Origin: a virus
Length of the DNA stretch: 64,000 nucleotides
Virus record (IMG/VR): IMGVR_UViG_3300022701_000122
Coordinates: 118,758-182,757 of that record
Direction: 5' to 3' (one strand)
A program made the position numbers and the translations under genes. Of the stretch, positions 1 through 64,000 are shown one piece after another. How positions within the stretch are numbered: the stretch's first letter is position 1; every line of letters starts with the position of its first letter. A model generated the notes under the pieces. The model did not search any database. It saw nothing but the letters and a program-made list of their open reading frames with translations, and was not told where the DNA came from.

Positions 1-2
1 TG

Positions 3-56
3 GTCAGACACAGATCTTCATTTTATATAAACCAAGATGAAGAAGAAACTGCGTAA
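3..56 (+). CDS. C-terminal tail of an upstream gene (partial)
   Basis: This frame is open from the window edge and stops at a TAA, ending in an acidic tail (DEEETA). A strong terminator hairpin follows five bases later, which fits the end of a gene or operon. Only 17 residues are visible, so no product can be named. Confidence 0.4.
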   Translation, partial: VRHRSSFYINQDEEETA

Positions 57-60
57 ATGA

Positions 61-106
61 ATGGGCATGAATTCTTAAGTTAATTCATGCCCATTTATTT
101 TTTTTT
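61..106 (+). terminator. Rho-independent terminator
   Basis: A perfect 13-base-pair stem (61-73 with 82-94, outer bases ATGGGC) with an eight-base loop is followed by a T-rich run to about 106. It separates the upstream operon from the beta-prime operon. Confidence 0.85.
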
Positions 107-126
107 GAAAAATGTGTAAAAATGAA

Positions 127-151
127 GGACAAACTGTAAATTTGTATATAA
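127..151 (+). promoter_or_regulatory. Promoter-like element GGACAAA-N11-TATATAA
   Basis: GGACAAA (127-133) and TATATAA (145-151) are separated by 11 bases, just after a terminator and before the first gene of the beta-prime operon. The same pair with 11- or 12-base spacing precedes the second beta-prime gene and the gene at 29400. The role is inferred from repetition and position. Confidence 0.45.
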
Positions 152-161
152 AGGAGAATAT

Positions 162-563
162 ATGAAAGAAATAGATATATTAAAAGATATTGTGCGTAGT
201 AAAGGAATTATTACAGAACAAGAATTTATGAGTAAGAAATCGAATAGAGTAAGATTACATTCAACCAATCCAAAATCATTTTTAGCTGTTGGTAAAAATG
301 GAACACCAAGATTTCCAATAGTTAATCAATATAACGCTGTATCTATGTCTACATTAAAAAGAAGTTTAGCAGCAGCAAGAAGACAGAGATCAATAGCTCA
401 AAATAAAAGTAAGTATCAAAAAATAATTGATAAATTAAAAGTTTATATAAATAGAATTGAAAAAAGAACGAATACTTATCCAGTATCTTATAAGATAGAT
501 AATGCATTAAAAAATATATTGAATAAAGGTATGAAAAAAACACTCATAAAAATAGGCGAATAG
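162..563 (+). CDS. Unknown basic protein, first gene of the beta-prime operon
   Basis: The 133-residue product is lysine- and arginine-rich, with a helical second half from about residue 65. A central RFPIVNQYNAVS segment followed by a basic helix recalls the FPI-plus-helix segments in some phage head-associated proteins, but this is too weak to assign. An AAGGAG ribosome site precedes the start. It ends 10 bases before the beta-prime N-terminal gene, so the two are probably co-transcribed. Confidence 0.8.
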   Translation: MKEIDILKDIVRSKGIITEQEFMSKKSNRVRLHSTNPKSFLAVGKNGTPRFPIVNQYNAVSMSTLKRSLAAARRQRSIAQNKSKYQKIIDKLKVYINRIEKRTNTYPVSYKIDNALKNILNKGMKKTLIKIGE

Positions 564-573
564 GTTAATTGAT

Positions 574-1500
574 ATGATAAATGTAATAAATGTAAATAAG
601 TTTATTCGTGAAGGAAAATTGAAGGGTCCGATAACGAGTCCTCAAATATTCATGGGTAAATCTTATACACCACATCCAGAAGGGTTACATAGCGAAGAAA
701 TATTTGGATTAGACGGTTCACCGGAAAGAAGAAATTCGATGTCGTGGATTGATTTGAACTGTAATGTAATACATCCAGTATTTTATGATATTGTATCTAA
801 ACAAATAGAGAAAAAAATTGTTAAACTAATATCTAATGAAGAAATGTTTACTATAAATGAAGAGACAGGTGAACTTGTTCAAGACGAAGAAGGGGAATTA
901 ACTGGATTTTCAAGTTTTGTTAAAAATATAGATAAAATAAAATTTAGAAGAGCAGAAGAAGGATCAAAAGGTAATAGAAATAAGGTAGTTAGTGTTTTAG
1001 AAAAAAATATTAAGAATAATACATTTTTTATAAATAAATTGATAGTTATTGCACCAGACTATAGACCAATATTTTATTCAGAATCGGATGATCGACCAAC
1101 AATCGATGAGTTAAATGATATATATAAAAGTATTATAATATTATCTAATCAATTAAAAAGTGTATCTGGACCATTATTTGACATACTTAGCTATAAAATG
1201 CAGATGTATATGAAAGAATTGTTTGAATGGGTTAAATCGAAAGTGAGTAAAAAACACGGTATAATAAGAAGAATGATGCTTGGTAAACGAGTAGATTTTT
1301 CTGCTCGATCTGTTATATCACCAAATCCAAATCTTAAACTTGGTGAAGTTGGAATACCACTTAATACGGCGTGTGGTTTATTTGAACCAAATTTGATATA
1401 TGGTATAGTAAATTCTCCGTATTCCAAAGATATACCAGATGAATTTCATGAAGAAGTTAAATCATTTTTGGGTAAAGAATTACTTCCTGATTTAACGTAA
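574..1500 (+). CDS. rpoC: RNA polymerase beta-prime subunit, N-terminal part
   Basis: The 308-residue protein carries the front part of a bacterial-type beta-prime subunit. Visible landmarks are EEIFG near residue 41, DLNCNVIHPVF near 60-70 (a counterpart of the conserved HPxxF segment), the LRP-like segment NKLIVIAPDYRPIF near 154, DELNDIYKSII near 178, and the hallmark GKRVDFSARSV at 237-247 followed by LKLGEVGIP. The usual N-terminal zinc cysteines are absent. The protein stops before the catalytic DFDGD motif, which is encoded 2.6 kb downstream by a second gene. The polymerase is thus split, as in some other jumbo phages, and should form a phage-specific transcriptase with the beta subunit at 17.6 kb. 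Confidence 0.95.
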   Translation: MINVINVNKFIREGKLKGPITSPQIFMGKSYTPHPEGLHSEEIFGLDGSPERRNSMSWIDLNCNVIHPVFYDIVSKQIEKKIVKLISNEEMFTINEETGELVQDEEGELTGFSSFVKNIDKIKFRRAEEGSKGNRNKVVSVLEKNIKNNTFFINKLIVIAPDYRPIFYSESDDRPTIDELNDIYKSIIILSNQLKSVSGPLFDILSYKMQMYMKELFEWVKSKVSKKHGIIRRMMLGKRVDFSARSVISPNPNLKLGEVGIPLNTACGLFEPNLIYGIVNSPYSKDIPDEFHEEVKSFLGKELLPDLT

Positions 1501-1519
1501 TAATAAAGGCGATTAAAAA

Positions 1520-2200
1520 ATGTATATATCAGAACAGTATTTAAATGAATTATCTTATTTCGTAACGCCATACGTTAAAAAATTAATAAATAATATCCCA
1601 ACTGTTACTAAAAAAGATTTCATTGGCAATGTTGAGCCAGGAGATATTGTTCTTGGATTTTCGCCAAGAGAACTGAAAACGGTAAGAACATCTAAGATAA
1701 TTGCATCTGTTCAACGATCACCATATACTACTTCAAAAATTGTTGCTGATAATAAGACTATTATTGGATATGGAGTTAAGGCAGTCAATACAGTTGATGA
1801 AAATTTTCTTAGAACATATCAATTAAGAAATTTATTAATTGAACGACATGAATTATGTTTAATTAGAATAAATGATGCTACACTTACACAAAAAAGAAAA
1901 GCTATAGATTTTTGTTTAAATAGACTTGGACTTGAATATAATTCTTCTGATTTATTGAAAACTATATGGAATGTTTTTACACGAAAGAAACTATTTCCAT
2001 TTTTTAGAAATGAACCATTGGAGAAAAAAGAAGTAGATAATTTACAAAGACCACTTTTTTGTTCTTCTATTATTGCATTGGGTTATTGGTATGCCGGATA
2101 TAAACATAAATTTAATGGTAAGAGTCCATACGAACTTTGGCCTATTGATTTTTTAATTGATGATAATACAACTGGTGTTTGTAGAGTGGAGCAATTATAA
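1520..2200 (+). CDS. YiiX-like NlpC/P60-superfamily protein with N-terminal packaging-like tag
   Basis: The protein starts with MYISEQYLNE, one of a set of near-identical decapeptides in this window that end in [IL]xE, the kind of site cut by T4-type prohead proteases. After it comes a GDIVLGF segment (about residue 42), a hydrophobic stretch with SPYTTSKIV where permuted NlpC/P60 enzymes usually keep the catalytic His, and RPLFCSSIIALGYW near 178, the expected position of the catalytic Cys. The His position reads Thr/Ser, so peptidase or acyltransferase activity is doubtful. It sits between the two beta-prime genes. The fold assignment is from motif order only. Confidence 0.6.
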   Translation: MYISEQYLNELSYFVTPYVKKLINNIPTVTKKDFIGNVEPGDIVLGFSPRELKTVRTSKIIASVQRSPYTTSKIVADNKTIIGYGVKAVNTVDENFLRTYQLRNLLIERHELCLIRINDATLTQKRKAIDFCLNRLGLEYNSSDLLKTIWNVFTRKKLFPFFRNEPLEKKEVDNLQRPLFCSSIIALGYWYAGYKHKFNGKSPYELWPIDFLIDDNTTGVCRVEQL

Positions 2201-2219
2201 AAAATAAAGGATAATCGTA

Positions 2220-2507
2220 ATGATGGATTTTTTTAAAGAACGTCACATTTATGATAAGTTAGTAGATGATAACGTATTAGTATGGGAAAGTCATGAAGAT
2301 GATGTAGATTATTTTGTAAAATGGACGAGAGTAAGTGATAATGAACACAGAATAAGAGAACATGTGCCAGTTAATAGATGTAATACATTTGGTCAATCAA
2401 GATTAAGTTTAAATTTTTTAAAAAAAGGAAAATATCAAATAGATATAACTGCATATAGTGAAAAAGGTCTTCAGAGTGATAAGTCATCTATTTTATTGTC
2501 AATATAA
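2220..2507 (+). CDS. Small beta-rich protein, possibly fibronectin type III-like
   Basis: The 95-residue protein has alternating hydrophobic strands and an ending (GKYQIDITAYSEKGLQSDKSS) typical of the last strands of a fibronectin type III or Ig-like domain. The next gene encodes a clearer FN3-like domain with a signal peptide. Two ATG codons are adjacent and either could be the start after the AAAGG site. Confidence 0.55.
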   Translation: MMDFFKERHIYDKLVDDNVLVWESHEDDVDYFVKWTRVSDNEHRIREHVPVNRCNTFGQSRLSLNFLKKGKYQIDITAYSEKGLQSDKSSILLSI

Positions 2508-2566
2508 CAAACATTTTTATTAGTTAATGTCAATAGTATAAACACTGGTAAGAAAGGATTAAAGAA

Positions 2567-2971
2567 ATGAAGAAATTAAATTTTACATTAATTTTATTGC
2601 CGATTATTGTTGTTTGTTTTATGGTTTCCCCATTATTTGCTGCAACTGTAACATTAACATGGAATCAACCAAATGAATCGGAAGAAAATATTACGGAATG
2701 GGAAGTGTTTTGGGGATACGAGGGTAGAGGTGGAAACGGTGAAGAGTTTGTATACCAATTTAATCCAACCACAAATTCAGAATTACTTGTGACTGAGAAA
2801 ACATGCGTTATAGAAAATGTAGATAATGGAAAACAGACATTTTATGCAGTTAGAGCCAAATCTGGAGAAGTAAGAAGTTTTTATTCAGAAGAAGTATCAA
2901 CTACTATTCCATTATCAAGTCCATCTGGAATTCAGATTAATATATCGATAACGATTACAACAAATCCATAA
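2567..2971 (+). CDS. Secreted single-domain FN3-like protein
   Basis: A basic start followed by a long hydrophobic stretch and PLFAA (residues 1-27) is a classical signal peptide. The rest reads as a fibronectin type III-like domain: VTLTWNQP, ITEWEVFWGY, TFYAVRAKSG and YSEEVSTTI are typical strands. Export of an FN3 domain by a phage suggests a cell-surface or periplasmic role, for example in adhesion or superinfection exclusion; the actual role is unknown. Confidence 0.65.
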   Translation: MKKLNFTLILLPIIVVCFMVSPLFAATVTLTWNQPNESEENITEWEVFWGYEGRGGNGEEFVYQFNPTTNSELLVTEKTCVIENVDNGKQTFYAVRAKSGEVRSFYSEEVSTTIPLSSPSGIQINISITITTNP

Positions 2972-3012
2972 ATAATTAATAGTAATTATATAATAAATAA
3001 AATGGGTGATTT

Positions 3013-3516
3013 ATGTTTTTATCAGAAGAATGCATCAATGAAAAAATAAATTTAAGTGAAGGAAAATTTTGGGAATGGTTAAAGAAAGTATTCTATGATC
3101 ATAATCCAAGACATCCACGAATGGTAGAATTAAATCAAGATTATTATGAATATATTTGGCATTGTAAAAGAGATCATCGAGATACAACGATGAAAGCAAA
3201 TATTCCAATTGGTAATGATACTGAAATAAAAATGGATTACGATGAAGAAAATATTCAAAAGACTGCATGTGTTCTTGAAGCACGTATTGAATATTTAGAA
3301 GGAATAATAGCTGTTATAGAGGAGGAAGGTATAGAGGAAGTTTGTCAATATAATAAATATAAATCGGAATGTCACAATGTATCACGTAATCTTCTTAGAG
3401 CATCAAAAATACGATTAAAACATGATAAAAAATATCTGCAAGGAATAAAATCTGGAAGGGTAAAACCAAGACGAGATTTTAAAGCAGAATTAGATAATGC
3501 CAAATATATAATTTAA
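3013..3516 (+). CDS. Unknown tagged protein (MFLSEECINE start)
   Basis: The 167-residue protein opens with MFLSEECINE, a variant of the shared tag ending in INE. The rest is charged and largely helical, with several Cys and His residues and a basic C-terminal third. I recognise no domain. It lies in the block between the split beta-prime genes. Confidence 0.75.
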   Translation: MFLSEECINEKINLSEGKFWEWLKKVFYDHNPRHPRMVELNQDYYEYIWHCKRDHRDTTMKANIPIGNDTEIKMDYDEENIQKTACVLEARIEYLEGIIAVIEEEGIEEVCQYNKYKSECHNVSRNLLRASKIRLKHDKKYLQGIKSGRVKPRRDFKAELDNAKYII

Positions 3517-3533
3517 AATGAGAATAATAAAAA

Positions 3534-3899
3534 ATGTTTATATCAGAACAATACTTAACTGAAATGTCTGTTACTGTAAAATATAAACGAAAATTATTTG
3601 ATGCTATTGTTTGCCCAAATAGTGGCTTATATTTTTTAGCTGATTTTAATGATTGGTCTATAGAATGGGCTGAATATGTTGCTCTTGAAGAAGATATAGA
3701 TAAAATAACTGAAGATCATTGGAAAGTAATTCATTTTATTCGAAGTTATTACTCTAAATATAATAGACCACCACGTTTAAGAACAATATTTCGTAAAACT
3801 GGATTTAAGTTAATGCATATTTATGAACTATTCCCAAATGGTCCTGGTCGTGGTGCTGGACGAATGGCTGGACTCCCATATAAACAACTTCCGATATAA
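3534..3899 (+). CDS. DsrC/TusE-family protein lacking the C-terminal cysteine, with packaging-like tag
   Basis: After the tag MFISEQYLTE, residues 30-121 follow the DsrC/TusE family closely: YFLADFNDW, ALEEDIDKITEDHWKVIHFIR, PPRLRTIF, ELFPNGPGRGAGRMAGLP. TusE and DsrC pass persulfide sulfur through a penultimate Cys after GLP. Here the tail is YKQLPI and neither reactive Cys is present, so it cannot act as a standard sulfur carrier and resembles the Cys-less regulatory DsrC homologues. DsrC homologues are known as auxiliary genes of phages of sulfur-metabolising bacteria. The tag implies delivery with the virion. A terminator follows. Confidence 0.85.
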   Translation: MFISEQYLTEMSVTVKYKRKLFDAIVCPNSGLYFLADFNDWSIEWAEYVALEEDIDKITEDHWKVIHFIRSYYSKYNRPPRLRTIFRKTGFKLMHIYELFPNGPGRGAGRMAGLPYKQLPI

Positions 3900-3928
3900 T
3901 ACATAAATAAAAGTTCAGATAATTTAAT

Positions 3929-3968
3929 AAAGCGTATCTATTTTATAATAGATACGCTTTATTTTTTT
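3929..3968 (+). terminator. Rho-independent terminator
   Basis: A perfect 14-base-pair stem (3929-3942 with 3947-3960) with a four-base loop is followed by a run of seven T after one A. It ends the operon that starts at 162. Confidence 0.9.
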
Positions 3969-3990
3969 AATAAAATTAAGGAAATATGAA

Positions 3991-4015
3991 GGACAAACTA
4001 CAAATGAATATATTA
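3991..4015 (+). promoter_or_regulatory. Promoter-like element GGACAAA-N11-TATATTA
   Basis: GGACAAA (3991-3997), 11 bases, then TATATTA (4009-4015). The preceding bases also match those before the element at 127 (ATGAAGGACAAACT-like context). It lies directly between a terminator and the second beta-prime gene. Confidence 0.45.
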
Positions 4016-4089
4016 ATATAATCTAAATAAAATAAGATAATAATATATATAGTTACAACAACGCTATTTAAACAATGAGAGGTCTAAAT

Positions 4090-6858
4090 ATGGCGGTTGA
4101 GAAAATAACAACGGAAGAAGCAAGAAACATATTGTTAATGATGAGTCAAGGGTATAAAGTTCCAAAAATTGTAAAAGATGTAATATTTAAAGTTGCTAAG
4201 ACGGAGATAGAAGATAAAGGGAGAGTCGTAATTATAAAACGCGACCCAAATGTGGGATCACGTCGTATGCAGGGTATGTATGCTAAAATAGTTGATGGTA
4301 GTACTATGGAAATACATCCTGCTATCGTCGGTGGGTTTGGCGCAGATTTTGATGGTGACACCGTTAGGTGCAGACTTCGATGCACTTGTAAATTTGAGAA
4401 AAACGAAACAGGACATACTGTGAATCACGAATGTCATATAGGAGAAATTTTATCTGTTACTAATGCATTTGAGTTTTACAGTAAAGAAGAAAAAAGAAAT
4501 GGTATATTGGTATCGAAATATAAGCCTAAAAAAGGTTATACTGTAAAAATAAAAGCCATTGATATTGAAACTGGCAATGTTGAGATGAAAAATGTTTCTG
4601 AATATTCTATCCACGAATTTATAAAATTATACAAGATAGAAGATACAAAAGATAGATTTGAAACGATTCATGCTTCTTCAGATCATTCATTAATCGTTTA
4701 TGACGATAATGATAAACAGATTAAGAAAATTTCTCCTATAGACTTGTTGGAAAATCTTAATAATAGATATTTAATCAAAGAAAATAATAATACTAAATCA
4801 AATCATTTAAATGATATATCTATACAAAAACTGCAAGAAATGGGATTAGAATTAATACCAGTTTCAGAAGTTAATATAGAGTATGATCCAGATGAAACAA
4901 CTGGATATGATTTAACAGTAGATGATTTCTATACATTTGCAACTCATGATGGTTTATTTATTCAAGATACAATGGCTGTTTATCATCCAATTTCAAATGA
5001 AGCCCAAAAAGAAGTCAAAGATAAAATGATTTCTACATATGGTATAGAAGGATTAAATAAACCAAATTTTGAGTTATCAAAAGAAATGTTGACTGGTATT
5101 TTCACTCTTACATATGATGAGAATAAAAAATCTCAAATCAAAACTATAAAAAAAGCAGATGAAGCGAATACGTTACCCATTGATCAACGTGTTAAATTCA
5201 ATGATATAGAAACAACTGCTGGTAGAGTTGTATTTAATAGTAATTTACCAAAATATATTCCATTTGTTAATGAACCAATTGATAAAAAGAAATTAAATGG
5301 AATACTTGCAGGTATATTAGAAAAAAGTATTCAAGACAATGCCACTACAATTGATAAATTAATGAGAATTGGATTTTTTTATGCTACTGTATACCCAAAA
5401 ACTATGTCTATCGATATGATGAAATTAAATCCAAAACTTATTAAACTTAAACAAAAATTAGCCAATGAAGAAGATATTGCCAGACAAATGGATATTCAGA
5501 ATGAAATGGAATCTGAAATGTTGAAATATCTTGAAAAAAATCATAGCGATATTTTTTATATGGTTAAAAGTGGTGGAGCTAAAGGGAGTAATCAGATACG
5601 TCAATTAATGGTTGCGAAGGGATTAACATCAGACCCAATGGGAAATGTTATACCAGCAATTTCTACCAGTATTTCTGATGGTTATTCTCCAGAAGAATAT
5701 TTTAAAGTGTCTGCTGCTGGAAGGAAGGGTATAATTGATAGAGCATTAAACACCGCTAACGGTGGATATGCTTATAGAAAATTTATCTTCTTAATGGCGA
5801 ATGTTGAAGCAGATATAAATATTGGTGATTGTGATACTCCAAGAACATTAGATATCAAACTAACTAATGAATTGATGAAAAGAATGCCTGGAAGATATGT
5901 ATATAATAATAGTAATAAGATAATTCCCATTAATGAAAAAATGATTGGAAATGTTATAAAATTAAGATCTCCAATATTCTGTAGATCACAAAAGATTTGT
6001 AGAATTTGTTATGGTGATTTATTGAAACAATTGAAGAGTAAAAATGTAGGTATTCTGGCTAGTATGACCTGCACCAGCCTTTCAGAGCGCATAATGAAAG
6101 CATTTCATCTTGGTGGTGCTGTTATATTAAATAGAGTTGATATTATAAATGAAATTATGGATAATTTAAATGATGATATGTTGCAAAAAGTTAAATCATT
6201 AGTTCATCAGAAGGAAGATGACTTATTCAATGATTCTGAATTTGCAACTATAAGAATAGATAAAAATATATATAATTCAACTATACCATCAAATAGAATA
6301 GTCGAAGAACATGGTTTTATAAAATTAGTAGTTGGTCATTTTACATTATCTTTAGATGGGTTTGAAATAAATGTTGAAATAGAACAACCAGTTAAAATAT
6401 ATATTCCAGAAGAACGAGAAGATAATGATAATATAATATCTTGTATGTACGCAAAAGGAGATAAATTATTTAGAATTGAATCAATAAGAGAAGATTTTTC
6501 AAAATTGGCTCAGAATCTTGATGGGTTGGTTGCTGGAAAGTCTCCGTGGTCAAGTATTCCCGGTATATATAAGAAATTTTATAAACAGTTAAGTGTTGTT
6601 GGATCATGGGATTCAGTTCATTTAGAAACTATTATTTCAAATGTATTGAGAGCAAAGCGTAATCCACAAAAACCAGCAAGATTGGTTGAACCATTTGATC
6701 CAGATTTTTATTCAATTAAGAGATTGCCAGGAATGATGTCATGGCCCCTTGGCGTAGCCCTCGAAAATTTTTCTGTGGGGTTGCAAAGTGGGCTATGTGA
6801 GGATCGTGCTCCATCATCTCAAATTGAAAAAGTATTATTTGGAGAACCATTGTATTAA
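4090..6858 (+). CDS. rpoC: RNA polymerase beta-prime subunit, C-terminal part, interrupted by an intein
   Basis: The start at 4090 is chosen because GAGAGG lies seven bases upstream; an in-frame ATG at 4075 lacks a site. Residues 86-90 are the catalytic DFDGD of beta-prime, which binds the active-site magnesium. Directly after it comes an intein of about 203 residues, and the extein resumes as TMAVYHPIS, completing the family motif DFDGDxMAVHxPxS. Further on are SPIFCRSQKICRICYG (zinc-binding cysteines) and SLSERIMKAFHLGGA (trigger-loop region). The spliced product would be about 719 residues. It should assemble with the N-terminal half encoded at 574. Confidence 0.95.
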   Translation: MAVEKITTEEARNILLMMSQGYKVPKIVKDVIFKVAKTEIEDKGRVVIIKRDPNVGSRRMQGMYAKIVDGSTMEIHPAIVGGFGADFDGDTVRCRLRCTCKFEKNETGHTVNHECHIGEILSVTNAFEFYSKEEKRNGILVSKYKPKKGYTVKIKAIDIETGNVEMKNVSEYSIHEFIKLYKIEDTKDRFETIHASSDHSLIVYDDNDKQIKKISPIDLLENLNNRYLIKENNNTKSNHLNDISIQKLQEMGLELIPVSEVNIEYDPDETTGYDLTVDDFYTFATHDGLFIQDTMAVYHPISNEAQKEVKDKMISTYGIEGLNKPNFELSKEMLTGIFTLTYDENKKSQIKTIKKADEANTLPIDQRVKFNDIETTAGRVVFNSNLPKYIPFVNEPIDKKKLNGILAGILEKSIQDNATTIDKLMRIGFFYATVYPKTMSIDMMKLNPKLIKLKQKLANEEDIARQMDIQNEMESEMLKYLEKNHSDIFYMVKSGGAKGSNQIRQLMVAKGLTSDPMGNVIPAISTSISDGYSPEEYFKVSAAGRKGIIDRALNTANGGYAYRKFIFLMANVEADINIGDCDTPRTLDIKLTNELMKRMPGRYVYNNSNKIIPINEKMIGNVIKLRSPIFCRSQKICRICYGDLLKQLKSKNVGILASMTCTSLSERIMKAFHLGGAVILNRVDIINEIMDNLNDDMLQKVKSLVHQKEDDLFNDSEFATIRIDKNIYNSTIPSNRIVEEHGFIKLVVGHFTLSLDGFEINVEIEQPVKIYIPEEREDNDNIISCMYAKGDKLFRIESIREDFSKLAQNLDGLVAGKSPWSSIPGIYKKFYKQLSVVGSWDSVHLETIISNVLRAKRNPQKPARLVEPFDPDFYSIKRLPGMMSWPLGVALENFSVGLQSGLCEDRAPSSQIEKVLFGEPLY
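4360..4968 (+). other. Mini-intein in the beta-prime catalytic motif
   Basis: Extein sequences GADFDGD and TMAVYHPIS join perfectly if residues 91-293 are removed. The C-terminal end has clear intein blocks F and G: GYDLTVDDFYTFAT then HDGLFIQD followed by Thr. The block-B-like segment is TIHASSDHSLIVYDD. The last intein residue is Asp rather than Asn, preceded by Gln rather than His. At the N-terminal end the sequence TVRCRLRCTCKF gives no clean first-residue Cys at the expected junction. No LAGLIDADG or HNH endonuclease motif is visible, so it is a mini-intein. Confidence 0.8.
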
Positions 6859-6867
6859 AAATTACCA

Positions 6868-6884
6868 TATATATTAAATAATAA
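6868..6884 (+). promoter_or_regulatory. Recurrent motif TATATATTAAATAATAA (promoter-like)
   Basis: One of nine near-identical copies in the window, lying 10 bases after the beta-prime stop and about 55 bases before the homing endonuclease start. The role is inferred from its repeated placement between transcription units. Confidence 0.45.
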
Positions 6885-6939
6885 AGAGATGTTCTCATCA
6901 TTATTTTTTCATTGTTTAATATATAAGGAGAGTTATATT

Positions 6940-9231
6940 ATGACTGTAAAATGTGAAATTTGTGGAAGAGAATTTGAAAAAGTATTGGGTTTATCGAGAC
7001 ATATTGCTCATGCTATTAAAAATGATAATGTACGACATAATGGGATAACTGTAAGAGAATATTATGATAAATATATAAAAATTGATGAGAATGAAGGGAT
7101 ATGTCCAACTTGTGGATCAGAAACAGATTTTAAATCTATGGGGCGAGGTTATTCTAAATATTGTCCAAATAGAAAATGTTTAAGAATGAGTAAAGAAACT
7201 ATAAATAAAAGAAAACAAACTAATTTAGAAAAATATGGTGTTGAAAACCCATTATCAAATAAAGAAGTTCAAGAAAAACGAAAACAAACATTTATTAAAA
7301 ATTATGGAGTAGATAACCCATTAAAAAATAAAGATATTCAAAAAAAAGTAAAAAGGACTTGTTTAGAAAAATATGGTGTTGAAAACCCATTATCAAATAA
7401 AGAAGTTCAAGAAAAACGAAAACAAACAATGGTTAGACGATATGGTGTTGAAATATCGATTCAAAATAAAGAAATAAAAGATAAAATAAAGAAAACTAAT
7501 ATAGAGCGATATGGTGTAGATAATCCTGGAAAGTCTAAACAAGTTCAAGAAAAAATGAAGAAGACTAATATAGAACGACATGGTGTAGAAAATGTGTTTA
7601 TGATAGATTCTTTTCAAGAAAAAAGAAAGAAATCAATGATTAAAAAATATGGTGCAGAATATCCAATTCAAAATAAAGAAATAAAAAATAAAATAAAGAA
7701 AACTAATATAGATCGATATGGTGTAGAAAACCCATTACAAAATAAAGAAATAAAAGATAAAATAAAGAAAACTAATTTAGAACGGTATGGTACTGAATTT
7801 GGTCTTTCTTCAGAAGAAGTAAGAAAAAAAATTGAACAAACAAATACGGATAGATATGGTGTTAAGTCAACTCTTTCAGTTCCAGAAGTTCAAGAAAAAA
7901 TAAGACAGACTAATATTAAAAGATATGGTGTAGAATATCCGATTCAGAATAAAGAAATAAAAGATAAAATAAAGAAAACTAATTTAGAGCGATATGGTGT
8001 AGATAATGTGTTTATGTCTGACAAAATAAAGAAGCGAATTAAAGAAATTAATTTAGAACGATATGGTATAGAATATCCAGCTAAAAACAAAGAAATTTAT
8101 GATAAAGTTAGAAAAACAAATATGAAGAGATATGGAGTAAGAAACTATTCACAATCAAACGAATATAAAGAAAAAATTCAAAAATATTGGTTTAACAGAT
8201 TAATGAGTAATAAAACTATATTATCCAAAGTTGAACCATTATTTACTATAGATGATTTTGATGGTTTTTCAGATGGTCAAGAGTACACATTTAAATGTAA
8301 AAAATGTGATTCTATTTTTAATGGTAGAATAACAAATGGGTTAATTCCAAGATGTTATACATGTTATCCGTCTCATGGTACATCAATAGGTGAAAGAGAA
8401 ATATCTGAATTTTGTGAACAATATACAGAAGTTATAAATAATAGTAGATCTATATTAGAAGATGGAAAAGAAATAGATATATTTTTACCAGAATTTAATA
8501 TTGGTATAGAATTTGATGGGTTATACTGGCATAGTGAATATATTATAAATAAAGATTATCATCTTAATAAAACACTAAATGCTTTAGCTGTTGGGATTAA
8601 TCTTATTCATATTTTTGAAGATGAGTGGTATTCCAAATCAGAAATAATAAAGTCTATGTTGCTTTATAGAATGGGTAAAATAGAAAATAGAATATATGGA
8701 AGAAAATGTGAAATAAGAGAAGTATCTAAAAAAGATGAAATAACATTTTTAGATAATAATCATATAAGCGGATACGTTGGATCAAAAATAGCTATTGGAT
8801 TATATTATGAAGATGAACTTATATCAATAATGACATTTGGTAAATCAAGATTTAATAAGAAATATAATTATGAACTAATACGATTTTGCAATAAATTATT
8901 TACTACTGTTATTGGTGGAGCATCAAAATTATTCAAATATTTTATTTCAAATTATTCTATTTATTCTATTATTTCATATTGTAATATGAGATTTTCTACA
9001 GATGGCTTTTATTCAAAAATTGGGTTTGATTTAATTGATATTAGTAGACCAAATTATTTTTACGTTAATAGTAGTAATATACGTGAATCGAGAATTAAAT
9101 ATCAAAAACACAAATTAAAAGATAAATTAGAGACTTTTGATAATAAATTAACAGAGTATGAGAATATGCAATTAAATGGATATTATAGAATTTATGATTG
9201 TGGAAATTTAGTTTATACATGGGAGAAGTGA
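6940..9231 (+). CDS. Free-standing homing endonuclease, Vsr/EDxHD-like, with 14 YGV repeats
   Basis: The start at 6940 follows AAGGAG. Residues 1-80 form a zinc-binding module (CEIC, a RHIAHA helix, CPTC, YCPNRKC). From about residue 90 to 410 there are 14 repeats of about 22 residues with the core KxTNxERYGVENPxQNKE, a repeat known from phage homing enzymes and probably used for DNA binding. The C-terminal 330 residues hold a CxxC zinc knuckle, then EIDIFLPEFNIGIEFDGLYWHSE and INLIHIFEDEW, which match the Vsr-like EDxHD endonuclease core. It follows the intein-bearing beta-prime gene and a near-relative follows the beta gene. Confidence 0.85.
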   Translation: MTVKCEICGREFEKVLGLSRHIAHAIKNDNVRHNGITVREYYDKYIKIDENEGICPTCGSETDFKSMGRGYSKYCPNRKCLRMSKETINKRKQTNLEKYGVENPLSNKEVQEKRKQTFIKNYGVDNPLKNKDIQKKVKRTCLEKYGVENPLSNKEVQEKRKQTMVRRYGVEISIQNKEIKDKIKKTNIERYGVDNPGKSKQVQEKMKKTNIERHGVENVFMIDSFQEKRKKSMIKKYGAEYPIQNKEIKNKIKKTNIDRYGVENPLQNKEIKDKIKKTNLERYGTEFGLSSEEVRKKIEQTNTDRYGVKSTLSVPEVQEKIRQTNIKRYGVEYPIQNKEIKDKIKKTNLERYGVDNVFMSDKIKKRIKEINLERYGIEYPAKNKEIYDKVRKTNMKRYGVRNYSQSNEYKEKIQKYWFNRLMSNKTILSKVEPLFTIDDFDGFSDGQEYTFKCKKCDSIFNGRITNGLIPRCYTCYPSHGTSIGEREISEFCEQYTEVINNSRSILEDGKEIDIFLPEFNIGIEFDGLYWHSEYIINKDYHLNKTLNALAVGINLIHIFEDEWYSKSEIIKSMLLYRMGKIENRIYGRKCEIREVSKKDEITFLDNNHISGYVGSKIAIGLYYEDELISIMTFGKSRFNKKYNYELIRFCNKLFTTVIGGASKLFKYFISNYSIYSIISYCNMRFSTDGFYSKIGFDLIDISRPNYFYVNSSNIRESRIKYQKHKLKDKLETFDNKLTEYENMQLNGYYRIYDCGNLVYTWEK

Positions 9232-9236
9232 TTTAA

Positions 9237-9392
9237 ATGGAAAACGTAAATAAATATTTACTCGAAGATAAAAATAAAGATGAAAAGGATATAAGATATA
9301 TAGTTAAAGAAATGATTCTTCTTAATTATAGAATGTCTGTATCATTTATGAATTTTCAACTTAAGCAACTTAAATTATTTTTTAATAAATAA
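9237..9392 (+). CDS. Small unknown protein (51 residues)
   Basis: The ORF starts six bases after the endonuclease stop and ends before an AAAGG site for the next gene. The product is charged at the front and hydrophobic-basic at the back (RMSVSFMNFQLKQLKLFF). It fits exactly between its neighbours, which supports it being a real gene. Confidence 0.55.
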   Translation: MENVNKYLLEDKNKDEKDIRYIVKEMILLNYRMSVSFMNFQLKQLKLFFNK

Positions 9393-9409
9393 AAAGGATG
9401 TGATTTGCT

Positions 9410-10309
9410 GTGACACAAGGTAGTTATAAGAAACGTAATCCCGAAGATGTTGTTCATAAATGTAGAGTTTGTGGATATGAAGCAACTAATTGGACTGATT
9501 TTAAGAAACATGTAACAAGATGGACAAAATATCATCCAACTCTTGAAAAATATTATATCCGATATATGAAGAACGATGGAGAAGGAATATGTGCTATTGA
9601 TGGTTGTAATAATGAAACTGAATTTATAACAATTAATGGTGATAAATCATATAAATTATATTGCAATGAACACTTTCCAAAACATGTTCAGATAAGAACT
9701 GATGAAGAAATAGAGCATAATAAGAAAGTATGTCAAATATGCGGAAAGGAAAATATAAAGAAGATTGGTGGTCATACATATCTATGTCATAAAATTACTG
9801 CTAAAGAATACTATGATAAATATTTAACGAAGTATGAAGATGAGAAAATATGTTCAGTATGTGGTCGAGATGTTACTTTTACTGGTAGAGTAACGGCAGG
9901 ATATTATAGGACATGTACTCATCTTGGAGTATGTGCTAAATTAGATAAAGAGTACAAAAAGAAACAAAAATCTGTTTCATTAAAAAAATATGGAGTAGAT
10001 AATCCTGCAAAATCTCCTGTAATAATTGAAAAAATAAAAAGATCTACTAAAGAGAATAAGGATAAAGAGTTACGTAGATTAAAACTAAAGCTATCTAAAC
10101 CAAATATATATGTATTAAATATAAAAGAATTTGCTGATAAACATGATATTATAGAATCAAAAAGAAAAAATAGTAAAGAAGAATTAGAATGTATTATTAA
10201 AGAAGTTGATGATGATAATTCTGAATTAGAATGTAGTGATTCGAATGGAATAATTATAAAAAAATCAATAAAAAAAGATAAGACCATCTTCAATTTTGGA
10301 AAATTCTAA
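9410..10309 (+). CDS. Zinc-finger protein related to the homing endonuclease N-terminal region
   Basis: Translation starts at GTG behind AAAAAGGATG. The protein contains two zinc modules like that of the endonuclease at 6940 (CRVC with KKHVTRW and CAIDGC; CQIC with CSVC and KEYYDKYL) and a single YGVDNPAKS repeat near residue 193. The catalytic domain is missing, and the last 90 residues are low-complexity and charged. It looks like a truncated or decayed homing enzyme kept as a DNA-binding protein. Confidence 0.75.
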   Translation: MTQGSYKKRNPEDVVHKCRVCGYEATNWTDFKKHVTRWTKYHPTLEKYYIRYMKNDGEGICAIDGCNNETEFITINGDKSYKLYCNEHFPKHVQIRTDEEIEHNKKVCQICGKENIKKIGGHTYLCHKITAKEYYDKYLTKYEDEKICSVCGRDVTFTGRVTAGYYRTCTHLGVCAKLDKEYKKKQKSVSLKKYGVDNPAKSPVIIEKIKRSTKENKDKELRRLKLKLSKPNIYVLNIKEFADKHDIIESKRKNSKEELECIIKEVDDDNSELECSDSNGIIIKKSIKKDKTIFNFGKF

Positions 10310-10314
10310 CTGTT

Positions 10315-10506
10315 ATGAGAAATAAAGATATAAAGAATCTAATAAAAAATAATATTACATGTAATAAATGTATTGGGTGTGGAAAAAAGTTTGTCACATT
10401 TGAAGATTATATGGATCATATGGAAAGATTTAAACAACGAGTTAAATTAATAATAGTTCTTAAAAAAATAATATTGAAAGCGATTGATTCTAATGATGAT
10501 AACTAA
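10315..10506 (+). CDS. Small Cys-containing protein, zinc-finger fragment
   Basis: The 63-residue product has CNKCIGCGKKF followed by a helix EDYMDHMERF, the same layout as the front of the neighbouring zinc modules. No ribosome site is evident and it starts six bases after the previous stop, so it may depend on coupling. Confidence 0.5.
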   Translation: MRNKDIKNLIKNNITCNKCIGCGKKFVTFEDYMDHMERFKQRVKLIIVLKKIILKAIDSNDDN

Positions 10507-10822
10507 AGAAATTCAATACACTGAAAATGTACCTACATTCAAAACTCGACAGTTAACTTTTCCAATATATTTAATATATGATATGACTAATAAAGATAAT
10601 CCAAATGAACAAGAATGTTGTCTTTATTGGAGAATAGATGAGTTTTTAAATTGTACTAAAATATATATAAATGATTGTTTTGATAGCAAATCTATTACAT
10701 TAGAATTTGAGCAAATAGACGGAACAAAATTAATAGAAATGATGAATGAATATAATGAAACAAATGAATGTGATTTCAGATCAGCAATATGTGAATTAGA
10801 GAATAAGATGTTAAATTTGTGA
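10493..10822 (+). CDS. Unknown protein (about 109 residues)
   Basis: The ORF overlaps the end of the previous gene; ATG codons at 10493 and 10496 and a TTG at 10484 are all possible starts. The product is acidic and mixed alpha/beta (TFPIYLIYDM, ECCLYWRIDEF, LIEMMNEYNE). I recognise no family. Confidence 0.6.
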   Translation: MMITKEIQYTENVPTFKTRQLTFPIYLIYDMTNKDNPNEQECCLYWRIDEFLNCTKIYINDCFDSKSITLEFEQIDGTKLIEMMNEYNETNECDFRSAICELENKMLNL

Positions 10823-11086
10823 AAAAAACAAGCATTTACTTATTACCCGAATAATTCGGTAAATGCTCTGGCGCACATACTTCACGCCAATTTCTCGTAT
10901 AGGACCATGTACTCTCTGATATCCATGATCCCATTCGGGTTTACGGTCAGGGCACCAATCTTGACAACGGGTGCTTTTATTAACTACATATATGTATCAG
11001 AGCCATATATATAGCACACTATAGAAAGTACAAATTTTCTATAGTGTTATTACTTAATATATAGTGAATTTATAAGGAGAAATTGT
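10823..11086 (+). ncRNA. Structured non-coding stretch between zinc-finger genes
   Basis: No ORF fits here. I see a nine-base-pair stem AGCATTTAC/GTAAATGCT (10831-10839 with 10859-10867) that can hold an inner CCGAA/TTCGG hairpin, a GGCG/CGCC hairpin near 10870-10888, a GCACC/GGTGC hairpin followed by TTTT near 10951-10978, and a 12-base-pair hairpin ACACTATAGAAA/TTTCTATAGTGT near 11015-11047. The local composition is less AT-rich than the surroundings. A small RNA or a long structured leader for 11087 is possible. Confidence 0.4.
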
Positions 11087-11350
11087 ATGAATAAGTTAAA
11101 ATGTAGAGAGTGTGGAAAAGAGTTTAAAAATGTAGCTGCTACAAGTAGACATGTAACAAAAGAACATAATATGAAAGTTAAAGATTATTATGATAAATAT
11201 TTTAAAGAAAATGGAGAAGATAAGTGTAAAAACGATCTTTGTGTTGGAGGTGGAAAGAACAGTTTTCTATCATTGGGTAGAGGGTACAATAATTGCTGTT
11301 GTACTAAGTGTGGATCAATATGGGGATTAAGTCGAAATAAGAAAGGGTAG
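11087..11350 (+). CDS. Stand-alone zinc module protein 1
   Basis: The 87-residue protein has CRECGKEF, a helix ending TSRHVTKEHN, VKDYYDKYF, then CKNDLC and CCCTKC. This is almost the full N-terminal zinc module of the homing endonucleases at 6940 and 21817, without repeats or nuclease. A good AAGGAG site precedes it. It is probably a small DNA-binding protein or a relic of a homing gene. Confidence 0.75.
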   Translation: MNKLKCRECGKEFKNVAATSRHVTKEHNMKVKDYYDKYFKENGEDKCKNDLCVGGGKNSFLSLGRGYNNCCCTKCGSIWGLSRNKKG

Positions 11351-11354
11351 ATTT

Positions 11355-11609
11355 ATGAATGATAAAACAAAGTGTAAACTATGTGAAAAAAAATTTGTAA
11401 ATATATCAGAAATCAGTAAGCATATAATAAACGATCATAATATTTCAGTTAAAGAATATTATGATCGTTTTTATAAGGAAGATGGAGAAGGAGAGTGTGC
11501 AAATATCATATGTGGAAAAGAAACAAGATTTTTGTCATTAGGTCGTGGATATAATTTATGTTGTAGTACTGGTTGTGGAATGGATTATGGTCGCTGGCAA
11601 AAAAACTAA
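11355..11609 (+). CDS. Stand-alone zinc module protein 2
   Basis: This is a paralogue of its upstream neighbour: CKLCEKKF, ISKHIINDHN, VKEYYDRFY, CANIIC, FLSLGRGYN and CCSTGC are in the same order. It starts four bases after that gene's stop with AAAGGG as ribosome site, so the pair is likely co-translated. Confidence 0.75.
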   Translation: MNDKTKCKLCEKKFVNISEISKHIINDHNISVKEYYDRFYKEDGEGECANIICGKETRFLSLGRGYNLCCSTGCGMDYGRWQKN

Positions 11610-11633
11610 ACCTTATTGGAGGACAAATTTTAA

Positions 11634-11882
11634 ATGATATGTCAGATATGCAAAAAGAGATATGATGATTCATATTGGTTTTTATATCATTTAACTAAAG
11701 GTTACAATGAGGGTACTCATTGTAGTCATCAAGAATATTATGACAGATTCATGGCAATTGATGGGAATGATGTTTATTGCATTCGAAAAGGATGTGATAA
11801 CTTATGTAAACTAATAGATGCTATATCTGGATATGAAGATTATTGTTCAAAAGAATGTGAACAAAAAGATAAAAGGGTGTAA
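11634..11882 (+). CDS. Stand-alone zinc module protein 3
   Basis: A third, more diverged copy: CQICKKRY, a His-containing helix, HQEYYDRFMAIDGN, CIRKGC and YCSKEC. GGAGG lies about 13 bases upstream, a long spacing. The three tandem copies suggest duplication of a detached module. Confidence 0.7.
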   Translation: MICQICKKRYDDSYWFLYHLTKGYNEGTHCSHQEYYDRFMAIDGNDVYCIRKGCDNLCKLIDAISGYEDYCSKECEQKDKRV

Positions 11883-11888
11883 TAAATT

Positions 11889-13853
11889 ATGTATACATAC
11901 TTGTCAGAAGAATACATTGAAGAATTTACTATGTTTTCTCCAGAAATAAAAGAAGCTGGTAAATATATTACTGTTTCTAAATTTCCAGTAAACATATTTA
12001 AAGCTGATCTAAAAAGGCAATATAATACTATAAAAATTGCCAATGTTTTTGATCATGCTTTCTTATTCTTTGGAACTGGTAAATTAAGAATTCATAAATT
12101 CTTCTTACCAGAATTTGTATATCTTCTGACAATATTACCACCTTATCCCATCTATTCAAAAGTAAGAGAACTTATATATAGAGATACATGGATGGCAAAT
12201 ACTGTTAAGAATTTTTCATCCATAATTGATTATTCGGCTATATCTAAAATGCTATTTACTCCAATGTCTCATCAGAAGAAGTTTATTGATTTATATCAAG
12301 ATAGAAAACAAAAATTTCTTCTTAATGGATATATATTGGCATTTGACATGGGCCTCGGAAAAACTGCCACATCTTTATTTTTAATGGAAGGGTTACATAA
12401 AGATGTAGTAATCATCATTGCTCCAAAAAGTACCTTGTTACCCGTTTGGAGCAATGAGATTGATAATATATTTAAAGATCATAAAGAAAAATGGCTACCA
12501 TTTGATAGACCAAAACCAGCAGATTTTTTTATTGTTAATTATGAATCCATAGATAAATTAAAAAATGTTTTACCATATTTAAGAAGAGCAAAAAATGTTG
12601 GTATAGTTGTTGATGAATGTCATAATTTCAGAAATGCTAAAACAAAGAGAGTTCAAAATCTAAAGAAAATAGCCGATTTAACAAATTGTAAAGATATATT
12701 GTTAATGAGTGGTACTCCAATTAAAGCATTGGGAACTGAAATTATACCAGTTCTTGAACTCATTGATCCATTTTTCGATGATGAGAGCAAAGTTGTATTC
12801 AAAAAAGCTTTTGGTGTAAATGTGCCAGTTGCACTCGATATTGTTAAGAATAGACTTGGTATAATGATGCATAGGAAGTTGAAGACAGAAGTTCTTAAGC
12901 TTCCAAAAAAATTTATAAAAGAAATAAAAATAAAAATAAGTAATGGGATGGATTTTACTCTTGTATCTGTTAAGAAACAAGTTATGGATTTTATAGTTGA
13001 AAGAAAAGCATATTATGCCAAAAATATGTACAAATATAGAGCAGATTACAATGAATGTATTGTGTATCTTAGATCACAAATACCATATAATGATCCAGAT
13101 TTTGTAGAATATAGAAAAATAGTCGATTATCTTACTAAAAAAGGTTATGATCGACAGAATCAAAAAGTTGTAGAAAAAGTTGCTTGGGCTAATAATTACG
13201 AAAAAGAAGTATTACGTCCATTATTAACATCAGAACTAAAAAAGAAATTTGATAAATCTAAATCTGCTGTAAAATATGTAGATTTGAAGATAATGGGTGA
13301 AGTCATAGGTGGATTGTTATCAAGACTTAGAGTAGCGATGTTTAAAGAGATGATAAATAATAGTCCAACTTGTAAAATAATAAATGATGCTAAGAAAAAA
13401 ACAGTTATGTTTACAACTTATGTGGACGTTTTAAAAGAAGCAAATAGTTATTTAAGAAGAAAATGTAAAAAAGATCCAATATTGATTTATGGAGATACAA
13501 GTAAGAATATAAAAACTGAATTAAGAAAATTTAAAGCCGATGAGACAATTAATCCACTTGTTGCAACAATTCAAACACTTTCAACTGGTGTTACGCTAGT
13601 TGAAGCAAATACTGTCATCTTTATAAATAAGCCTTGGAGAGATGCAGATATGCAGCAAGCTACAGATCGAATATACCGCATTGGTCAGACGGATGATGTT
13701 TACATATATACATATACATTAGATACTGGAAATGAACCAAATCTTTCAACTCGAATGGATGATATATTAGCATGGTCTAAAGAGATGTTTGAAGGGATAG
13801 TTGGTGAAAAGGAAGCCGAACAAGTTATAAAAAGATTAGCTTATAGAGGATAG
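11889..13853 (+). CDS. SNF2-family helicase with packaging-like tag
   Basis: The 654-residue protein has the SNF2 signature set: FDMGLGKTAT near residue 153, VVDECHNF near 240, LMSGTPI near 274, and QATDRIYRIGQ near 590. These identify a double-stranded DNA translocase of superfamily 2. The first 12 residues, MYTYLSEEYIEE, are a slightly longer version of the tag seen on neighbouring proteins and again end in [IL]xE. About 130 residues between tag and helicase core have no match I recognise. If packaged, the enzyme would enter with the genome, where a translocase could protect or remodel DNA. Confidence 0.9.
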   Translation: MYTYLSEEYIEEFTMFSPEIKEAGKYITVSKFPVNIFKADLKRQYNTIKIANVFDHAFLFFGTGKLRIHKFFLPEFVYLLTILPPYPIYSKVRELIYRDTWMANTVKNFSSIIDYSAISKMLFTPMSHQKKFIDLYQDRKQKFLLNGYILAFDMGLGKTATSLFLMEGLHKDVVIIIAPKSTLLPVWSNEIDNIFKDHKEKWLPFDRPKPADFFIVNYESIDKLKNVLPYLRRAKNVGIVVDECHNFRNAKTKRVQNLKKIADLTNCKDILLMSGTPIKALGTEIIPVLELIDPFFDDESKVVFKKAFGVNVPVALDIVKNRLGIMMHRKLKTEVLKLPKKFIKEIKIKISNGMDFTLVSVKKQVMDFIVERKAYYAKNMYKYRADYNECIVYLRSQIPYNDPDFVEYRKIVDYLTKKGYDRQNQKVVEKVAWANNYEKEVLRPLLTSELKKKFDKSKSAVKYVDLKIMGEVIGGLLSRLRVAMFKEMINNSPTCKIINDAKKKTVMFTTYVDVLKEANSYLRRKCKKDPILIYGDTSKNIKTELRKFKADETINPLVATIQTLSTGVTLVEANTVIFINKPWRDADMQQATDRIYRIGQTDDVYIYTYTLDTGNEPNLSTRMDDILAWSKEMFEGIVGEKEAEQVIKRLAYRG

Positions 13854-13857
13854 ATTA

Positions 13858-14460
13858 TTGAAAATAGATGTGAAAGTTATTGGACATCAAAGATGTGGGA
13901 ATAATTATTTAGCTAATTTAATAAAATTAAATTTTGGAGATGATGTAGAAGTACAAAGTGATTTACACGGGATACTTAGCAGAGACAAAGTACAATATTG
14001 TGTTTATTATGTATATATTGTTAGAAGAATTGGACCAGTTATGAAATCTATGTATAAATTAAGAAATAGATTTGGTTTGAACGTTTCTTCTTATAATGAA
14101 TTTAAAAAAACAAGATACAGAGATATGTGGTCTGAAAATATAAAATCGAAAAATGTTATAATAGATGGAAATAATAAATCTGATTATGTTAGTGATAGAT
14201 TTAAGAAAAATAAACATACTCCTATACAATGGTATAACAAACATGTATCGGATTGGGTTGATTTAAAAAGTGAATTCAAAAATATATGCATTATTCATTA
14301 TGAAGATTTAATAATTAATTTTAATGGAACTATGAATAGAATATCTGATTTTTTTGGTTTAGGAAAAAGAAAGAGTTTTAAAAATATAGATAAAAAAGTT
14401 GGTCCAAGAATAATTGATGATGAAGTAATAAATAAAAAATACATAGATAAAATGAGGTAA
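13858..14460 (+). CDS. Sulfotransferase-like protein 1
   Basis: The start is TTG behind GAGGAT. Near residue 7, VIGHQRCGNNYLANLIK fits the PAPS-binding P-loop of sulfotransferases, and YVYIVRRIGPVMKSMYK (about 50-66) fits the second phosphate-binding site. WYNKHVSDWVDL and ICIIHYEDLI follow as in the family. The substrate cannot be inferred. It is followed by a paralogue. Confidence 0.75.
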   Translation: MKIDVKVIGHQRCGNNYLANLIKLNFGDDVEVQSDLHGILSRDKVQYCVYYVYIVRRIGPVMKSMYKLRNRFGLNVSSYNEFKKTRYRDMWSENIKSKNVIIDGNNKSDYVSDRFKKNKHTPIQWYNKHVSDWVDLKSEFKNICIIHYEDLIINFNGTMNRISDFFGLGKRKSFKNIDKKVGPRIIDDEVINKKYIDKMR

Positions 14461-14464
14461 TTTA

Positions 14465-15085
14465 ATGCGAGAAATTGTAAAAGTATTTGGACATCAGCGA
14501 AGTGGAAACCATTATTTGAATCAGTTACTGAAATTAAATTTTGAAAAATTTATTAATATTAAAATAGAAACAAATCATAAATTACTTAAACCAGAAGATA
14601 TAGATAAAAATATAAGTTATATTTATATAATTAGAAATAGAGAAGCTGTTTTGAAATCATTATTCAGAATGAAAGATAGTTATGGATTAGATATTGATAG
14701 TTATGAAAATTTTATATCAACAAGATATTGTGATATGTGGTCTGAAAATATTAAATCAAAAAGTAGAATGATTAGAAGAATTGATTCATCTCTTAATGAA
14801 ACTGTAGAACATACAAGTGAGTGGTTTAGAAATATAAAACATAATCCAATAAAATGGTATAACATTCATTGTAAGCATTGGGTTGATTTAAATCATAAAT
14901 TTGATAATATTTATATAATCTATTATGAAGAAATTATAAAGCATTTTAATGACACACTTGGAAATATAAGAAAATTTTTAGGAATAATTGAGAAAATAAA
15001 ATTCAAAGATGTAAAGCTTAAAATTGGTCCAAGCAAAATTAATGATAATAAAATTCATAATGATTATATCAAAAAGGCATCATAA
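14465..15085 (+). CDS. Sulfotransferase-like protein 2
   Basis: This is clearly homologous to the previous gene over its whole length: VFGHQRSGNHYLNQLLK, YIYIIRNREAVLKSLFRM, RYCDMWSENIKSKS, WYNIHCKHWVDL, IYIIYYEEII. It keeps RSG in the P-loop, closer to the family consensus than its partner's RCG. The pair may have diverged in substrate. Its stop overlaps the start of the next tagged gene by one base. Confidence 0.78.
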   Translation: MREIVKVFGHQRSGNHYLNQLLKLNFEKFINIKIETNHKLLKPEDIDKNISYIYIIRNREAVLKSLFRMKDSYGLDIDSYENFISTRYCDMWSENIKSKSRMIRRIDSSLNETVEHTSEWFRNIKHNPIKWYNIHCKHWVDLNHKFDNIYIIYYEEIIKHFNDTLGNIRKFLGIIEKIKFKDVKLKIGPSKINDNKIHNDYIKKAS

Positions 15086-15615
15086 TGTTTATATCAGAAG
15101 AATATATTAAAAACTTTTTTCATTATGAATATTGGCTTTCCAGAAATTTATGGAATGATAAAGTACATGAAGCCATGAAGACGTTTGGTGTCTTTTTTGA
15201 TTTAGAAAATAATGATACTAATAAAGAACAAAGAAATATTACAATTCCACAAGATAGATGGGAACATTCTAAGTGTAAATTTAGATGTGAAATGTGGGTT
15301 GCTGGTGGTGATTGGGAGTATCCAGTTCATTATTTTAGATGTCAATTAGCAGACGGTTATGCTTATGAATTGCGACAATATGGTGATCCATTTTTTATTT
15401 TTATACCAAATAAAGAAGAAGGTAACTCCCATCTTGTTGAAATTGATAAGGGTAAAAATAAAGGTGATTTTAGAGCGCCTCATGATGGTGAAAAAGAATA
15501 TGATCCAAAAGTAGATAAAAATCCAAGTAAACGTAAATGTTGGGAATCATTAAATAAATATTTGAAAAAATTGGTTGATATGGAAATTGAGAAGAATAAA
15601 AAGGGTAAAGAGTGA
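15085..15615 (+). CDS. Unknown protein with variant tag (MFISEEYIKN)
   Basis: The first ten residues match the shared tag except that the final Glu is Asn, so a [IL]xE cleavage site is missing at that point. The body is rich in aromatic residues and charged, with CKFRCEMWVAGGDWEYP in the middle and a lysine-rich tail. No domain is recognised. Confidence 0.72.
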   Translation: MFISEEYIKNFFHYEYWLSRNLWNDKVHEAMKTFGVFFDLENNDTNKEQRNITIPQDRWEHSKCKFRCEMWVAGGDWEYPVHYFRCQLADGYAYELRQYGDPFFIFIPNKEEGNSHLVEIDKGKNKGDFRAPHDGEKEYDPKVDKNPSKRKCWESLNKYLKKLVDMEIEKNKKGKE

Positions 15616-16190
15616 TGTTCATATCTGAAGAATATGTTACTATACAAAATAGAAAAGTTTATCATTTAGTTACTGGTAATATTAAAACAATAAAGAAGTA
15701 TGGATTGTGTTCTCCACGTAGAATGTATGAAGTTGATAAAAATTTATTTATGAAAACTTCTTATTCTATTTATCAGAAACGTGCGGCAGATTATAAAAAT
15801 ATTTCTATTAATGACGTAACAGCAGAAGATATATTATATTACTTAGATAATTCACCTCAACGAGTACCACAATTTAGCTCACGTTCTTTATTTTTTAGTT
15901 ATTTGCCTCTATCTGAACATCATAATGATTTACAAAAATATTTTTCAAATGCTATAGAATTAAGCTTACCAATGAAATTTTTAGAAATGTATTATAGCAA
16001 ACCAGTAATTGTTGGACCAGGACCACCTGCTATTGTTAGCAATTGGAATATTATTAAAGATCCCAAGTTTATGGAAACTGTTAAGAAAGCAGCAAGAAGG
16101 AAGCCGCATCCAGTACTTAGATTTAAATATATTCCACATTTAGCAGTTGATGCTTACCATATTCCATTTAATAAATTTGAGGTTATTTAA
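15615..16190 (+). CDS. Unknown tagged protein, weakly ADP-ribosyltransferase-like
   Basis: The ATG at 15615 overlaps the previous stop (TGATG). MFISEEYV matches the first eight tag residues, then diverges. VYHLVTGNIKTIKKYGLCSP followed by PQRVPQFSSRSLFFSYL recalls the H-x-T, glycine-turn and [YF]-S-S-R layout seen in some ADP-ribosyltransferase-fold proteins. T4 packages an ADP-ribosyltransferase (Alt) behind a similar tag, which makes this worth testing, but the sequence evidence is weak. Confidence 0.6.
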   Translation: MFISEEYVTIQNRKVYHLVTGNIKTIKKYGLCSPRRMYEVDKNLFMKTSYSIYQKRAADYKNISINDVTAEDILYYLDNSPQRVPQFSSRSLFFSYLPLSEHHNDLQKYFSNAIELSLPMKFLEMYYSKPVIVGPGPPAIVSNWNIIKDPKFMETVKKAARRKPHPVLRFKYIPHLAVDAYHIPFNKFEVI

Positions 16191-16234
16191 TGTATATATC
16201 AGAACAATTCATAAATGAAAAATGTAGTAGTACA
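16190..16234 (+). repeat. Direct repeat encoding the tag, copy 1
   Basis: These 45 bases recur at 16849-16893 with one difference (Glu to Lys codon). They cover the tag MYIS[EK]QFINEKCSST, so the tag has been copied recently as a DNA unit. Confidence 0.85.
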
Positions 16235-16347
16235 GATCGAATAAAAAAACTAAAGTATTAGCAGAAGAAAAATATAAATCAGCTAAAGAATGTATGTTAA
16301 AAATGGGGGTTAAAATAAATGTATATATCAGAACAATACTTAAATGA
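16190..16347 (+). CDS. Tag-only mini-gene with a possible -1 frameshift
   Basis: In frame from ATG 16190 the product is the tag MYISEQFINE plus 13 residues, ending at TAG 16259-16261. A run of seven A (16243-16249) lies before the stop. Slipping back one base there opens a frame that runs to TGA at 16345-16347 with a coherent, lysine-rich sequence (TKVLAEEKYKSAKECMLKM). Either a frameshift mutation broke the gene or the slippery A_AAA_AAA site is used. Confidence 0.45.
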
Positions 16348-16846
16348 ATTTTTAAAAGGTAAATATTCATACATACACATTGATCTTATAAAAATATATA
16401 ATGAATATCTATCAAATATAAGAAATTGTGTTAGATATTATGATGAAAATAATCAAGGGGATAATGAATTACATTTTTTTATAATAGAGCACGGTCATAT
16501 AAGTATACCAGTAACTACTAAAATGGAATATGGTTCATTTGTTCAAAATTTACCAATTTTTTCTATTCGTAAAAGAGATACTTATAAAGATTCTGGTTTC
16601 CATAGTGTTTATTTTGAACATAATATACCGATTACTAAATTCGCATTATGTACTGCACTCAATGATCAGAAATTATTAATGAATTGTCTTAAATTTATTA
16701 ATAATACAAATATTGATGAATTATATAATGGTTACTTTTGGGATAGAGATTATTGTATTGGTAGTTATGATTATATTAAAAAAGATATTAAATATTCTTT
16801 AAATCAATATAAACAAATGATTATAGAATTTAAAAGGAAAATGTAA
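16319..16846 (+). CDS. Unknown tagged protein (MYISEQYLNE start)
   Basis: The tag is identical to that of the protein at 1520, though the two bodies are unrelated by eye. The 175-residue product has alternating hydrophobic strands (LHFFIIEHGHISIPV, FHSVYFEHNIPITKFALC) and a basic helical C-terminus. No family recognised. Confidence 0.75.
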   Translation: MYISEQYLNEFLKGKYSYIHIDLIKIYNEYLSNIRNCVRYYDENNQGDNELHFFIIEHGHISIPVTTKMEYGSFVQNLPIFSIRKRDTYKDSGFHSVYFEHNIPITKFALCTALNDQKLLMNCLKFINNTNIDELYNGYFWDRDYCIGSYDYIKKDIKYSLNQYKQMIIEFKRKM

Positions 16847-16848
16847 AT

Positions 16849-16893
16849 ATGTATATATCAAAACAATTCATAAATGAAAAATGTAGTAGTACA
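16849..16893 (+). repeat. Direct repeat encoding the tag, copy 2
   Basis: One mismatch to 16190-16234; see that copy. In this position the repeat is fused in frame to another tag. Confidence 0.85.
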
Positions 16894-17571
16894 ATAATGT
16901 TTTTATCGGAACAATACTTAACTGAAAAATTAGAAGACATCAGAGTTGATAAAAAATGGTATGATTTATTTAATACTAAATTGAAAAAAGCTTTATTAAA
17001 AGAAACTGAAATGGTATTTCTAAAACATTTTAGATTATCTCATCCAATTATTGATTCAAGAAAAACATCTATGATATTTGATCATCAAATACTTGGAGTT
17101 AGTATTAGTGTTACTATTGTATTATATGATAAATTTGGAAATCGTATAATGTATGAAAGTGAAGATTTTCCAGGTCAAGATCAATTTGCTGTGTATTTAA
17201 AAAGAAATAAAAAATCTGGAAGATGGAGTATAGAATATTATAACTTGAATGTTAAAGAGGAATATAGAAATAAAGGTATAGAACGACAATTGATGCAGTC
17301 AGTAAATAAATGTGTAAAAATATTGCAAAATGAACGAACTGTAACTCTTGAAACGATGGATGATGAACGATATTTTATCTCAAGAATGCCTGGAGTTCGA
17401 TTTGCAGATGGAGATCCTTATGGAATAATTGGTGTTCAAAAAGCTTATAAATATTGGTGCAGGAGGAATAAGATACCATATGAAATTCTTACTTTACCAT
17501 CAGAATACCCAAGAGATTTTTTAACTTCAAAACATGCACCACCTTTTATAGAATATGTTATCAATATTTAA
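16849..17571 (+). CDS. GNAT-like acetyltransferase with two consecutive tags
   Basis: The reading frame begins with MYISKQFINEKCSST and then restarts as MFLSEQYLTEKLED at ATG 16897, so two tags stand in tandem. The second ATG may be the ancestral start, with the first tag added by the 45-base duplication. The middle part WSIEYYNLNVKEEYRNKGIERQLMQ (about 125-150) fits motif A of GNAT N-acetyltransferases, including the R-x-x-G-x acetyl-CoA loop. The acceptor is unknown. Confidence 0.7.
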   Translation: MYISKQFINEKCSSTIMFLSEQYLTEKLEDIRVDKKWYDLFNTKLKKALLKETEMVFLKHFRLSHPIIDSRKTSMIFDHQILGVSISVTIVLYDKFGNRIMYESEDFPGQDQFAVYLKRNKKSGRWSIEYYNLNVKEEYRNKGIERQLMQSVNKCVKILQNERTVTLETMDDERYFISRMPGVRFADGDPYGIIGVQKAYKYWCRRNKIPYEILTLPSEYPRDFLTSKHAPPFIEYVINI

Positions 17572-17594
17572 TATATGATCAAGAGGGATAATAA

Positions 17595-20500
17595 ATGCAA
17601 TTTAACAAATTAAAATTATATAAACCGATTACTAATATAGTTGTACCTCAAACAGGTTATAACTCATTAAATATATGTTTAGCATATTTTCCAGAAAATA
17701 CGTCATTTCTTGAATCATTTAATTATATACATATAAAACCATCAAATAGTGTTAAACGTATATTAATCCCCAAAACAAAAAAACCACCAACACATCTTAC
17801 AAATAAATATAAAAGAGAATTGATGGATAGAAAATTGATTCCAGCAAGAGGATTCTTTGGTGATTATAGTAGAATGATCGGTAAGAATTTTTATTTAGAT
17901 TTTGGATTATTTATAAATAGAATCGCTAAAGTATATGATATAACGAATTATAATGTAGGAAGACCGTATAATATGATTCAGCAGTTAATGAATACTTTAG
18001 ATGAAACAGAATCTAATTTTTATACAACTGTATTATATTCAGTAAATATAGAGAAATCTTTGTCTTCAAAATTAATTAGAAGAAGAGTATTTCCTATATA
18101 TAAAATGATTGCTGATAAATTAACTGGTAAATTGGAATCTTTACCATTCAAACGAGTTATACTACATATATTCAATCATTCGAATTCAATGTTTAATATG
18201 GTTTATGATGAATATGAGAATAATAGTATATCCAGATTAAAATCAGTATTATCTAAAGTATATAGTGTCAATGAAGCTGATTCTGAATTTGTAGAAAAAG
18301 AAGAAATATCTAAAGATATATCTTCTGATCTTATAAAGAAATATTCATCACTGAAAAAGTATGGGAAACCAATTCAAGATTCTATATCAAATTTATTACA
18401 ATCTGACTCAACTCTACATAGTGTTACATCAGATAATATAAATAAAGATATGCTATCATTATCAGCACTTGCTTATAATATAACAGGCGATATAGATAAG
18501 TCAAAAAATATAGCTAAATCTATAATGAATATATCTGATAATGTTAAAAGAGATACTGCTATAAACAATTTAGTAACTAGTTTTTCAGAAATGATGATTA
18601 AACGTCCACCTATAACATCATATTCTGATAATCCAATAGTTACTGCTTCTAAGCCGATACAAATAACTGATGGAAAAGTACCATCTCATATATTAGAAAA
18701 AAGAAAAATGGATTTTGAAAATATATTAAGAGATGATTTGGAATCAGTATTTAAACCATTTAAGAATGAGTTTGTTCCAATAGAAGTTGTAGATCTTGAA
18801 GTAAAACACATTGAATCTCCACCAGGAGAATTGAAGAAGACATTACTTGATAGATATTTAATAAAATTAAAAGATGGTGATGGTAAAATACACAATGTAA
18901 CAATAGAAATACCAACACTTACCAAAAATGGAACGTTTACTATTAATGGTCAAGATAAAGTATTAGTTAATCAATTAGTACCATTTCCCATTTTTTTCTT
19001 GAAGCCATATTCTGGTCGATTTGAATCAATATATTCAACTATTACTATATATAGTCGCCATCTTAAAAATACATCATATTTACATTCGTTTATATCAAAT
19101 TATTATGTTCCATTAATGATGGTTTTTGGATATAAAGTTGGTTTTAAAGATACAATGGATTTATTCAAAGTTAGATATAAAATAGTTAAAGAAAAACCAA
19201 CTTTTAATCCAGATATAGAACAAGTTGTAAGATTATTAGATGGAAGATATATAATATTTACACATGGTCAAGATAATCAAGTTGGTTATGAGATGGTAGA
19301 ATCTTTTAAACGATGCATGAAAGATTTTCCAAAAAGAAATGTTGATGTAGAAGATACAAAATTTTGGATGAGAGTATTGATAAATAATATCGGAACAAGA
19401 AATTGTATTTATATGATAGATCTTGTTTGGAAATATATTGTTACTCCATCTGAAGAAAAGATATTGAAATCGAGAGGTTATCCAACTGATATTGTAAATA
19501 TATTGAAATATATATGCGATGAAGTTGTAAAAGGAAGAGTAGATGATCGAAATTCAGTAGATCGACAAAGAGTTAGAACAAGTGAAGTATTTACACATTC
19601 TATTCAAAAACAAGTAATTGCTGCATATAACGAATTTTTAAGTAAAAAATTAGGGGGTGATGAAACAGCAGAAATAAGAATAGATCCAAAGAAAGCATTC
19701 AATGAAATTGCTCATTCTCAAAATGTGCAAGCATTAGAGATGATTAATCCAATGGAAGAATTATCAATGATGACGAGAATAACTCCAATTGGTATTGGTG
19801 GTATTCCAGATAAGAATGCTTTTCCACAAGTAGCGATGAATGTTCATGATACATATTATGGTAATATAGATCCATTTGAAACTCCAGATGGACCTGGCAT
19901 TGGAATTCAACAACATTTAACAGTTGGTGCAGCGCTGACAAATGCGAGAGGTCAATTTAATGTAAAAGATCGTGGAATGATAACTCCAACTGAAATACTT
20001 AGTGTCGGACCATGCATGGTTCCATTTGTTGAATCAAATGATGGTCCAAGAATCACGATGGGTACGGGTCAATCAAAGCAAGCATTACCACTTGTCAATC
20101 CAGAAAATCCAGCTATTCAAACTGGTTATGAGTCATTATTTACTCCATTATTATCCGATTCATTTATAAAAAAATCACCAGTGGATGGTAAAATTGTAGA
20201 AATAACTGATGCATTTATAACGATTGAAGATAAATTAACTGGTGAAAATATAACAGTTAGTATTGCTCCGAAAAAGATAAAAAGTGGACAGGGTAAATAT
20301 GGATTAAGTAAATTTAAACCCGTAGTGAAGAAGGGACAAATTGTAAAGAAGAATGCACTAATGGCAGAAGGTGCAAATATAAAGAATGGTTTAATAAGTA
20401 ATGGGATAAATCTTTTAACTGCTGTTATGCCTTGGAAAGGCTACAATTTCGAAGATGGTATAGTTTTATCTAAATCAGCATCGAATAAATTCTTATCTGC

Positions 20501-21704
20501 CCATATAGAAGAGAAACAGTTATATTTAGATGTAGATGATGAATTGATATTTATATCGCAAATAGGCGATACAATAAAAAAGGGTGGAATAATTGCCACT
20601 CGTTCTAAAGCTCTGTACGATGTAGAATCATACAATCATACGCATTGTGATGGTGGAACATTGACTTATATAGAGGTGTATTCTAACGTAGAAGAAGAAG
20701 AGATACCAGAAAAGTTAGTACCAATATATAAAGATTTTAAACACCAATATGAGTTAATAAATGGAACTTACCCGACTGGTAAGTTTAGAGAAAAACAGAG
20801 CAAGATAGAAGGTATATTAATAAAATTCACACTTGAGCAACAATTAGTACTTAATAAAGGTGATAAATTAAATAATAGACATGGGAATAAAGGAGTAGTC
20901 GGTATAATAGAAGATGATGAAAATATGCCTCGTACACCGTGGGGCGAACATTGTGAAATCGTAATTAATCCAATTGGTATAGTCAATAGAATGAATAACG
21001 GTCAGTTGTTCGAAATACATTGTGGTTTGATTTCTCGTGAATTATCAAAACAAATGGGTAAACTTGAGCGTCAAGCATTTATAAAATTATACGAAAGAGT
21101 TCTCTCTTTCTTAGATGGAACAAAGAATCAACAATATAGTAAAAACGTAATCCAATATCTTACCAAAATATCAGATAAAAAATACAACGAAGTTAAAACA
21201 AAACTCGTTAATGATAGATTTATCCCATTACTTTTTACACCATTCAAGTCACCTACCCGAATGAATATTCTTGATGCATTAAAAGTTGTTGGATTAAAGC
21301 CAAAATATCCAGTTACATTTACTTGGAATGATAAAAAGATAAAAACTGATCCAGTAAATATTGGATATATGTTAGTTCAAAAATTAGAACATTTGGCTGA
21401 TAAAAAGATGGCTACGAGAGGAGTTGGTGCATATGTTGGTAAAACTTTGGCTCCTACTCAAGGTAAGAGGAGGGGTGGGGGTCAGTTTTGTGGAGAATAT
21501 GATATGTATGGGTTGCTCTCATGGGATTGCCCATTGGTCATAGAAGAATTTTTTGGACCATTATCTTCAGATCATCCCACTAAAAATGAGATGATTGGAG
21601 AGTTAATACAAACCGGTGAATGTGAAACTAAAAGAGCGAAAACGAATCCAGTTAAAGATCTTCTTTCACAAATGTTTACAGCTATACATTTAGAATCACA
21701 ATAA
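17595..21704 (+). CDS. rpoB: RNA polymerase beta subunit
   Basis: The 1369-residue protein is a full-length bacterial-type beta subunit. Conserved regions are NPMEELSMMTRITPIGIGGI near residue 718, DPFETPDGPGIGIQQHLTVGA near 757, MPWKGYNFEDGIVLSKS near 943, GDKLNNRHGNKGVVGII near 1088 with NPIGIVNRMNNGQLFE after it, and the C-terminal GGGQFCGEYDMYGL. Length is close to that of E. coli RpoB, and unlike beta-prime it is neither split nor interrupted. Having it in one piece differs from phages such as AR9, where beta is also divided. A terminator lies after the gene. Confidence 0.97.
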   Translation: MQFNKLKLYKPITNIVVPQTGYNSLNICLAYFPENTSFLESFNYIHIKPSNSVKRILIPKTKKPPTHLTNKYKRELMDRKLIPARGFFGDYSRMIGKNFYLDFGLFINRIAKVYDITNYNVGRPYNMIQQLMNTLDETESNFYTTVLYSVNIEKSLSSKLIRRRVFPIYKMIADKLTGKLESLPFKRVILHIFNHSNSMFNMVYDEYENNSISRLKSVLSKVYSVNEADSEFVEKEEISKDISSDLIKKYSSLKKYGKPIQDSISNLLQSDSTLHSVTSDNINKDMLSLSALAYNITGDIDKSKNIAKSIMNISDNVKRDTAINNLVTSFSEMMIKRPPITSYSDNPIVTASKPIQITDGKVPSHILEKRKMDFENILRDDLESVFKPFKNEFVPIEVVDLEVKHIESPPGELKKTLLDRYLIKLKDGDGKIHNVTIEIPTLTKNGTFTINGQDKVLVNQLVPFPIFFLKPYSGRFESIYSTITIYSRHLKNTSYLHSFISNYYVPLMMVFGYKVGFKDTMDLFKVRYKIVKEKPTFNPDIEQVVRLLDGRYIIFTHGQDNQVGYEMVESFKRCMKDFPKRNVDVEDTKFWMRVLINNIGTRNCIYMIDLVWKYIVTPSEEKILKSRGYPTDIVNILKYICDEVVKGRVDDRNSVDRQRVRTSEVFTHSIQKQVIAAYNEFLSKKLGGDETAEIRIDPKKAFNEIAHSQNVQALEMINPMEELSMMTRITPIGIGGIPDKNAFPQVAMNVHDTYYGNIDPFETPDGPGIGIQQHLTVGAALTNARGQFNVKDRGMITPTEILSVGPCMVPFVESNDGPRITMGTGQSKQALPLVNPENPAIQTGYESLFTPLLSDSFIKKSPVDGKIVEITDAFITIEDKLTGENITVSIAPKKIKSGQGKYGLSKFKPVVKKGQIVKKNALMAEGANIKNGLISNGINLLTAVMPWKGYNFEDGIVLSKSASNKFLSAHIEEKQLYLDVDDELIFISQIGDTIKKGGIIATRSKALYDVESYNHTHCDGGTLTYIEVYSNVEEEEIPEKLVPIYKDFKHQYELINGTYPTGKFREKQSKIEGILIKFTLEQQLVLNKGDKLNNRHGNKGVVGIIEDDENMPRTPWGEHCEIVINPIGIVNRMNNGQLFEIHCGLISRELSKQMGKLERQAFIKLYERVLSFLDGTKNQQYSKNVIQYLTKISDKKYNEVKTKLVNDRFIPLLFTPFKSPTRMNILDALKVVGLKPKYPVTFTWNDKKIKTDPVNIGYMLVQKLEHLADKKMATRGVGAYVGKTLAPTQGKRRGGGQFCGEYDMYGLLSWDCPLVIEEFFGPLSSDHPTKNEMIGELIQTGECETKRAKTNPVKDLLSQMFTAIHLESQ

Positions 21705-21711
21705 ATAATTA

Positions 21712-21728
21712 TATATATTAAATATTAA
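21712..21728 (+). promoter_or_regulatory. Recurrent motif TATATATTAAATATTAA (promoter-like)
   Basis: This copy lies eight bases after the beta stop. A hairpin at 21751-21778 separates it from the endonuclease start at 21817, so if it is a promoter the transcript would begin with that hairpin. Confidence 0.45.
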
Positions 21729-21750
21729 TATATAATCATTTGGTTTTTTA

Positions 21751-21788
21751 GGGGAATTAGTTTTTATACTGATTCCCCTTCTTTCTTT
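21751..21788 (+). terminator. Terminator-like hairpin after rpoB
   Basis: A ten-base-pair stem (GGGGAATTAG with CTGATTCCCC, one G-U pair) is followed by TTCTTTCTTTG. The T-run is interrupted, so it may be a moderate terminator or a leader hairpin. Confidence 0.6.
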
Positions 21789-21816
21789 GTAAAATCAATT
21801 TTATTTGGAGATCGTT

Positions 21817-23979
21817 ATGAAAGAAATTAGTTTAACATGTCAAGTATGTGGAAAAGTAACTAAAACTGAAAGTGGTCTTGGATTACATATTTCAAGATCT
21901 AAAAAAGATCATCCTACCATTAAAGAATATTTTGATCTTTATATCAAAGAAGAACAAGATGGAATTTGTTCTTTAGATGGCTGTGAAAATAAAACCAAGT
22001 TTAGAAATTTGGTAAAAGGGTATGGTCCTTATTGTTCTCCAAAATGCATGAATAATTCACCGGAGAGAAAGAAAGCTATAAAGGAAGGAGTAAGGAAAAA
22101 GTATGGTGTTGATAATGTATTTCAATCAAAGAAGATTAAAGAAAAAACTAAACAAATGTATTTAGAAAAATATGGTGTAGAACATAATTCTCAACTTAAA
22201 GAAGTAGTTCAAAAAAGAAGAAATACAATGTTAAGAAGATATGGTGAAACTCATTATTTAAAAACAGAAGAGGGAATGGATCGAGTTAGAAAAACCAATT
22301 TAGAAAAATATGGTACTGAATATGTGTTACAAAATGAAGATATTAAAGCTAAAGCAGATGCTACTGTTAAAGAGAAATACGGTGTTGATAATGTATTTCA
22401 AAATGAAGATATAAAAGAAAAATCAAGAGAAACGATACAAGAGAAATATGGTGTTGATAATGTATCTCAAAATGAAAATATAAAAAATAAGAAAAGAGAA
22501 ACAAATCTTAGAAGACATGGTGTTCAACAACCTTTTCAATCTGAAAAAATATGGAACAAAGTTAAACAAACTTGGTTAAGTAAACATGGATTTGATAATA
22601 TATCTAAACTTGGTGAGACAAAAGATAAAAAGAAAAAAACATCTTTAAAAAATCATGGTGTAGAACACCCTCTTCAATCAGAACAAGTTAAATCAAAAAT
22701 GAAACAAACTAATTTAGAAAGATATGGTGCTGTTGCACCTACTCAAAATGAAGGTGTAATGGCTAAAATGAGAGAAAATAATTTGGATAAATATGGAGTA
22801 GAGTATGTATCACAAGTAGAAGAATTTAAACAAAAAAAGATAGAAACCAATCTTGAAAGATATGGTTGTAAAGTACCAACTCAGAATAAAGAAATTATGA
22901 GTAAAGTAATAAGAACACAACATAAGAAATTTTTTAATGAATTATTAAATGGTAATAGATTAAATGATTTATGTATTCCTGATTTTGGATTGGATGATTA
23001 TAAAGGAATAAAATGTAAATACAATTGGATATGTAAAAAATGTAGTAATAAATTTAAAGATCATTTATATAATAATCTTATTCCAAGATGCCCTATCTGT
23101 TTCCCTATATATTCTTCTATGTCAGAAATAGAAGTTCTTGAATTTGTTAAATCTATTTATGATGGAGAAATAATTCCTGGTGATAGATCCATATTAAAAA
23201 ACAGAGAACTTGATATATATCTTCCAGAATTAAAATTGGCTATAGAGTTTAATGGTTTATATTGGCATAGTGAAGGAAGAGGAAAAGACAAAAATTACCA
23301 CATCGATAAAACAAAAAGATGTGCAGAGAAGGGTATTCAGCTAATACATATATTTGAAGATGAATGGAATTATAAACAAGATATCGTTAAATCAATATTA
23401 ATAGCGAAAATGGGATTATGTAAAAATAGAATATACGCAAGAAAATGTGAAGTTCATATTGTAACAAATAACAATGATATATGGGAATTTTATAATGATA
23501 ATCATATTCAGGGTCCAATTCATGGGAATACAACTTTTTCTTTAAAATATGAAAATGAATATGTTGCAATGATGACAATTGGAAAGAGTAGATTTCATAA
23601 AGAAGAAATTTATGAAATTCTAAGATTTTGTGTCAAAAAAGATACTATAGTTGTTGGTGGGTTATCAAAATTAATGAAACAAGTAAGACTTCATCAATTT
23701 GGAAAAGTTATCAGTTATGTTGATTTGAGATATGGAAATGGGAATGGTTACGAATTAGCAGGAATGAAATTTGTTAAATATACTCAGCCAAATTATTTCT
23801 ATGTTCGTAATGGTGATTTCATTAGAGAATCAAGAATTAAATATCAGAAACATAAATTAGAGAAACAATTAGAAATATTCGATCCAGAATTAACTGAATG
23901 GGAAAATATGCAATTAAATGATTTTGATAGAGTATATGATTGTGGGAATAAATTATATGAATTAGTAATAGAGAAATAA
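21817..23979 (+). CDS. Free-standing homing endonuclease, Vsr/EDxHD-like, with 12 YGV repeats
   Basis: The ATG at 21817 is preferred to an upstream TTG because GGAG lies at the right distance. The order matches the enzyme at 6940: zinc module (CQVC, CSLDGC, YCSPKC), 12 repeats of the KYGVDNVxQNE type between about residues 95 and 370, a CxxC knuckle (WICKKC, CPIC), then RELDIYLPELKLAIEFNGLYWHSE and IQLIHIFEDEW. The C-terminal halves of the two enzymes are strongly similar (SRIKYQKHKL, MQLN near the end), while the repeats differ, as expected for enzymes with different targets. The adjacent beta gene is a likely homing neighbourhood. Confidence 0.85.
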   Translation: MKEISLTCQVCGKVTKTESGLGLHISRSKKDHPTIKEYFDLYIKEEQDGICSLDGCENKTKFRNLVKGYGPYCSPKCMNNSPERKKAIKEGVRKKYGVDNVFQSKKIKEKTKQMYLEKYGVEHNSQLKEVVQKRRNTMLRRYGETHYLKTEEGMDRVRKTNLEKYGTEYVLQNEDIKAKADATVKEKYGVDNVFQNEDIKEKSRETIQEKYGVDNVSQNENIKNKKRETNLRRHGVQQPFQSEKIWNKVKQTWLSKHGFDNISKLGETKDKKKKTSLKNHGVEHPLQSEQVKSKMKQTNLERYGAVAPTQNEGVMAKMRENNLDKYGVEYVSQVEEFKQKKIETNLERYGCKVPTQNKEIMSKVIRTQHKKFFNELLNGNRLNDLCIPDFGLDDYKGIKCKYNWICKKCSNKFKDHLYNNLIPRCPICFPIYSSMSEIEVLEFVKSIYDGEIIPGDRSILKNRELDIYLPELKLAIEFNGLYWHSEGRGKDKNYHIDKTKRCAEKGIQLIHIFEDEWNYKQDIVKSILIAKMGLCKNRIYARKCEVHIVTNNNDIWEFYNDNHIQGPIHGNTTFSLKYENEYVAMMTIGKSRFHKEEIYEILRFCVKKDTIVVGGLSKLMKQVRLHQFGKVISYVDLRYGNGNGYELAGMKFVKYTQPNYFYVRNGDFIRESRIKYQKHKLEKQLEIFDPELTEWENMQLNDFDRVYDCGNKLYELVIEK

Positions 23980-23983
23980 TTAT

Positions 23984-24187
23984 ATGAATACAATTACAAT
24001 AAATCAATTTATTATATTATATAAATATAATCCTGTAACATTAGATAATTTAACCATTAATTATAATGTAACAAGAAGAGAATATTGGATTAATTTAAGC
24101 AATTCGTTTAACTGGTATATGTTAAAAGATCCAATTAATATTTTTAATATAATCAATAATATAGGAATTAACGGAATAATAGTATGA
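23984..24187 (+). CDS. Array protein 1 (C-terminal signature family)
   Basis: First member of a run of small genes whose products end alike: two to three hydrophobic anchor positions, then x-x-x-Gly and three hydrophobic residues at the stop. Here the end is FNIINNIGINGIIV in a 67-residue protein. The stop overlaps the next start (ATGA). The Gly codon and following bases (GGAATAATAGT) also lie where the next gene needs its ribosome site. Function unknown. Confidence 0.8.
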   Translation: MNTITINQFIILYKYNPVTLDNLTINYNVTRREYWINLSNSFNWYMLKDPINIFNIINNIGINGIIV

Positions 24188-24564
24188 GTTTTTCAGATTT
24201 TATTGAATGGTGTTTTATTAATAACAATATTAGAATAAAATATAATAAATCAGTTAAAAAATATGTTGTAAGTTTAGACTGTCTTGATGAATGGTATGGT
24301 TTAGATGATTATGACTGTATACTATTTGAGGATGTAATTGATAATATAGGAATTAAAGGAATAATAATTATGAATGTGATGGATGAAAATTATTTGCTTG
24401 AAGGTCTTGTATGTGATTTTAACAGCATCATAATAAATTATAATTATTCGATTAACCAATATTTAATAACTTTTAATAATTTTGCTAAATTATATATTCT
24501 TGACGATTATTTACGTATAGATAATGTAATAACTGAACTTGGAAATTATGGGATTATATTATGA
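24184..24564 (+). CDS. Array protein 2, an apparent fusion of two members
   Basis: The signature occurs twice: internally as VIDNIGIKGIIIM near residues 51-63 and at the end as VITELGNYGIIL. The internal copy is followed directly by Met, as if a stop between two adjacent genes had been lost. Overlaps the next gene by four bases. Confidence 0.8.
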   Translation: MSFSDFIEWCFINNNIRIKYNKSVKKYVVSLDCLDEWYGLDDYDCILFEDVIDNIGIKGIIIMNVMDENYLLEGLVCDFNSIIINYNYSINQYLITFNNFAKLYILDDYLRIDNVITELGNYGIIL

Positions 24565-24803
24565 GCGTTGTTAGAATTAATTGTGATATAAGAAGATTTA
24601 TAATGTATTTAAATCGTATAGCTCCAAAATATAAAGATGATGTATTAGAGTTTTTAAAATCACCATTTTATATAGAATACGATAAATATATTAATAAATT
24701 TAAAGCGAAAGTTCTATATATTCCTATATATTATAGAATAAATGATAATGTTAATGTATATGATGCTATAACTAAACTTAATTATAAGGGGTTTATATGG
24801 TAG
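24561..24803 (+). CDS. Array protein 3
   Basis: The 80-residue product begins with a basic helix and ends AITKLNYKGFIW, with Trp replacing the last aliphatic residue. It overlaps its downstream neighbour by seven bases rather than four. Confidence 0.75.
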   Translation: MSVVRINCDIRRFIMYLNRIAPKYKDDVLEFLKSPFYIEYDKYINKFKAKVLYIPIYYRINDNVNVYDAITKLNYKGFIW

Positions 24804-25051
24804 GAACACTTATTAATTATAATATGAATAGCGTTTTACATGCTATAAGACGTGATAACGTTAATAATAAAAAATTCAGAATAGATGATTGTAAGGTTAT
24901 TATATTTAAAAATAGTGATTATTTATTAGTTTCAAGTTGCAGATTAAAATATAATAACTATGGTGACGATTGGTGGTATTCTATAGATGATCCGATTTGT
25001 TTTGATAGTGTAATTAAAAATATAGGAAATAATGGAGTAATATATGAATGA
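24797..25051 (+). CDS. Array protein 4
   Basis: An 84-residue protein ending DSVIKNIGNNGVIYE, with one extra polar residue after the usual hydrophobic triplet. WWYSIDDPICFD just before it shows the frequent hydrophobic-x-D-D-x start of the signature region. Confidence 0.75.
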   Translation: MVGTLINYNMNSVLHAIRRDNVNNKKFRIDDCKVIIFKNSDYLLVSSCRLKYNNYGDDWWYSIDDPICFDSVIKNIGNNGVIYE

Positions 25052-25274
25052 TAAATATAGTTTACATGATGCTATGGTAGAATGTATGAACCAACCAAAA
25101 GGTTTAATCGATGACAATATTGATCATGGAATAGGAGTTATATATGGAAAATCAACTTGTTTATATTATATATATGCAAAAAATAATAATCATTTTGTAA
25201 TAAAGAGTATTGATGATTATGTAAAATTTGAAGATGTTGTACATAAACTTTCTAAAACTGGAGTTATTATATGA
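25044..25274 (+). CDS. Array protein 5
   Basis: A 76-residue protein ending IDDYVKFEDVVHKLSKTGVII. The spacing IDDY-x-x-F-E-D-V-V to the final Gly is the same as in array proteins 1, 2 and 4. ATGA overlap with the next gene. Confidence 0.78.
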   Translation: MNDKYSLHDAMVECMNQPKGLIDDNIDHGIGVIYGKSTCLYYIYAKNNNHFVIKSIDDYVKFEDVVHKLSKTGVII

Positions 25275-25654
25275 TTAATAGAATTATATTTATAAATAAT
25301 GTTAAAGTTAATGGATTTAGTCGTTATGAATTTATATTAACAATATTTATAAATGATCGTGATGTAGATATAAAAAATATCTATCATTTATTTAAGTTAT
25401 ATGAGTTGAAACTTAAAGTTGATAAAGTTCTACATCAAATACCTATTGGAAGACGAACTTCCATATTAAATATTAATAAATATAATTGTTCTATAAATAA
25501 TGAACATATACATGATTTACGAGATGTAAGACAATTGATAAATAATCATTTTAGATGTTCAGATCCAGAAATTAGAAAAATAATATTTAAACAGAGTATA
25601 ATTAATTTTGAATATATTTTATTAAATATTAGTAATATAGGAGCTATATTATGA
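25271..25654 (+). CDS. Array protein 6
   Basis: A 127-residue, basic, mostly helical product ending YILLNISNIGAIL. The DNA ATAGGAGCTATATTATGA at its end gives both the Gly-Ala-Ile-Leu tail and a strong GGAG site for the next start. Confidence 0.78.
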   Translation: MINRIIFINNVKVNGFSRYEFILTIFINDRDVDIKNIYHLFKLYELKLKVDKVLHQIPIGRRTSILNINKYNCSINNEHIHDLRDVRQLINNHFRCSDPEIRKIIFKQSIINFEYILLNISNIGAIL

Positions 25655-26550
25655 TTGATATATCTACTGTTACCACTTTTGGTTCAGAAGGTCGAGTCAA
25701 GTATAAATTTGAATCTGGACATGATTTATGGGTTAATCATGATGATCTAACATGGAAGTTAACATCTGATGTATTTATTGGATTAAGAGAAAGTCAGAAT
25801 TTTGGATTTAAAGTAAAATATAATGGTTTTTATAAAAAAAGATTTGGAATATTTGTATATAATAATGTTGTGTTTAATCGTTCTGACGTTGGGCATCTTA
25901 CTAAACTCAATATGATGATAAGAAGAGTTGCAAAATATATAAAAAAATATAAAGATAATATAAATGAGATAGAATATAAGAATAGTAAATATAGAGTAAA
26001 TAAAGCAAAAAAAATTGTGGCGATATATTTATATGGAAGAGAATATTATCTTACAACATTATATAGAATAATTATTAATTATTCTATATATATATCTGAA
26101 TATTATAATGTAGAAGATAGAATTGAAAGAATTACTGCTTGTGATTTGGCAGATTATGTATGTAATATATCGAATACAGGGATAATTATGAAATCTATAA
26201 AGTCATTTAAAGAAACCTTATTTTATTATGATTATGATCCACTTTATAGATTCAGTTCTGATTTCGATATTTTAAAAGTAAATGTATGTATAAATAATTT
26301 AATATTATTTAATATGTTATTTTATACACTTGAAAGTATAAATATATTTAATAAAAATAGTATTGTAGTTGCCGTAGGAAATCGTTTAGTTGATGTACTA
26401 CTTACAACAGAAGTATTTCAATTTTTCAGAAATACAATGGAAGATATAAAAAATAAATATGATATAAGTTATGATGATATACCAGTTAAAATAGTATTCA
26501 TTGAAGATGTTATATTTAATTTGGGGGGAAGTGGTGGTATTAATTTATAA
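25651..26550 (+). CDS. Array protein 7, an apparent fusion of two members
   Basis: With 299 residues this is the largest member. An internal signature YVCNISNTGIIM near residue 170-181 is followed by what looks like a second member ending VIFNLGGSGGINL. Stop loss between two genes explains the layout, as in array protein 2. Confidence 0.78.
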   Translation: MIDISTVTTFGSEGRVKYKFESGHDLWVNHDDLTWKLTSDVFIGLRESQNFGFKVKYNGFYKKRFGIFVYNNVVFNRSDVGHLTKLNMMIRRVAKYIKKYKDNINEIEYKNSKYRVNKAKKIVAIYLYGREYYLTTLYRIIINYSIYISEYYNVEDRIERITACDLADYVCNISNTGIIMKSIKSFKETLFYYDYDPLYRFSSDFDILKVNVCINNLILFNMLFYTLESINIFNKNSIVVAVGNRLVDVLLTTEVFQFFRNTMEDIKNKYDISYDDIPVKIVFIEDVIFNLGGSGGINL

Positions 26551-26560
26551 ACATGGATAT

Positions 26561-26974
26561 ATGGATTATTTAAACATGACAAACGATATGATGGCATTTG
26601 TTGGAAATATATTTGATCATATATGTCAAATGAAAGAAATATATGATTGTGTTGTTTTAACTGAAAGTAAAGATATTATTATAAATGGAGAAATGTTTTA
26701 TTATTGTGATTATAAACATATAATGATTATAAATGTATTATTTAATCATAATAGATTAAAATGTTATAATATGGAATATATATTTAAACTTGTTAGAGAT
26801 AGATTGATACAAGAAGAAGAATTTATATCTGTTGTTTTAAGCATAGCATTTCATAAAATAAATGAAGAATTTAAACTGATAGATGAGAAAAATGTAAGAT
26901 TTCATAAATTTATAGATAAAATAAACATATATGAAATATTCAATGTCATTTCTGATAAAGGGTATTTATTATGA
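26561..26974 (+). CDS. Array protein 8
   Basis: The start at 26561 is chosen because it follows the previous stop; the same frame is open further upstream inside the previous gene but without need. The 137-residue product ends IFNVISDKGYLL. AAAGGG from the Gly region precedes the next start, with ATGA overlap. Confidence 0.7.
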   Translation: MDYLNMTNDMMAFVGNIFDHICQMKEIYDCVVLTESKDIIINGEMFYYCDYKHIMIINVLFNHNRLKCYNMEYIFKLVRDRLIQEEEFISVVLSIAFHKINEEFKLIDEKNVRFHKFIDKINIYEIFNVISDKGYLL

Positions 26975-27510
26975 TAAAATATTTAAGATGGTCACCACGT
27001 GCAAATTTTGTATATATCAATCTACATATTCAAAGATTATTTACATCAATTTTTAATTTAAAAAATTATAAATTAATATATGCACTGTATAAGTGTATTA
27101 ATGTATTACGTATTAATGAACAAAAGTTTCATTCATATAATGATGAAAATAAAATATTAAACTATTTAGAAAATAATAATATATACTATAGTAAAATATT
27201 AACAAAATTAAAAAAATACAATGGCTATCATATTCCAAGATACATTAAACCATTAACTGAATTGAATGTATTAATTAAGGTGAGTAATATGGCTATGTTA
27301 TCAACTAATAATGTATTAATTGAAATATATAAGAATTTAACTTTAGTAAAAGATTTACATATAGCTGTATCGCTTTTTAGATATGATTTACGAAAAAATG
27401 GAATATACGACGATAAAAAACATAAAAAAATATTTAATGATCTTTTGAAGATAAAATCTATAAAATTTGATAATGTTATTGAGAAAATTTATAGGGGGGT
27501 TGTATGTTAA
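26971..27510 (+). CDS. Array protein 9
   Basis: A 179-residue basic helical protein. It has NGYHIPRYIK in the middle, a version of the YGxHIPxxI motif that later members carry close to their ends. Its own end is IEKIYRGVVC, a diverged signature. Confidence 0.75.
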   Translation: MIKYLRWSPRANFVYINLHIQRLFTSIFNLKNYKLIYALYKCINVLRINEQKFHSYNDENKILNYLENNNIYYSKILTKLKKYNGYHIPRYIKPLTELNVLIKVSNMAMLSTNNVLIEIYKNLTLVKDLHIAVSLFRYDLRKNGIYDDKKHKKIFNDLLKIKSIKFDNVIEKIYRGVVC

Positions 27511-27839
27511 GTAAACATATAAATTACGATATACTTAAAAATAATTACTTTGATTGTAAAGATTATTTAAATATATTTAATCATTATTTATTTAAATCTT
27601 TAATTTATGATCATGATATAACTAACAATCTGATAATTAGAGTTGTAGATAATAATGGATCTTGTTATTTAACAAATAGTTCAACTATTTTACTTAATAA
27701 AAATGTATTCAAAAAAGAATGTGAATCTCGTCAATTCTTTCTAAGATTACAATATGGGCAACATATTCCAAAATTTATGAATGTAATAAATATTTATAAT
27801 GTTATTAAAACAATCGGTAATATAGGTAGTATATTATGA
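27504..27839 (+). CDS. Array protein 10
   Basis: A 111-residue product with YGQHIPKFMNVINIYNVIKTIGNIGSIL at its end, divided here as YGQHIPKFMN plus the signature IYNVIKTIGNIGSIL. This joins the two sub-motifs of the family in one C-terminal domain of about 30 residues. Confidence 0.78.
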   Translation: MLSKHINYDILKNNYFDCKDYLNIFNHYLFKSLIYDHDITNNLIIRVVDNNGSCYLTNSSTILLNKNVFKKECESRQFFLRLQYGQHIPKFMNVINIYNVIKTIGNIGSIL

Positions 27840-28213
27840 ATAAAATTATAGGGTTATTCGAATCTTATCCCCAAATGGTTACTTTATTTAGAGAATATAC
27901 TCATTATTTTATGAATGAGTTTTATAACGATGTAATTTCTGAAAATAAAAAATTAGATCTTTCAGATTATAGAACTATTTATTCATTATATTATCCTCGA
28001 ACTATGAATACAATTAGACCTGAATATGATAATGGTGATTATAGGTGGCTTGAAATAATTGATGAACGTCGTGAATCATTTTATAATTCTATTGGAGATG
28101 AATTCTATCGAAATCTTAAATTAATACATGGTGATCATATACCAAAGAAAATAGATCATATTAAATTTGTAAATATTATTTATAATTTTGGATTAAAAGG
28201 GATAGTTATATAA
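27836..28213 (+). CDS. Array protein 11
   Basis: A 125-residue protein with HGDHIPKKID followed by IIYNFGLKGIVI. The N-terminal part is rich in aromatic and charged residues (YRTIYSLYYPR). Its stop overlaps the next ATG by one base (TAATG). Confidence 0.78.
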   Translation: MNKIIGLFESYPQMVTLFREYTHYFMNEFYNDVISENKKLDLSDYRTIYSLYYPRTMNTIRPEYDNGDYRWLEIIDERRESFYNSIGDEFYRNLKLIHGDHIPKKIDHIKFVNIIYNFGLKGIVI

Positions 28214-28527
28214 TGCCGTCATTTAAACAACAAACTAAATTAAATAGATTAATATATGATTGTACTCAATTTATAATGGGTAGATCTATGTTTTATATGG
28301 ATTGGTTTGATTTAAAATTCACAGATATTGAAATAATATATTCTTTGTATTTTCCAATAAAATTTAAACATGGATTGCCATTACCATGTAAACCATTTAT
28401 GCATAAATCTGGAGATAAATTGCTCAAAATATTTAGATCCAAATATGGGAAACATATTCCAAAAAAAATAGATAAAATAACAATATTAACTATTTATAAT
28501 AATAGTAATAGAGGGATAATATTATGA
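28213..28527 (+). CDS. Array protein 12
   Basis: A 104-residue protein with YGKHIPKKID then ITILTIYNNSNRGIIL. IEIIYSLYFPIK is similar to a segment of array protein 11, so these two are close paralogues. AGAGGG before the next ATGA start. Confidence 0.78.
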   Translation: MPSFKQQTKLNRLIYDCTQFIMGRSMFYMDWFDLKFTDIEIIYSLYFPIKFKHGLPLPCKPFMHKSGDKLLKIFRSKYGKHIPKKIDKITILTIYNNSNRGIIL

Positions 28528-28859
28528 TGATTTATTCATGGATACAATTAATTCGAACTGGAATAAAAAAAGATTTAGAGAGAGTTTTATCTTATTATGT
28601 TTATGCGGATATTACTAAAAATAGAAGTAAATATAAAGGAAAAATATTTAAAATTAAATCAATTGGTGGATATGATGGAATTTCAGTTGGTCTTACATCT
28701 GCCGAACATGTTATGAAGAGAGATTTTTTGCAAGTTGATTTGAATAAATTATATAGAACTTTAAAATATGAATTTGGAAATCATGTTCCAGAATATATTG
28801 ATATTCATGATTTTATTAATATGATTAAAATAATAACAAATAATGGAATTTTATTATGA
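28524..28859 (+). CDS. Array protein 13
   Basis: A 111-residue protein with FGNHVPEYID then FINMIKIITNNGILL. LYRTLKYEFGNHVPEYIDI shows that the helix before the HIP motif is also conserved in pattern with proteins 11 and 12. Confidence 0.78.
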   Translation: MMIYSWIQLIRTGIKKDLERVLSYYVYADITKNRSKYKGKIFKIKSIGGYDGISVGLTSAEHVMKRDFLQVDLNKLYRTLKYEFGNHVPEYIDIHDFINMIKIITNNGILL

Positions 28860-28969
28860 CAAAATTAGTTGATGAATGTGACAATAATTTATTTTCATAT
28901 CCAACTATCGAATTTATAAGATTTGAAGAAATATTAAACAAAATAAAGAAAGGAATAATAATAACATGA
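28856..28969 (+). CDS. Array protein 14 (very small)
   Basis: Only 37 residues, but with ATGA overlaps on both sides and the ending EEILNKIKKGIIIT. It amounts to little more than the C-terminal signature region on its own, which argues that this region can stand alone. Confidence 0.7.
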   Translation: MTKLVDECDNNLFSYPTIEFIRFEEILNKIKKGIIIT

Positions 28970-29238
28970 CATACTTTCTTAATTCATCTATAAATAAATC
29001 TATACATAGAAAAAAGTATAATGGTAAACGATTGAAATTTAAACTTAAATATCAAGATACAATAGGAAAATTAATCATTATGGGTGACGCAAATAGATCT
29101 ATAAAAAGTTATATTTTAAAAACAATATATGAAGGACATAATATATATGGTGTTGAAAAATATGATCAATATGAAATTACAGATTATGTTGATATAAATA
29201 ACATTTATAAGAGATTTATTAAAGGATTTATATTATGA
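28966..29238 (+). CDS. Array protein 15
   Basis: A 90-residue basic protein ending VDINNIYKRFIKGFIL. AAAGGATTTATATTATGA at the end shows the double use of the Gly codon region as ribosome site particularly well. Confidence 0.75.
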   Translation: MTYFLNSSINKSIHRKKYNGKRLKFKLKYQDTIGKLIIMGDANRSIKSYILKTIYEGHNIYGVEKYDQYEITDYVDINNIYKRFIKGFIL

Positions 29239-29351
29239 GAGAATTTAGAATATGTACGTCTGGCATGTCAAAAGATATACGAGAATTAAGTTACATATTT
29301 ATTGATGATTTTATACTTGATACTTATAAATTTGGATGGTTTGTAATGTGA
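29235..29351 (+). CDS. Array protein 16 (very small)
   Basis: A 38-residue product ending FILDTYKFGWFVM, starting in an ATGA overlap. It closes the first uninterrupted run of the array; a promoter-like element follows. Confidence 0.65.
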   Translation: MREFRICTSGMSKDIRELSYIFIDDFILDTYKFGWFVM

Positions 29352-29354
29352 TGC

Positions 29355-29380
29355 GGACAAATAATAAATTGAATATATAA
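29355..29380 (+). promoter_or_regulatory. Promoter-like element GGACAAA-N12-TATATAA
   Basis: GGACAAA (29355-29361), 12 bases, TATATAA (29374-29380), 20 bases before the start at 29400. Third member of the set found at 127 and 3991. Confidence 0.42.
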
Positions 29381-29399
29381 TATTATAGGAGATATTACA

Positions 29400-29927
29400 A
29401 TGAGTATACTTGATATAGCAACAAGTTATTTGGTTGATGAAGAAGAGGCAGAAGAGTCGCAAACCGAAAAAAATGAAGATCTTCTGATTCTTCTTGATCA
29501 AAAAGATTTATTAAAATCTATAAGTATAAAAACGTCTAAATATGATCTAAATTATTATTTAGATAATTTAGATATATTGAATGATGAATTTATACAGTTA
29601 TTACTAAAACGATTTATAACTGTATATAGCTTAACTCCACTTAAACAATATCTATCCCCTGCTTTTTCGACTATAGATGTTCGTAAACATCTTATTAAGA
29701 TTATAAAATTAATAAAGATAAAATTAGTTGAAGAATTAATAGAAGATGATTCTCTTCTTGATTTAATACGAAACGGGGATAGAGAAGAAATACTTGAGAT
29801 ATTTAATAATATAGAACCAAATATTTTCATGAATCATTCTATGAAATTCATAGATAATGATAGTTTAAAAAGATTTATTACTGTCATTGAGCGAGAAAAC
29901 GAAGCGGAATATGATGAAAAGATATAA
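29400..29927 (+). CDS. Unknown acidic helical protein inside the array
   Basis: The 175-residue product has an acidic start (VDEEEAEESQTEKNEDLL) and leucine/isoleucine-rich helices after it. It lacks the array signature and has its own promoter-like element and GGAG site, so it appears to be a separate unit set into the array. Confidence 0.78.
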   Translation: MSILDIATSYLVDEEEAEESQTEKNEDLLILLDQKDLLKSISIKTSKYDLNYYLDNLDILNDEFIQLLLKRFITVYSLTPLKQYLSPAFSTIDVRKHLIKIIKLIKIKLVEELIEDDSLLDLIRNGDREEILEIFNNIEPNIFMNHSMKFIDNDSLKRFITVIERENEAEYDEKI

Positions 29928-29975
29928 TTAAAATTTGGCTATATCCAATTTTAAAGTAAATTATATGGAGAAATT

Positions 29976-30437
29976 ATGGGAGGATTTAAAGAGTATAGAA
30001 TACATAGTAAATTTGGGATAGTGTATAAATTTTCTAATTATAGATATTTAATCAATGGTTTATTAAAAAATAAATTTTTAGTTAAATTTATAAGTAATGC
30101 AATTTATACTCTTAGTTTCAATCATTACAATTTTAGTATTGTTAGAATGAAAATAACAGATTTTTCTGAATTATTTTATTATTATACATATTTGAATTTT
30201 TATATGAAAATTAATAAATTAACCATTAAAGATTATTATAATTATATGAAATTTGAAAGAAAATCTTTAAATGAATATGATGATATTTCATATAGTGAAT
30301 GGGAAACTTTTAGAAGAGTTGAACGTATAACACATGAAGCTATAATAAAATATGGTAATCATATACCATTTACAATAAAGACTATATTTGTTGAAGATTT
30401 AATGAAGCTTGATAATTGTGGTTTTATAATGAATTGA
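29976..30437 (+). CDS. Array protein 17
   Basis: A 153-residue protein with YGNHIPFTIK then VEDLMKLDNCGFIMN. The signature Gly is kept and the last two positions differ. It follows the gene at 29400 with its own GGAG site, so coupling has been lost here but the C-terminal pattern has not. Confidence 0.78.
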   Translation: MGGFKEYRIHSKFGIVYKFSNYRYLINGLLKNKFLVKFISNAIYTLSFNHYNFSIVRMKITDFSELFYYYTYLNFYMKINKLTIKDYYNYMKFERKSLNEYDDISYSEWETFRRVERITHEAIIKYGNHIPFTIKTIFVEDLMKLDNCGFIMN

Positions 30438-30451
30438 TGAGGAGAAATTTT

Positions 30452-30820
30452 ATGAGATTATATGAATATAGTAAAAGAATGTGGAATATTAATTATGAAT
30501 CATATTCACTATTTAGATATATAAATACTGATTCAATAAAATATAATAGATATGTATTATCAGTGTGTTTAGATAGTTATAAACAATTAACTTTTTATCA
30601 TATAACATTATGGAATATAGTTAAAAGATTTAATTTAGAGTATTCTGATAATGATATATTTGCAGATGCCCATTTTAGAAATTCTAATTATTTATTCTTT
30701 AGTAGATTTTATAATGTAAGATCTATCATATATGAAAAATATGGAAATATACATGCCATCATAAAAATAATATCGATACATGATATATATAATATCGGAC
30801 TCAGTGGTATAATAATCTGA
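30452..30820 (+). CDS. Array protein 18
   Basis: The start at 30452 follows GAGGAG at good distance; an upstream in-frame start would lie inside the previous gene. The 122-residue product has YGNIHAIIKIISIHDIYN, then IGLSGIII at the stop. Confidence 0.75.
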   Translation: MRLYEYSKRMWNINYESYSLFRYINTDSIKYNRYVLSVCLDSYKQLTFYHITLWNIVKRFNLEYSDNDIFADAHFRNSNYLFFSRFYNVRSIIYEKYGNIHAIIKIISIHDIYNIGLSGIII

Positions 30821-30827
30821 ATATATA

Positions 30828-30845
30828 TATATATTAAATTATAAC
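30828..30845 (+). promoter_or_regulatory. Recurrent motif TATATATTAAATTATAAC (promoter-like)
   Basis: Eight bases after the previous stop. A small hairpin (GTTGGG/CCCAAC, about 30854-30870) and a GGAG site follow before the start at 30901. Confidence 0.45.
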
Positions 30846-30900
30846 ATGTAAACGGTTGGGGGTATACCCAACATGTTTTGTTCATAGGAGAGATATATCT

Positions 30901-31209
30901 ATGACTGTGAGTATAGAAGAAATATTTGATTACATCAATTATCGACATTTGTTACGTTTTCACCAACAATTAGATGTCGATAATTGGTTGTCATCAGATT
31001 CATATTTTGCTTTTATAAATGATATACTTAAAGAAAATGAAGATAATTATACTATCGGCAATGGATTTTACTGTAACCCTGGTGAATTCACACGTATAAA
31101 AAATACCATTATTGATAAATATGGTCATCATATTGATTTTAATGATATATTTTTATGCAGAATGGATAGAGTTCTTAAAACTATTTGGAAGATAGGAGTT
31201 ACGATATGA
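30901..31209 (+). CDS. Array protein 19
   Basis: The start at 30901 follows TAGGAGAG. The 102-residue product has YGHHIDFND and ends VLKTIWKIGVTI, a recognisable member of the family. ATGA overlap with the next gene. Confidence 0.75.
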   Translation: MTVSIEEIFDYINYRHLLRFHQQLDVDNWLSSDSYFAFINDILKENEDNYTIGNGFYCNPGEFTRIKNTIIDKYGHHIDFNDIFLCRMDRVLKTIWKIGVTI

Positions 31210-31496
31210 TTTGTTTACGATGTGGATATTGCTGTAAGAAATTGTTTGTTGTTATTATTGATGATCCAGAAAAAGGGATAATTGAAGGTAACTTAATTGC
31301 CAATATTGGCGATGGTCCATGTAAACATTTAGTTGGTGATGCCCCTGGAAACTATTCATGCGCAATTCATGATCATGATTGATACGAAGAAACTCCATGC
31401 TCAAAATATACTCAAGTCGAATCGTCTGATGAGTGTGTTTGTAGAGTTGGAGATTATCAAATGAAACTATATAAAAAGAAAAAAATAATTTTATGA
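31206..31496 (+). pseudogene. CxxCxxCC metal-chelating protein interrupted by an in-frame TGA
   Basis: The first 58 residues start MICLRCGYCCKK and end CAIHDHD before TGA (31380-31382). Reading on in the same frame gives YEETPCSKYTQVESSDECVCRVGDY, which is what the CxxCxxCC (YkgJ-type) family should have next, often with Trp at the position of the stop. TGG to TGA is a single change. It is either a recent nonsense mutation or a readthrough site; TGA is an ordinary stop elsewhere here. Such proteins bind zinc or iron-sulfur clusters. Confidence 0.75.
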
Positions 31497-31499
31497 TTA

Positions 31500-31517
31500 T
31501 ATATATTAAATATTAAC
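31500..31517 (+). promoter_or_regulatory. Recurrent motif TATATATTAAATATTAAC (promoter-like)
   Basis: Directly after the second stop of the CxxCxxCC gene and about 130 bases before the next gene, with a hairpin in between. Confidence 0.45.
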
Positions 31518-31557
31518 ATTATTAAGTTGCATTTATTAATAATATGTTATATGTGAT

Positions 31558-31616
31558 AAGTATGGTCCGATTGGAGGTAGGACATACTTATAGTTTAAAT
31601 TATTTTTTGTTTTTCT
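31558..31616 (+). terminator. Hairpin with T-rich tail (terminator or leader element)
   Basis: AAGTATGGTCC pairs with GGACATACTT (31580-31589) with one bulged G, and a T-rich stretch (TTTTTTGTTTTTC) follows after about 14 bases. The gap weakens a plain terminator reading. The loop holds GGAGGT. Confidence 0.4.
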
Positions 31617-31645
31617 TTGAATATACATAAATAAAGGAGAGAATC

Positions 31646-31909
31646 ATGCCAGAAGCCAAAGAAGTAAAAAGACCAACTACTGTAATTCATGGTGGAACAA
31701 AAGTTGTTGGTGTTGTATCTGGATTTACACCAGGAGGAGAAACATTTCGAATCGATTTTGAAAATGGATGTGCATTTGAAGTTGATCGGAAAGCGTTCGT
31801 TACAGATACCACTATGGATAAGTTAAGAGTTACGATGAATACTGTTGGACTCAATAAACTACCTGGAGCAACAATCAATTTCACAAATGCAACTTTGAGT
31901 CTTGGATAA
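31646..31909 (+). CDS. Unknown small beta-rich protein
   Basis: The 87-residue product has glycine turns and alternating strands (VIHGGTKVVGVVSGF, ETFRIDFENGCAFEVD, GATINFTNATLSLG). A strong AAAGGAG site precedes it. No family recognised; it is next to a KH-type RNA-binding protein. Confidence 0.8.
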   Translation: MPEAKEVKRPTTVIHGGTKVVGVVSGFTPGGETFRIDFENGCAFEVDRKAFVTDTTMDKLRVTMNTVGLNKLPGATINFTNATLSLG

Positions 31910-31960
31910 ATAAATAAAATGGCGTTTACTATAGTTGATGCAAAAATGAAAGGATACCAA

Positions 31961-32326
31961 ATGACAAAAGATACAAAAGATAATGGCGTTGTGGAAAAAG
32001 AAAAACAATCAAAAGATAATGAATCTATAAGTAGTAATGAAAAAGCATTCGAATTATTCAAAGAAAGAGCAATCTCGCAATTACATATTCTTGTTAAAGA
32101 TCCCAAAAAGTTGGATGTACAAATAAATGAATATCCATCATTGATTGTTGTATCTGCATCAGCATCAACGATGATAGACACTGGTAGGCTAATTGGAGTG
32201 AAAGGAATAATTGCAAAATCGTTAAGACAAACAATGCTACCAGCAATTGCATCATGTGTTGGATTAAAGAAGAGAATCCATTTTGATATTGCTGATGGCG
32301 ATGTTGAGACGAAGATTACAACATAA
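31961..32326 (+). CDS. KhpA-like KH-domain RNA-binding protein
   Basis: The start at 31961 follows AAAGGA; an in-frame ATG at 31919 would add 14 residues. After a charged 25-residue lead, residues 35-115 match the KhpA layout: AISQLHILVKDPKKLDVQI, LIVVSAS, DTGRLIGVKGIIAKSLRQTM, CVGLKKRIHFDI. GVKG is the GxxG loop that contacts RNA in KH domains. KhpA proteins bind many RNAs in bacteria. A phage copy next to tRNA and structured RNA genes may act on phage transcripts; that link is inference. Confidence 0.78.
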   Translation: MTKDTKDNGVVEKEKQSKDNESISSNEKAFELFKERAISQLHILVKDPKKLDVQINEYPSLIVVSASASTMIDTGRLIGVKGIIAKSLRQTMLPAIASCVGLKKRIHFDIADGDVETKITT

Positions 32327-32333
32327 TATATTT

Positions 32334-32410
32334 CGGGGTATATCTCAGTCTGGTAGAGTGTGCGGTTTGGGTCCGCATTGTCGGGGGTTCAAATCCCTCT
32401 GCCCCGACCA
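32334..32410 (+). tRNA. tRNA-Pro(UGG)
   Basis: A seven-base-pair acceptor stem (CGGGGTA with TGCCCCG), anticodon stem TGCGG/CCGCA around loop TTTGGGT with anticodon TGG, T-arm GGGGGTTCAAATCCCTC-type, and encoded CCA end. A terminator follows. Confidence 0.95.
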
Positions 32411-32419
32411 ATTTATCAT

Positions 32420-32459
32420 AAGGGAAATCAATTTTTTATAATTGGTTTCCCTTTTTATT
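32420..32459 (+). terminator. Rho-independent terminator after tRNA-Pro
   Basis: AAGGGAAATCAAT (32420-32432) pairs with ATTGGTTTCCCTT (32441-32453) with one G-U, followed by a T-rich tail. Confidence 0.9.
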
Positions 32460-32477
32460 TGTGGAGAGTAGTATTAT

Positions 32478-32531
32478 AACGATATTTCTTATATATTATA
32501 AAATAGGAAATATCGTTTTTATCATACTGTT
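32478..32531 (+). terminator. Second terminator-like hairpin
   Basis: AACGATATTTC (32478-32488) pairs perfectly with GAAATATCGTT (32517-32527), followed by TTTT. It comes between the tRNA terminator and the lipoprotein gene, so it may end transcripts from either or form part of a leader. Confidence 0.6.
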
Positions 32532-32611
32532 TAACTTTTTTAATCCTTTTTGTACAACACAAATTTTTTTATGTTTAAATAAAAAAACTTATATTAAGAA
32601 AGGAAAATGTG

Positions 32612-32866
32612 ATGAAAAATTTAATCGTTTTAATTTTTTGTATCTTTTTAATTGGTTTAAATGGTTGTACTTCTGTTCATATCAAAATGGCTGATGGATC
32701 TGAATATACATATATGAGAATCTTTACAGAGGTATATGATCTTAAGGCAGAAACTTCTGGTGGAAATAGAATATCTGTTGGTTCTGCTGAAGTTAATACT
32801 GAACTTATAGAATCTGCTATTGAAGCATATTTAAGTACATATGATATATTGCATCTTAAAAAATAG
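32612..32866 (+). CDS. Phage lipoprotein
   Basis: The 84-residue protein has a lysine start, a hydrophobic stretch and the lipobox LNGC near residue 20, so the mature protein would begin at Cys and be lipid-anchored. AAAGGA lies nine bases before ATG 32612. The mature part, about 65 residues, has no known domain. Phage lipoproteins often act in superinfection exclusion or lysis; which applies is unknown. Confidence 0.8.
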   Translation: MKNLIVLIFCIFLIGLNGCTSVHIKMADGSEYTYMRIFTEVYDLKAETSGGNRISVGSAEVNTELIESAIEAYLSTYDILHLKK

Positions 32867-32871
32867 ATCTA

Positions 32872-32900
32872 CTATCTCTTCGAGATAGATTAAAATTTTA
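32872..32900 (+). terminator. Short terminator-like hairpin
   Basis: CTATCTC and GAGATAG form a seven-base-pair stem with a three-base loop, followed by ATTAAAATTTTA. It lies six bases after the lipoprotein stop. Confidence 0.6.
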
Positions 32901-32922
32901 TATATATAATGAATATATTATA

Positions 32923-32939
32923 TATATATTAAGTATTAA
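32923..32939 (+). promoter_or_regulatory. Recurrent motif TATATATTAAGTATTAA (promoter-like)
   Basis: This copy touches the ATG of the next gene at 32939. If it is a promoter, the transcript for that ORF would be leaderless or the ORF would start downstream. Confidence 0.45.
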
Positions 32940-33487
32940 TGGATACGATTCAGAAACGAATCGAAAATGCTATCCATGAGACTAAGCGTCTCTCGAAAGA
33001 AGTCGAAGGATTTCCGACCGACTACTTTCAAAATACGCTTAAGTCTCGCCAACCGGATGGTATCGGTTCGACATTTAATGGGAGAGTCACTGAAGACGAT
33101 CTCATTAATGCTGAATGGAAACCATTTAAACATCCGTCTGTAGCAGACGGATGTACGGCATTCATCACCCATAATTTGGGGGGTAAAGTGGGTGTCGTGA
33201 GGTTGGATGATCTCCCGAATCTAACCGTCATCGAACTCGATGATGGTAAAGAGACGGGCCAAGTATCTGCAGTTGTAGATCGAGAGGATATTGATCTTCA
33301 TCGATATTCTGTCGATTATACTGTGCTGATTCTTGGTCAGGAAATGGAAAGTGAAGTAGTATACACTTTCCATCCCGGAGATCCAGTTTTTCCATCTAAT
33401 GTCTCTTCGGAGATATTGGTTGGTACAATAGTTTTAGTCCAAGAAGCTATATCTCTTGGATTGGAATATTGTAAGATTAGAGGGTAA
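32939..33487 (+). CDS. Unknown protein at the start of a GC-richer island
   Basis: The 182-residue product is acidic and mixed alpha/beta (VGVVRLDDLPNLTVIELDDGKETG, YSVDYTVLILGQEMESEVVYTFHPGDPVFP). The codon use is clearly richer in G and C than in genes before 32900. No ribosome site is visible upstream because the promoter-like motif lies there; translation may be leaderless. No family recognised. Confidence 0.75.
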   Translation: MDTIQKRIENAIHETKRLSKEVEGFPTDYFQNTLKSRQPDGIGSTFNGRVTEDDLINAEWKPFKHPSVADGCTAFITHNLGGKVGVVRLDDLPNLTVIELDDGKETGQVSAVVDREDIDLHRYSVDYTVLILGQEMESEVVYTFHPGDPVFPSNVSSEILVGTIVLVQEAISLGLEYCKIRG

Positions 33488-33715
33488 CTTCTAATCTGAA
33501 AACGTGCTAAATGGTTACTTATAAAGTGTAGCCATCCAATCGCGTAAGAATTGGTAAAAACTTTATACGAGAAGCAAAAAACTCGGCAATGTGAGAAAGC
33601 ATTGAAAAAATCAGTGGAATACCACTATAAAAGTAATGGTTTAGTCAGCCATATATCTAACAAAAATGATACTGGAATATGCTCCAGGGAACACGTTTGC
33701 ATTACGTGTTTTTTA
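33488..33715 (+). ncRNA. Structured gene-free stretch ending in a terminator
   Basis: I see ATGGTTAC/GTGTAGCCAT, CCAAT/ATTGG, CGAG/CTCG, CAATG/CATTG and AGTGG/CCACT hairpins in sequence, plus a possible long-range pairing TATAAAGT with ACTTTATA. The stretch ends with AACACG/CGTGTT (33690-33710) and TTTTT. It may be a 3-prime-derived small RNA of the upstream gene. Confidence 0.4.
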
Positions 33716-33716
33716 T
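33690..33716 (+). terminator. Rho-independent terminator
   Basis: A six-base-pair stem AACACG with CGTGTT around a nine-base loop, followed directly by TTTTATT. It lies just before the next promoter-like motif. Confidence 0.65.
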
Positions 33717-33727
33717 TAAAATCACTA

Positions 33728-33745
33728 TATATATTAAATTCTAAC
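33728..33745 (+). promoter_or_regulatory. Recurrent motif TATATATTAAATTCTAAC (promoter-like)
   Basis: Located between a terminator and the long leader of the DHH gene, the position expected of a promoter. Confidence 0.5.
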
Positions 33746-33890
33746 ATAACGTTGCATATTACGTTTATGAAAATATGCCGTGAGAGACTCCAGCGAAGAT
33801 ATTCTGGGTAAACAGATCTGACAAATCTGGTGACTGAATATTATAAGCACGGAGCATTGGACACGTAAATCCAATGGAGGGAGGATTCTT
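33746..33890 (+). promoter_or_regulatory. Long structured 5-prime leader of the DHH phosphoesterase gene
   Basis: About 145 bases without an ORF. CCGTG (33778-33782) pairs with CACGG (33848-33852) and encloses CAGAT/ATCTG and smaller hairpins, while ATTGGA/TCCAAT lies just before the GGAGGGAGG ribosome site. A regulated leader (riboswitch or protein-binding site) is possible; it matches no riboswitch class I know. Confidence 0.4.
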
Positions 33891-34799
33891 ATGTTGGATA
33901 ATATTTCCAAGATCGTCTGTGGGTTTAAGGTCGATCTTGATATTATCGGTGCTCTTTGGCTTTTAGCTTTTCGTTTCGACGTTAAGGCCGATGCCATTGA
34001 GTTCGTCTTTGGCGATGCAAAGGCTGAAGATCTTTCCGACCCAACCGTAGTTTGTATCGAATGCGGTGGAAGCGGTCGAGTCGATCTGATGAACTTTGAT
34101 CATCATGGCGAAGGATCTGAAGGTCTCGTTTCGGCGACCTGGCAGGCTTATGATAAATATAAGCCAGTCGGTGTCTACACCGAAGATACTCAGCGTATCG
34201 TAAAATACATCGATACGATGGATAGATTCGGCCCGGACGAGATCCGAAAATACTCTATCGGGGAACCCCCGTTCCTCTCCGACATAATTTCCGGTATCTT
34301 TCTGGTTAATCCGAAAGATAACGCGAAAAAGGTCGAAGAAGGGATATTGTTTCTCGACGATATTTCCCGCAGTGGAATTGATCCTTTTGGATCGATGAAA
34401 CTGTTGGTCGATGAAAATGAACATTATGTTCAATTCGTCGATGCACACGCCGAAAATAAACGGCAAGTGCAGAAGGTCGTCGAAAAGGCAACATGGGGTA
34501 AGACAAAGTCGGGGCTTATTATAGCTTCGGTGGAGTCTGGTTTCTTTGGAACCATAGGTGCACTGTATGAAAATGGTGCACAAGTGGTCGTGGCTGTTAA
34601 TCCCAATTTCCAAGGGATTAGAAAGTTTACGGTCGCTGGTAACAAGGGAATCTCCGTTGCCCCCGCTGCTGACGACATCAGTAAAGTCGAAAGTGGTTGG
34701 GGTGGACCGCCAAGTGGCACGATTATCGGCAGCAACCAGAAAAAAGATTCAGAATTGGATCTTGAACTGGTTACGCGGATAGTCGTCTCGGCGATCTAA
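33891..34799 (+). CDS. DHH-family phosphoesterase
   Basis: The 302-residue protein has the DHH motif as NFDHHGEG near residue 68 and a later YIDTMDRFG. Near the end GWGGPPSGTIIGS resembles the glycine-rich loop of DHHA1-type domains. Families with this build hydrolyse phosphodiester or pyrophosphate bonds in short RNA, cyclic dinucleotides or polyphosphate (NrnA, GdpP, exopolyphosphatase types). Its codon use is richer in G and C than that of neighbours. It has a strong ribosome site and a structured leader. The exact substrate cannot be told from sequence. Confidence 0.75.
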   Translation: MLDNISKIVCGFKVDLDIIGALWLLAFRFDVKADAIEFVFGDAKAEDLSDPTVVCIECGGSGRVDLMNFDHHGEGSEGLVSATWQAYDKYKPVGVYTEDTQRIVKYIDTMDRFGPDEIRKYSIGEPPFLSDIISGIFLVNPKDNAKKVEEGILFLDDISRSGIDPFGSMKLLVDENEHYVQFVDAHAENKRQVQKVVEKATWGKTKSGLIIASVESGFFGTIGALYENGAQVVVAVNPNFQGIRKFTVAGNKGISVAPAADDISKVESGWGGPPSGTIIGSNQKKDSELDLELVTRIVVSAI

Positions 34800-34800
34800 G

Positions 34801-35030
34801 AGACGTGATCCAGACCGAAGCGCGGGCCAGAGTGGGTGAAAATCCCATGTACAGATACGCGCTATAAACCCCGCAACCTGCGGGATCTGGCAGTCGGATA
34901 GAGCCACTATTACATTGGCTCGAAAAGGGAAATATGATGAAACCCATCCGACAACCATTTGGGACTATCATGTCAAATCTCAAATGGAAATATATAAAGT
35001 GCAAAGAATACCACTTTATATATTTTTTGT
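34801..35030 (+). ncRNA. Structured RNA with its own terminator
   Basis: The stretch folds into a branched form: CCAGA pairs with TCTGG and encloses AGCGCG/CGCGCT (with inner TGGG/CCCA) and CCCGCA/TGCGGG. GTCGGAT pairs with ATCCGAC and encloses GAGCCA/TGGCTC. CCATTTG pairs with CAAATGG. A ten-base-pair terminator stem ATATAAAGTG/CACTTTATAT (34992-35021) with T-tail ends it. No ORF fits. GGTGAAAATCC in one loop recalls part of the cobalamin-riboswitch core, but the rest does not match. Confidence 0.55.
34992..35030 (+). terminator. Rho-independent terminator
   Basis: Ten-base-pair perfect stem with a ten-base loop and the tail ATTTTTTG. It closes the structured RNA and the DHH unit. Confidence 0.85.
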
Positions 35031-35063
35031 AAAATTTATTATATTTATAAAGGAGAATATATC

Positions 35064-35378
35064 ATGGGTGATGGTAAGTTGGGAATGATGAGAGATGATT
35101 ATTGGGAAGTAAGAGATTTATTCTACAGTAGGAAAGTTAAAGCTGATAATAATAATGGAGATTTTATTTCAATTATTAAACAAAAATATGAAGAGAATTC
35201 TAATGCAGATATCGGATCTTATATGAATTGTCCAATATGTAATCGCAAAATAAGAAAAAAATCATATCAACATAAGTTTTGTTCCAATAAAGGAAGTGGT
35301 AATTGTAAAGATCGATATTGGAATATAGTAGATGAAAACCGATTGAAAAGAGCGAAGCTATTCGGGAAAGGAGAATGA
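35064..35378 (+). CDS. Unknown zinc-binding protein
   Basis: The 104-residue product has CPICNRKI, then HKFCSNKGSGNC (residues 56-85), a spacing that suggests a treble-clef or ribbon zinc site. A strong AAAGGAG site precedes it. The role is unknown. Confidence 0.75.
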   Translation: MGDGKLGMMRDDYWEVRDLFYSRKVKADNNNGDFISIIKQKYEENSNADIGSYMNCPICNRKIRKKSYQHKFCSNKGSGNCKDRYWNIVDENRLKRAKLFGKGE

Positions 35379-35379
35379 T

Positions 35380-36027
35380 ATGGATTTTTACTATAAGATA
35401 CATTCTTATGATAAATGTGATGATGGATCTGCTTGTGAATTATACAAAGTTCCATCATTTGTAAATGGTTATGGATTAGTTGTATTTATTGAGAATTGTA
35501 TTAAAGATAGATTGGAAGAAATAGGTTACAATTTAAAAGAAAATAAAAATAAGATACTGATAGATGCAAAAAAAGTTGTATTAAATGATGAAAAGTCGAT
35601 TCAAACACGATTCTTAATAACTGATATGTCAGTTGTTAAAAAATTACATAAATTATATTCTGTATTTAATAATAATACCAAATTTAATATTTATATGCCA
35701 AAAAATGGCTTAATGGGTATAACTTATTTTCAAGTTGATTTTAATATGCGGGATTGTATATCACCAGCACATATACGTGAACTTAATGATAAATTTTTAT
35801 CTGATTTAAATAAATCATTATTTGTTATAAATGATTGTAAATCAATAGTAGTAACATTAAAAACTGATTATAATCTATTAGTTGAGTTATTAAATAAAAA
35901 GTTTTTGAATGATACTATTGCTATGCATGACATTAAAAAGTTTAAATATGAAATACCAACACAAGATATTAATCTTCAAACCCGATTTAAAGTTAAGTCA
36001 ATAATTGATGGAGGTAAAGTATGGTAG
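35380..36027 (+). CDS. Unknown protein (215 residues)
   Basis: Mixed alpha/beta, no recognised motif. It overlaps the next gene by seven bases, and GGAGGT near its end serves as that gene's ribosome site. Base composition is again AT-rich like most of the window. Confidence 0.75.
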   Translation: MDFYYKIHSYDKCDDGSACELYKVPSFVNGYGLVVFIENCIKDRLEEIGYNLKENKNKILIDAKKVVLNDEKSIQTRFLITDMSVVKKLHKLYSVFNNNTKFNIYMPKNGLMGITYFQVDFNMRDCISPAHIRELNDKFLSDLNKSLFVINDCKSIVVTLKTDYNLLVELLNKKFLNDTIAMHDIKKFKYEIPTQDINLQTRFKVKSIIDGGKVW

Positions 36028-36752
36028 ATTTATTGGGTAATAATCGTCCAAGTGAAAGATGTAAGATATTTTTATACACTTTAAGATATAAAGATGATAC
36101 ATCTATAGATGAAAGAATTATTGATAATGTAATTGGTACACGTCATGATGGTTTATATATACCACCATCCGATAAAATTGGATTAGATTTTGTTGATATT
36201 GTAAAAGAAGAAGATGGTTATGATTATCCAGCAACAATATTTTGTAATACTCCAAAAATTAATTGTGTATCATCGATAAACGTATCAGAAAAAATGGCAA
36301 GAAAATTTGGTATATTTAATGCATCATTTGATGTAAAAATAATTTTACCAAGATTATCGTTATCAAAGTATGTGAAAGTTGTAATTTATAAAAATTATTT
36401 AGATATTACTAAATTTGACTTTTGTAAAGTTTGGACATGGGTTAAAAATAGTAGAAAATTTAAAAAAGATTCTGAATACTTTAAACCCGAAAATATAAAA
36501 TCTATAATGATATCATATGAGTTAGACACCGATAGAATATTAAAAACTATATTAAAATATTTAAGAAATAATCAATATGAAAATATTATAATAAATAAAA
36601 TTTTCTATATATGGATTGATTTAAATAAGTCTGTTAATGAATCATTTTTAAATATGGAAGATACCCCCGATTCATATTTTAAAGAATTGGAAGAGGACAA
36701 ATATAATGAAGATAGATATTGTTCTGTTGTAAAAGTAGATTGCAGAACATAA
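36021..36752 (+). CDS. Unknown protein (243 residues)
   Basis: Mixed alpha/beta with short strands (VKVVIYKNYLDI, IIINKIFYIWIDL). It is coupled to the previous gene. The two do not align by eye beyond general character. Confidence 0.72.
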   Translation: MVDLLGNNRPSERCKIFLYTLRYKDDTSIDERIIDNVIGTRHDGLYIPPSDKIGLDFVDIVKEEDGYDYPATIFCNTPKINCVSSINVSEKMARKFGIFNASFDVKIILPRLSLSKYVKVVIYKNYLDITKFDFCKVWTWVKNSRKFKKDSEYFKPENIKSIMISYELDTDRILKTILKYLRNNQYENIIINKIFYIWIDLNKSVNESFLNMEDTPDSYFKELEEDKYNEDRYCSVVKVDCRT

Positions 36753-36780
36753 CTTTAAATCATTATATTTGGAGGGGCAA

Positions 36781-37392
36781 ATGAATTTAAATTTCAAGCC
36801 AAACATGCTCGTAAAGTATACTGGATATCCCGCGTGTAACTACATACCAGATGAGTACGCTGATGCCATCGTAGATATCTTCACTGAAGATTTCAATCGA
36901 TATGGTACAACTCTTTATATTCCTTCCGCTTCTCGTGCGTATTCCGCTGCTCGTGGATGTCAATTCAAAGATAATACTTTTGCATTATGTTATCCGACTG
37001 ACAATTCTCAAGAAATGGCTGAACGTACTCAAAACTATACTGCCGAAGAAAGATCAATATGGTATAGAACGAGGCATGAAGTAACTCATCCATTTGAGCG
37101 TCCAATTGTTGAACGAACAAAATACACATTCGTGCCATATAATCTGTTTGATGGTGATGAATTCACAGTTACTGTAATTGATTTAGAAAGAGTGTACCGA
37201 CTTATTCAGCGATTTAAACGATTTTTGCCTGAACAACACTCCATATACATGAATCAAAAAGTATGGACATCAATAGAAGAGATGTGTTCGGAACGAAATC
37301 TTTTAGACACAATTAAAAAGTCAGATACTCGCATGGATGTGAGAGATGTCGAAGATGATTATTATTACTTCATGAAGATCATTCTGAGATAA
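36781..37392 (+). CDS. Unknown protein (203 residues)
   Basis: The start at 36781 follows GGAGGGG. The product has aromatic clusters (YTGYPACNYIP, TLYIPSASRAYSAARG) and a C-terminal helical acidic part. RTRHEVTHPFE is the only segment with closely spaced His residues, but no metalloprotease motif is complete. A terminator follows. Confidence 0.75.
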   Translation: MNLNFKPNMLVKYTGYPACNYIPDEYADAIVDIFTEDFNRYGTTLYIPSASRAYSAARGCQFKDNTFALCYPTDNSQEMAERTQNYTAEERSIWYRTRHEVTHPFERPIVERTKYTFVPYNLFDGDEFTVTVIDLERVYRLIQRFKRFLPEQHSIYMNQKVWTSIEEMCSERNLLDTIKKSDTRMDVRDVEDDYYYFMKIILR

Positions 37393-37420
37393 TAATTAAT
37401 CTTTCCAAATTTTTCAGATT

Positions 37421-37454
37421 ATCGGGAAGCTGATTATTATGCTTCCCGATTTTC
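37421..37454 (+). terminator. Rho-independent terminator
   Basis: ATCGGGAAGC (37421-37430) pairs perfectly with GCTTCCCGAT (37441-37450), followed by TTT. It ends the unit from 35064. Confidence 0.8.
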
Positions 37455-37497
37455 TGCGTCTATAAATATTATATGATTTATTATGAGGAGAATTATT

Positions 37498-37683
37498 ATG
37501 TATTTGATTATTGATAAAGACATAACACAAGATGATGTTGGATTTTCTTTCGATTATGATGAAGATGATGTGAATGATGTAAAAAGTGGTGATAAAATAA
37601 TTATTGATTTAGATACTGAAGAAGTTATGTCTGTCGATGATTATGGTAATACTTGTTGGGATACTATATTGCATAGGGGTTAA
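37498..37683 (+). CDS. Small acidic protein
   Basis: The start at 37498 follows GAGGAG. The 61-residue product is very acidic (DYDEDDVNDVKSGD), the size and charge of many early phage proteins that bind host factors. Target unknown. Confidence 0.7.
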   Translation: MYLIIDKDITQDDVGFSFDYDEDDVNDVKSGDKIIIDLDTEEVMSVDDYGNTCWDTILHRG

Positions 37684-37687
37684 ATTA

Positions 37688-37852
37688 ATGAATAAAAGAA
37701 TAATATGCCCAAATTGCAATAAGAAAGCCATTGTGTATTGGAAACAGATTCATGGTATTCGTTTGATGAAAGAGCGAAATGGGTCTTTCTTCTATGAATG
37801 TAAATGCTCTGATTGTGGTTGGATATGGGAGACGAAAAGGAAAGAACAGTAA
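37688..37852 (+). CDS. Small zinc-ribbon protein
   Basis: The 54-residue product has CPNC and CSDC pairs (with an extra CKC) about 30 residues apart, the layout of a zinc ribbon. It starts four bases after the previous stop and overlaps the next ATG (TAATG). Confidence 0.7.
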   Translation: MNKRIICPNCNKKAIVYWKQIHGIRLMKERNGSFFYECKCSDCGWIWETKRKEQ

Positions 37853-38037
37853 TGAATTATCGAGAATATAATTGGTTAGATACCAAAAGAAATATTCCAA
37901 TGTATGGAATTCAAGCTCAGATCGAAAAAGACGGAAAATGGTTTAATACTTCAGAAAGAGGAAAACCATTAATCTTTGAAAGTAAGAGTGAACGAGATCT
38001 AAAATTGAAAGAATTAAAAAAATATGTGAGGAAATAA
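37852..38037 (+). CDS. Small unknown protein (61 residues)
   Basis: A charged protein with beta-like centre (YGIQAQIEKDGKWFN) and basic C-terminal helix. TAATG overlap with the zinc-ribbon gene upstream points to coupled translation. Confidence 0.65.
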   Translation: MNYREYNWLDTKRNIPMYGIQAQIEKDGKWFNTSERGKPLIFESKSERDLKLKELKKYVRK

Positions 38038-38039
38038 TC

Positions 38040-38303
38040 ATGCCATTATTTATGTGTTCCAAGTGTAAATGTGTAGAGAATACAGCTTTAACTGATTATG
38101 CCTATAGAATTGGAATGCTGAAAGAAGAGCCATTATGTTCAGAATGTTCACCAATAACGAATAAATGGCATGATGAATTTGAAAAGATGGATGCAAAATG
38201 GTGGTTTGTAGATCAATATAGATATTTATGGAAAGAAAAAGAACATATACCAAAACATTTTAAATGTATTGGTGTAATAGGAGATGATTATAAAGTTTCT
38301 TAA
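38040..38303 (+). CDS. Small zinc-binding protein
   Basis: CSKCKCVENTAL and CSECSPITNKWHDEFEK give two cysteine knuckles and a WH motif seen in a recurrent family of small phage zinc proteins. The 87-residue product ends 10 bases before tRNA-Thr. Confidence 0.7.
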   Translation: MPLFMCSKCKCVENTALTDYAYRIGMLKEEPLCSECSPITNKWHDEFEKMDAKWWFVDQYRYLWKEKEHIPKHFKCIGVIGDDYKVS

Positions 38304-38313
38304 ACACCTTTAA

Positions 38314-38385
38314 GCCCGCATAACTCAGTTGGTAGAGTGCTGGATTTGTAATCCAGATGCGTCAGTTCGAATCTGACTGTGGGCT
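38314..38385 (+). tRNA. tRNA-Thr(UGU)
   Basis: Acceptor stem GCCCGCA/TGTGGGC, anticodon stem CTGGA/TCCAG around loop TTTGTAA with anticodon TGT, T-arm with GTTCGAATC. CCA is not encoded. Confidence 0.95.
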
Positions 38386-38415
38386 TACATTATTTTAAAC
38401 TATGGAGAATTTATC

Positions 38416-38670
38416 ATGACTGAATTAGATCAAGACAAAGTATACAAATGTGATGAGTGTGATGCAACATTTAAAAGAAATGAAATGAAATTCATAGAAC
38501 CAAGTGATAATATTTCAATTCTTACGCCTCTATCCCCATTTATTTATGCAGATAAAGATGGTAATCCTATAGGTGGATCTGAACAACCATCAAAAGAAAA
38601 GGGCGATAAAATATTAGCATGTCCAAAATGTGGGCAAATTCACTTATATGGATTTGATTTAATTGGGTGA
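38416..38670 (+). CDS. Zinc-ribbon protein
   Basis: CDECDATF at residue 12 and CPKCGQIH at residue 73 form two cysteine knuckles separated by about 60 residues with a proline-rich middle. GGAG site before ATG. Function unknown. Confidence 0.72.
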   Translation: MTELDQDKVYKCDECDATFKRNEMKFIEPSDNISILTPLSPFIYADKDGNPIGGSEQPSKEKGDKILACPKCGQIHLYGFDLIG

Positions 38671-38674
38671 CTAT

Positions 38675-38971
38675 ATGATTTTACGTTCACGAGATAGAGT
38701 GTATAATACTTATTCTATTGAATATTCTTTTAATCCTGAAAGATTCGATGATAACTTTTATGATGTTACTTTTGAAGTTGAATCAAATAACTGTCAAAAG
38801 TTTTATGATAATAATAATCGGGTGGTTGAAATATTTATAGTTAGAATGAAACATAGACGCAAAGATTCTAACCCATCTGGTTGTATATTTTTAAATGGGT
38901 ATCTTATCTATAATGGAATATTATTTAATAATATAGTTGATAGATTATATGATAATGGTGTTTTTATATAA
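38675..38971 (+). CDS. Signature-family protein (second cluster), member 1
   Basis: The start at 38675 is chosen over an upstream GTG that overlaps the previous stop. The 98-residue product ends IVDRLYDNGVFI, the same C-terminal signature as in the 24-31 kb array, with which it shares little else. Confidence 0.72.
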   Translation: MILRSRDRVYNTYSIEYSFNPERFDDNFYDVTFEVESNNCQKFYDNNNRVVEIFIVRMKHRRKDSNPSGCIFLNGYLIYNGILFNNIVDRLYDNGVFI

Positions 38972-38992
38972 ATTATACAATAGGAATTTATC

Positions 38993-39256
38993 ATGCTTTT
39001 AAATATTGGAAATAATCGACTGGTTGTATTAAATAATATAGATCGTCTATTAAATCAATATAATGATTATGAACATATAGTAGACATAAAAGTTAATCAA
39101 TATAAGTATAAGTATTATGTCCCATATTTATTTATAGTTACTATATCATTTATAAATATTAATACTTCTAATTCTCAAACAAATAAATGGATATGTTTTG
39201 AATTTATTTCTATTTATAATGTTTTGAATAATATATGTAATGGGGTGATTATATGA
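38993..39256 (+). CDS. Signature-family protein (second cluster), member 2
   Basis: An 87-residue product ending FISIYNVLNNICNGVII. AATGGGGTGATTATATGA at its end again combines the Gly codon with the next gene's ribosome site and an ATGA overlap. Confidence 0.75.
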   Translation: MLLNIGNNRLVVLNNIDRLLNQYNDYEHIVDIKVNQYKYKYYVPYLFIVTISFININTSNSQTNKWICFEFISIYNVLNNICNGVII

Positions 39257-39504
39257 ATAAAAAATTTAATGAATTTATGGATAATTTCATTCATGATTTT
39301 TATGATCGTGGTGGATCTCATTTTGATGTATATAAATCATCTACCGATTATAAATCTAAATATTATAATGATGAATATCCAATATCTATAGATATATATA
39401 CGCATGAAGGTGTATATTGTATTACTCATATATTAACTGAAAAGTGTTGTATATCTTTATTTGACATTTATCAAAATATATCATGTGGCCTTATATTGGA
39501 GTAA
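39253..39504 (+). CDS. Signature-family protein (second cluster), member 3
   Basis: An 83-residue product ending LFDIYQNISCGLILE. TTGGAG at its end is the ribosome site for the next start at 39509. Confidence 0.72.
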   Translation: MNKKFNEFMDNFIHDFYDRGGSHFDVYKSSTDYKSKYYNDEYPISIDIYTHEGVYCITHILTEKCCISLFDIYQNISCGLILE

Positions 39505-39508
39505 TATT

Positions 39509-39766
39509 ATGACGATAAGATTAACCGATAATATCAGAGATGTTTTATGTTACATAGATCTTTATAAAAGAAATTATAAGTATAATACAATGAGAGTTAA
39601 ATATTGTTCACCCAATGAGTATGGAGTTTTAGTTTACGATAATACTTATTCGTTTGGATTAGTATTACACAATGGGTCATTTGGACATACTATATATCTA
39701 AATGACAAAGATTGTGTACTTTTTGATAAAATATATAGTATGTCGAGTGGGCTTATTTTAAACTGA
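39509..39766 (+). CDS. Signature-family protein (second cluster), member 4
   Basis: An 85-residue product ending LFDKIYSMSSGLILN. The stop codon abuts the first base of tRNA-Gln, so here the C-terminal pattern is kept although no gene follows that would need a ribosome site. Confidence 0.72.
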   Translation: MTIRLTDNIRDVLCYIDLYKRNYKYNTMRVKYCSPNEYGVLVYDNTYSFGLVLHNGSFGHTIYLNDKDCVLFDKIYSMSSGLILN

Positions 39767-39843
39767 AGTGGCGTGGTCGAGTGGTTTAAGACACATGATT
39801 TTGGCTCATGTTTTCGCTGGTTCAAATCCAGCCGCCACTTCCA
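39767..39843 (+). tRNA. tRNA-Gln(UUG)
   Basis: Acceptor AGTGGCG/CGCCACT, anticodon stem CATGA/TCATG around loop TTTTGGC with anticodon TTG, T-arm GCTGG/CCAGC, encoded CCA. The D-loop is rather long. Confidence 0.9.
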
Positions 39844-39861
39844 TATAAAAAAGGGATTATT

Positions 39862-40293
39862 ATGGGATGGATTATAAAGAATAAAGGTATAACCATGACA
39901 AGTGATATGTGTGAACATAAGCTTGTTAATAGTATAGGGTTAGAAAACTGCAGTTTATTGGATTATAAATTATATACGATTACAAAATGTGATAGAATAA
40001 GATGTCCGATTAAAGAAACTAATTATGCAGAAATAACTAAAAACGAACCAGTAAAATATTTATTTCTTGATATTGATCCAAGAAATTATGAATTTTTTAC
40101 TGGAAAAGGTTATGCACGTAGTGATGTTGAAGCTGTTAAAAATGGTCAACTTGCTATAGTCGATTTAGAAACATTATCGATGATGGTTGTTTTTGATAAT
40201 ATTGTTAAATGGGTTAAAATCGATCATTCAGTTATTAGAGATAAATTGGCTATAGAAAATAAACTATATATGTTGAATAACGAAAAAACTTAA
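39862..40293 (+). CDS. Unknown protein (143 residues)
   Basis: The start at 39862 follows AAAGGGA. The N-terminal part has several Cys residues (MCEHKLVNSIGLENCSLL, KCDRIRCPI) that could bind metal. The C-terminal half is mixed alpha/beta. It ends seven bases before tRNA-Tyr. Confidence 0.7.
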   Translation: MGWIIKNKGITMTSDMCEHKLVNSIGLENCSLLDYKLYTITKCDRIRCPIKETNYAEITKNEPVKYLFLDIDPRNYEFFTGKGYARSDVEAVKNGQLAIVDLETLSMMVVFDNIVKWVKIDHSVIRDKLAIENKLYMLNNEKT

Positions 40294-40299
40294 TTATTT

Positions 40300-40389
40300 C
40301 CTGGGGTATCCAAGTGGCTCAAAGGACACGGGCTGTAAACCCGTTGGCCTATATGGTCTTCGAAGGTTCGAATCCTTCCCCCAGGACCA
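40300..40389 (+). tRNA. tRNA-Tyr(GUA)
   Basis: Acceptor CCTGGGG/CCCCAGG, anticodon stem ACGGG/CCCGT with loop CTGTAAA and anticodon GTA, long variable arm as in class II tRNAs, T-arm with GGTTCGAATCC, encoded CCA. Confidence 0.95.
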
Positions 40390-40416
40390 TTTTCATTTAT
40401 TAATGGAGATTTTATA

Positions 40417-40506
40417 ATGACGATTTTAATGAAACAATCTGGAAAAGTGAACTACCCAGCGACTGCTAAAGCAGATCACGGGGTTTCCTACTCTGGCGAA
40501 TTATAA
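40417..40506 (+). CDS. Possible 29-residue peptide, or non-coding hairpin
   Basis: GGAG lies seven bases before ATG 40417 and the frame is open for 29 codons. The same DNA contains GTGAACTACCC, a CTGC-TAAA-GCAG hairpin and GGGGTTTCCTAC, a layout like the right-end hairpins of IS200/IS605-type elements. The stretch to 40631 has only another short open frame (40550-40609), so it may hold remains of an insertion. Confidence 0.35.
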   Translation: MTILMKQSGKVNYPATAKADHGVSYSGEL

Positions 40507-40631
40507 AATTAAACATAATAATAGAAAGATAGACGATATATTTAAAGTTATGGAAAGTAATAAAATATTTGCATCTCATGATAGATCAATAGAATTTTTA
40601 TTTCTGTAGAGATAGAAAAAAGGAGGCTTAT

Positions 40632-40949
40632 ATGCCGATTATATTTATAGATGAAGGAATAGTGACTGAAATAAATAACTTCGTTTTATCATTAGATGAT
40701 AATCCAGATAGTTCTGTTAGCATAGTACTATATGATAGATTAGAAGTTGGTGATAATTATCGTTCCCCGAAAAAGATAACTCTACGGGAACTTTTTGCTG
40801 TTCCGAGTATAGGGGTATACTACGGAGATATTCTCAGAAAAGCGCAAGTCGAATTGGAGAGGATATTATATAAAATAATTAAGAATAGAGCAGATAAAGG
40901 GGAAACTGTTATTTATGAATCTGGAAGCATAGTATTAATACTTAAATAA
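40632..40949 (+). CDS. Unknown protein (105 residues)
   Basis: Strong AAGGAGG site. The product has hydrophobic strands at both ends (MPIIFIDEGIV, ETVIYESGSIVLIL) and a helical middle. No family recognised. Confidence 0.72.
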   Translation: MPIIFIDEGIVTEINNFVLSLDDNPDSSVSIVLYDRLEVGDNYRSPKKITLRELFAVPSIGVYYGDILRKAQVELERILYKIIKNRADKGETVIYESGSIVLILK

Positions 40950-40968
40950 TTATAGGAGAATAGTTATA

Positions 40969-41319
40969 ATGAATAGATCTGAAGAAATAGAAGAAAAAAT
41001 GAAAAGAATAGATGAACTGAATGATGAAAAGAATGCTTTAATGGTTAAGCTAAAACGATCATTACAAATACAAGAAATTTGGCCCGATGCATTTGATTAT
41101 GGATCAGTAGTTTGTTCTTTATCTGGAAATATTCATAAAGATGAACTTATGTTTTCTATAAGAAATGGTAAAGATGAAGTAAGACTTTTTAAATTGGAAG
41201 AAGTTCCAATACATCTATTAGAGCATCAGATAGATATTCAAAAAAAGAAAGTCAATGACCATTTCAAACGTATGTTTGATAATATATTAAAAGATATTAA
41301 GAAGAGAAAAGGTGGTTGA
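40969..41319 (+). CDS. Unknown protein with N-terminal coiled coil
   Basis: Residues 1-32 are a heptad-like charged helix (EEIEEKMKRIDELNDEKNAL). The middle is beta-like and the C-terminus is lysine-rich. GGTGG near its end serves the next gene. Confidence 0.72.
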   Translation: MNRSEEIEEKMKRIDELNDEKNALMVKLKRSLQIQEIWPDAFDYGSVVCSLSGNIHKDELMFSIRNGKDEVRLFKLEEVPIHLLEHQIDIQKKKVNDHFKRMFDNILKDIKKRKGG

Positions 41320-41321
41320 AA

Positions 41322-41771
41322 ATGGATTGGATTAAATTTGGTGTTTTTGTGATTGGTGGGATATTTGGATTTATACTGATTTATATAACAAAACATTTAA
41401 TAATTATGTTTAATAATAATAAATCGAAAAAAACTAAAGAATTATCACCATCAGAAGAACTTATAAGAATAATCATGAAAGAAGAAGAAAAGAATATAAA
41501 GAATAATAATGAATATGATAAATTGAAGGGTACTTATGATATGTTGATGAAGATGATTGATTCTGAAAAATTACAAGTCGATAGATATAGATTATTTAGA
41601 GAATATGAAAAATTACAATCAAAAATAGATTGTATTAATAAACCAAAAGAGAAAGTATATTATGCAAATGAAGTTACAATCAAAAATAAAAATATGAGAG
41701 ATAAGAAATTGAGAAAAGAACTTGGTATTCAAACATTCAATAATTTTCATAGTACTGAATGGGGCGAATAA
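41322..41771 (+). CDS. Membrane-anchored coiled-coil protein
   Basis: The ATG at 41322 follows AAAGGTGG. Residues 5-30 form one transmembrane helix (FGVFVIGGIFGFILIYI). The remaining 115 residues are charged and helical, so the product is probably an inner-membrane protein with a cytoplasmic coiled coil. It overlaps the next start (TAATG). Confidence 0.75.
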   Translation: MDWIKFGVFVIGGIFGFILIYITKHLIIMFNNNKSKKTKELSPSEELIRIIMKEEEKNIKNNNEYDKLKGTYDMLMKMIDSEKLQVDRYRLFREYEKLQSKIDCINKPKEKVYYANEVTIKNKNMRDKKLRKELGIQTFNNFHSTEWGE

Positions 41772-42061
41772 TGGAAAAGACAAAGTTTGAAAAATATTTA
41801 AATAATATGCTTGATGAAGATGATCCATGTAGAGAATACATTCATAATATTATATTATTAAATAAAACTATAAGTGATTTATATAATTCTAATAGATATA
41901 AATATCATGATTTTAACGATATAGATATTGGTTTTAAGTGTGTTTTAACCATCGATGTAATTGGTTCCGATAATAAAGCTTATAATCATATAGTAGTTTT
42001 AGAAGATCCAATTACTATAGATATTATAATTTATAAAATAGAATATGGATTTATTATTTGA
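41771..42061 (+). CDS. Signature-family protein, isolated member
   Basis: The 96-residue product ends ITIDIIIYKIEYGFII, matching the array signature. It is acidic at the start, and ends TGA. No gene overlaps its end. Confidence 0.7.
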   Translation: MEKTKFEKYLNNMLDEDDPCREYIHNIILLNKTISDLYNSNRYKYHDFNDIDIGFKCVLTIDVIGSDNKAYNHIVVLEDPITIDIIIYKIEYGFII

Positions 42062-42097
42062 TTCTTTCAAGCAGGACAAACAAATGGAGAGATTATT

Positions 42098-42424
42098 ATG
42101 ATTAGTTTGTTTTTATTTGTGAGTGTAGTTACGAATGTCATATTGGCTGCTATGCTGTGTCAATCAAGATTACATGAAGAAGCATATCGAAATAAAATAA
42201 TCAAACTCAGTTGTGCAACTGATGATATAGTTGATGAATTTACAAATCTTGTTCTTGAAAGAGATAGAAAAAATGATGAGAATAAAATAAGTGTAGAAGA
42301 TCGATTATTTGAAAAATATGATGCTTTCAATGATATGATAAAATCTGGAACTTTAAATGTAACCGAAGATGAATTGAGACAATTCATGCTTAAAGCTAAG
42401 ATAAAAAAACTTATTGTTGATTAA
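42098..42424 (+). CDS. Membrane-anchored small protein
   Basis: Residues 1-20 are a hydrophobic helix (LFLFVSVVTNVILAAML) and the rest is charged and helical. GGAGAG site. It may be an inner-membrane protein; a signal peptide is less likely as no cleavage pattern is clear. Confidence 0.72.
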   Translation: MISLFLFVSVVTNVILAAMLCQSRLHEEAYRNKIIKLSCATDDIVDEFTNLVLERDRKNDENKISVEDRLFEKYDAFNDMIKSGTLNVTEDELRQFMLKAKIKKLIVD

Positions 42425-42443
42425 ATATATATTCAACTGACTA

Positions 42444-42461
42444 TATATATTAAATTATAAT
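42444..42461 (+). promoter_or_regulatory. Recurrent motif TATATATTAAATTATAAT (promoter-like)
   Basis: Located 24 bases before tRNA-Leu with no gene between. This is the best case for promoter function, and it would drive tRNA-Leu and the large RNA region after it. Confidence 0.55.
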
Positions 42462-42484
42462 CAAAGATCAATTTAGATTTTTGT

Positions 42485-42569
42485 GCCGGGATGATGGAAT
42501 CAGGTCTACATATCGGACTTAAAATCCGAGGTCATTGCGACCGTGCGGGTTCGAGTCCCGCTCCCGGTA
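42485..42569 (+). tRNA. tRNA-Leu(UAA)
   Basis: Acceptor GCCGGGA/TCCCGGT, anticodon stem TCGGA/TCCGA with loop CTTAAAA and anticodon TAA, long variable arm, T-arm GCGGGTTCGAGTCCCGC. CCA not encoded. Confidence 0.95.
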
Positions 42570-42589
42570 CTCAATTAATCTTTGATTTT

Positions 42590-44076
42590 ATAATGAGCAC
42601 AATCTTTATTTATCAATATTTAATCCGTTTGGTTGATTCGTGCCGAGTCAAGATTGTGTTCATTATAAACTGATCGAGCAAAACGAGAACATCATGCACT
42701 CGAAAGAGATTGGTGTTCATTCCGTTTACAAACACCGATGCTCGATCAGTTTACTATGAGTACAACGTTATCTGTTGCTTGATGGGGAAGCTATGGCTCA
42801 AGCAACGTATATAAATCTTATAAGGTTTATATATTATGATAACGTTGTATTCATCAATTTAAAGAGATTGAAGATTTTGTTGTTGATTTTCGTGGCAGTC
42901 AATCAATAACGAGATCTTCAACTCTTAATTAGTATATTGTAATATGGTTCCATGCATTTGTCGGATAAAATGTCGTCCATGTAGTGGATGATTAAAGCTA
43001 ATCCGATACAATCATAGTACACGTAAATGTGCATGATTGATGCATTGAGACGCGGCTGTGGTGGTCGTGTCAAAACGGCAGTAAGATGTCGTGATTATTT
43101 TGCGATGAGTGCAGATAATCAAAGATCGGTGATTAATTTACGTTAATCATTGCAATGTGTCATCGGTCATATTCAGGGAGTATTGTCTAACCAACGAGTC
43201 TCCCTGCATGGAATCATATTAGAATATATTAGTCGTCGTCAATCAGCAACTCTTCGCTTTTATGTCATGGGCGTTGAGTGTAAGACTGATTGGCCTGTGA
43301 GTAATCGGATAAATATTAAGGAAGGAGGTGATACCCACATATGAGTTTGATATAACGATAAGATAAGGGCATCGGCGGTTATTATTCATACCGGATGTAT
43401 AATCGCCACAAACGATGGTGCCCGATTTGGTTTCTCAGATGGGGAGATGGTAAAAAGTAGAATACCCACTCAAACTGTCCCATTTCCCCATTTGAGTCTT
43501 TTATATATGTATTAATCTGGTCACAAGTTTGAGAGCTTTACGGTTGCGGCAGACAACCCCTTCTTCTCTCTAATGATTACGATATTATTTAATCCTATTT
43601 CTCGTATCGTAATCATGGCTTGTGATCAGATTAATGCATATATATGCAAATGCTTTGATTTGGGTTCTCTTAATAAGTTCTTAGACCTTGATCGGTGACG
43701 CAAACTGTCAATGTTGGGGAACTCAAATCATTCAATTTATATGTAGTAAACTGATCATGAGACTCGCTTGCATGTATATGGAATATGGTACGCGCATACC
43801 ATCCTCCCACATACATGCCCATGATCAGTTTAGTGTGTATAAGTTATCTTAAATTTTAATATGCCTATGGAATAATCACAGAATCCCTGCCGATTGGCGG
43901 CATTAATGGTTATGGTTATTTCTAAATAAAATAAAAGGGATAGTAAATGAGTCGGTTTCTAACTCCTTTCTGACTCATTTGCGATAGAGATGCATTTATG
44001 TGACGGAATTAATATTTGATGGATTTTAATATCCATTCCACATCTCGTATAAAAATTCCATAGGCATATTAAAGTT
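42590..44076 (+). ncRNA. Large ornate structured RNA region: chain of about 12 long hairpin domains
   Basis: No plausible gene occurs in 1.5 kb. Domains closed by long stems follow one another, most with very short linkers: 42590-42666 (17 bp), 42666-42753 (14 bp), 42756-42854 (17 bp), 42862-42926 (about 25 bp with one bulge), 42940-43221 (17 bp around a multi-branched 248-base interior), 43238-43294 (9 bp), 43367-43423, 43434-43496 (17 bp), 43502-43644 (26 bp), 43656-43730 (14 bp), 43747-43832 (13 bp), 43852-44076 (22 bp). Several contain inner hairpins, such as 43573-43584 with 43605-43616 (12 bp). Nearly all imperfect positions are G-U on the + strand. tRNA-Leu and tRNA-Met flank it. GOLLD and ROOL RNAs of phages occur in such a setting, but I cannot match a consensus. 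Confidence 0.8.
43319..43355 (+). promoter_or_regulatory. Extended Shine-Dalgarno-like segment in an unstructured linker
   Basis: AAGGAGGTGAT (43322-43332) is an 11-base perfect complement to the 3-prime end of bacterial 16S rRNA. Eight bases later ATG 43341 opens only four codons (MSLI, TAA). It lies in the longest linker between hairpin domains. Confidence 0.5.
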
Positions 44077-44102
44077 CAAGATATATTGTAATTTAATTAT
44101 GT

Positions 44103-44179
44103 GGACCCTTCGCCAAGTCTGGTAAGGCCATCGGCTCATAACCGATCATTCGCTGGTTCGAATCCAGCAGGGTCCACCA
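44103..44179 (+). tRNA. tRNA-CAU (Met, or Ile if the C is modified)
   Basis: Acceptor GGACCCT/AGGGTCC, D-stem GCC/GGC, anticodon stem ATCGG/CCGAT with loop CTCATAA and anticodon CAT, T-arm GCTGG/CCAGC, encoded CCA. Sequence alone does not separate elongator Met from lysidine-type Ile. Confidence 0.92.
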
Positions 44180-44279
44180 CTCTTAATTATTTGATTTTAT
44201 TAAATATATTTTTTATTTAGAAAGTAATTGGAGAAGAGTTATGAATTAGATCGATTACTTTATAATATATAATTCATAT

Positions 44280-44369
44280 GGAAGAGTGGCTGAGTGGTTT
44301 AAAGCAATGGTCTTGAAAACCATCGACGTTTAAAAGCGTCCGGAGGTTCGAATCCTCTCTCTTCCGCCA
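44280..44369 (+). tRNA. tRNA-Ser(UGA)
   Basis: Acceptor GGAAGAG/CTCTTCC, anticodon stem ATGGT/ACCAT with loop CTTGAAA and anticodon TGA, long variable arm, T-arm with GGTTCGAATCC, discriminator G, encoded CCA. Confidence 0.95.
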
Positions 44370-44375
44370 TCAAAA

Positions 44376-44886
44376 ACATGCAGTTAACCAGAAAACCAAT
44401 CAGAAAGGAGGTAACATGATGATAAGAATAAGAGATCATGATAGATAATTTCATTAGGGAGAGATGGGTGGGAAGAGTACAGAGTAGGAGGAAGTAACAA
44501 GATTTATTGTGTTACACGCTTATAATAATAGATATAGGATCTAAGTTATAGATCTGATTTCATACATATCTACGTATTATAAAGCGTGTCGTGAAATACT
44601 CGGAACCTCACCGACTTGGCACATCAATAAGTCCATTGTATTCGGTGTGGGTGGATTGGGGTGGCATATTAATAAAAAATTATATTATTAGTTAGTACTA
44701 TAGAGTAAGTATTTAGTGTACTGATTATATCTAATTTATAAGATTAGATATAATTAAGTTGATCTAAATTAAGATTTAGATCAACATGCGACGGAAAATC
44801 CCGACAAGGACTTCGCATAGTAGTAAGCTGGAACGGTGATATGATTCTGCGATTTATATATTATAGAATAAGCAGAATCATATCAC
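44376..44886 (+). ncRNA. Second structured RNA region after tRNA-Ser
   Basis: No gene of normal size. Hairpins in order: ACACGCTTATAATA with TATTATAAAGCGTGT (44514-44589, one bulge) enclosing GATCTA/TAGATC, CACCGA/TCGGTG, AGTAC/GTACT, ATTATATCTAAT/ATTAGATATAAT (44724-44754), GTTGATCTAAAT/ATTTAGATCAAC (44758-44785), ATGCGA/TCGCAT, and GTGATATGATTCTGC/GCAGAATCATATCAC (44836-44886, 15 bp perfect). AAAGGAGGTAACATG at 44404-44418 opens a ten-codon frame. It may belong to the same transcript as the region before tRNA-Met. Confidence 0.6.
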
Positions 44887-44971
44887 TTTCAGTTATTAAT
44901 ATTTTTTAAAATTTTATTTTTTATTTGAAAAGTAATACGAATAGGACAAATACATAAATTGGGAGATTATC

Positions 44972-45124
44972 ATGGGTTTAGTATTACCATTATTAATTAC
45001 TGGTTCAATATTATGTTTATCTAAAACTTTTAGAAAGGAGGCATCAGAAACAATATTTGGACTTATTGGTCTATCTGATATCTTTGAACGCGAAATAAAA
45101 GATGAAAATTTAAAAGAAGATTGA
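44972..45124 (+). CDS. Small membrane protein (50 residues)
   Basis: GGGAG precedes ATG. The first 15 residues are hydrophobic (LVLPLLITGSILCL), followed by a basic then acidic tail (FRKEASETIFGLIGLSDIFEREIKDEN). It is the first gene after the RNA region. Confidence 0.6.
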   Translation: MGLVLPLLITGSILCLSKTFRKEASETIFGLIGLSDIFEREIKDENLKED

Positions 45125-45253
45125 TAATGATGATTAATTGAAACATCATCATTTATATTGTAAAACAAAGAATCTATAGATGAAATATAAAAAAAATCAC
45201 ATGATAATTTTATTATAGTAAAAATGTAGTAAATATTATTTGAGGAAAATTAT

Positions 45254-45814
45254 ATGGCAATATTAAATGATTTTGTATCGGAAAAAGTTATTTTTGATAA
45301 TGCATTTGCAAAATTACTATTAAATGAGAAGCTTGTGGCTACATACATGGGCGAATTTGAAAATAGAAGAGAAGAAGATTGGCGAGATAAAGAATGCACA
45401 CAATGTGCTCCAGGTAATCCGTGCAAAAAACATAATCTTCTTTCAAAACTCTATGATTGCGATAAATGTATAAAATTCAAAAATGTGAATAATGGATATA
45501 CAGTATTCATGACAAAGTTTTTTATATTTAAATATAATGAACCTGAAAACTTACTTATATTCATAGATTGCCCTCCTTTTCAACTTGATGATTCAAATAA
45601 TAGTGATCAATTATCAGATTTATGGATAAGAAAAATAACACCATTCACTGTAAGAGTTGAAGATTTCAATATGCCTGAAGTTGTTCAAGTAATAGATTTA
45701 CAAATGATACGACAGTATCCAATGTTGACTATTCTATCATCGAATCATGTATTAGAATTACACAATGTGAAGAATTTATTTCGATGGAAATTAGTTAAGA
45801 AAAATCACTACTAA
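45254..45814 (+). CDS. Unknown protein with Cys pairs
   Basis: The 186-residue product has CTQCAPGNPCKKHN and CDKC near residues 48-73, which could bind zinc, then a beta-rich C-terminal part. It lies directly before the SSB gene, which hints at a replication role but no more. Confidence 0.75.
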   Translation: MAILNDFVSEKVIFDNAFAKLLLNEKLVATYMGEFENRREEDWRDKECTQCAPGNPCKKHNLLSKLYDCDKCIKFKNVNNGYTVFMTKFFIFKYNEPENLLIFIDCPPFQLDDSNNSDQLSDLWIRKITPFTVRVEDFNMPEVVQVIDLQMIRQYPMLTILSSNHVLELHNVKNLFRWKLVKKNHY

Positions 45815-45845
45815 AAAAGTTTAAAAAATATATGGAGAGAGACGT

Positions 45846-46556
45846 ATGCAATTTTACAACCCAAAAATGTCGTCGTTAAAAGTTGGAGTAACGCTTGTTA
45901 AGGGAAACATTCAAATTGAAATGGCAAGAGCGTTGAATCCGCAAGCACAAGGAAGGCCACAAGCAGGAGCAAAAGTATTTGATTGGAACAACAAAAATTT
46001 CTTTTCTCTATCACCCGGAGAATGTGTAGGAATAACAAGAAGTTTTGATCGAATATTACAGGGAACATATGAAGATCCAGATCCAAAAGCACCACAAGAT
46101 CTGAAAAATGTATTCAAAGTAACGCATTTCAGACAAAATCAACCATCCAGACTATTTCTCGCTCCTGGAAAAGACCCTCAAGGCAATCTTAACGGATGTA
46201 TGCTTCTTACCACATTGCCTCCACAGAGTGAAGGACAAAACATATCATTCTTGCTGAGAGGGCAAGAATTGTTGCTGTTTAAATCATATATTGAAAACGG
46301 CGCACGAATGCTTCCATTTATTCATGACTGCTTTGAAGCTGTTGATAGAGCAAAGAAGTATAAAGAAAATCAACAGAATCAACAGGGAGGTCAAGGTGGA
46401 CAGCAGAGTGGTGGTGGATATGGTGGATATGATCAGAACTATAGTGGAGGTGGTGGACAACAGAATCAACCACAACAAAATAGTGGTGGTGGAGGACAAC
46501 AAACACCACCACAAGAAAATGTTGATAATATAGATAATCAAGATTTTCAGTGGTAA
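45846..46556 (+). CDS. Single-stranded DNA-binding protein
   Basis: The 236-residue protein has an ordered domain (residues 1-175) with beta-like strands and aromatic residues, then a Gly/Gln-rich flexible linker, and an acidic tail ending NIDNQDFQW. The linker and acidic aromatic tip are the hallmark of bacterial and phage SSBs, where the tip recruits partner enzymes. The core does not closely match E. coli SSB by eye, so the assignment rests on architecture and on neighbours in DNA replication. Base composition is less AT-rich, as expected of a highly expressed gene. Confidence 0.7.
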   Translation: MQFYNPKMSSLKVGVTLVKGNIQIEMARALNPQAQGRPQAGAKVFDWNNKNFFSLSPGECVGITRSFDRILQGTYEDPDPKAPQDLKNVFKVTHFRQNQPSRLFLAPGKDPQGNLNGCMLLTTLPPQSEGQNISFLLRGQELLLFKSYIENGARMLPFIHDCFEAVDRAKKYKENQQNQQGGQGGQQSGGGYGGYDQNYSGGGGQQNQPQQNSGGGGQQTPPQENVDNIDNQDFQW

Positions 46557-46587
46557 TATAATCCACTATACTCATAATATATAATAT

Positions 46588-46627
46588 AGAGTGGTGCGTT
46601 GATGTTTAACTCACCACTCTATTAATT
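46588..46627 (+). terminator. Terminator-like hairpin after SSB
   Basis: AGAGTGGTG (46588-46596) pairs with CACCACTCT (46612-46620). The following ATTAATT is only moderately T-rich. Confidence 0.5.
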
Positions 46628-46640
46628 CGTAATAAGGTAT

Positions 46641-48482
46641 ATGCTTATGGATATTTATGGAACTGAAGATATAGTTGTAATGGATGAAATCAATCATATT
46701 CGTCATAATACGGGTATGTATTTAGGAAGTACTGAAACTGCTACGAGATTAGCAGAAGAATTAATCGATAATGCTCTTGATGAAGTTCAAGCTGGCTACA
46801 GTGATATAATTGGTGTATTTATTGATACTGAAAATAAAGAATTTAGAGTATTAGATAATGGTAGAGGTATGCCATTTGATCCTGATCTTCCAGAAGAAGA
46901 AGATCCACCCATTTCTACTTCTCTTAAACTTTTTTCATCTGGTAAATTTAATAAAGACAAAAAAGATTCTGCTTATAAGATAGCGAGTGGATTACATGGA
47001 ATTGGAAATACAGCAGTTAACGCAGTATCTGAATATTTTGAAATAGATATTTATAGAGATGGAAAACGTGGAACATATTCATTTAAGAATACATCTGACT
47101 ATTCACGAAAGTTTGAAACATATAATGGTAATCCACCATATTCAACTAAAGTAACTGTAAAACCATCTTCTAAATATTTCAATGATACTGGTGTAGATTT
47201 AGATGTAATTGAAGAAAAATTAAGAATTGCATGTTCAAATTATCCAAAACTTAGAATTGTATATCGAGTAGATGGAAATGATGTTGTTATAAATACAGAT
47301 AGAAATGATCTTATAAAATATTATCTAACAAAACATATAGATAATATTGAATGGTTTGAATTTACTGTAAAAAAGGGACCAGAAGAATGTTTTCTTAAAA
47401 TTGGATGGGATGATCATCCACCAATTGCTACAAAATCATTCACATGTGTTAATTTAGTACGAGTACATAGTGGCGTTCATATAACTAAGTTAACAAATGA
47501 ATTAAAATCTGTATTTGAGCGAATTGGAAAGAAACATAAAGCAGAATATATTCCAGAAGATTGTCTTGCAAATCTTCGTATATTCATGGATCTTAAATTA
47601 ATAAAAACATCTTTTGAAGCTCAAGTTAAAGTTAAACTTGAGTCCAAAAGTGATTTATCAGTTTTGGATAAAATACTTAATAGAGAATTATTTAATTATT
47701 TTTCTAAGAATAAAGAAATAAGAGATAAATTAATAGAACGATTCGAATTGAGAAGAAAATCAATTCAAAATAGAGCATTGAAAATTGAGAAGGGAAATGG
47801 AACTGGTACAAAACGTGGATCAACTAAATTCACTAAATTATCAGATTGTAAAAGTAGAAAGAATTCTGAATTGATAATCGGGGAGGGTGATTCTGCAATA
47901 GGTGGTCTTATTCAAGTAAGAGATAAAAAACATCATGCCATACTCCCTCTTCGTGGTGTAATACCAAATGCAATGATGAAGAAAACAGATGAATTAATAA
48001 AAAATAAAGAAATAAAAGATATAGTGAATGCTGTTGGAACTGGAATACTTGATAATTGTAATATTAAAAAATTACGATATGATAAAATATTATTAGCAGC
48101 AGACGCTGATCCTGCTGGTCGATTCATTACAGTTCTTCTTATTGCTCTTTTTGCAAAATTGACTCCAGATATTATCAAAAATGGAAATCTTTATATTTGT
48201 ATTATTCCATTATATGGTGTTCGTAGAAATAAAAAATTGGTTCCAATTTGGACAACAAATGAAAGAAAAGAAGCATCAAATAAAGGAGAAAAGATATATA
48301 GATTTAAAGGATTAGGAGAATTCTTACCAAAAGATTTGAAACGACTTATACTGGATAAGAATACGAGAAAAATAAGAAAAGTAACATGGACCAGTAATAT
48401 TGATAAAATAACCGATTTATTAACATTAAGTTCTGAGAAACGGAAATTAGCTATGGGAGAATGGAAAATAGAAGAAGATTAA
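46641..48482 (+). CDS. Type IIA DNA topoisomerase, ATPase/TOPRIM subunit
   Basis: The 613-residue protein has all GyrB/ParE landmarks: ELIDNALDE (40-48), LDNGRGMP (71-78) and GLHGIGNTAVNAVS (about 118-131) for ATP binding; EGDSAIGG near 415, ADADPAG near 486 and FKGLGEF near 554 for the TOPRIM magnesium site. It corresponds to T4 gp39 plus gp60 in one piece. With the subunit at 50099 it should relieve supercoiling during phage replication. Confidence 0.93.
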   Translation: MLMDIYGTEDIVVMDEINHIRHNTGMYLGSTETATRLAEELIDNALDEVQAGYSDIIGVFIDTENKEFRVLDNGRGMPFDPDLPEEEDPPISTSLKLFSSGKFNKDKKDSAYKIASGLHGIGNTAVNAVSEYFEIDIYRDGKRGTYSFKNTSDYSRKFETYNGNPPYSTKVTVKPSSKYFNDTGVDLDVIEEKLRIACSNYPKLRIVYRVDGNDVVINTDRNDLIKYYLTKHIDNIEWFEFTVKKGPEECFLKIGWDDHPPIATKSFTCVNLVRVHSGVHITKLTNELKSVFERIGKKHKAEYIPEDCLANLRIFMDLKLIKTSFEAQVKVKLESKSDLSVLDKILNRELFNYFSKNKEIRDKLIERFELRRKSIQNRALKIEKGNGTGTKRGSTKFTKLSDCKSRKNSELIIGEGDSAIGGLIQVRDKKHHAILPLRGVIPNAMMKKTDELIKNKEIKDIVNAVGTGILDNCNIKKLRYDKILLAADADPAGRFITVLLIALFAKLTPDIIKNGNLYICIIPLYGVRRNKKLVPIWTTNERKEASNKGEKIYRFKGLGEFLPKDLKRLILDKNTRKIRKVTWTSNIDKITDLLTLSSEKRKLAMGEWKIEED

Positions 48483-48502
48483 ATATATAAGTAAATGATT
48501 AT

Positions 48503-49075
48503 ATGGATAAAGATAGAGCAGAAATTTTATTGAGAAAATATATGTTATCTGAATTAATGGAATTGATAAAATTAACATACGATGAATATTATAGTAAATT
48601 AAATGCTAATCCTTATAGAAGAGAATACCATAAATATAAAGAATATAATAATAAATTATTGCTTGATACAATATTAAATTTAACAAATAAATTATATTAT
48701 TTAATATATAAAAATTCTAAAAATTGTTTTGAATTTTGTAAAGGTGTAATGATATCACCAGATGTGTTTATATCAAAAGTAGATGAAAAATGTGTGTTTG
48801 ATCATATAAAAGCTAATGATATATATACTGTTATATTATTATGCGGAATATCTACAACTTATACTATATTTTATCAAAACTATATAAATCGTAAATCATT
48901 ATATTCAAATGTTATACATGGCGGAAATAGATATAAACATGAATTATTTAATATCGATTATGATTTTCACCATTCTGATTATATTAAATTAATATTTGAT
49001 TTAAAAATGGATGTTTCTCGTATAAATATAAATTGGATATATAAGAATATTAATAGTAGAGGTATAATTATATAA
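48503..49075 (+). CDS. Signature-family protein, long type 1
   Basis: The 190-residue product ends IYKNINSRGIII, the array signature, and is a clear paralogue of the next gene (LRKYMLSELMELI; KLYYLIYKNSKNCFEFCKGVMISPDVFI; YTVILLCGI). It sits between the two topoisomerase genes. Function unknown. Confidence 0.75.
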   Translation: MDKDRAEILLRKYMLSELMELIKLTYDEYYSKLNANPYRREYHKYKEYNNKLLLDTILNLTNKLYYLIYKNSKNCFEFCKGVMISPDVFISKVDEKCVFDHIKANDIYTVILLCGISTTYTIFYQNYINRKSLYSNVIHGGNRYKHELFNIDYDFHHSDYIKLIFDLKMDVSRININWIYKNINSRGIII

Positions 49076-49086
49076 ATGAAGATAAA

Positions 49087-49665
49087 TTGGATTTAATGGA
49101 AGTATTAATATCGAATTATTTGTTATCTGAGTTGCACAACATCATAAACAAAGCATCGAGAAAATATGTAGAAAAATTTGGAAAATGTATCGATCCATAC
49201 AGTAAAGATTTTCCAAATAGCAGAAATGAATTAATAATTGAACAACTTGTATATGTAACTAAAAAACTATACGAATTAATAAATGAAAAATCATGTGGTG
49301 ATTTTATTTATTGTAGAGGTGTGATGGCAGATCCATCTATATTTATCCGACACTTTAAAGATTCGTTATATTTATTAGATTTTATAATCCTTAATGACCC
49401 ATATACATTTGTACTACTTTGTGGTGTACCTGGAAATTATGCAGAATTTTCTAAACATATTAGAAAAGAAACAAAAAATGATAACTTTGTATTCGATGAT
49501 CATCGTGAACTTGGTTTTATATATGAAAATGATGCATTTATTATAGTTTTTAAAGTTGAACATGGTGAACCATTATATTCTTCGTTTTATCCTAATGTTA
49601 ATAGAACTAATATGAATGCGCATGGGATATATTCAATAATTAATAGTAAAGGCTTAATATTATAA
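49087..49665 (+). CDS. Signature-family protein, long type 2
   Basis: The likely start is TTG 49087, which aligns with the paralogue's Met-Asp start; ATG 49096 is the alternative. NYLLSELHNII, KLYELINEKSCGDFIYCRGVMADPSIFI and YTFVLLCGV match the upstream gene in order. The end is IYSIINSKGLIL. Confidence 0.72.
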   Translation: MDLMEVLISNYLLSELHNIINKASRKYVEKFGKCIDPYSKDFPNSRNELIIEQLVYVTKKLYELINEKSCGDFIYCRGVMADPSIFIRHFKDSLYLLDFIILNDPYTFVLLCGVPGNYAEFSKHIRKETKNDNFVFDDHRELGFIYENDAFIIVFKVEHGEPLYSSFYPNVNRTNMNAHGIYSIINSKGLIL

Positions 49666-49711
49666 TATAAGAAAGGAAATATATTATTTATGTGAGTAAA
49701 AGGTAATTAAT

Positions 49712-50086
49712 ATGGAAACAGCTACTATAAGAGAAGTGAAGATTATAACTTGTCCTCACTGTTCATCCGATATGGTTTTAAAACATGGTAGATTTGGTTG
49801 GTATTATGGATGTTTAAAGTATCCAAAATGTAAATCAAGTATAAGTGCTGATAGATACGGAGAACCAAGAGGAAAACCAATAAACGATACAGAATTAAAA
49901 AAATTAAGAGTAGAAACTCATAACTACTTAGATCTTATTTGGAAAAATGGTATTATGTCAAGAACGCGAGTATATTTAAACTTGTCTAAATTGCTCGATA
50001 TACCCTATAAAGATTGCCATATATCCAAATTTGGGAAAGAAACTTGCTTAAAAGTAATTGATCTCGTCAAAGCAGGGAAGATTTAG
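49712..50086 (+). CDS. Topoisomerase-type zinc finger plus DUF3268-like protein
   Basis: CPHCSSDMVLKHGRFGWYYGCLKYPKCK (in two parts: CPHC near 15, GCLKYPKC near 35) is the zinc finger found at the C-terminus of topoisomerase I. The following 80 residues, with HNYLDLIWKNG and LLDIPYKDCHISKFG, resemble DUF3268, a domain often joined to it in phage proteins. It lies between the two type II topoisomerase genes and likely binds DNA. Confidence 0.75.
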   Translation: METATIREVKIITCPHCSSDMVLKHGRFGWYYGCLKYPKCKSSISADRYGEPRGKPINDTELKKLRVETHNYLDLIWKNGIMSRTRVYLNLSKLLDIPYKDCHISKFGKETCLKVIDLVKAGKI

Positions 50087-50098
50087 GAGGTGTACATA

Positions 50099-51466
50099 TT
50101 GGATACTATTATAAAATCGTTATACTATAGCTATGCAAAATATGTGAATACTTCAAAAATGATACCATCTATTCTCGATGGATTAATCCCAATTCACAGA
50201 AGATTATTATTGACGGTTCATAGATCAGCTAAAAATAAGTTTGAAAAAACGGTTAAAATACTTGGTAATACTTCTGCCAGACTCCACCCATATGCTCTGG
50301 CAGAAGTTCCAATACAAACATTAGTGTCCAACGGGTTGGTTCATGGATCGGGGCAGTGGGGACTTTCTATGGGAATTGAGAAGACAAATGCTGCTGCTCC
50401 AAGATATACAAGTGTTAAATCGAATCCATTTATTGAAAAAATAGCATTTGAATATATTGATTATGTTGATTGGATAGATGGTGAACTCGATGGTGAAGAG
50501 GAACCGATTTCTCTTCCAACAACAATTCCATTATGTCTCATATCAAAGTTTGATTTAAACACGATAGCCTTTGGTTTCAAAGTAGATTTACCAACATACA
50601 AAATAGAAGATTTAGTAAAAAGATTATTATTTCTTATTGGTGAATCGAAGGAGGATATATTTATAAAACCAAGTCTCCCTGGATGCATAGCAATATCAGA
50701 TGATAAATTATATAAGAAACTTCTTAAAGACGGTTCAGCTAAAATAGAATTTAAGGGAGAGTATTATAATGATAATAAGAATTTTGATGTGATGGTTAAA
50801 GGGTTTGATAATAGAACATCTTTTGAGAAGATATGGAATAAAATAGATAGATATAAAAAATATAATCTTGCAAGTGATGGTAATATCTCATTTGTTGATG
50901 AAACTGGTGATGAAAAAGAAGATGATTATGAAGATTTAGATATATATACTGAAAAGCCACCTCGTATCAGAATCAGTGTTACCAGAAAAAGAAATAAGAA
51001 AAAAATGTTTGATCAAATGGTGGATGCTGTAGATAATGCTCTTACATTCACACGGTCATACAATATAATGGTTGTTGAAGATGATACTGTCAAAAGTATA
51101 GGCGTAGATGATTTTCTATTATCTGCATATAATCATTTTAAAGCTGCTAAAGAGAAATATCATAACTTACAAATAGAATCACTAAATAAAAAAATAAAAG
51201 AGTTAAATATAGTTGGTAAAATAAGACCATATATTAGTCATCTTTCTGAAACTGGCTGGAAAGATGAATATATCGATGATATATCTCATAAAATATATGA
51301 AAGTAGAGAAGATATAGAAAATATAATAAATAAATATAAGATAAAGAAATTATTAACTGTTGAATTAGATATACATGAATTAGAAAATAAAGTTAAAGAT
51401 AATGAGTCAAAATTAAAAAATATAAATAATGAATGTGTAAAAATATATAATGATATTATAACTTGA
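50099..51466 (+). CDS. Type IIA DNA topoisomerase, DNA breakage subunit
   Basis: TTG 50099 is preferred because AGGAGG ends eight bases before it; a GTG at 50090 overlaps that site. DGLIPIHRRLLLTVH, LGNTSARLHPYA, GSGQWGLSMG and AAPRYTS follow GyrA/ParC; the catalytic Tyr is residue 103. At 455 residues it lacks the GyrA C-terminal wrapping domain, as does T4 gp52 of similar length. A coiled region near the C-terminus is the expected dimer arm. Confidence 0.92.
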   Translation: MDTIIKSLYYSYAKYVNTSKMIPSILDGLIPIHRRLLLTVHRSAKNKFEKTVKILGNTSARLHPYALAEVPIQTLVSNGLVHGSGQWGLSMGIEKTNAAAPRYTSVKSNPFIEKIAFEYIDYVDWIDGELDGEEEPISLPTTIPLCLISKFDLNTIAFGFKVDLPTYKIEDLVKRLLFLIGESKEDIFIKPSLPGCIAISDDKLYKKLLKDGSAKIEFKGEYYNDNKNFDVMVKGFDNRTSFEKIWNKIDRYKKYNLASDGNISFVDETGDEKEDDYEDLDIYTEKPPRIRISVTRKRNKKKMFDQMVDAVDNALTFTRSYNIMVVEDDTVKSIGVDDFLLSAYNHFKAAKEKYHNLQIESLNKKIKELNIVGKIRPYISHLSETGWKDEYIDDISHKIYESREDIENIINKYKIKKLLTVELDIHELENKVKDNESKLKNINNECVKIYNDIIT

Positions 51467-51484
51467 TTATAGGAGAACTTCAAA

Positions 51485-52531
51485 ATGTCAAAAAAATTAG
51501 AAACGTTTAATACATTTAACGATTTAATAAGAAGTATATCACTTGGTAGAATTAGTATTGATATTTTAAAAGATACAATAAATAAATTGGATACTATTAT
51601 TAAGAATACGTCATATGGTATATCTGAAATAAAATTTGAAGTTAATAAATACATGTATAATTCTTATAATGTTAGAATAAAAGGTACTGATGATTTATTA
51701 AATCTTATAAAATGGCGAATAATGAAATTAATGCCAAATAGAAAAATATATAATTTATATGGCAATATATTTGATATCAAAACAATGGGAAAATCATTAG
51801 ACTTAATAACTGATTATAATATCGATTCAAATTTACCAGAAAATGATGAAAAATTATTCACATTTATATCTGAATATGTAGATTCAAATAAAAAAATAAA
51901 CGGCTATACATCAATTCGTCAGTTATCATCAATTGCAGAATTTTATCATAATCAAAATGAACGAGAGCATATATGTTTTTATTGTGGAAATAGAAGAGAA
52001 GAATTTGGTAAACTACATAATAATGAATCTGATGATATTGGTTTAGTTACAGATTATATACCATTATGTAATGATCATATTATACCAGATACATATATGA
52101 ATATAACAAAAATATTTAGATTCTGTTCGTCGCATAATTTATATGGATATAATGGAAAATGTATGTATGTTCATGGTCATGATTATAAATTAGAAGTTAC
52201 ATTAAGATTACCAAAAGATTATTATGGATTTACTATAGATTTTGGAAAATTAAAAGATAAAGTAAATAAATATATAGTAGATAGATTTGATCATTCTTAT
52301 GTTAATCAAATTTTAAAAGATGTTAATCCAACTGCTGAAAATATTATTCTTTATATATGGTTGGTATTAGAAAAAGAAGCATTGTTAAAGGGATTATATA
52401 AATTGAGATTATGGGAAACTACAGAATCATATGTTGATTTAGAATATAATGATATTTTAATGTCTGATTATAGAAATTCATATATATCTGATAGGTATAT
52501 ATATGTTCCTGAAATGGACGATGATTCATAA
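51485..52531 (+). CDS. QueD/6-pyruvoyl-tetrahydropterin synthase-like domain with a long N-terminal extension
   Basis: Residues about 205-330 show the family layout: FRFCSSHNLYG, GKCMYVHGHDYKLEV, FTIDFGKLKDKV, FDHSYVN, NPTAENIILYIW, LWETTESYVD. The three zinc His (SSH, HGH) and the catalytic Cys before HGH are present. QueD makes 6-carboxy-tetrahydropterin on the way to preQ0, the precursor of queuosine and of 7-deazaguanine DNA marks in some phages. The first 200 residues, including HICFYCGNRREEF, match nothing I know and may be a partner domain. No QueC or QueE lies in the window. Confidence 0.82.
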   Translation: MSKKLETFNTFNDLIRSISLGRISIDILKDTINKLDTIIKNTSYGISEIKFEVNKYMYNSYNVRIKGTDDLLNLIKWRIMKLMPNRKIYNLYGNIFDIKTMGKSLDLITDYNIDSNLPENDEKLFTFISEYVDSNKKINGYTSIRQLSSIAEFYHNQNEREHICFYCGNRREEFGKLHNNESDDIGLVTDYIPLCNDHIIPDTYMNITKIFRFCSSHNLYGYNGKCMYVHGHDYKLEVTLRLPKDYYGFTIDFGKLKDKVNKYIVDRFDHSYVNQILKDVNPTAENIILYIWLVLEKEALLKGLYKLRLWETTESYVDLEYNDILMSDYRNSYISDRYIYVPEMDDDS

Positions 52532-52549
52532 AATTAAAAAGGGTTGATA

Positions 52550-52810
52550 ATGAAAATAGACAATGAACCTAAAATCATGATGATTCATGATGAAGAACTT
52601 GGATTAATCAATATATTAAATATGGTTATAGAGCATATTACTGCAATGGGTAACTATTTAAGTTATGATTCTGCATTATCATTTTATCATGGTGCAAATA
52701 AAGCAATAGAAAATAATGATTATAAGTTTTATGGACTTGATATAACTAAAAAAGCTAAAGAAATAAAAATGATGATAGAAACTGGTGTACAGGGTGATAA
52801 TTTTGAATAA
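52550..52810 (+). CDS. Small unknown protein (86 residues)
   Basis: Mostly helical and acidic (DEELGLINILNMVIEHI). The start at 52550 follows AAGGG. It lies between QueD-like and helicase genes with no clear functional hint. Confidence 0.68.
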   Translation: MKIDNEPKIMMIHDEELGLINILNMVIEHITAMGNYLSYDSALSFYHGANKAIENNDYKFYGLDITKKAKEIKMMIETGVQGDNFE

Positions 52811-52824
52811 AAAAGGAAGACGTT

Positions 52825-54273
52825 ATGTTGGATAAAATAGGGGGGATATTATTACCAAGAAATCATAATCGTTTTGAGCAAATAAGAAGCGATCTTGATA
52901 GAACAATTCAGGGGTGGGATAATTCAGTTTCAAGAATAAAATTTTATGCAGAATATGATAGCAATAATATACTTATACCTCGAAATTATCCCATCACTTC
53001 TGAACCAATTGTTGACTTCACTATAAAAGGCGAAAAGATTGATATAAATTCGAAAATTGTTCCAAGAAATAAGAGACAAGAAAAAGCTATTAATTTTTTA
53101 GTAGCAAACACAAAAGGCGTACTTCAATTAGAACCTGGTTCTGGCAAAACAGTCATAACTATTGCAGCTATATCTAAAATAAAAAGAAAAGCAATTATAT
53201 TTGCTCATAAAGATAAATTATTGAAACAATGGGAAAATGAGTTTCTTAAATTTACTGATCTTAAAGAAGATGATATAGGGAGATTATCATCTACAAATTA
53301 TGAAAAAGTATTAAATAAAAAAATAATACTATCTACTCCACATGTAATATATACTGCTGTAAATAAAGAAAAATTAGATTTTTTAAATGCATTGAAGAAT
53401 TCAGATATTGGTGTTGGAGTAGTTGATGAATGTCATGTTGGGGTTGGACCAGAACAATTTTCTAAAGCTGTTCTTCATTTGACATGTCATCGTTTATATG
53501 GATTATCTGCTACTCCTACTCGTGAAGATGGACAAGACGATATTATATGTTATTATCTTGGAGATGTTAAATATTTCCCACAAGAAGCAGATGAGCGACT
53601 TGATCCATTTATTTATGCAGTTAAATTTAATTTTGGAATATATGATAGATATAAGAAATATTTATCCTGGGGAGGTAAATTTATATTATCACGATATTAT
53701 AAACAAATGCATAAGATAGATCATTATATAAATAATACAATATATCTTATTAATGAAGCATATGATAATAATAGACCAACACTTATACTTGGAAAAACAA
53801 AAGATTGTTTGATTACACTTGCTGATAAATGTAATGCTGACAATAAAGATATTGGTCTATTTGTACCAACTTCTACCAAAAAAGAAAGATTAAAAGTATC
53901 TGATACTGATGATTTGGATGTTGCATTTTATGAGAAGAAAATTGTATTTGCAACATATGCTGGTGGGAGAGATGGAAATAGTAGAGATGAGTTTACATGC
54001 TTTATAATGTCAACACCAACAGGTAATATAGATCAAGCAATTGGTAGAGTTCAAAGAGTTATACTGAATGAACATGGAAAAAATATAAAGAAGAATCCAC
54101 TCGTATTTGATCTTGTTGATACAGGTGGTCCAGTTGTTAGAGTACCAAAATATAGTCCAGATTATGATCCAAAGATTATAAAAAATACCACTTGGTTTGA
54201 AAGAAGTTATACCAAGAGAAAAATGACGTATGAAGAAAGAAATTGGCCTGTTAAAGAAATGATAGTAAATTAA
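52825..54273 (+). CDS. UvsW/XPB-like superfamily 2 helicase
   Basis: The 482-residue protein has LEPGSGKT near residue 103, VVDECHVG near 202, LSATPTRED near 228 and QAIGRVQR near 404. The layout and length fit UvsW-type helicases, which branch-migrate recombination intermediates and unwind R-loops in T4. The N-terminal 90 residues before the motor could hold the DNA-binding part. Confidence 0.88.
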   Translation: MLDKIGGILLPRNHNRFEQIRSDLDRTIQGWDNSVSRIKFYAEYDSNNILIPRNYPITSEPIVDFTIKGEKIDINSKIVPRNKRQEKAINFLVANTKGVLQLEPGSGKTVITIAAISKIKRKAIIFAHKDKLLKQWENEFLKFTDLKEDDIGRLSSTNYEKVLNKKIILSTPHVIYTAVNKEKLDFLNALKNSDIGVGVVDECHVGVGPEQFSKAVLHLTCHRLYGLSATPTREDGQDDIICYYLGDVKYFPQEADERLDPFIYAVKFNFGIYDRYKKYLSWGGKFILSRYYKQMHKIDHYINNTIYLINEAYDNNRPTLILGKTKDCLITLADKCNADNKDIGLFVPTSTKKERLKVSDTDDLDVAFYEKKIVFATYAGGRDGNSRDEFTCFIMSTPTGNIDQAIGRVQRVILNEHGKNIKKNPLVFDLVDTGGPVVRVPKYSPDYDPKIIKNTTWFERSYTKRKMTYEERNWPVKEMIVN

Positions 54274-54288
54274 AAAAGGGAAAATAAA

Positions 54289-55152
54289 ATGACAGATGAA
54301 AACTTGACTAATTTAGTTGGAGACAGACAAGAAGGACCAATTAGCATTCATTTAGAATCTGAGAAAGTGTCATGTTTACTTAACACTTTTAGTAGATTAG
54401 CAAAAGTGTGCCATGATGTGGAAATAATAAATGGTGAAATATGTCAACATACTAATTCAAAAACTGCAATATTTAATATTGATTTATCAAATATAATAGG
54501 AAATATATCTATAGATATGATATCATTGCAGGGTAAAGTAGATCTGTTAGATCCATTCAAGAAACAAAAAGTAGATATGGATCTTGAAATAACTGAAACT
54601 AAACATACGTTTAAAGATGATTATTCTCAAATAGTATTTATTAATCCAGTAAAAGAATATTTAAACAATAGATTTATATCAGAAACTGATAGAGATAATA
54701 GATATATTGTATTCGATCCAAATCAACCAATATTTGAAGTAGAGATACAAAGATTTCTCATCAATAGAATGGATGCATTAGGAAGGGGATTAGATTCAAC
54801 ATTTTTACAACTTGAATTCACTGGTGATAAATGTGATCTAATTGTATGTCCAGTGGGAGATGCTTCTGCATCAACAATCGGCAAAATATTAACTATTGAT
54901 TTGGATATAGAAACAACTGGAACAACTGTATTCCCACTTGATCCATTCATACTTGGATTTGATGAAATAAGTGTAAAATGTTATAAATTATCAACATTCA
55001 CAGAAGCAAATAGGTTTTCGAGAGATGGTATGACATGTATCGATTCATTAATAATGGTTCTCGAAACTGAAACTGATAATGTTGAATATAAAATATATTG
55101 TTATGGTAACTTAATAGTTCCGAATGATATGGTTCCACAAATAAATCAATAA
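54289..55152 (+). CDS. Possible sliding-clamp-like protein
   Basis: The 287-residue product is beta-rich and acidic. VSCLLNTFSRLAKVCHDVEIINGEICQ followed by AIFNIDLSNIIG recalls the first helix and strands of T4 gp45 (LLKNFATINSGIMLKSGQFI), and IQRFLINRMDALG later recalls the second-domain helix. Clamps are trimers of this build and hold the polymerase on DNA. The similarity is in pattern only; the context of replication genes supports it. A strong terminator follows. Confidence 0.5.
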   Translation: MTDENLTNLVGDRQEGPISIHLESEKVSCLLNTFSRLAKVCHDVEIINGEICQHTNSKTAIFNIDLSNIIGNISIDMISLQGKVDLLDPFKKQKVDMDLEITETKHTFKDDYSQIVFINPVKEYLNNRFISETDRDNRYIVFDPNQPIFEVEIQRFLINRMDALGRGLDSTFLQLEFTGDKCDLIVCPVGDASASTIGKILTIDLDIETTGTTVFPLDPFILGFDEISVKCYKLSTFTEANRFSRDGMTCIDSLIMVLETETDNVEYKIYCYGNLIVPNDMVPQINQ

Positions 55153-55174
55153 ATATCAATAATTTTTGAATATG

Positions 55175-55217
55175 AACGGTTTATATGATCTTATTCATAT
55201 AAACCGTTTTTTGTTTT
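55175..55217 (+). terminator. Rho-independent terminator
   Basis: AACGGTTTATATGA (55175-55188) pairs perfectly with TCATATAAACCGTT (55195-55208), followed by TTTTGTTTT. Confidence 0.92.
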
Positions 55218-55229
55218 ATAGGTGATTAT

Positions 55230-55832
55230 ATGAATGAAATCATATCAAAATTATTAAAGGATACTTATGTTGATAATAGAATTGGAATAATTAAATTTAT
55301 TGAAAATCAAGGAAAATACAAATTAGTTTCACTAACTAATATTTTATGTGAAACTAATTTTTTAGAAAGATTAAGAAAAGATGGAAATTTTGATGAGTAT
55401 TTTAAACGTGGTGAATATCTTACTACATTTTTAAATGATGAATTAAAAAAATTCTTTTTAGAAGAGTTGAATATTAAATATAATGATATATTGGATTTAA
55501 AATATATACAATTTGAAAAATTTAATAGTATTAAACTTGAGTGTGATCAAGTCTATATTCCAAAACCATTAAATTTATATACATTTATCTTATCGAATGG
55601 AATATTTTTATCATCAGATGAATTTAATAAAAATAAATATAATATAATTATGGAAAATAGTATAACGACAGATATATTTAATATGGAGTATTATATTTAT
55701 GAAAATATTATGGTATTTGTAGCATTTCATCCAGATTCTAAAAGAAAGACAATAACTTTTAATATTTGCCCTATTTTTTCAAAATTTATTAGAATATTTG
55801 ATATCATTAATAGTAGAGGATTTATGTTATGA
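55230..55832 (+). CDS. Signature-family protein, third cluster member 1
   Basis: The 200-residue product ends IFDIINSRGFML. AGAGGATTTATGTTATGA at its end couples it to the next gene with ATGA overlap. NLYTFILSNGIFLSSDEF is echoed in member 3 (NFYTYICVNGYILPYREY), showing common descent beyond the tail. Confidence 0.75.
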   Translation: MNEIISKLLKDTYVDNRIGIIKFIENQGKYKLVSLTNILCETNFLERLRKDGNFDEYFKRGEYLTTFLNDELKKFFLEELNIKYNDILDLKYIQFEKFNSIKLECDQVYIPKPLNLYTFILSNGIFLSSDEFNKNKYNIIMENSITTDIFNMEYYIYENIMVFVAFHPDSKRKTITFNICPIFSKFIRIFDIINSRGFML

Positions 55833-56335
55833 ATTTATCGAAATTAATACAAGATGAAATATTTTTCAAAAAATATGATGAATTATTAGACTATATTAAT
55901 GATAAATATAGTGATAAAAAATACACTTTTAATGGTAAAGTTAAATTACATGAAAAAATAAGAAAATATGTTACTGAATATTTAAGAAAGTATAATAGGA
56001 ATAATATTAAATATATAGATTATAGAATATCATTTGGTTCTAAACCATTAGTAAAAAACATTTATATAATTCCATCAAATTTATATAGTGCATTAAATAT
56101 AAAATTTGGTATATTTATAGATTATCATTATTTTAAATCTATGATAAATAAATTTAAACCAACCGAATTTAAATTTACAAATATATATGTATATAAGAAT
56201 GAATTAGGAGAATTTTTTGATGGTCATTTAAGTGGAAATAATGGTTTAGTTTTTGATTATACATTGAATTATGATCTATATATTGGAGTAGAAAAGATAT
56301 ATGATGTCTTGTCAGAGAAAGGATATATATTATGA
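55829..56335 (+). CDS. Signature-family protein, third cluster member 2
   Basis: The 168-residue product ends VEKIYDVLSEKGYIL, again with an AAAGGATATATATTATGA junction to the next gene. NLYSALNIKFGIFIDYHYF matches the shared inner segment of members 1 and 3. Confidence 0.75.
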   Translation: MNLSKLIQDEIFFKKYDELLDYINDKYSDKKYTFNGKVKLHEKIRKYVTEYLRKYNRNNIKYIDYRISFGSKPLVKNIYIIPSNLYSALNIKFGIFIDYHYFKSMINKFKPTEFKFTNIYVYKNELGEFFDGHLSGNNGLVFDYTLNYDLYIGVEKIYDVLSEKGYIL

Positions 56336-56862
56336 TGAGTTATTTGAATATAAGAAGGGTTATAGATGAAACTAATAATATAATCCAAAAAGATATAAAT
56401 AATATAAGATTAAGATTTAAATTTATATTTGATGAACGAAAAATTGATACTAAATTTATAGAAGAAAATCATAAAAATTTTGAAAGAGAAGTTAAAAAGT
56501 ATCTAATTAAGCATGGTGCAACTATAGATAAAATTGATTTTGATGTTATGAATAGATCAATTCATATAAATTATAATAATAATAGATTATTGGCACCATC
56601 TATACATGACCCACGAAACTTTTATACATATATTTGTGTTAATGGTTATATATTACCATATAGAGAATATTTAGAAAAATTGCAACATAGATATACATAT
56701 AAAAATGAAAAGTATATATCCAGTAAAGCTATACATTCCGATATATTTGCATATTATATAAATCCAGTCAGTACATTTACAAAAAATATTCTTTCAACTA
56801 TACTTATCTATGATTTTAACAGAATAATTATTAAGTTAACCAACATCAATTTTTTCATTTAA
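56332..56862 (+). CDS. Signature-family protein, third cluster member 3 with degraded tail
   Basis: The 176-residue product shares the inner segment with its two neighbours but ends IYDFNRIIIKLTNINFFI without the Gly. It is the last gene of the cluster and the next gene has its own GGAG site, so the tail is not needed as a ribosome site here. Confidence 0.72.
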   Translation: MMSYLNIRRVIDETNNIIQKDINNIRLRFKFIFDERKIDTKFIEENHKNFEREVKKYLIKHGATIDKIDFDVMNRSIHINYNNNRLLAPSIHDPRNFYTYICVNGYILPYREYLEKLQHRYTYKNEKYISSKAIHSDIFAYYINPVSTFTKNILSTILIYDFNRIIIKLTNINFFI

Positions 56863-56879
56863 GATAAAAAGGAGAAATC

Positions 56880-57596
56880 ATGAATGAATTAAATGAAAAT
56901 CCATCATCAACAGATGTTTTAGATCCACAATATCCATTGATGATAAAATTGAAAGAAAAGGCACCAGGAACTCATGCTCATTGTAAAAAAGTATCGTCTT
57001 TATTAATAACACTTGGTAATGAGTTTAAACTCGATACTCACAAATTGGAAATAGCTGGAATGTATCATGATATTGGTAAAACAGTCGATCCAAAATATTT
57101 CAGCGAAAATCAAAGAGAAGATGATAAGAATCCCCATGATACGCTTGATCCGTGGATGTCAAAAAAGATAATAACAACTCATGTATCAGATACAGCAATA
57201 ATTCTTCTTCCAGATAATAATATACCAAGAGATGTTATACAGTGGTGTTGTCAACATCATGGGACGAGATTATTGAAAATATTTTATGATCGTAGTAAGA
57301 GCAAAAATGAAGATGATTACAGATATAAAACACAAAGACCACGATCAATCGAAGCTGGTCTTTTAATGCTTTGTGACACAGTAGAAGCAAGATTTAAATC
57401 TGAATTTAGTTCTTCAGAATATGATCACGAAACATTATTTGATGAAATATTTAATGAAATAGTTGCAGATGAGCAATTCGATTATGTAACTATGTCATTT
57501 TATCAACAAAGAAAATTAAGAGAAATCATGATTGAAGAAATGAAGAGTGAGCATCATAAAAGAGTAAAATATGAAGAAAACGGTAACGGAAATTAA
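56880..57596 (+). CDS. HD-domain hydrolase of the PgpH type
   Basis: Residues 25-190 match the HD domain of PgpH-like (7TM-HD) c-di-AMP phosphodiesterases: APGTHAHCKKVSSL, IAGMYHDIGKTVDPKYFSENQ, NPHD, KIITTHVSDT, WCCQHHGTRLLKIFY, RPRSIEAGLLMLCDTVEARF. The metal ligands H, HD, H and HH are all present. Unlike PgpH it has no membrane segments, so it is soluble. By family, it should hydrolyse c-di-AMP or a related cyclic nucleotide. That could serve to change host signalling or to destroy a defence signal such as those of CBASS; the choice is inference. Confidence 0.85.
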   Translation: MNELNENPSSTDVLDPQYPLMIKLKEKAPGTHAHCKKVSSLLITLGNEFKLDTHKLEIAGMYHDIGKTVDPKYFSENQREDDKNPHDTLDPWMSKKIITTHVSDTAIILLPDNNIPRDVIQWCCQHHGTRLLKIFYDRSKSKNEDDYRYKTQRPRSIEAGLLMLCDTVEARFKSEFSSSEYDHETLFDEIFNEIVADEQFDYVTMSFYQQRKLREIMIEEMKSEHHKRVKYEENGNGN

Positions 57597-57599
57597 TCA

Positions 57600-57617
57600 T
57601 ATATATTAAATAGTAAT
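57600..57617 (+). promoter_or_regulatory. Recurrent motif TATATATTAAATAGTAAT (promoter-like)
   Basis: Four bases after the HD gene stop. A hairpin GTTGTGTAAA/TTTACGCAAC (57626-57648) lies between it and the gene at 57693. Confidence 0.45.
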
Positions 57618-57692
57618 AAGTAATTGTTGTGTAAATTTTTTACGCAACGGATTTGTTATGTTAATTAATTTTTATTAGAAAGGAGTATTTTA

Positions 57693-58259
57693 ATGGAACA
57701 CTCAGAAAAAGAATCTCCCCAAAAGAGAAAACTAAGAAATGAGGCTGGTGTTGAAAAAATCAAATTTTATGATATGCGATGTGATATCATTGGTACATTC
57801 GGCATGATATGTGTAATGTATGATAAAAGTGAAAACATTGTATCTTCGGGAATTGCAATTACATCTCTCGAAGATCATTTCGTGAGAAAAGAAGGAAAAC
57901 ATAAATCGTTTATGAGAGCAATGAAAGCTGCTCTTAGCGAGAAGACATCGGAAGAAATGGTTCCTATTTTCGAACGCAAGAATTCGGGGAAACCGAAATT
58001 GGTCAAGAGAAAAATCAAGTTGGATAAAGATCCATATCTGATATATGATAAACTTGATGCCATTGCTTCATCATACAATGAAGCAGGAGAAGATCACAAA
58101 TATACATTTGCAAGATTTTATAGATCGTTAACTGTCGATCTTACTCTTGCTTCGCTGGCAACAAGATTCAAATCACATTATAAACCAATTGTTATTTTCA
58201 AAAATCCAGATGAAGAATATCGGGATTTAAACATTGAAATAATTGAATCGAAACGATAA
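57693..58259 (+). CDS. Unknown protein (188 residues)
   Basis: A basic, charged start followed by a strand-rich segment (CDIIGTFGMICVMYDKSENIVSSGIAI) and helices. The base composition is less AT-rich than that of small neighbours, a sign of conserved or highly expressed protein. AAAGGAG site. No family recognised. Confidence 0.78.
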   Translation: MEHSEKESPQKRKLRNEAGVEKIKFYDMRCDIIGTFGMICVMYDKSENIVSSGIAITSLEDHFVRKEGKHKSFMRAMKAALSEKTSEEMVPIFERKNSGKPKLVKRKIKLDKDPYLIYDKLDAIASSYNEAGEDHKYTFARFYRSLTVDLTLASLATRFKSHYKPIVIFKNPDEEYRDLNIEIIESKR

Positions 58260-58272
58260 AAAATATATGACT

Positions 58273-58320
58273 GAGCGTTTTGCAAGAGTGGAGAATATCT
58301 CGTACTTTTGCAAAACACTC
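58273..58320 (+). terminator. Terminator-like long hairpin
   Basis: GAGCGTTTTGCAA (58273-58285) pairs with TTGCAAAACACTC (58308-58320) with one C-A mismatch. The sequence after it is A-rich, then T-rich further on, so termination strength is uncertain. Confidence 0.45.
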
Positions 58321-58372
58321 AAAAATATTAATTAATTTAAATTTTTTTAAATAATCAAAAAGGACATACCTT

Positions 58373-59416
58373 ATGAATTCGTCAACCAGAGAAAAATTCA
58401 TTTTCACAGCAGATATCCATTTAAAGATGTGGAATGATAAAAAAAGTAATGATGATGGTATACCACTTAGATTAATAGAAACAATTGATACAATCGATCA
58501 TATGTGTAATTATGCTTTAAATAACGATATTCCAAAGTTAGTAATAGGTGGTGATATAAATGATCTTAAAAATACCATTCATACAAGAGCTTTTGATTAT
58601 TTTAGACGTAAAGTGCTACTTAAGTATAGAAGTATACATTTTGTGTTACTTCATGGGAATCATGACATTGGATCGAATGTTGAAAATGAATCTTCTATAA
58701 ATTTGTTAAGTGGTTACGGAAATGTTTCATCTATAACTGAACCATTCTTCACTGATAATATAATGTATATTCCACATTCTAAAAATATTATAAATCATAT
58801 AGAAAATTCATCACCAGCAGATATATTAATATCTCATTTTGGTTTATCAGATGCACATTTAGCATCTGGAATATCATTAAAAACTAATATATCGATGGGC
58901 GATTTATCAAAATTTAAATTAGTATTACTTGGTCATTATCATACTCCTCAGAAAATAGAAAATGATACTACTAAATTATATTATGTTGGTTCCCCTATAC
59001 CACTTCGTCGTGATGAGCATGGAGAAACAAAAAGATTTCTCGTTATAGATCCAGATGATTTATCAGTAGAAAGTGTGGAAACAAAAGGGTATAGGAAGTA
59101 TTATAATTTTATAATTGATGAATCATCAAAGAGTAATCTTAAGACAATGTTGGAAAATATAGAAAAGAGGAAAAAAGAGGGGCATCATGTAATCGTTAGA
59201 AATAAACTCAAAGAAGTTCCAAAAGAATTGGATACTTCTAAAGAAGATATTGTATTATTAGATGAATATGAAGAAGAATACGAAATACGTGGAATAACAT
59301 CTAATATGCAAATTAAAGATCAAATGAAAAAATGGCTTGAAATAGAAAATGTTCCAGAGCGGGATAGAAAAAAATACATGAAAGTTGGATTAAAAGCTAT
59401 AGGGGGTAATCAATAA
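58373..59416 (+). CDS. Mre11/SbcD-like nuclease (T4 gp47 type)
   Basis: The metallophosphoesterase motifs appear in order: FTADIHL (residue 9), GGDINDLKN (about 62), LLHGNHDIG (about 99), LISHFGL and LLGHYHTPQ. The 347-residue length matches T4 gp47. It works as a complex with the Rad50-like protein, with whose ATG its stop overlaps (TAATG). The complex processes DNA ends for recombination-dependent replication and degrades host DNA ends. Confidence 0.93.
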   Translation: MNSSTREKFIFTADIHLKMWNDKKSNDDGIPLRLIETIDTIDHMCNYALNNDIPKLVIGGDINDLKNTIHTRAFDYFRRKVLLKYRSIHFVLLHGNHDIGSNVENESSINLLSGYGNVSSITEPFFTDNIMYIPHSKNIINHIENSSPADILISHFGLSDAHLASGISLKTNISMGDLSKFKLVLLGHYHTPQKIENDTTKLYYVGSPIPLRRDEHGETKRFLVIDPDDLSVESVETKGYRKYYNFIIDESSKSNLKTMLENIEKRKKEGHHVIVRNKLKEVPKELDTSKEDIVLLDEYEEEYEIRGITSNMQIKDQMKKWLEIENVPERDRKKYMKVGLKAIGGNQ

Positions 59417-61779
59417 TGAGACAAGTAATATTCAAAAAAATAGAAATGCATAATTTCAAATGTTTCGAACATATAGATTTCGAATTTACACCGAATAGAT
59501 TCGTTATTGTTCAAGGGAATAATGGGCAAGGAAAAACAACATTATGTTGTGATGGTATAGTATATGCACTATATGGCAAAACAACCAAGAATATAAAAGC
59601 AGATGATGTAATACGAATAAGAAGTGGTAAAAATACATATGTTAAATTGACGTTTAGTATAGATGACGATGAATATAGAGTAGAACGATACAGAAAACAT
59701 AAAGTTTATAAAAATGAATTCTTAATATATAAAGATAATGGTAAAACTCCAGTTGATGTATCTATTGAAGACATATTAATGCCATTTAATATATTTATAA
59801 ACTGTTTAATGTTCTCTCAGTTTATAAAGAAATCTTTTACTGAAGAAACAGATGGAAATCAGAAAAAGATTTTTGATATGATGTTAAATTTGGATGCATA
59901 TGAAGAATATAGACAATCTATAAAAAATAAAGAAGATGAATTAAGTAAGAATAAAATACCAACTATATCATCTGAAATAGAATTTAATGAAAAATATTTA
60001 AATACCAGAAATGCAGAATTAGAAAATATTCGTAAATCTGAACAATCAGAAAAAGATAATCATGACAAATCGGTAGAAGATATAAATAAAGAAATAAAAC
60101 AATTATTAGATAAAAAATCAAAATTTGAAGCCGAATTAAAAACTCATGATATTAAAGATATAAAACGACAGTTAACCCAATATGAAATAGATCATACAAC
60201 TCTTAAAAACAAAATAGAGAGTAAACAAAGGGAATATAATCAAGATATAAATCTTATACGTCAGAAAATAGAATCAGATAAAAATAATGAGTTAAATCGA
60301 CAATTAAGAGATATAACTGATAAAATAAATCAATTGAATAATAAATTATCAAATCTTGATATCTCATTTAATAATAATAGATCTGGTATCGAAAATGAAA
60401 ATCAAAAAGCTAAATCTAAATATCTATTTGATAAATCAAATATAGATGAAGAATTTAATAGACAAGTAGAACCTGTTAGAGAACGACTTCAGACATATTC
60501 AATGGAATTATCTAATTTATCAGATAAAAAAGTTGAGATAATGGAATCGATGAAAACCGTAAATGATAGATTAAAAACTATGACTGATGGATTGAATAAA
60601 GATGATCCAACGTGTTATGCATGTGGTCAAAATTTATCTGATGAATATAGTAAATCTCAAATATTATCTGAAGTAAATAATATGAAAACAGAACTTAAAA
60701 GATTGAAACAAAATCTTGATAATATCGAAAGTTCATCTGAAAATTATGGAAAAGAAATAGATAAAGAATCTCAAAATATGGATAATATAAACAAATCAAA
60801 ATCTGAAAAGATGGAACTGCTTGAAGATTGGAAAGTAAATGTTAAACATTCTCTAATATATAGATTAGATAATATAACAACTGAATATCAGAGAGATAGA
60901 GAAGCATTAAATAATAAATTATCTGATTTAAATAATGATAAAACTAAAATAGAATTAACATTAGAAAATAAATACAAAAATAAATTGAATGATCTGATAG
61001 ATAGAGAAACAAAAAGACATAATGATGAAATTAATGATATAAATGATAGAATTGAAGTAGTTGGATCTATAATTTTAGAATTAACCACAACTCTTGATTT
61101 ATTAAATCAATTAGCAAATAATTTTAATGAATGCGTTAAAGAAATCGAAATGTATGAAGCCAGACTCAGAATAATGAATGAAAATAGAAAATTAAATAAA
61201 GAAAAATATGATGAATCTGTTAAAAATATACAATCTTCTATATTGAATATATCGACTAAAATAGATATTAACAATCAAGAGTTGAATAAGATAAAGACGG
61301 ATATAGAAATATTGAAATTCTGGAAAAATGCATTTTCATCTACTGGAATTAAAGCTGTTCTTCTCGATGAATCTATACCTATCATTAATTCTCGTGCGTC
61401 TGAATTATCTGAAATGACTGATAATTTAAGAGTAAGATTTAGTTCCCAAAGTCAATTAAAATCTGGAGAAATGAGAAATAAATTTTCGGTTAATTGTATT
61501 CATACTGAACATTTAACAGATTCAAGGGATTGTTTTTCTGGAGGCGAAGGTCGATTAATTGATATCATAACATTATTATCATTACGACATCTTCTTGAAC
61601 ACATGACAAATACACATTTCAATATAATCATAATGGATGAAATTTTAGACGCATTAGATCCAAAAAATGTTGACATTGTGATAAATATGTTGAATACATT
61701 ATCTAATGATTATATTGTTTTGTTAATTTCACATACATTAAGAGATACTGTTGAGGCGAATGAAATATTAACAGTTTAA
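59416..61779 (+). CDS. Rad50/SbcC-like ATPase (T4 gp46 type)
   Basis: The 787-residue protein has Walker A GNNGQGKTTL near residue 35, long coiled coils on both sides of the zinc hook CYAC (near 400), the ABC signature FSGGEGRL near 707 and Walker B IIIMDEILDALD near 738. It is longer than T4 gp46 (560 residues), mainly in the coiled-coil arms. Confidence 0.93.
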   Translation: MRQVIFKKIEMHNFKCFEHIDFEFTPNRFVIVQGNNGQGKTTLCCDGIVYALYGKTTKNIKADDVIRIRSGKNTYVKLTFSIDDDEYRVERYRKHKVYKNEFLIYKDNGKTPVDVSIEDILMPFNIFINCLMFSQFIKKSFTEETDGNQKKIFDMMLNLDAYEEYRQSIKNKEDELSKNKIPTISSEIEFNEKYLNTRNAELENIRKSEQSEKDNHDKSVEDINKEIKQLLDKKSKFEAELKTHDIKDIKRQLTQYEIDHTTLKNKIESKQREYNQDINLIRQKIESDKNNELNRQLRDITDKINQLNNKLSNLDISFNNNRSGIENENQKAKSKYLFDKSNIDEEFNRQVEPVRERLQTYSMELSNLSDKKVEIMESMKTVNDRLKTMTDGLNKDDPTCYACGQNLSDEYSKSQILSEVNNMKTELKRLKQNLDNIESSSENYGKEIDKESQNMDNINKSKSEKMELLEDWKVNVKHSLIYRLDNITTEYQRDREALNNKLSDLNNDKTKIELTLENKYKNKLNDLIDRETKRHNDEINDINDRIEVVGSIILELTTTLDLLNQLANNFNECVKEIEMYEARLRIMNENRKLNKEKYDESVKNIQSSILNISTKIDINNQELNKIKTDIEILKFWKNAFSSTGIKAVLLDESIPIINSRASELSEMTDNLRVRFSSQSQLKSGEMRNKFSVNCIHTEHLTDSRDCFSGGEGRLIDIITLLSLRHLLEHMTNTHFNIIIMDEILDALDPKNVDIVINMLNTLSNDYIVLLISHTLRDTVEANEILTV

Positions 61780-61795
61780 GAGGGAGGTGTATGGT

Positions 61796-62209
61796 ATGGG
61801 AAGAATAATGACAAACATTCCATTTGGTATAGTTCCAGAAACAAAAGAAGCGTGTAAGATTTTATATGATGCTTTGGGTAAATTTATAAAATCTATAAAT
61901 CCATATATACTCGGTGATACAACTCACGGTGATCCTTCAAATCCAGATACAGAATATGTTAAAGAAGATGTTGTTGCTGGAAAACTCGTTGGATTTAAAG
62001 TTAAAGATCGAAAAATATTAATTGATGTGGAATTTATACGTTCTGCGATAACAGTAGGACAAACAGCAAAAGAAATAGATGATCGCATGAAAAATATTGA
62101 TTACGATATATTGCCAGTTGGAGATGTTGAACATGATGAAGATGGTAATATAACAAGCTTGGATATTAAGTATCTGCATATCCACGGAGGGTTATTCGAA
62201 TGGACATAG
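61796..62209 (+). CDS. Unknown protein (137 residues)
   Basis: ATG 61796 is chosen because GGGAGG lies eight bases upstream. The product is mixed alpha/beta and acidic (EYVKEDVVAGKLVGFKVKDRKILIDVEF). It overlaps the helicase gene after it by ten bases and sits directly between recombination genes, so a role in that process is plausible but not shown. Confidence 0.72.
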   Translation: MGRIMTNIPFGIVPETKEACKILYDALGKFIKSINPYILGDTTHGDPSNPDTEYVKEDVVAGKLVGFKVKDRKILIDVEFIRSAITVGQTAKEIDDRMKNIDYDILPVGDVEHDEDGNITSLDIKYLHIHGGLFEWT

Positions 62210-63906
62210 ATAGCTTTTTCCCATTTGAATCATATAGAGATAACCAGAAAGAGTGTATTATTGATATACTCGAACAATTTGAAGATGGTTATAAATTTTA
62301 TGTTCTTGAAGCTTCAACTGGATTGGGTAAATCTGGAGTTGGTTATACTGTTGCAAAATTTATGTTAAATGATACAAGTAATGGTAATATGAAAATGAAT
62401 GGTTCTTATGGACCACCTATTATCATATGTACATCTACGAAAAATTTGCAACAACAATATATTAATGAATTTGATGACGTTAGACGAATATGGTCTGCTT
62501 CAAACTATTCTTGTAATTTGTATGCAGAAATAGGCCAATATGATGCAATAAATGAAGAAATGTATTATGGATCACCATTATGCTTAAAAGATAAATGTCA
62601 ATACTTTATTGAATGTAATTACAGAGTCGATAAAAAGAGATTTATGGATTCTAAAATAGGAATATTGAATTACTACTATTATTTGCATTCAAGAGAATTT
62701 GCTCCAACATTATTAATATGTGATGAAGCTCATAATTTAGAAAATATTTTATGTTCAGTTATAGCAGTCACAATATCTAAAATGAATTTAAGCAGTATAT
62801 TAAAAACTGCAAACAGTATGGATATACGTGATTATACGGACGATGATATTGACGATACTATAGATAGTGTATTTGGTATTAAATCATTGCAGGATGAAGC
62901 AGATAAAACTATATTAATATTATTAGCAGATGAATTATTAGATATTGCTAATCATACAGAAAAATTAATAAAAGGAATAAAAGATAAAATAGAAATAGCT
63001 CAAAGTAATAAGATCGATCATATTGTTCAAACAAGATTAAACAAATTATCGAGTTTATACAGAAGAGCAGATAATCTCTACGAAAAAATAAATGATTTCA
63101 TATCAAGCGAAGCAAGATGGATAATATCAGAATGTAATGATAATAGATTAGTATTAAAGCCACTTGATTTATCAGAAATATCTGAAGCATTTACTAAAGT
63201 TCCTAAAAATATGATATTTATGAGTGCAACTATATGTGGCCATAAAGAATTTTGTAGAGAATTGGGTATAATGGAAGATGAATTCAAAGGGATATCTATA
63301 TCATCTCCAATACCAATTGAGAATAGAGGGATATATTCATTTAATCTTGGACCATTGAATAGTAAGAATATAGATGCATTATTTCCAGATTTTGTAAAAA
63401 TGATAGATAAATTGTTGGATAAAATGGAAAATGATAAAGGTGAGAGTAGGGGTATAATACATAGTGTATCATATAAAAATGCACAGAAAATAATTGAACA
63501 TTCTAAACATAAAAGTAGAATGATAATACCCAATGGTGATGAATTACTTGATGTGAATACATTATTACGAAAATCTGATAATACAATATTAGTTTCACCA
63601 AGGATGACTGAAGGCATTGATTTAGTTGGTGATTTATCGAGATTTCAATTCTTTCCAAAAGTACCTTACCCGTATCTCGGTGATAGATGGGTAAAAGAAA
63701 AATTGAAACAAAGTCAAGCATGGTATGCACGACAAACAGTTATAAAGATCATACAGGGTGCTGGTAGATCAATACGATCTGAGGAAGATTGGGCATATAC
63801 ATTTATATTAGATTTAGCATTTAGAAATCTAATATCGCAAAATAGACATATGTTTCCACTATGGTTTTATGAAGCAATAAAATACATAAACATTAATAGC
63901 ATATGA
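62200..63906 (+). CDS. DinG/XPD-like superfamily 2 helicase with a likely iron-sulfur cluster
   Basis: The 568-residue protein has ASTGLGKSGVGYT near residue 39, ICDEAHNLE near 172, FMSATICG near 343 and QGAGRSIRSEEDWA near 520. Between motifs I and II are four Cys (NYSC, SPLC, DKC, FIEC), the spacing of the 4Fe-4S domain of XPD/DinG helicases. These enzymes unwind DNA 5-prime to 3-prime and resolve R-loops or G-quadruplexes. Confidence 0.9.
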   Translation: MDIDSFFPFESYRDNQKECIIDILEQFEDGYKFYVLEASTGLGKSGVGYTVAKFMLNDTSNGNMKMNGSYGPPIIICTSTKNLQQQYINEFDDVRRIWSASNYSCNLYAEIGQYDAINEEMYYGSPLCLKDKCQYFIECNYRVDKKRFMDSKIGILNYYYYLHSREFAPTLLICDEAHNLENILCSVIAVTISKMNLSSILKTANSMDIRDYTDDDIDDTIDSVFGIKSLQDEADKTILILLADELLDIANHTEKLIKGIKDKIEIAQSNKIDHIVQTRLNKLSSLYRRADNLYEKINDFISSEARWIISECNDNRLVLKPLDLSEISEAFTKVPKNMIFMSATICGHKEFCRELGIMEDEFKGISISSPIPIENRGIYSFNLGPLNSKNIDALFPDFVKMIDKLLDKMENDKGESRGIIHSVSYKNAQKIIEHSKHKSRMIIPNGDELLDVNTLLRKSDNTILVSPRMTEGIDLVGDLSRFQFFPKVPYPYLGDRWVKEKLKQSQAWYARQTVIKIIQGAGRSIRSEEDWAYTFILDLAFRNLISQNRHMFPLWFYEAIKYININSI

Positions 63907-63909
63907 TTA

Positions 63910-63927
63910 TATATATTAAATATCAAC
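63910..63927 (+). promoter_or_regulatory. Recurrent motif TATATATTAAATATCAAC (promoter-like)
   Basis: Four bases after the helicase stop, at the end of the window. A variant TATATATTTAATTATAAC follows at 63956-63973, so the next gene would have two in tandem. Confidence 0.45.
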
Positions 63928-63955
63928 AGATGAATTTGTTATAGTTGAATATATA

Positions 63956-63973
63956 TATATATTTAATTATAAC
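63956..63973 (+). promoter_or_regulatory. Variant of the recurrent promoter-like motif
   Basis: TATATATTTAATTATAAC differs from the other copies by one inserted T in the core. No gene starts before the window ends. Confidence 0.3.
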
Positions 63974-64000
63974 AAATACTTTATTTTAATTTATGTTTTT

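Follow-up and report, generated by a model that had tools for sequence, protein, structure and literature searches.

To our knowledge, giant RNAs encoded beside tRNA genes recur in many phages, and their function is unknown. Among the closest described systems, GOLLD and ROOL lie near phage tRNAs, GOLLD bound ribosomes in pull-downs, and a disordered inner linker is present in the cages of both RNAs (PMC12286853). Phage K has abundant lncRNAs adjoining its tRNAs (PMC9241854), and in ICP1 an ORF-less RNA is the transcript of top abundance (PMC7567579).

The window, that is, the whole stretch of DNA analysed here, forms the final 64 kb of virus record G000 (182.8 kb in length), whose genes include those for a multisubunit RNA polymerase, SbcC- and SbcD-like proteins and helicases. 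It contains a spacer (42571–44102; positions refer to the window unless a record or contig is named) that is flanked by tRNA-Leu and tRNA-Met, all co-oriented in a tRNA cluster with a tRNA-Ser beyond tRNA-Met. This location at phage tRNAs is the setting typical of GOLLD and ROOL. Elsewhere in the window, two large genes lying among the RNA polymerase genes (6889–9231 and 21805–23979) gave matches to homing-endonuclease families (DUF7487).

Results

Coding potential and folding of the spacer

The spacer has no credible gene, in agreement with the earlier note, which had described the region as gene-free. No ORF within it exceeds 64 amino acids, its longest stop-free run is 65 codons (95% of shuffles have a longer one), and none of the four spacer ORFs tested gave a Pfam match.

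The minimum free energy of the spacer, −558.4 kcal/mol, lies far below that of dinucleotide shuffles (mean −374.7, sd 11.1, n = 16), giving a z of about −16; an equal-length coding stretch from the topoisomerase gave −2.5. A strand-neutral search, in which G-U and A-C were scored alike, found 12 long helices, against a mean of 1.7 and a maximum of 5 in 60 shuffles. Within these helices the ratio of G-U to A-C is 20:6 (binomial p 0.009; about 1:1 in shuffles). The direction of the imbalance is that of an earlier count of 15 G-U positions to one of the opposite kind, with a milder ratio. Furthermore, the energy gap between the + and − strands is −115 kcal/mol compared with −61.5 ± 6.6 in shuffles, approximately 8 SD beyond composition, such that both folding energy and strand preference of the spacer exceed those of dinucleotide shuffles. 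Both the G-U excess and the energy gap favour the earlier proposal of selection on a + strand RNA, which is the most economical reading of the fold, strand and helix data. Across 4.76 Mb of fetched loci, the spacer has the highest non-coding density of long helices, with 0.87 of an 800-nt window enclosed and 0.52 for the next best.

A GC-rich island with long ORFs (32.4–35.1 kb of the window) likewise reaches z values of −16 to −22, so that folding energy alone is no proof of a non-coding RNA; the case is made by folding energy together with the long uninterrupted stems, the strand asymmetry and the lack of a gene. A structured + strand RNA in the tRNA operon is very probably real.

Two further regions were observed in passing. 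The part of the island at 32939–34960 has a GC content of 0.42–0.50 (its neighbours mostly 0.2–0.3), unusually strong hairpins even within ORFs, and two ORFs lacking family matches, one of which bears a DHH-like motif; the stretch that follows this ORF (34800–34960) is gene-free, apparently hairpin-rich and without a credible Rfam match, and may be another structured RNA. Beyond tRNA-Ser, 44370–45253 lacks long ORFs and holds several hairpins (44722–44886), with a z of −6.5 and no strand asymmetry.

Architecture of the domain chain

Local folding with the base-pair span limited to 420 nt divides the spacer into 13 consecutive domains, most of them closed by stems of 9–29 bp and most separated by no more than 13 nt (Table 1), the long closing stems having mean pair probabilities of 0.77–1.00. 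The chain recognised previously is therefore retained, with its figures of about 12 domains and mostly 13–26 bp stems adjusted. Since a 15-bp stem encloses tRNA-Leu as a first bead, the chain starts upstream of the point given in the earlier note. Its loosest part is the weakly paired stretch 43295–43366, which holds domain 7. Similarity between beads was seen for domains 10 and 12 only (z 3.2 among about 90 comparisons); two differences between their related closing stems are compensated, which is too slight to be taken as covariation. No clear motif common to the beads was found by sequence comparison.

Table 1. Coordinates of the spacer chain, its flanking tRNAs, and the tandem arrays with their associated genes
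Feature	Position	Strand	Description	Basis
tRNA-Leu (TAA)	42485..42570	+		tRNA/Rfam search
tRNA-Met (CAT)	44103..44179	+		tRNA search
Stem enclosing tRNA-Leu	42459..42587	+	first bead, 15 bp (42459–42473 with 42573–42587)	mean pair probability 0.80
Domain 1	42587..42669	+	closing stem ~19 bp	local fold
Domain 2	42666..42753	+	closing stem 15 bp, extendable to 27 bp at the expense of domains 1 and 3	local fold, helix search
Domain 3	42756..42854	+	closing stem 17 bp, two inner hairpins	local fold
Domain 4	42862..42926	+	hairpin ~26 bp	local fold, helix search
Domain 5	42928..43233	+	branched, closing stem 29 bp	local fold, helix search
Domain 6	43238..43294	+	closing stem 9 bp	local fold
Domain 7	43313..43353	+	weak 8-bp hairpin, 25-nt loop	mean pair probability 0.52
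AAGGAGGTGAT	43322..43332	+	domain 7 loop; perfect 11-nt complement of the 16S 3′ tail	0.72 unpaired
Domain 8	43367..43423	+	hairpin with internal loop	local fold
Domain 9	43434..43496	+	closing stem 17 bp	local fold, helix search
Domain 10	43502..43644	+	closing stem 26–28 bp	local fold, helix search
Domain 11	43656..43730	+	closing stem ~15 bp	local fold, helix search
Domain 12	43734..43845	+	closing stem 26 bp, similar to that of domain 10	local fold, helix search
Domain 13	43845..44083	+	branched, closing stem 29 bp	local fold, helix search
Tandem array, this phage	L118:1773–2293 (G000:10272–10792)			motif and fold
Tandem arrays, relatives	L015:2272–2716; L017:2476–2891; L027:1804–2430; L028:2308–2805; L036:1280–2423; L055:2056–2501			
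Ro60-like gene	L118:3768–5393 (G000:12267–13892)		downstream of array	predicted fold
Ro60-like orthologue	L017:3001–4518		downstream of array	

A Shine-Dalgarno sequence in the loop of domain 7

The loop of domain 7 carries AAGGAGGTGAT, which occurs once in the whole window. Downstream of it comes a frame of four codons, ATG AGT TTG ATA TAA (43341–43355), with a long GGAGG-to-ATG spacing of 12 nt. With a pairing energy of −19.0 kcal/mol (gene sites of the window: median −5.85, best −13.7), it is the strongest site of this kind seen in the spacer and ranks third in strength across the 182.8-kb record. Equally strong sites occur about three times per 365 kb of strand, corresponding to a chance of about 1% in 1.5 kb for a match that was noticed post hoc. 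Docking of the spacer RNA on ribosomes through this exposed loop is our best guess at a function, although it is a speculative, post hoc reading and, taken by itself, rather unlikely; a minigene-type effect is another option.

Known RNA families and homologues

At curated thresholds, Rfam recognised only tRNAs in the spacer region. The comparison with the GOLLD (RF02032) and ROOL (RF03087) covariance models that had been proposed beforehand was run, and neither family matched in the spacer even at E values up to 10; nor did either reach threshold in G000 or in 34 further phage records. The ROOL negative is meaningful because the ROOL of L. salivarius was recovered at 130 bits with the same library; this positive control covers ROOL only. 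Weak Rfam matches in the spacer (RNA-OUT, miRNAs) were taken as chance.

No diverged homologue of the spacer was found in the phages, plasmids, IMG/VR records (by neighbour proteins and pattern) and GTDB contigs (by topoisomerase) that were searched. The sequence search of phages, plasmids and 33 relative records gave only tRNAs, short weak matches and an identical copy. This copy lies in a second record (G001, 201 kb), in which the spacer and its surroundings are identical to G000 for 21.8 kb or more; it therefore adds no evolutionary information. Likewise, protein searches with the topoisomerase and a 236-aa gene, and a 22-nt pattern taken from the Shine-Dalgarno loop, returned the identical record only. 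Among the other relatives found, the nearest share about 37–41% amino acid identity in the large subunit of topoisomerase II; an alignment-based search gave relatives at 37–40%, and a scan of GTDB contigs by topoisomerase gave no closer relative. Two candidates were rejected: the sole blastn match below 1e-3 among the relatives, in G026, is 42 nt long, and a peak of hairpin density in contigs of the same group (L039–L041) turned out to be protein-coding.

In another relative, G010, hairpin beads of 116, 70, 235 and 75 nt are followed by a tRNA (L109:9753–10701, − strand). The 235-nt bead has a 31-bp stem, the chain is looser than that of the spacer, and its strand asymmetry is similar (−69 vs −39 ± 7). 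Between two of these beads lies AGGAGGTGAGGATGCGATAA, a strong ribosome site with a two-codon frame, which is suggestive but not more. Taken together, G010 hints that the bead habit, if not the sequence, is common to both phages. A near-perfect non-coding hairpin of 33 bp was also seen in G010 (L023:5146–5216).

Comparison with described RNAs

ROOL, found in phages and prophages and often at tRNAs, is a large and structured RNA like that of the spacer; however, its model has 574 positions, whereas the spacer RNA is longer and unmatched, and the longest helix of a true ROOL is 12 bp (z −3.9), the spacer stems being much longer. The earlier description of a longer RNA resembling beads on a string is thus a fair one. 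GOLLD is likewise a giant phage RNA near tRNA islands but differs in having a 3′ region that is conserved and in assembling as a multimeric cage, while the spacer RNA has about twice its length and consists of sequential long-stem domains. Phage K lnc001 and lnc002 are also long, unclassified, abundant and beside tRNAs, and the ICP1 transcript is a long, abundant and unclassified phage RNA; all three differ in their milder folds (z −6.7 and −2.1 for lnc001 and lnc002, −1.9 for ICP1), with stems of at most 16 bp. As for the Y RNAs and YrlA with Ro60, stem-closed RNAs with tRNA-like modules are found as tandem beads in another part of G000; in contrast, the spacer lacks the core motif of those beads, and Rfam sees no tRNA-like insert in it except the enclosed tRNA-Leu. 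That the spacer RNA is a new class is plausible, and this assignment rests on one sequence.

Probable Y-RNA-like arrays and a Ro60-like gene

G000 and its relatives carry hairpin RNAs in tandem arrays of a kind for which we know of no previous description. The hairpins are built on a fixed core, in the order P1, GACUU, P2, UUUCAGA, variable insert, P2′, nnCUA and P1′. The inserts are often tRNA-like, with D, anticodon and T arms and without a normal acceptor. One module (L118:2151–2293; G000:10650–10792) reads as a circularly permuted tRNA, its order being T arm and 3′ acceptor strand, then 5′ acceptor strand, D arm and anticodon arm. A covariance model, R1, detects arrays in nine relatives, including members outside its training set, and misses the long-insert modules of G000, whose recognition relied on motif and fold; Rfam found no family beyond tRNA in the arrays. 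Both array stems covary, with 70 cells changed on both sides compared with 20.5 when shuffled and 7–13 when slid, a count that leans in favour of the structure to which the alignment was fitted.

Downstream of the array, each of the eight genomes checked (G000 and seven relatives) has an orthologous gene of about 470–540 aa. The Pfam TROVE model (PF05731) misses it. The six best PDB matches to an AlphaFold model of one orthologue (pLDDT 79) are a TROVE domain, Ro60 or Rsr (E 5e-6 to 4e-4, TM 0.40–0.47). No RtcB ligase was found in the phage. The literature mentions TROVE proteins for a few jumbo phages and also phage Y RNAs (PMC7824862, PMC7765460). The arrays are probably Y-RNA-like and, on the predicted fold, apparently form a phage Ro60–Y RNA system together with the Ro60-like gene, a finding that is firmer than our reading of the spacer chain.

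G000 is rich in bead-type RNAs. The spacer RNA is separate from the arrays, since the core P1-GACUU-P2-UNCAG…CUA-P1′ was found there neither by motif nor by R1 at a credible level; a − strand R1 match of 16 bits (43174–43206) is best taken as chance.

Discussion

Beyond the fold, its strand and the absence of a gene and of GOLLD and ROOL, which computation established, the best overall explanation is a giant non-coding phage RNA of about 1.5 kb, processed from the tRNA operon, folded in domains and provided with a Shine-Dalgarno handle; as a whole it has roughly an even chance of being right. A + strand transcript would carry tRNA-Leu, the spacer RNA, tRNA-Met and tRNA-Ser. Maturation of the tRNA-Leu 3′ end would free the 5′ end of the spacer RNA, and the RNase P cut at the 5′ end of tRNA-Met would set its 3′ end. 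Local folding of about 13 self-contained hairpin domains would then give a compact, nuclease-resistant RNA that may accumulate. More speculatively, the exposed, perfect Shine-Dalgarno loop could dock the RNA on 30S subunits, and this docking might tether or titrate ribosomes during infection. The fullest form of the proposal, a new class of giant RNA with about 13 autonomous domains whose Shine-Dalgarno loop holds 30S subunits during infection, is tentative and on balance improbable.

The stems could instead be a string of RNase III sites, cut for processing of the tRNA operon, or decoys that titrate a double-strand RNA nuclease or sensor of the host, their inner sequence being irrelevant. RNase III cuts stems of the 15–29 bp kind, such stems sit here between presumably co-transcribed tRNAs, and the beads are without a clear common sequence motif. 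However, the hairpins far exceed processing needs, domains 3, 5 and 13 are branched where a decoy needs no branching, and no phage-encoded RNase III was detected among the genes; jointly, the two versions have a low but appreciable probability. DNA-level palindromes serving replication, recombination or packaging, and unrelated to RNA, would fit the presence of SbcC- and SbcD-like genes, as SbcC/SbcD enzymes cut DNA hairpins. DNA palindromes have no strand preference, whereas the helices and the energy gap described above show one, and the spacer lies inside a co-oriented tRNA cluster, which makes this reading scarcely probable.

A divergent functional analogue of GOLLD and ROOL, self-assembling into a cage or particle, would share their genomic setting, large size and high degree of structure, and the loose loop could match the disordered inner linker of both cages (PMC12286853). 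Against this stand the lack of a match to either covariance model, stems unlike those of true ROOL, a length about twice as great, and the succession of local domains, among which few long-range contacts are obvious, and we regard such an analogue as doubtful. It is very improbable that the spacer is one more array of the phage's Y-RNA-like modules, in degenerate or specialised form, bound by the Ro60-like protein: array and spacer are both chains of hairpin beads, and the same phage has its array near the Ro60-like gene, but the GACUU-P2-UNCAG core is missing from the spacer, and R1, which is weak on the long-insert modules of G000 too, gave no credible + strand match there.

If the spacer does encode a domain-folded giant RNA, its entirely different build would mean that the niche beside phage tRNAs has been filled repeatedly by unrelated RNAs, and the candidate ribosome-binding loop would offer a testable handle on a giant phage RNA. 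Moreover, the finding of tandem RNAs that mimic tRNAs together with a conserved Ro60-like phage protein bears on the handling of RNA quality or of ribosomes by phages.
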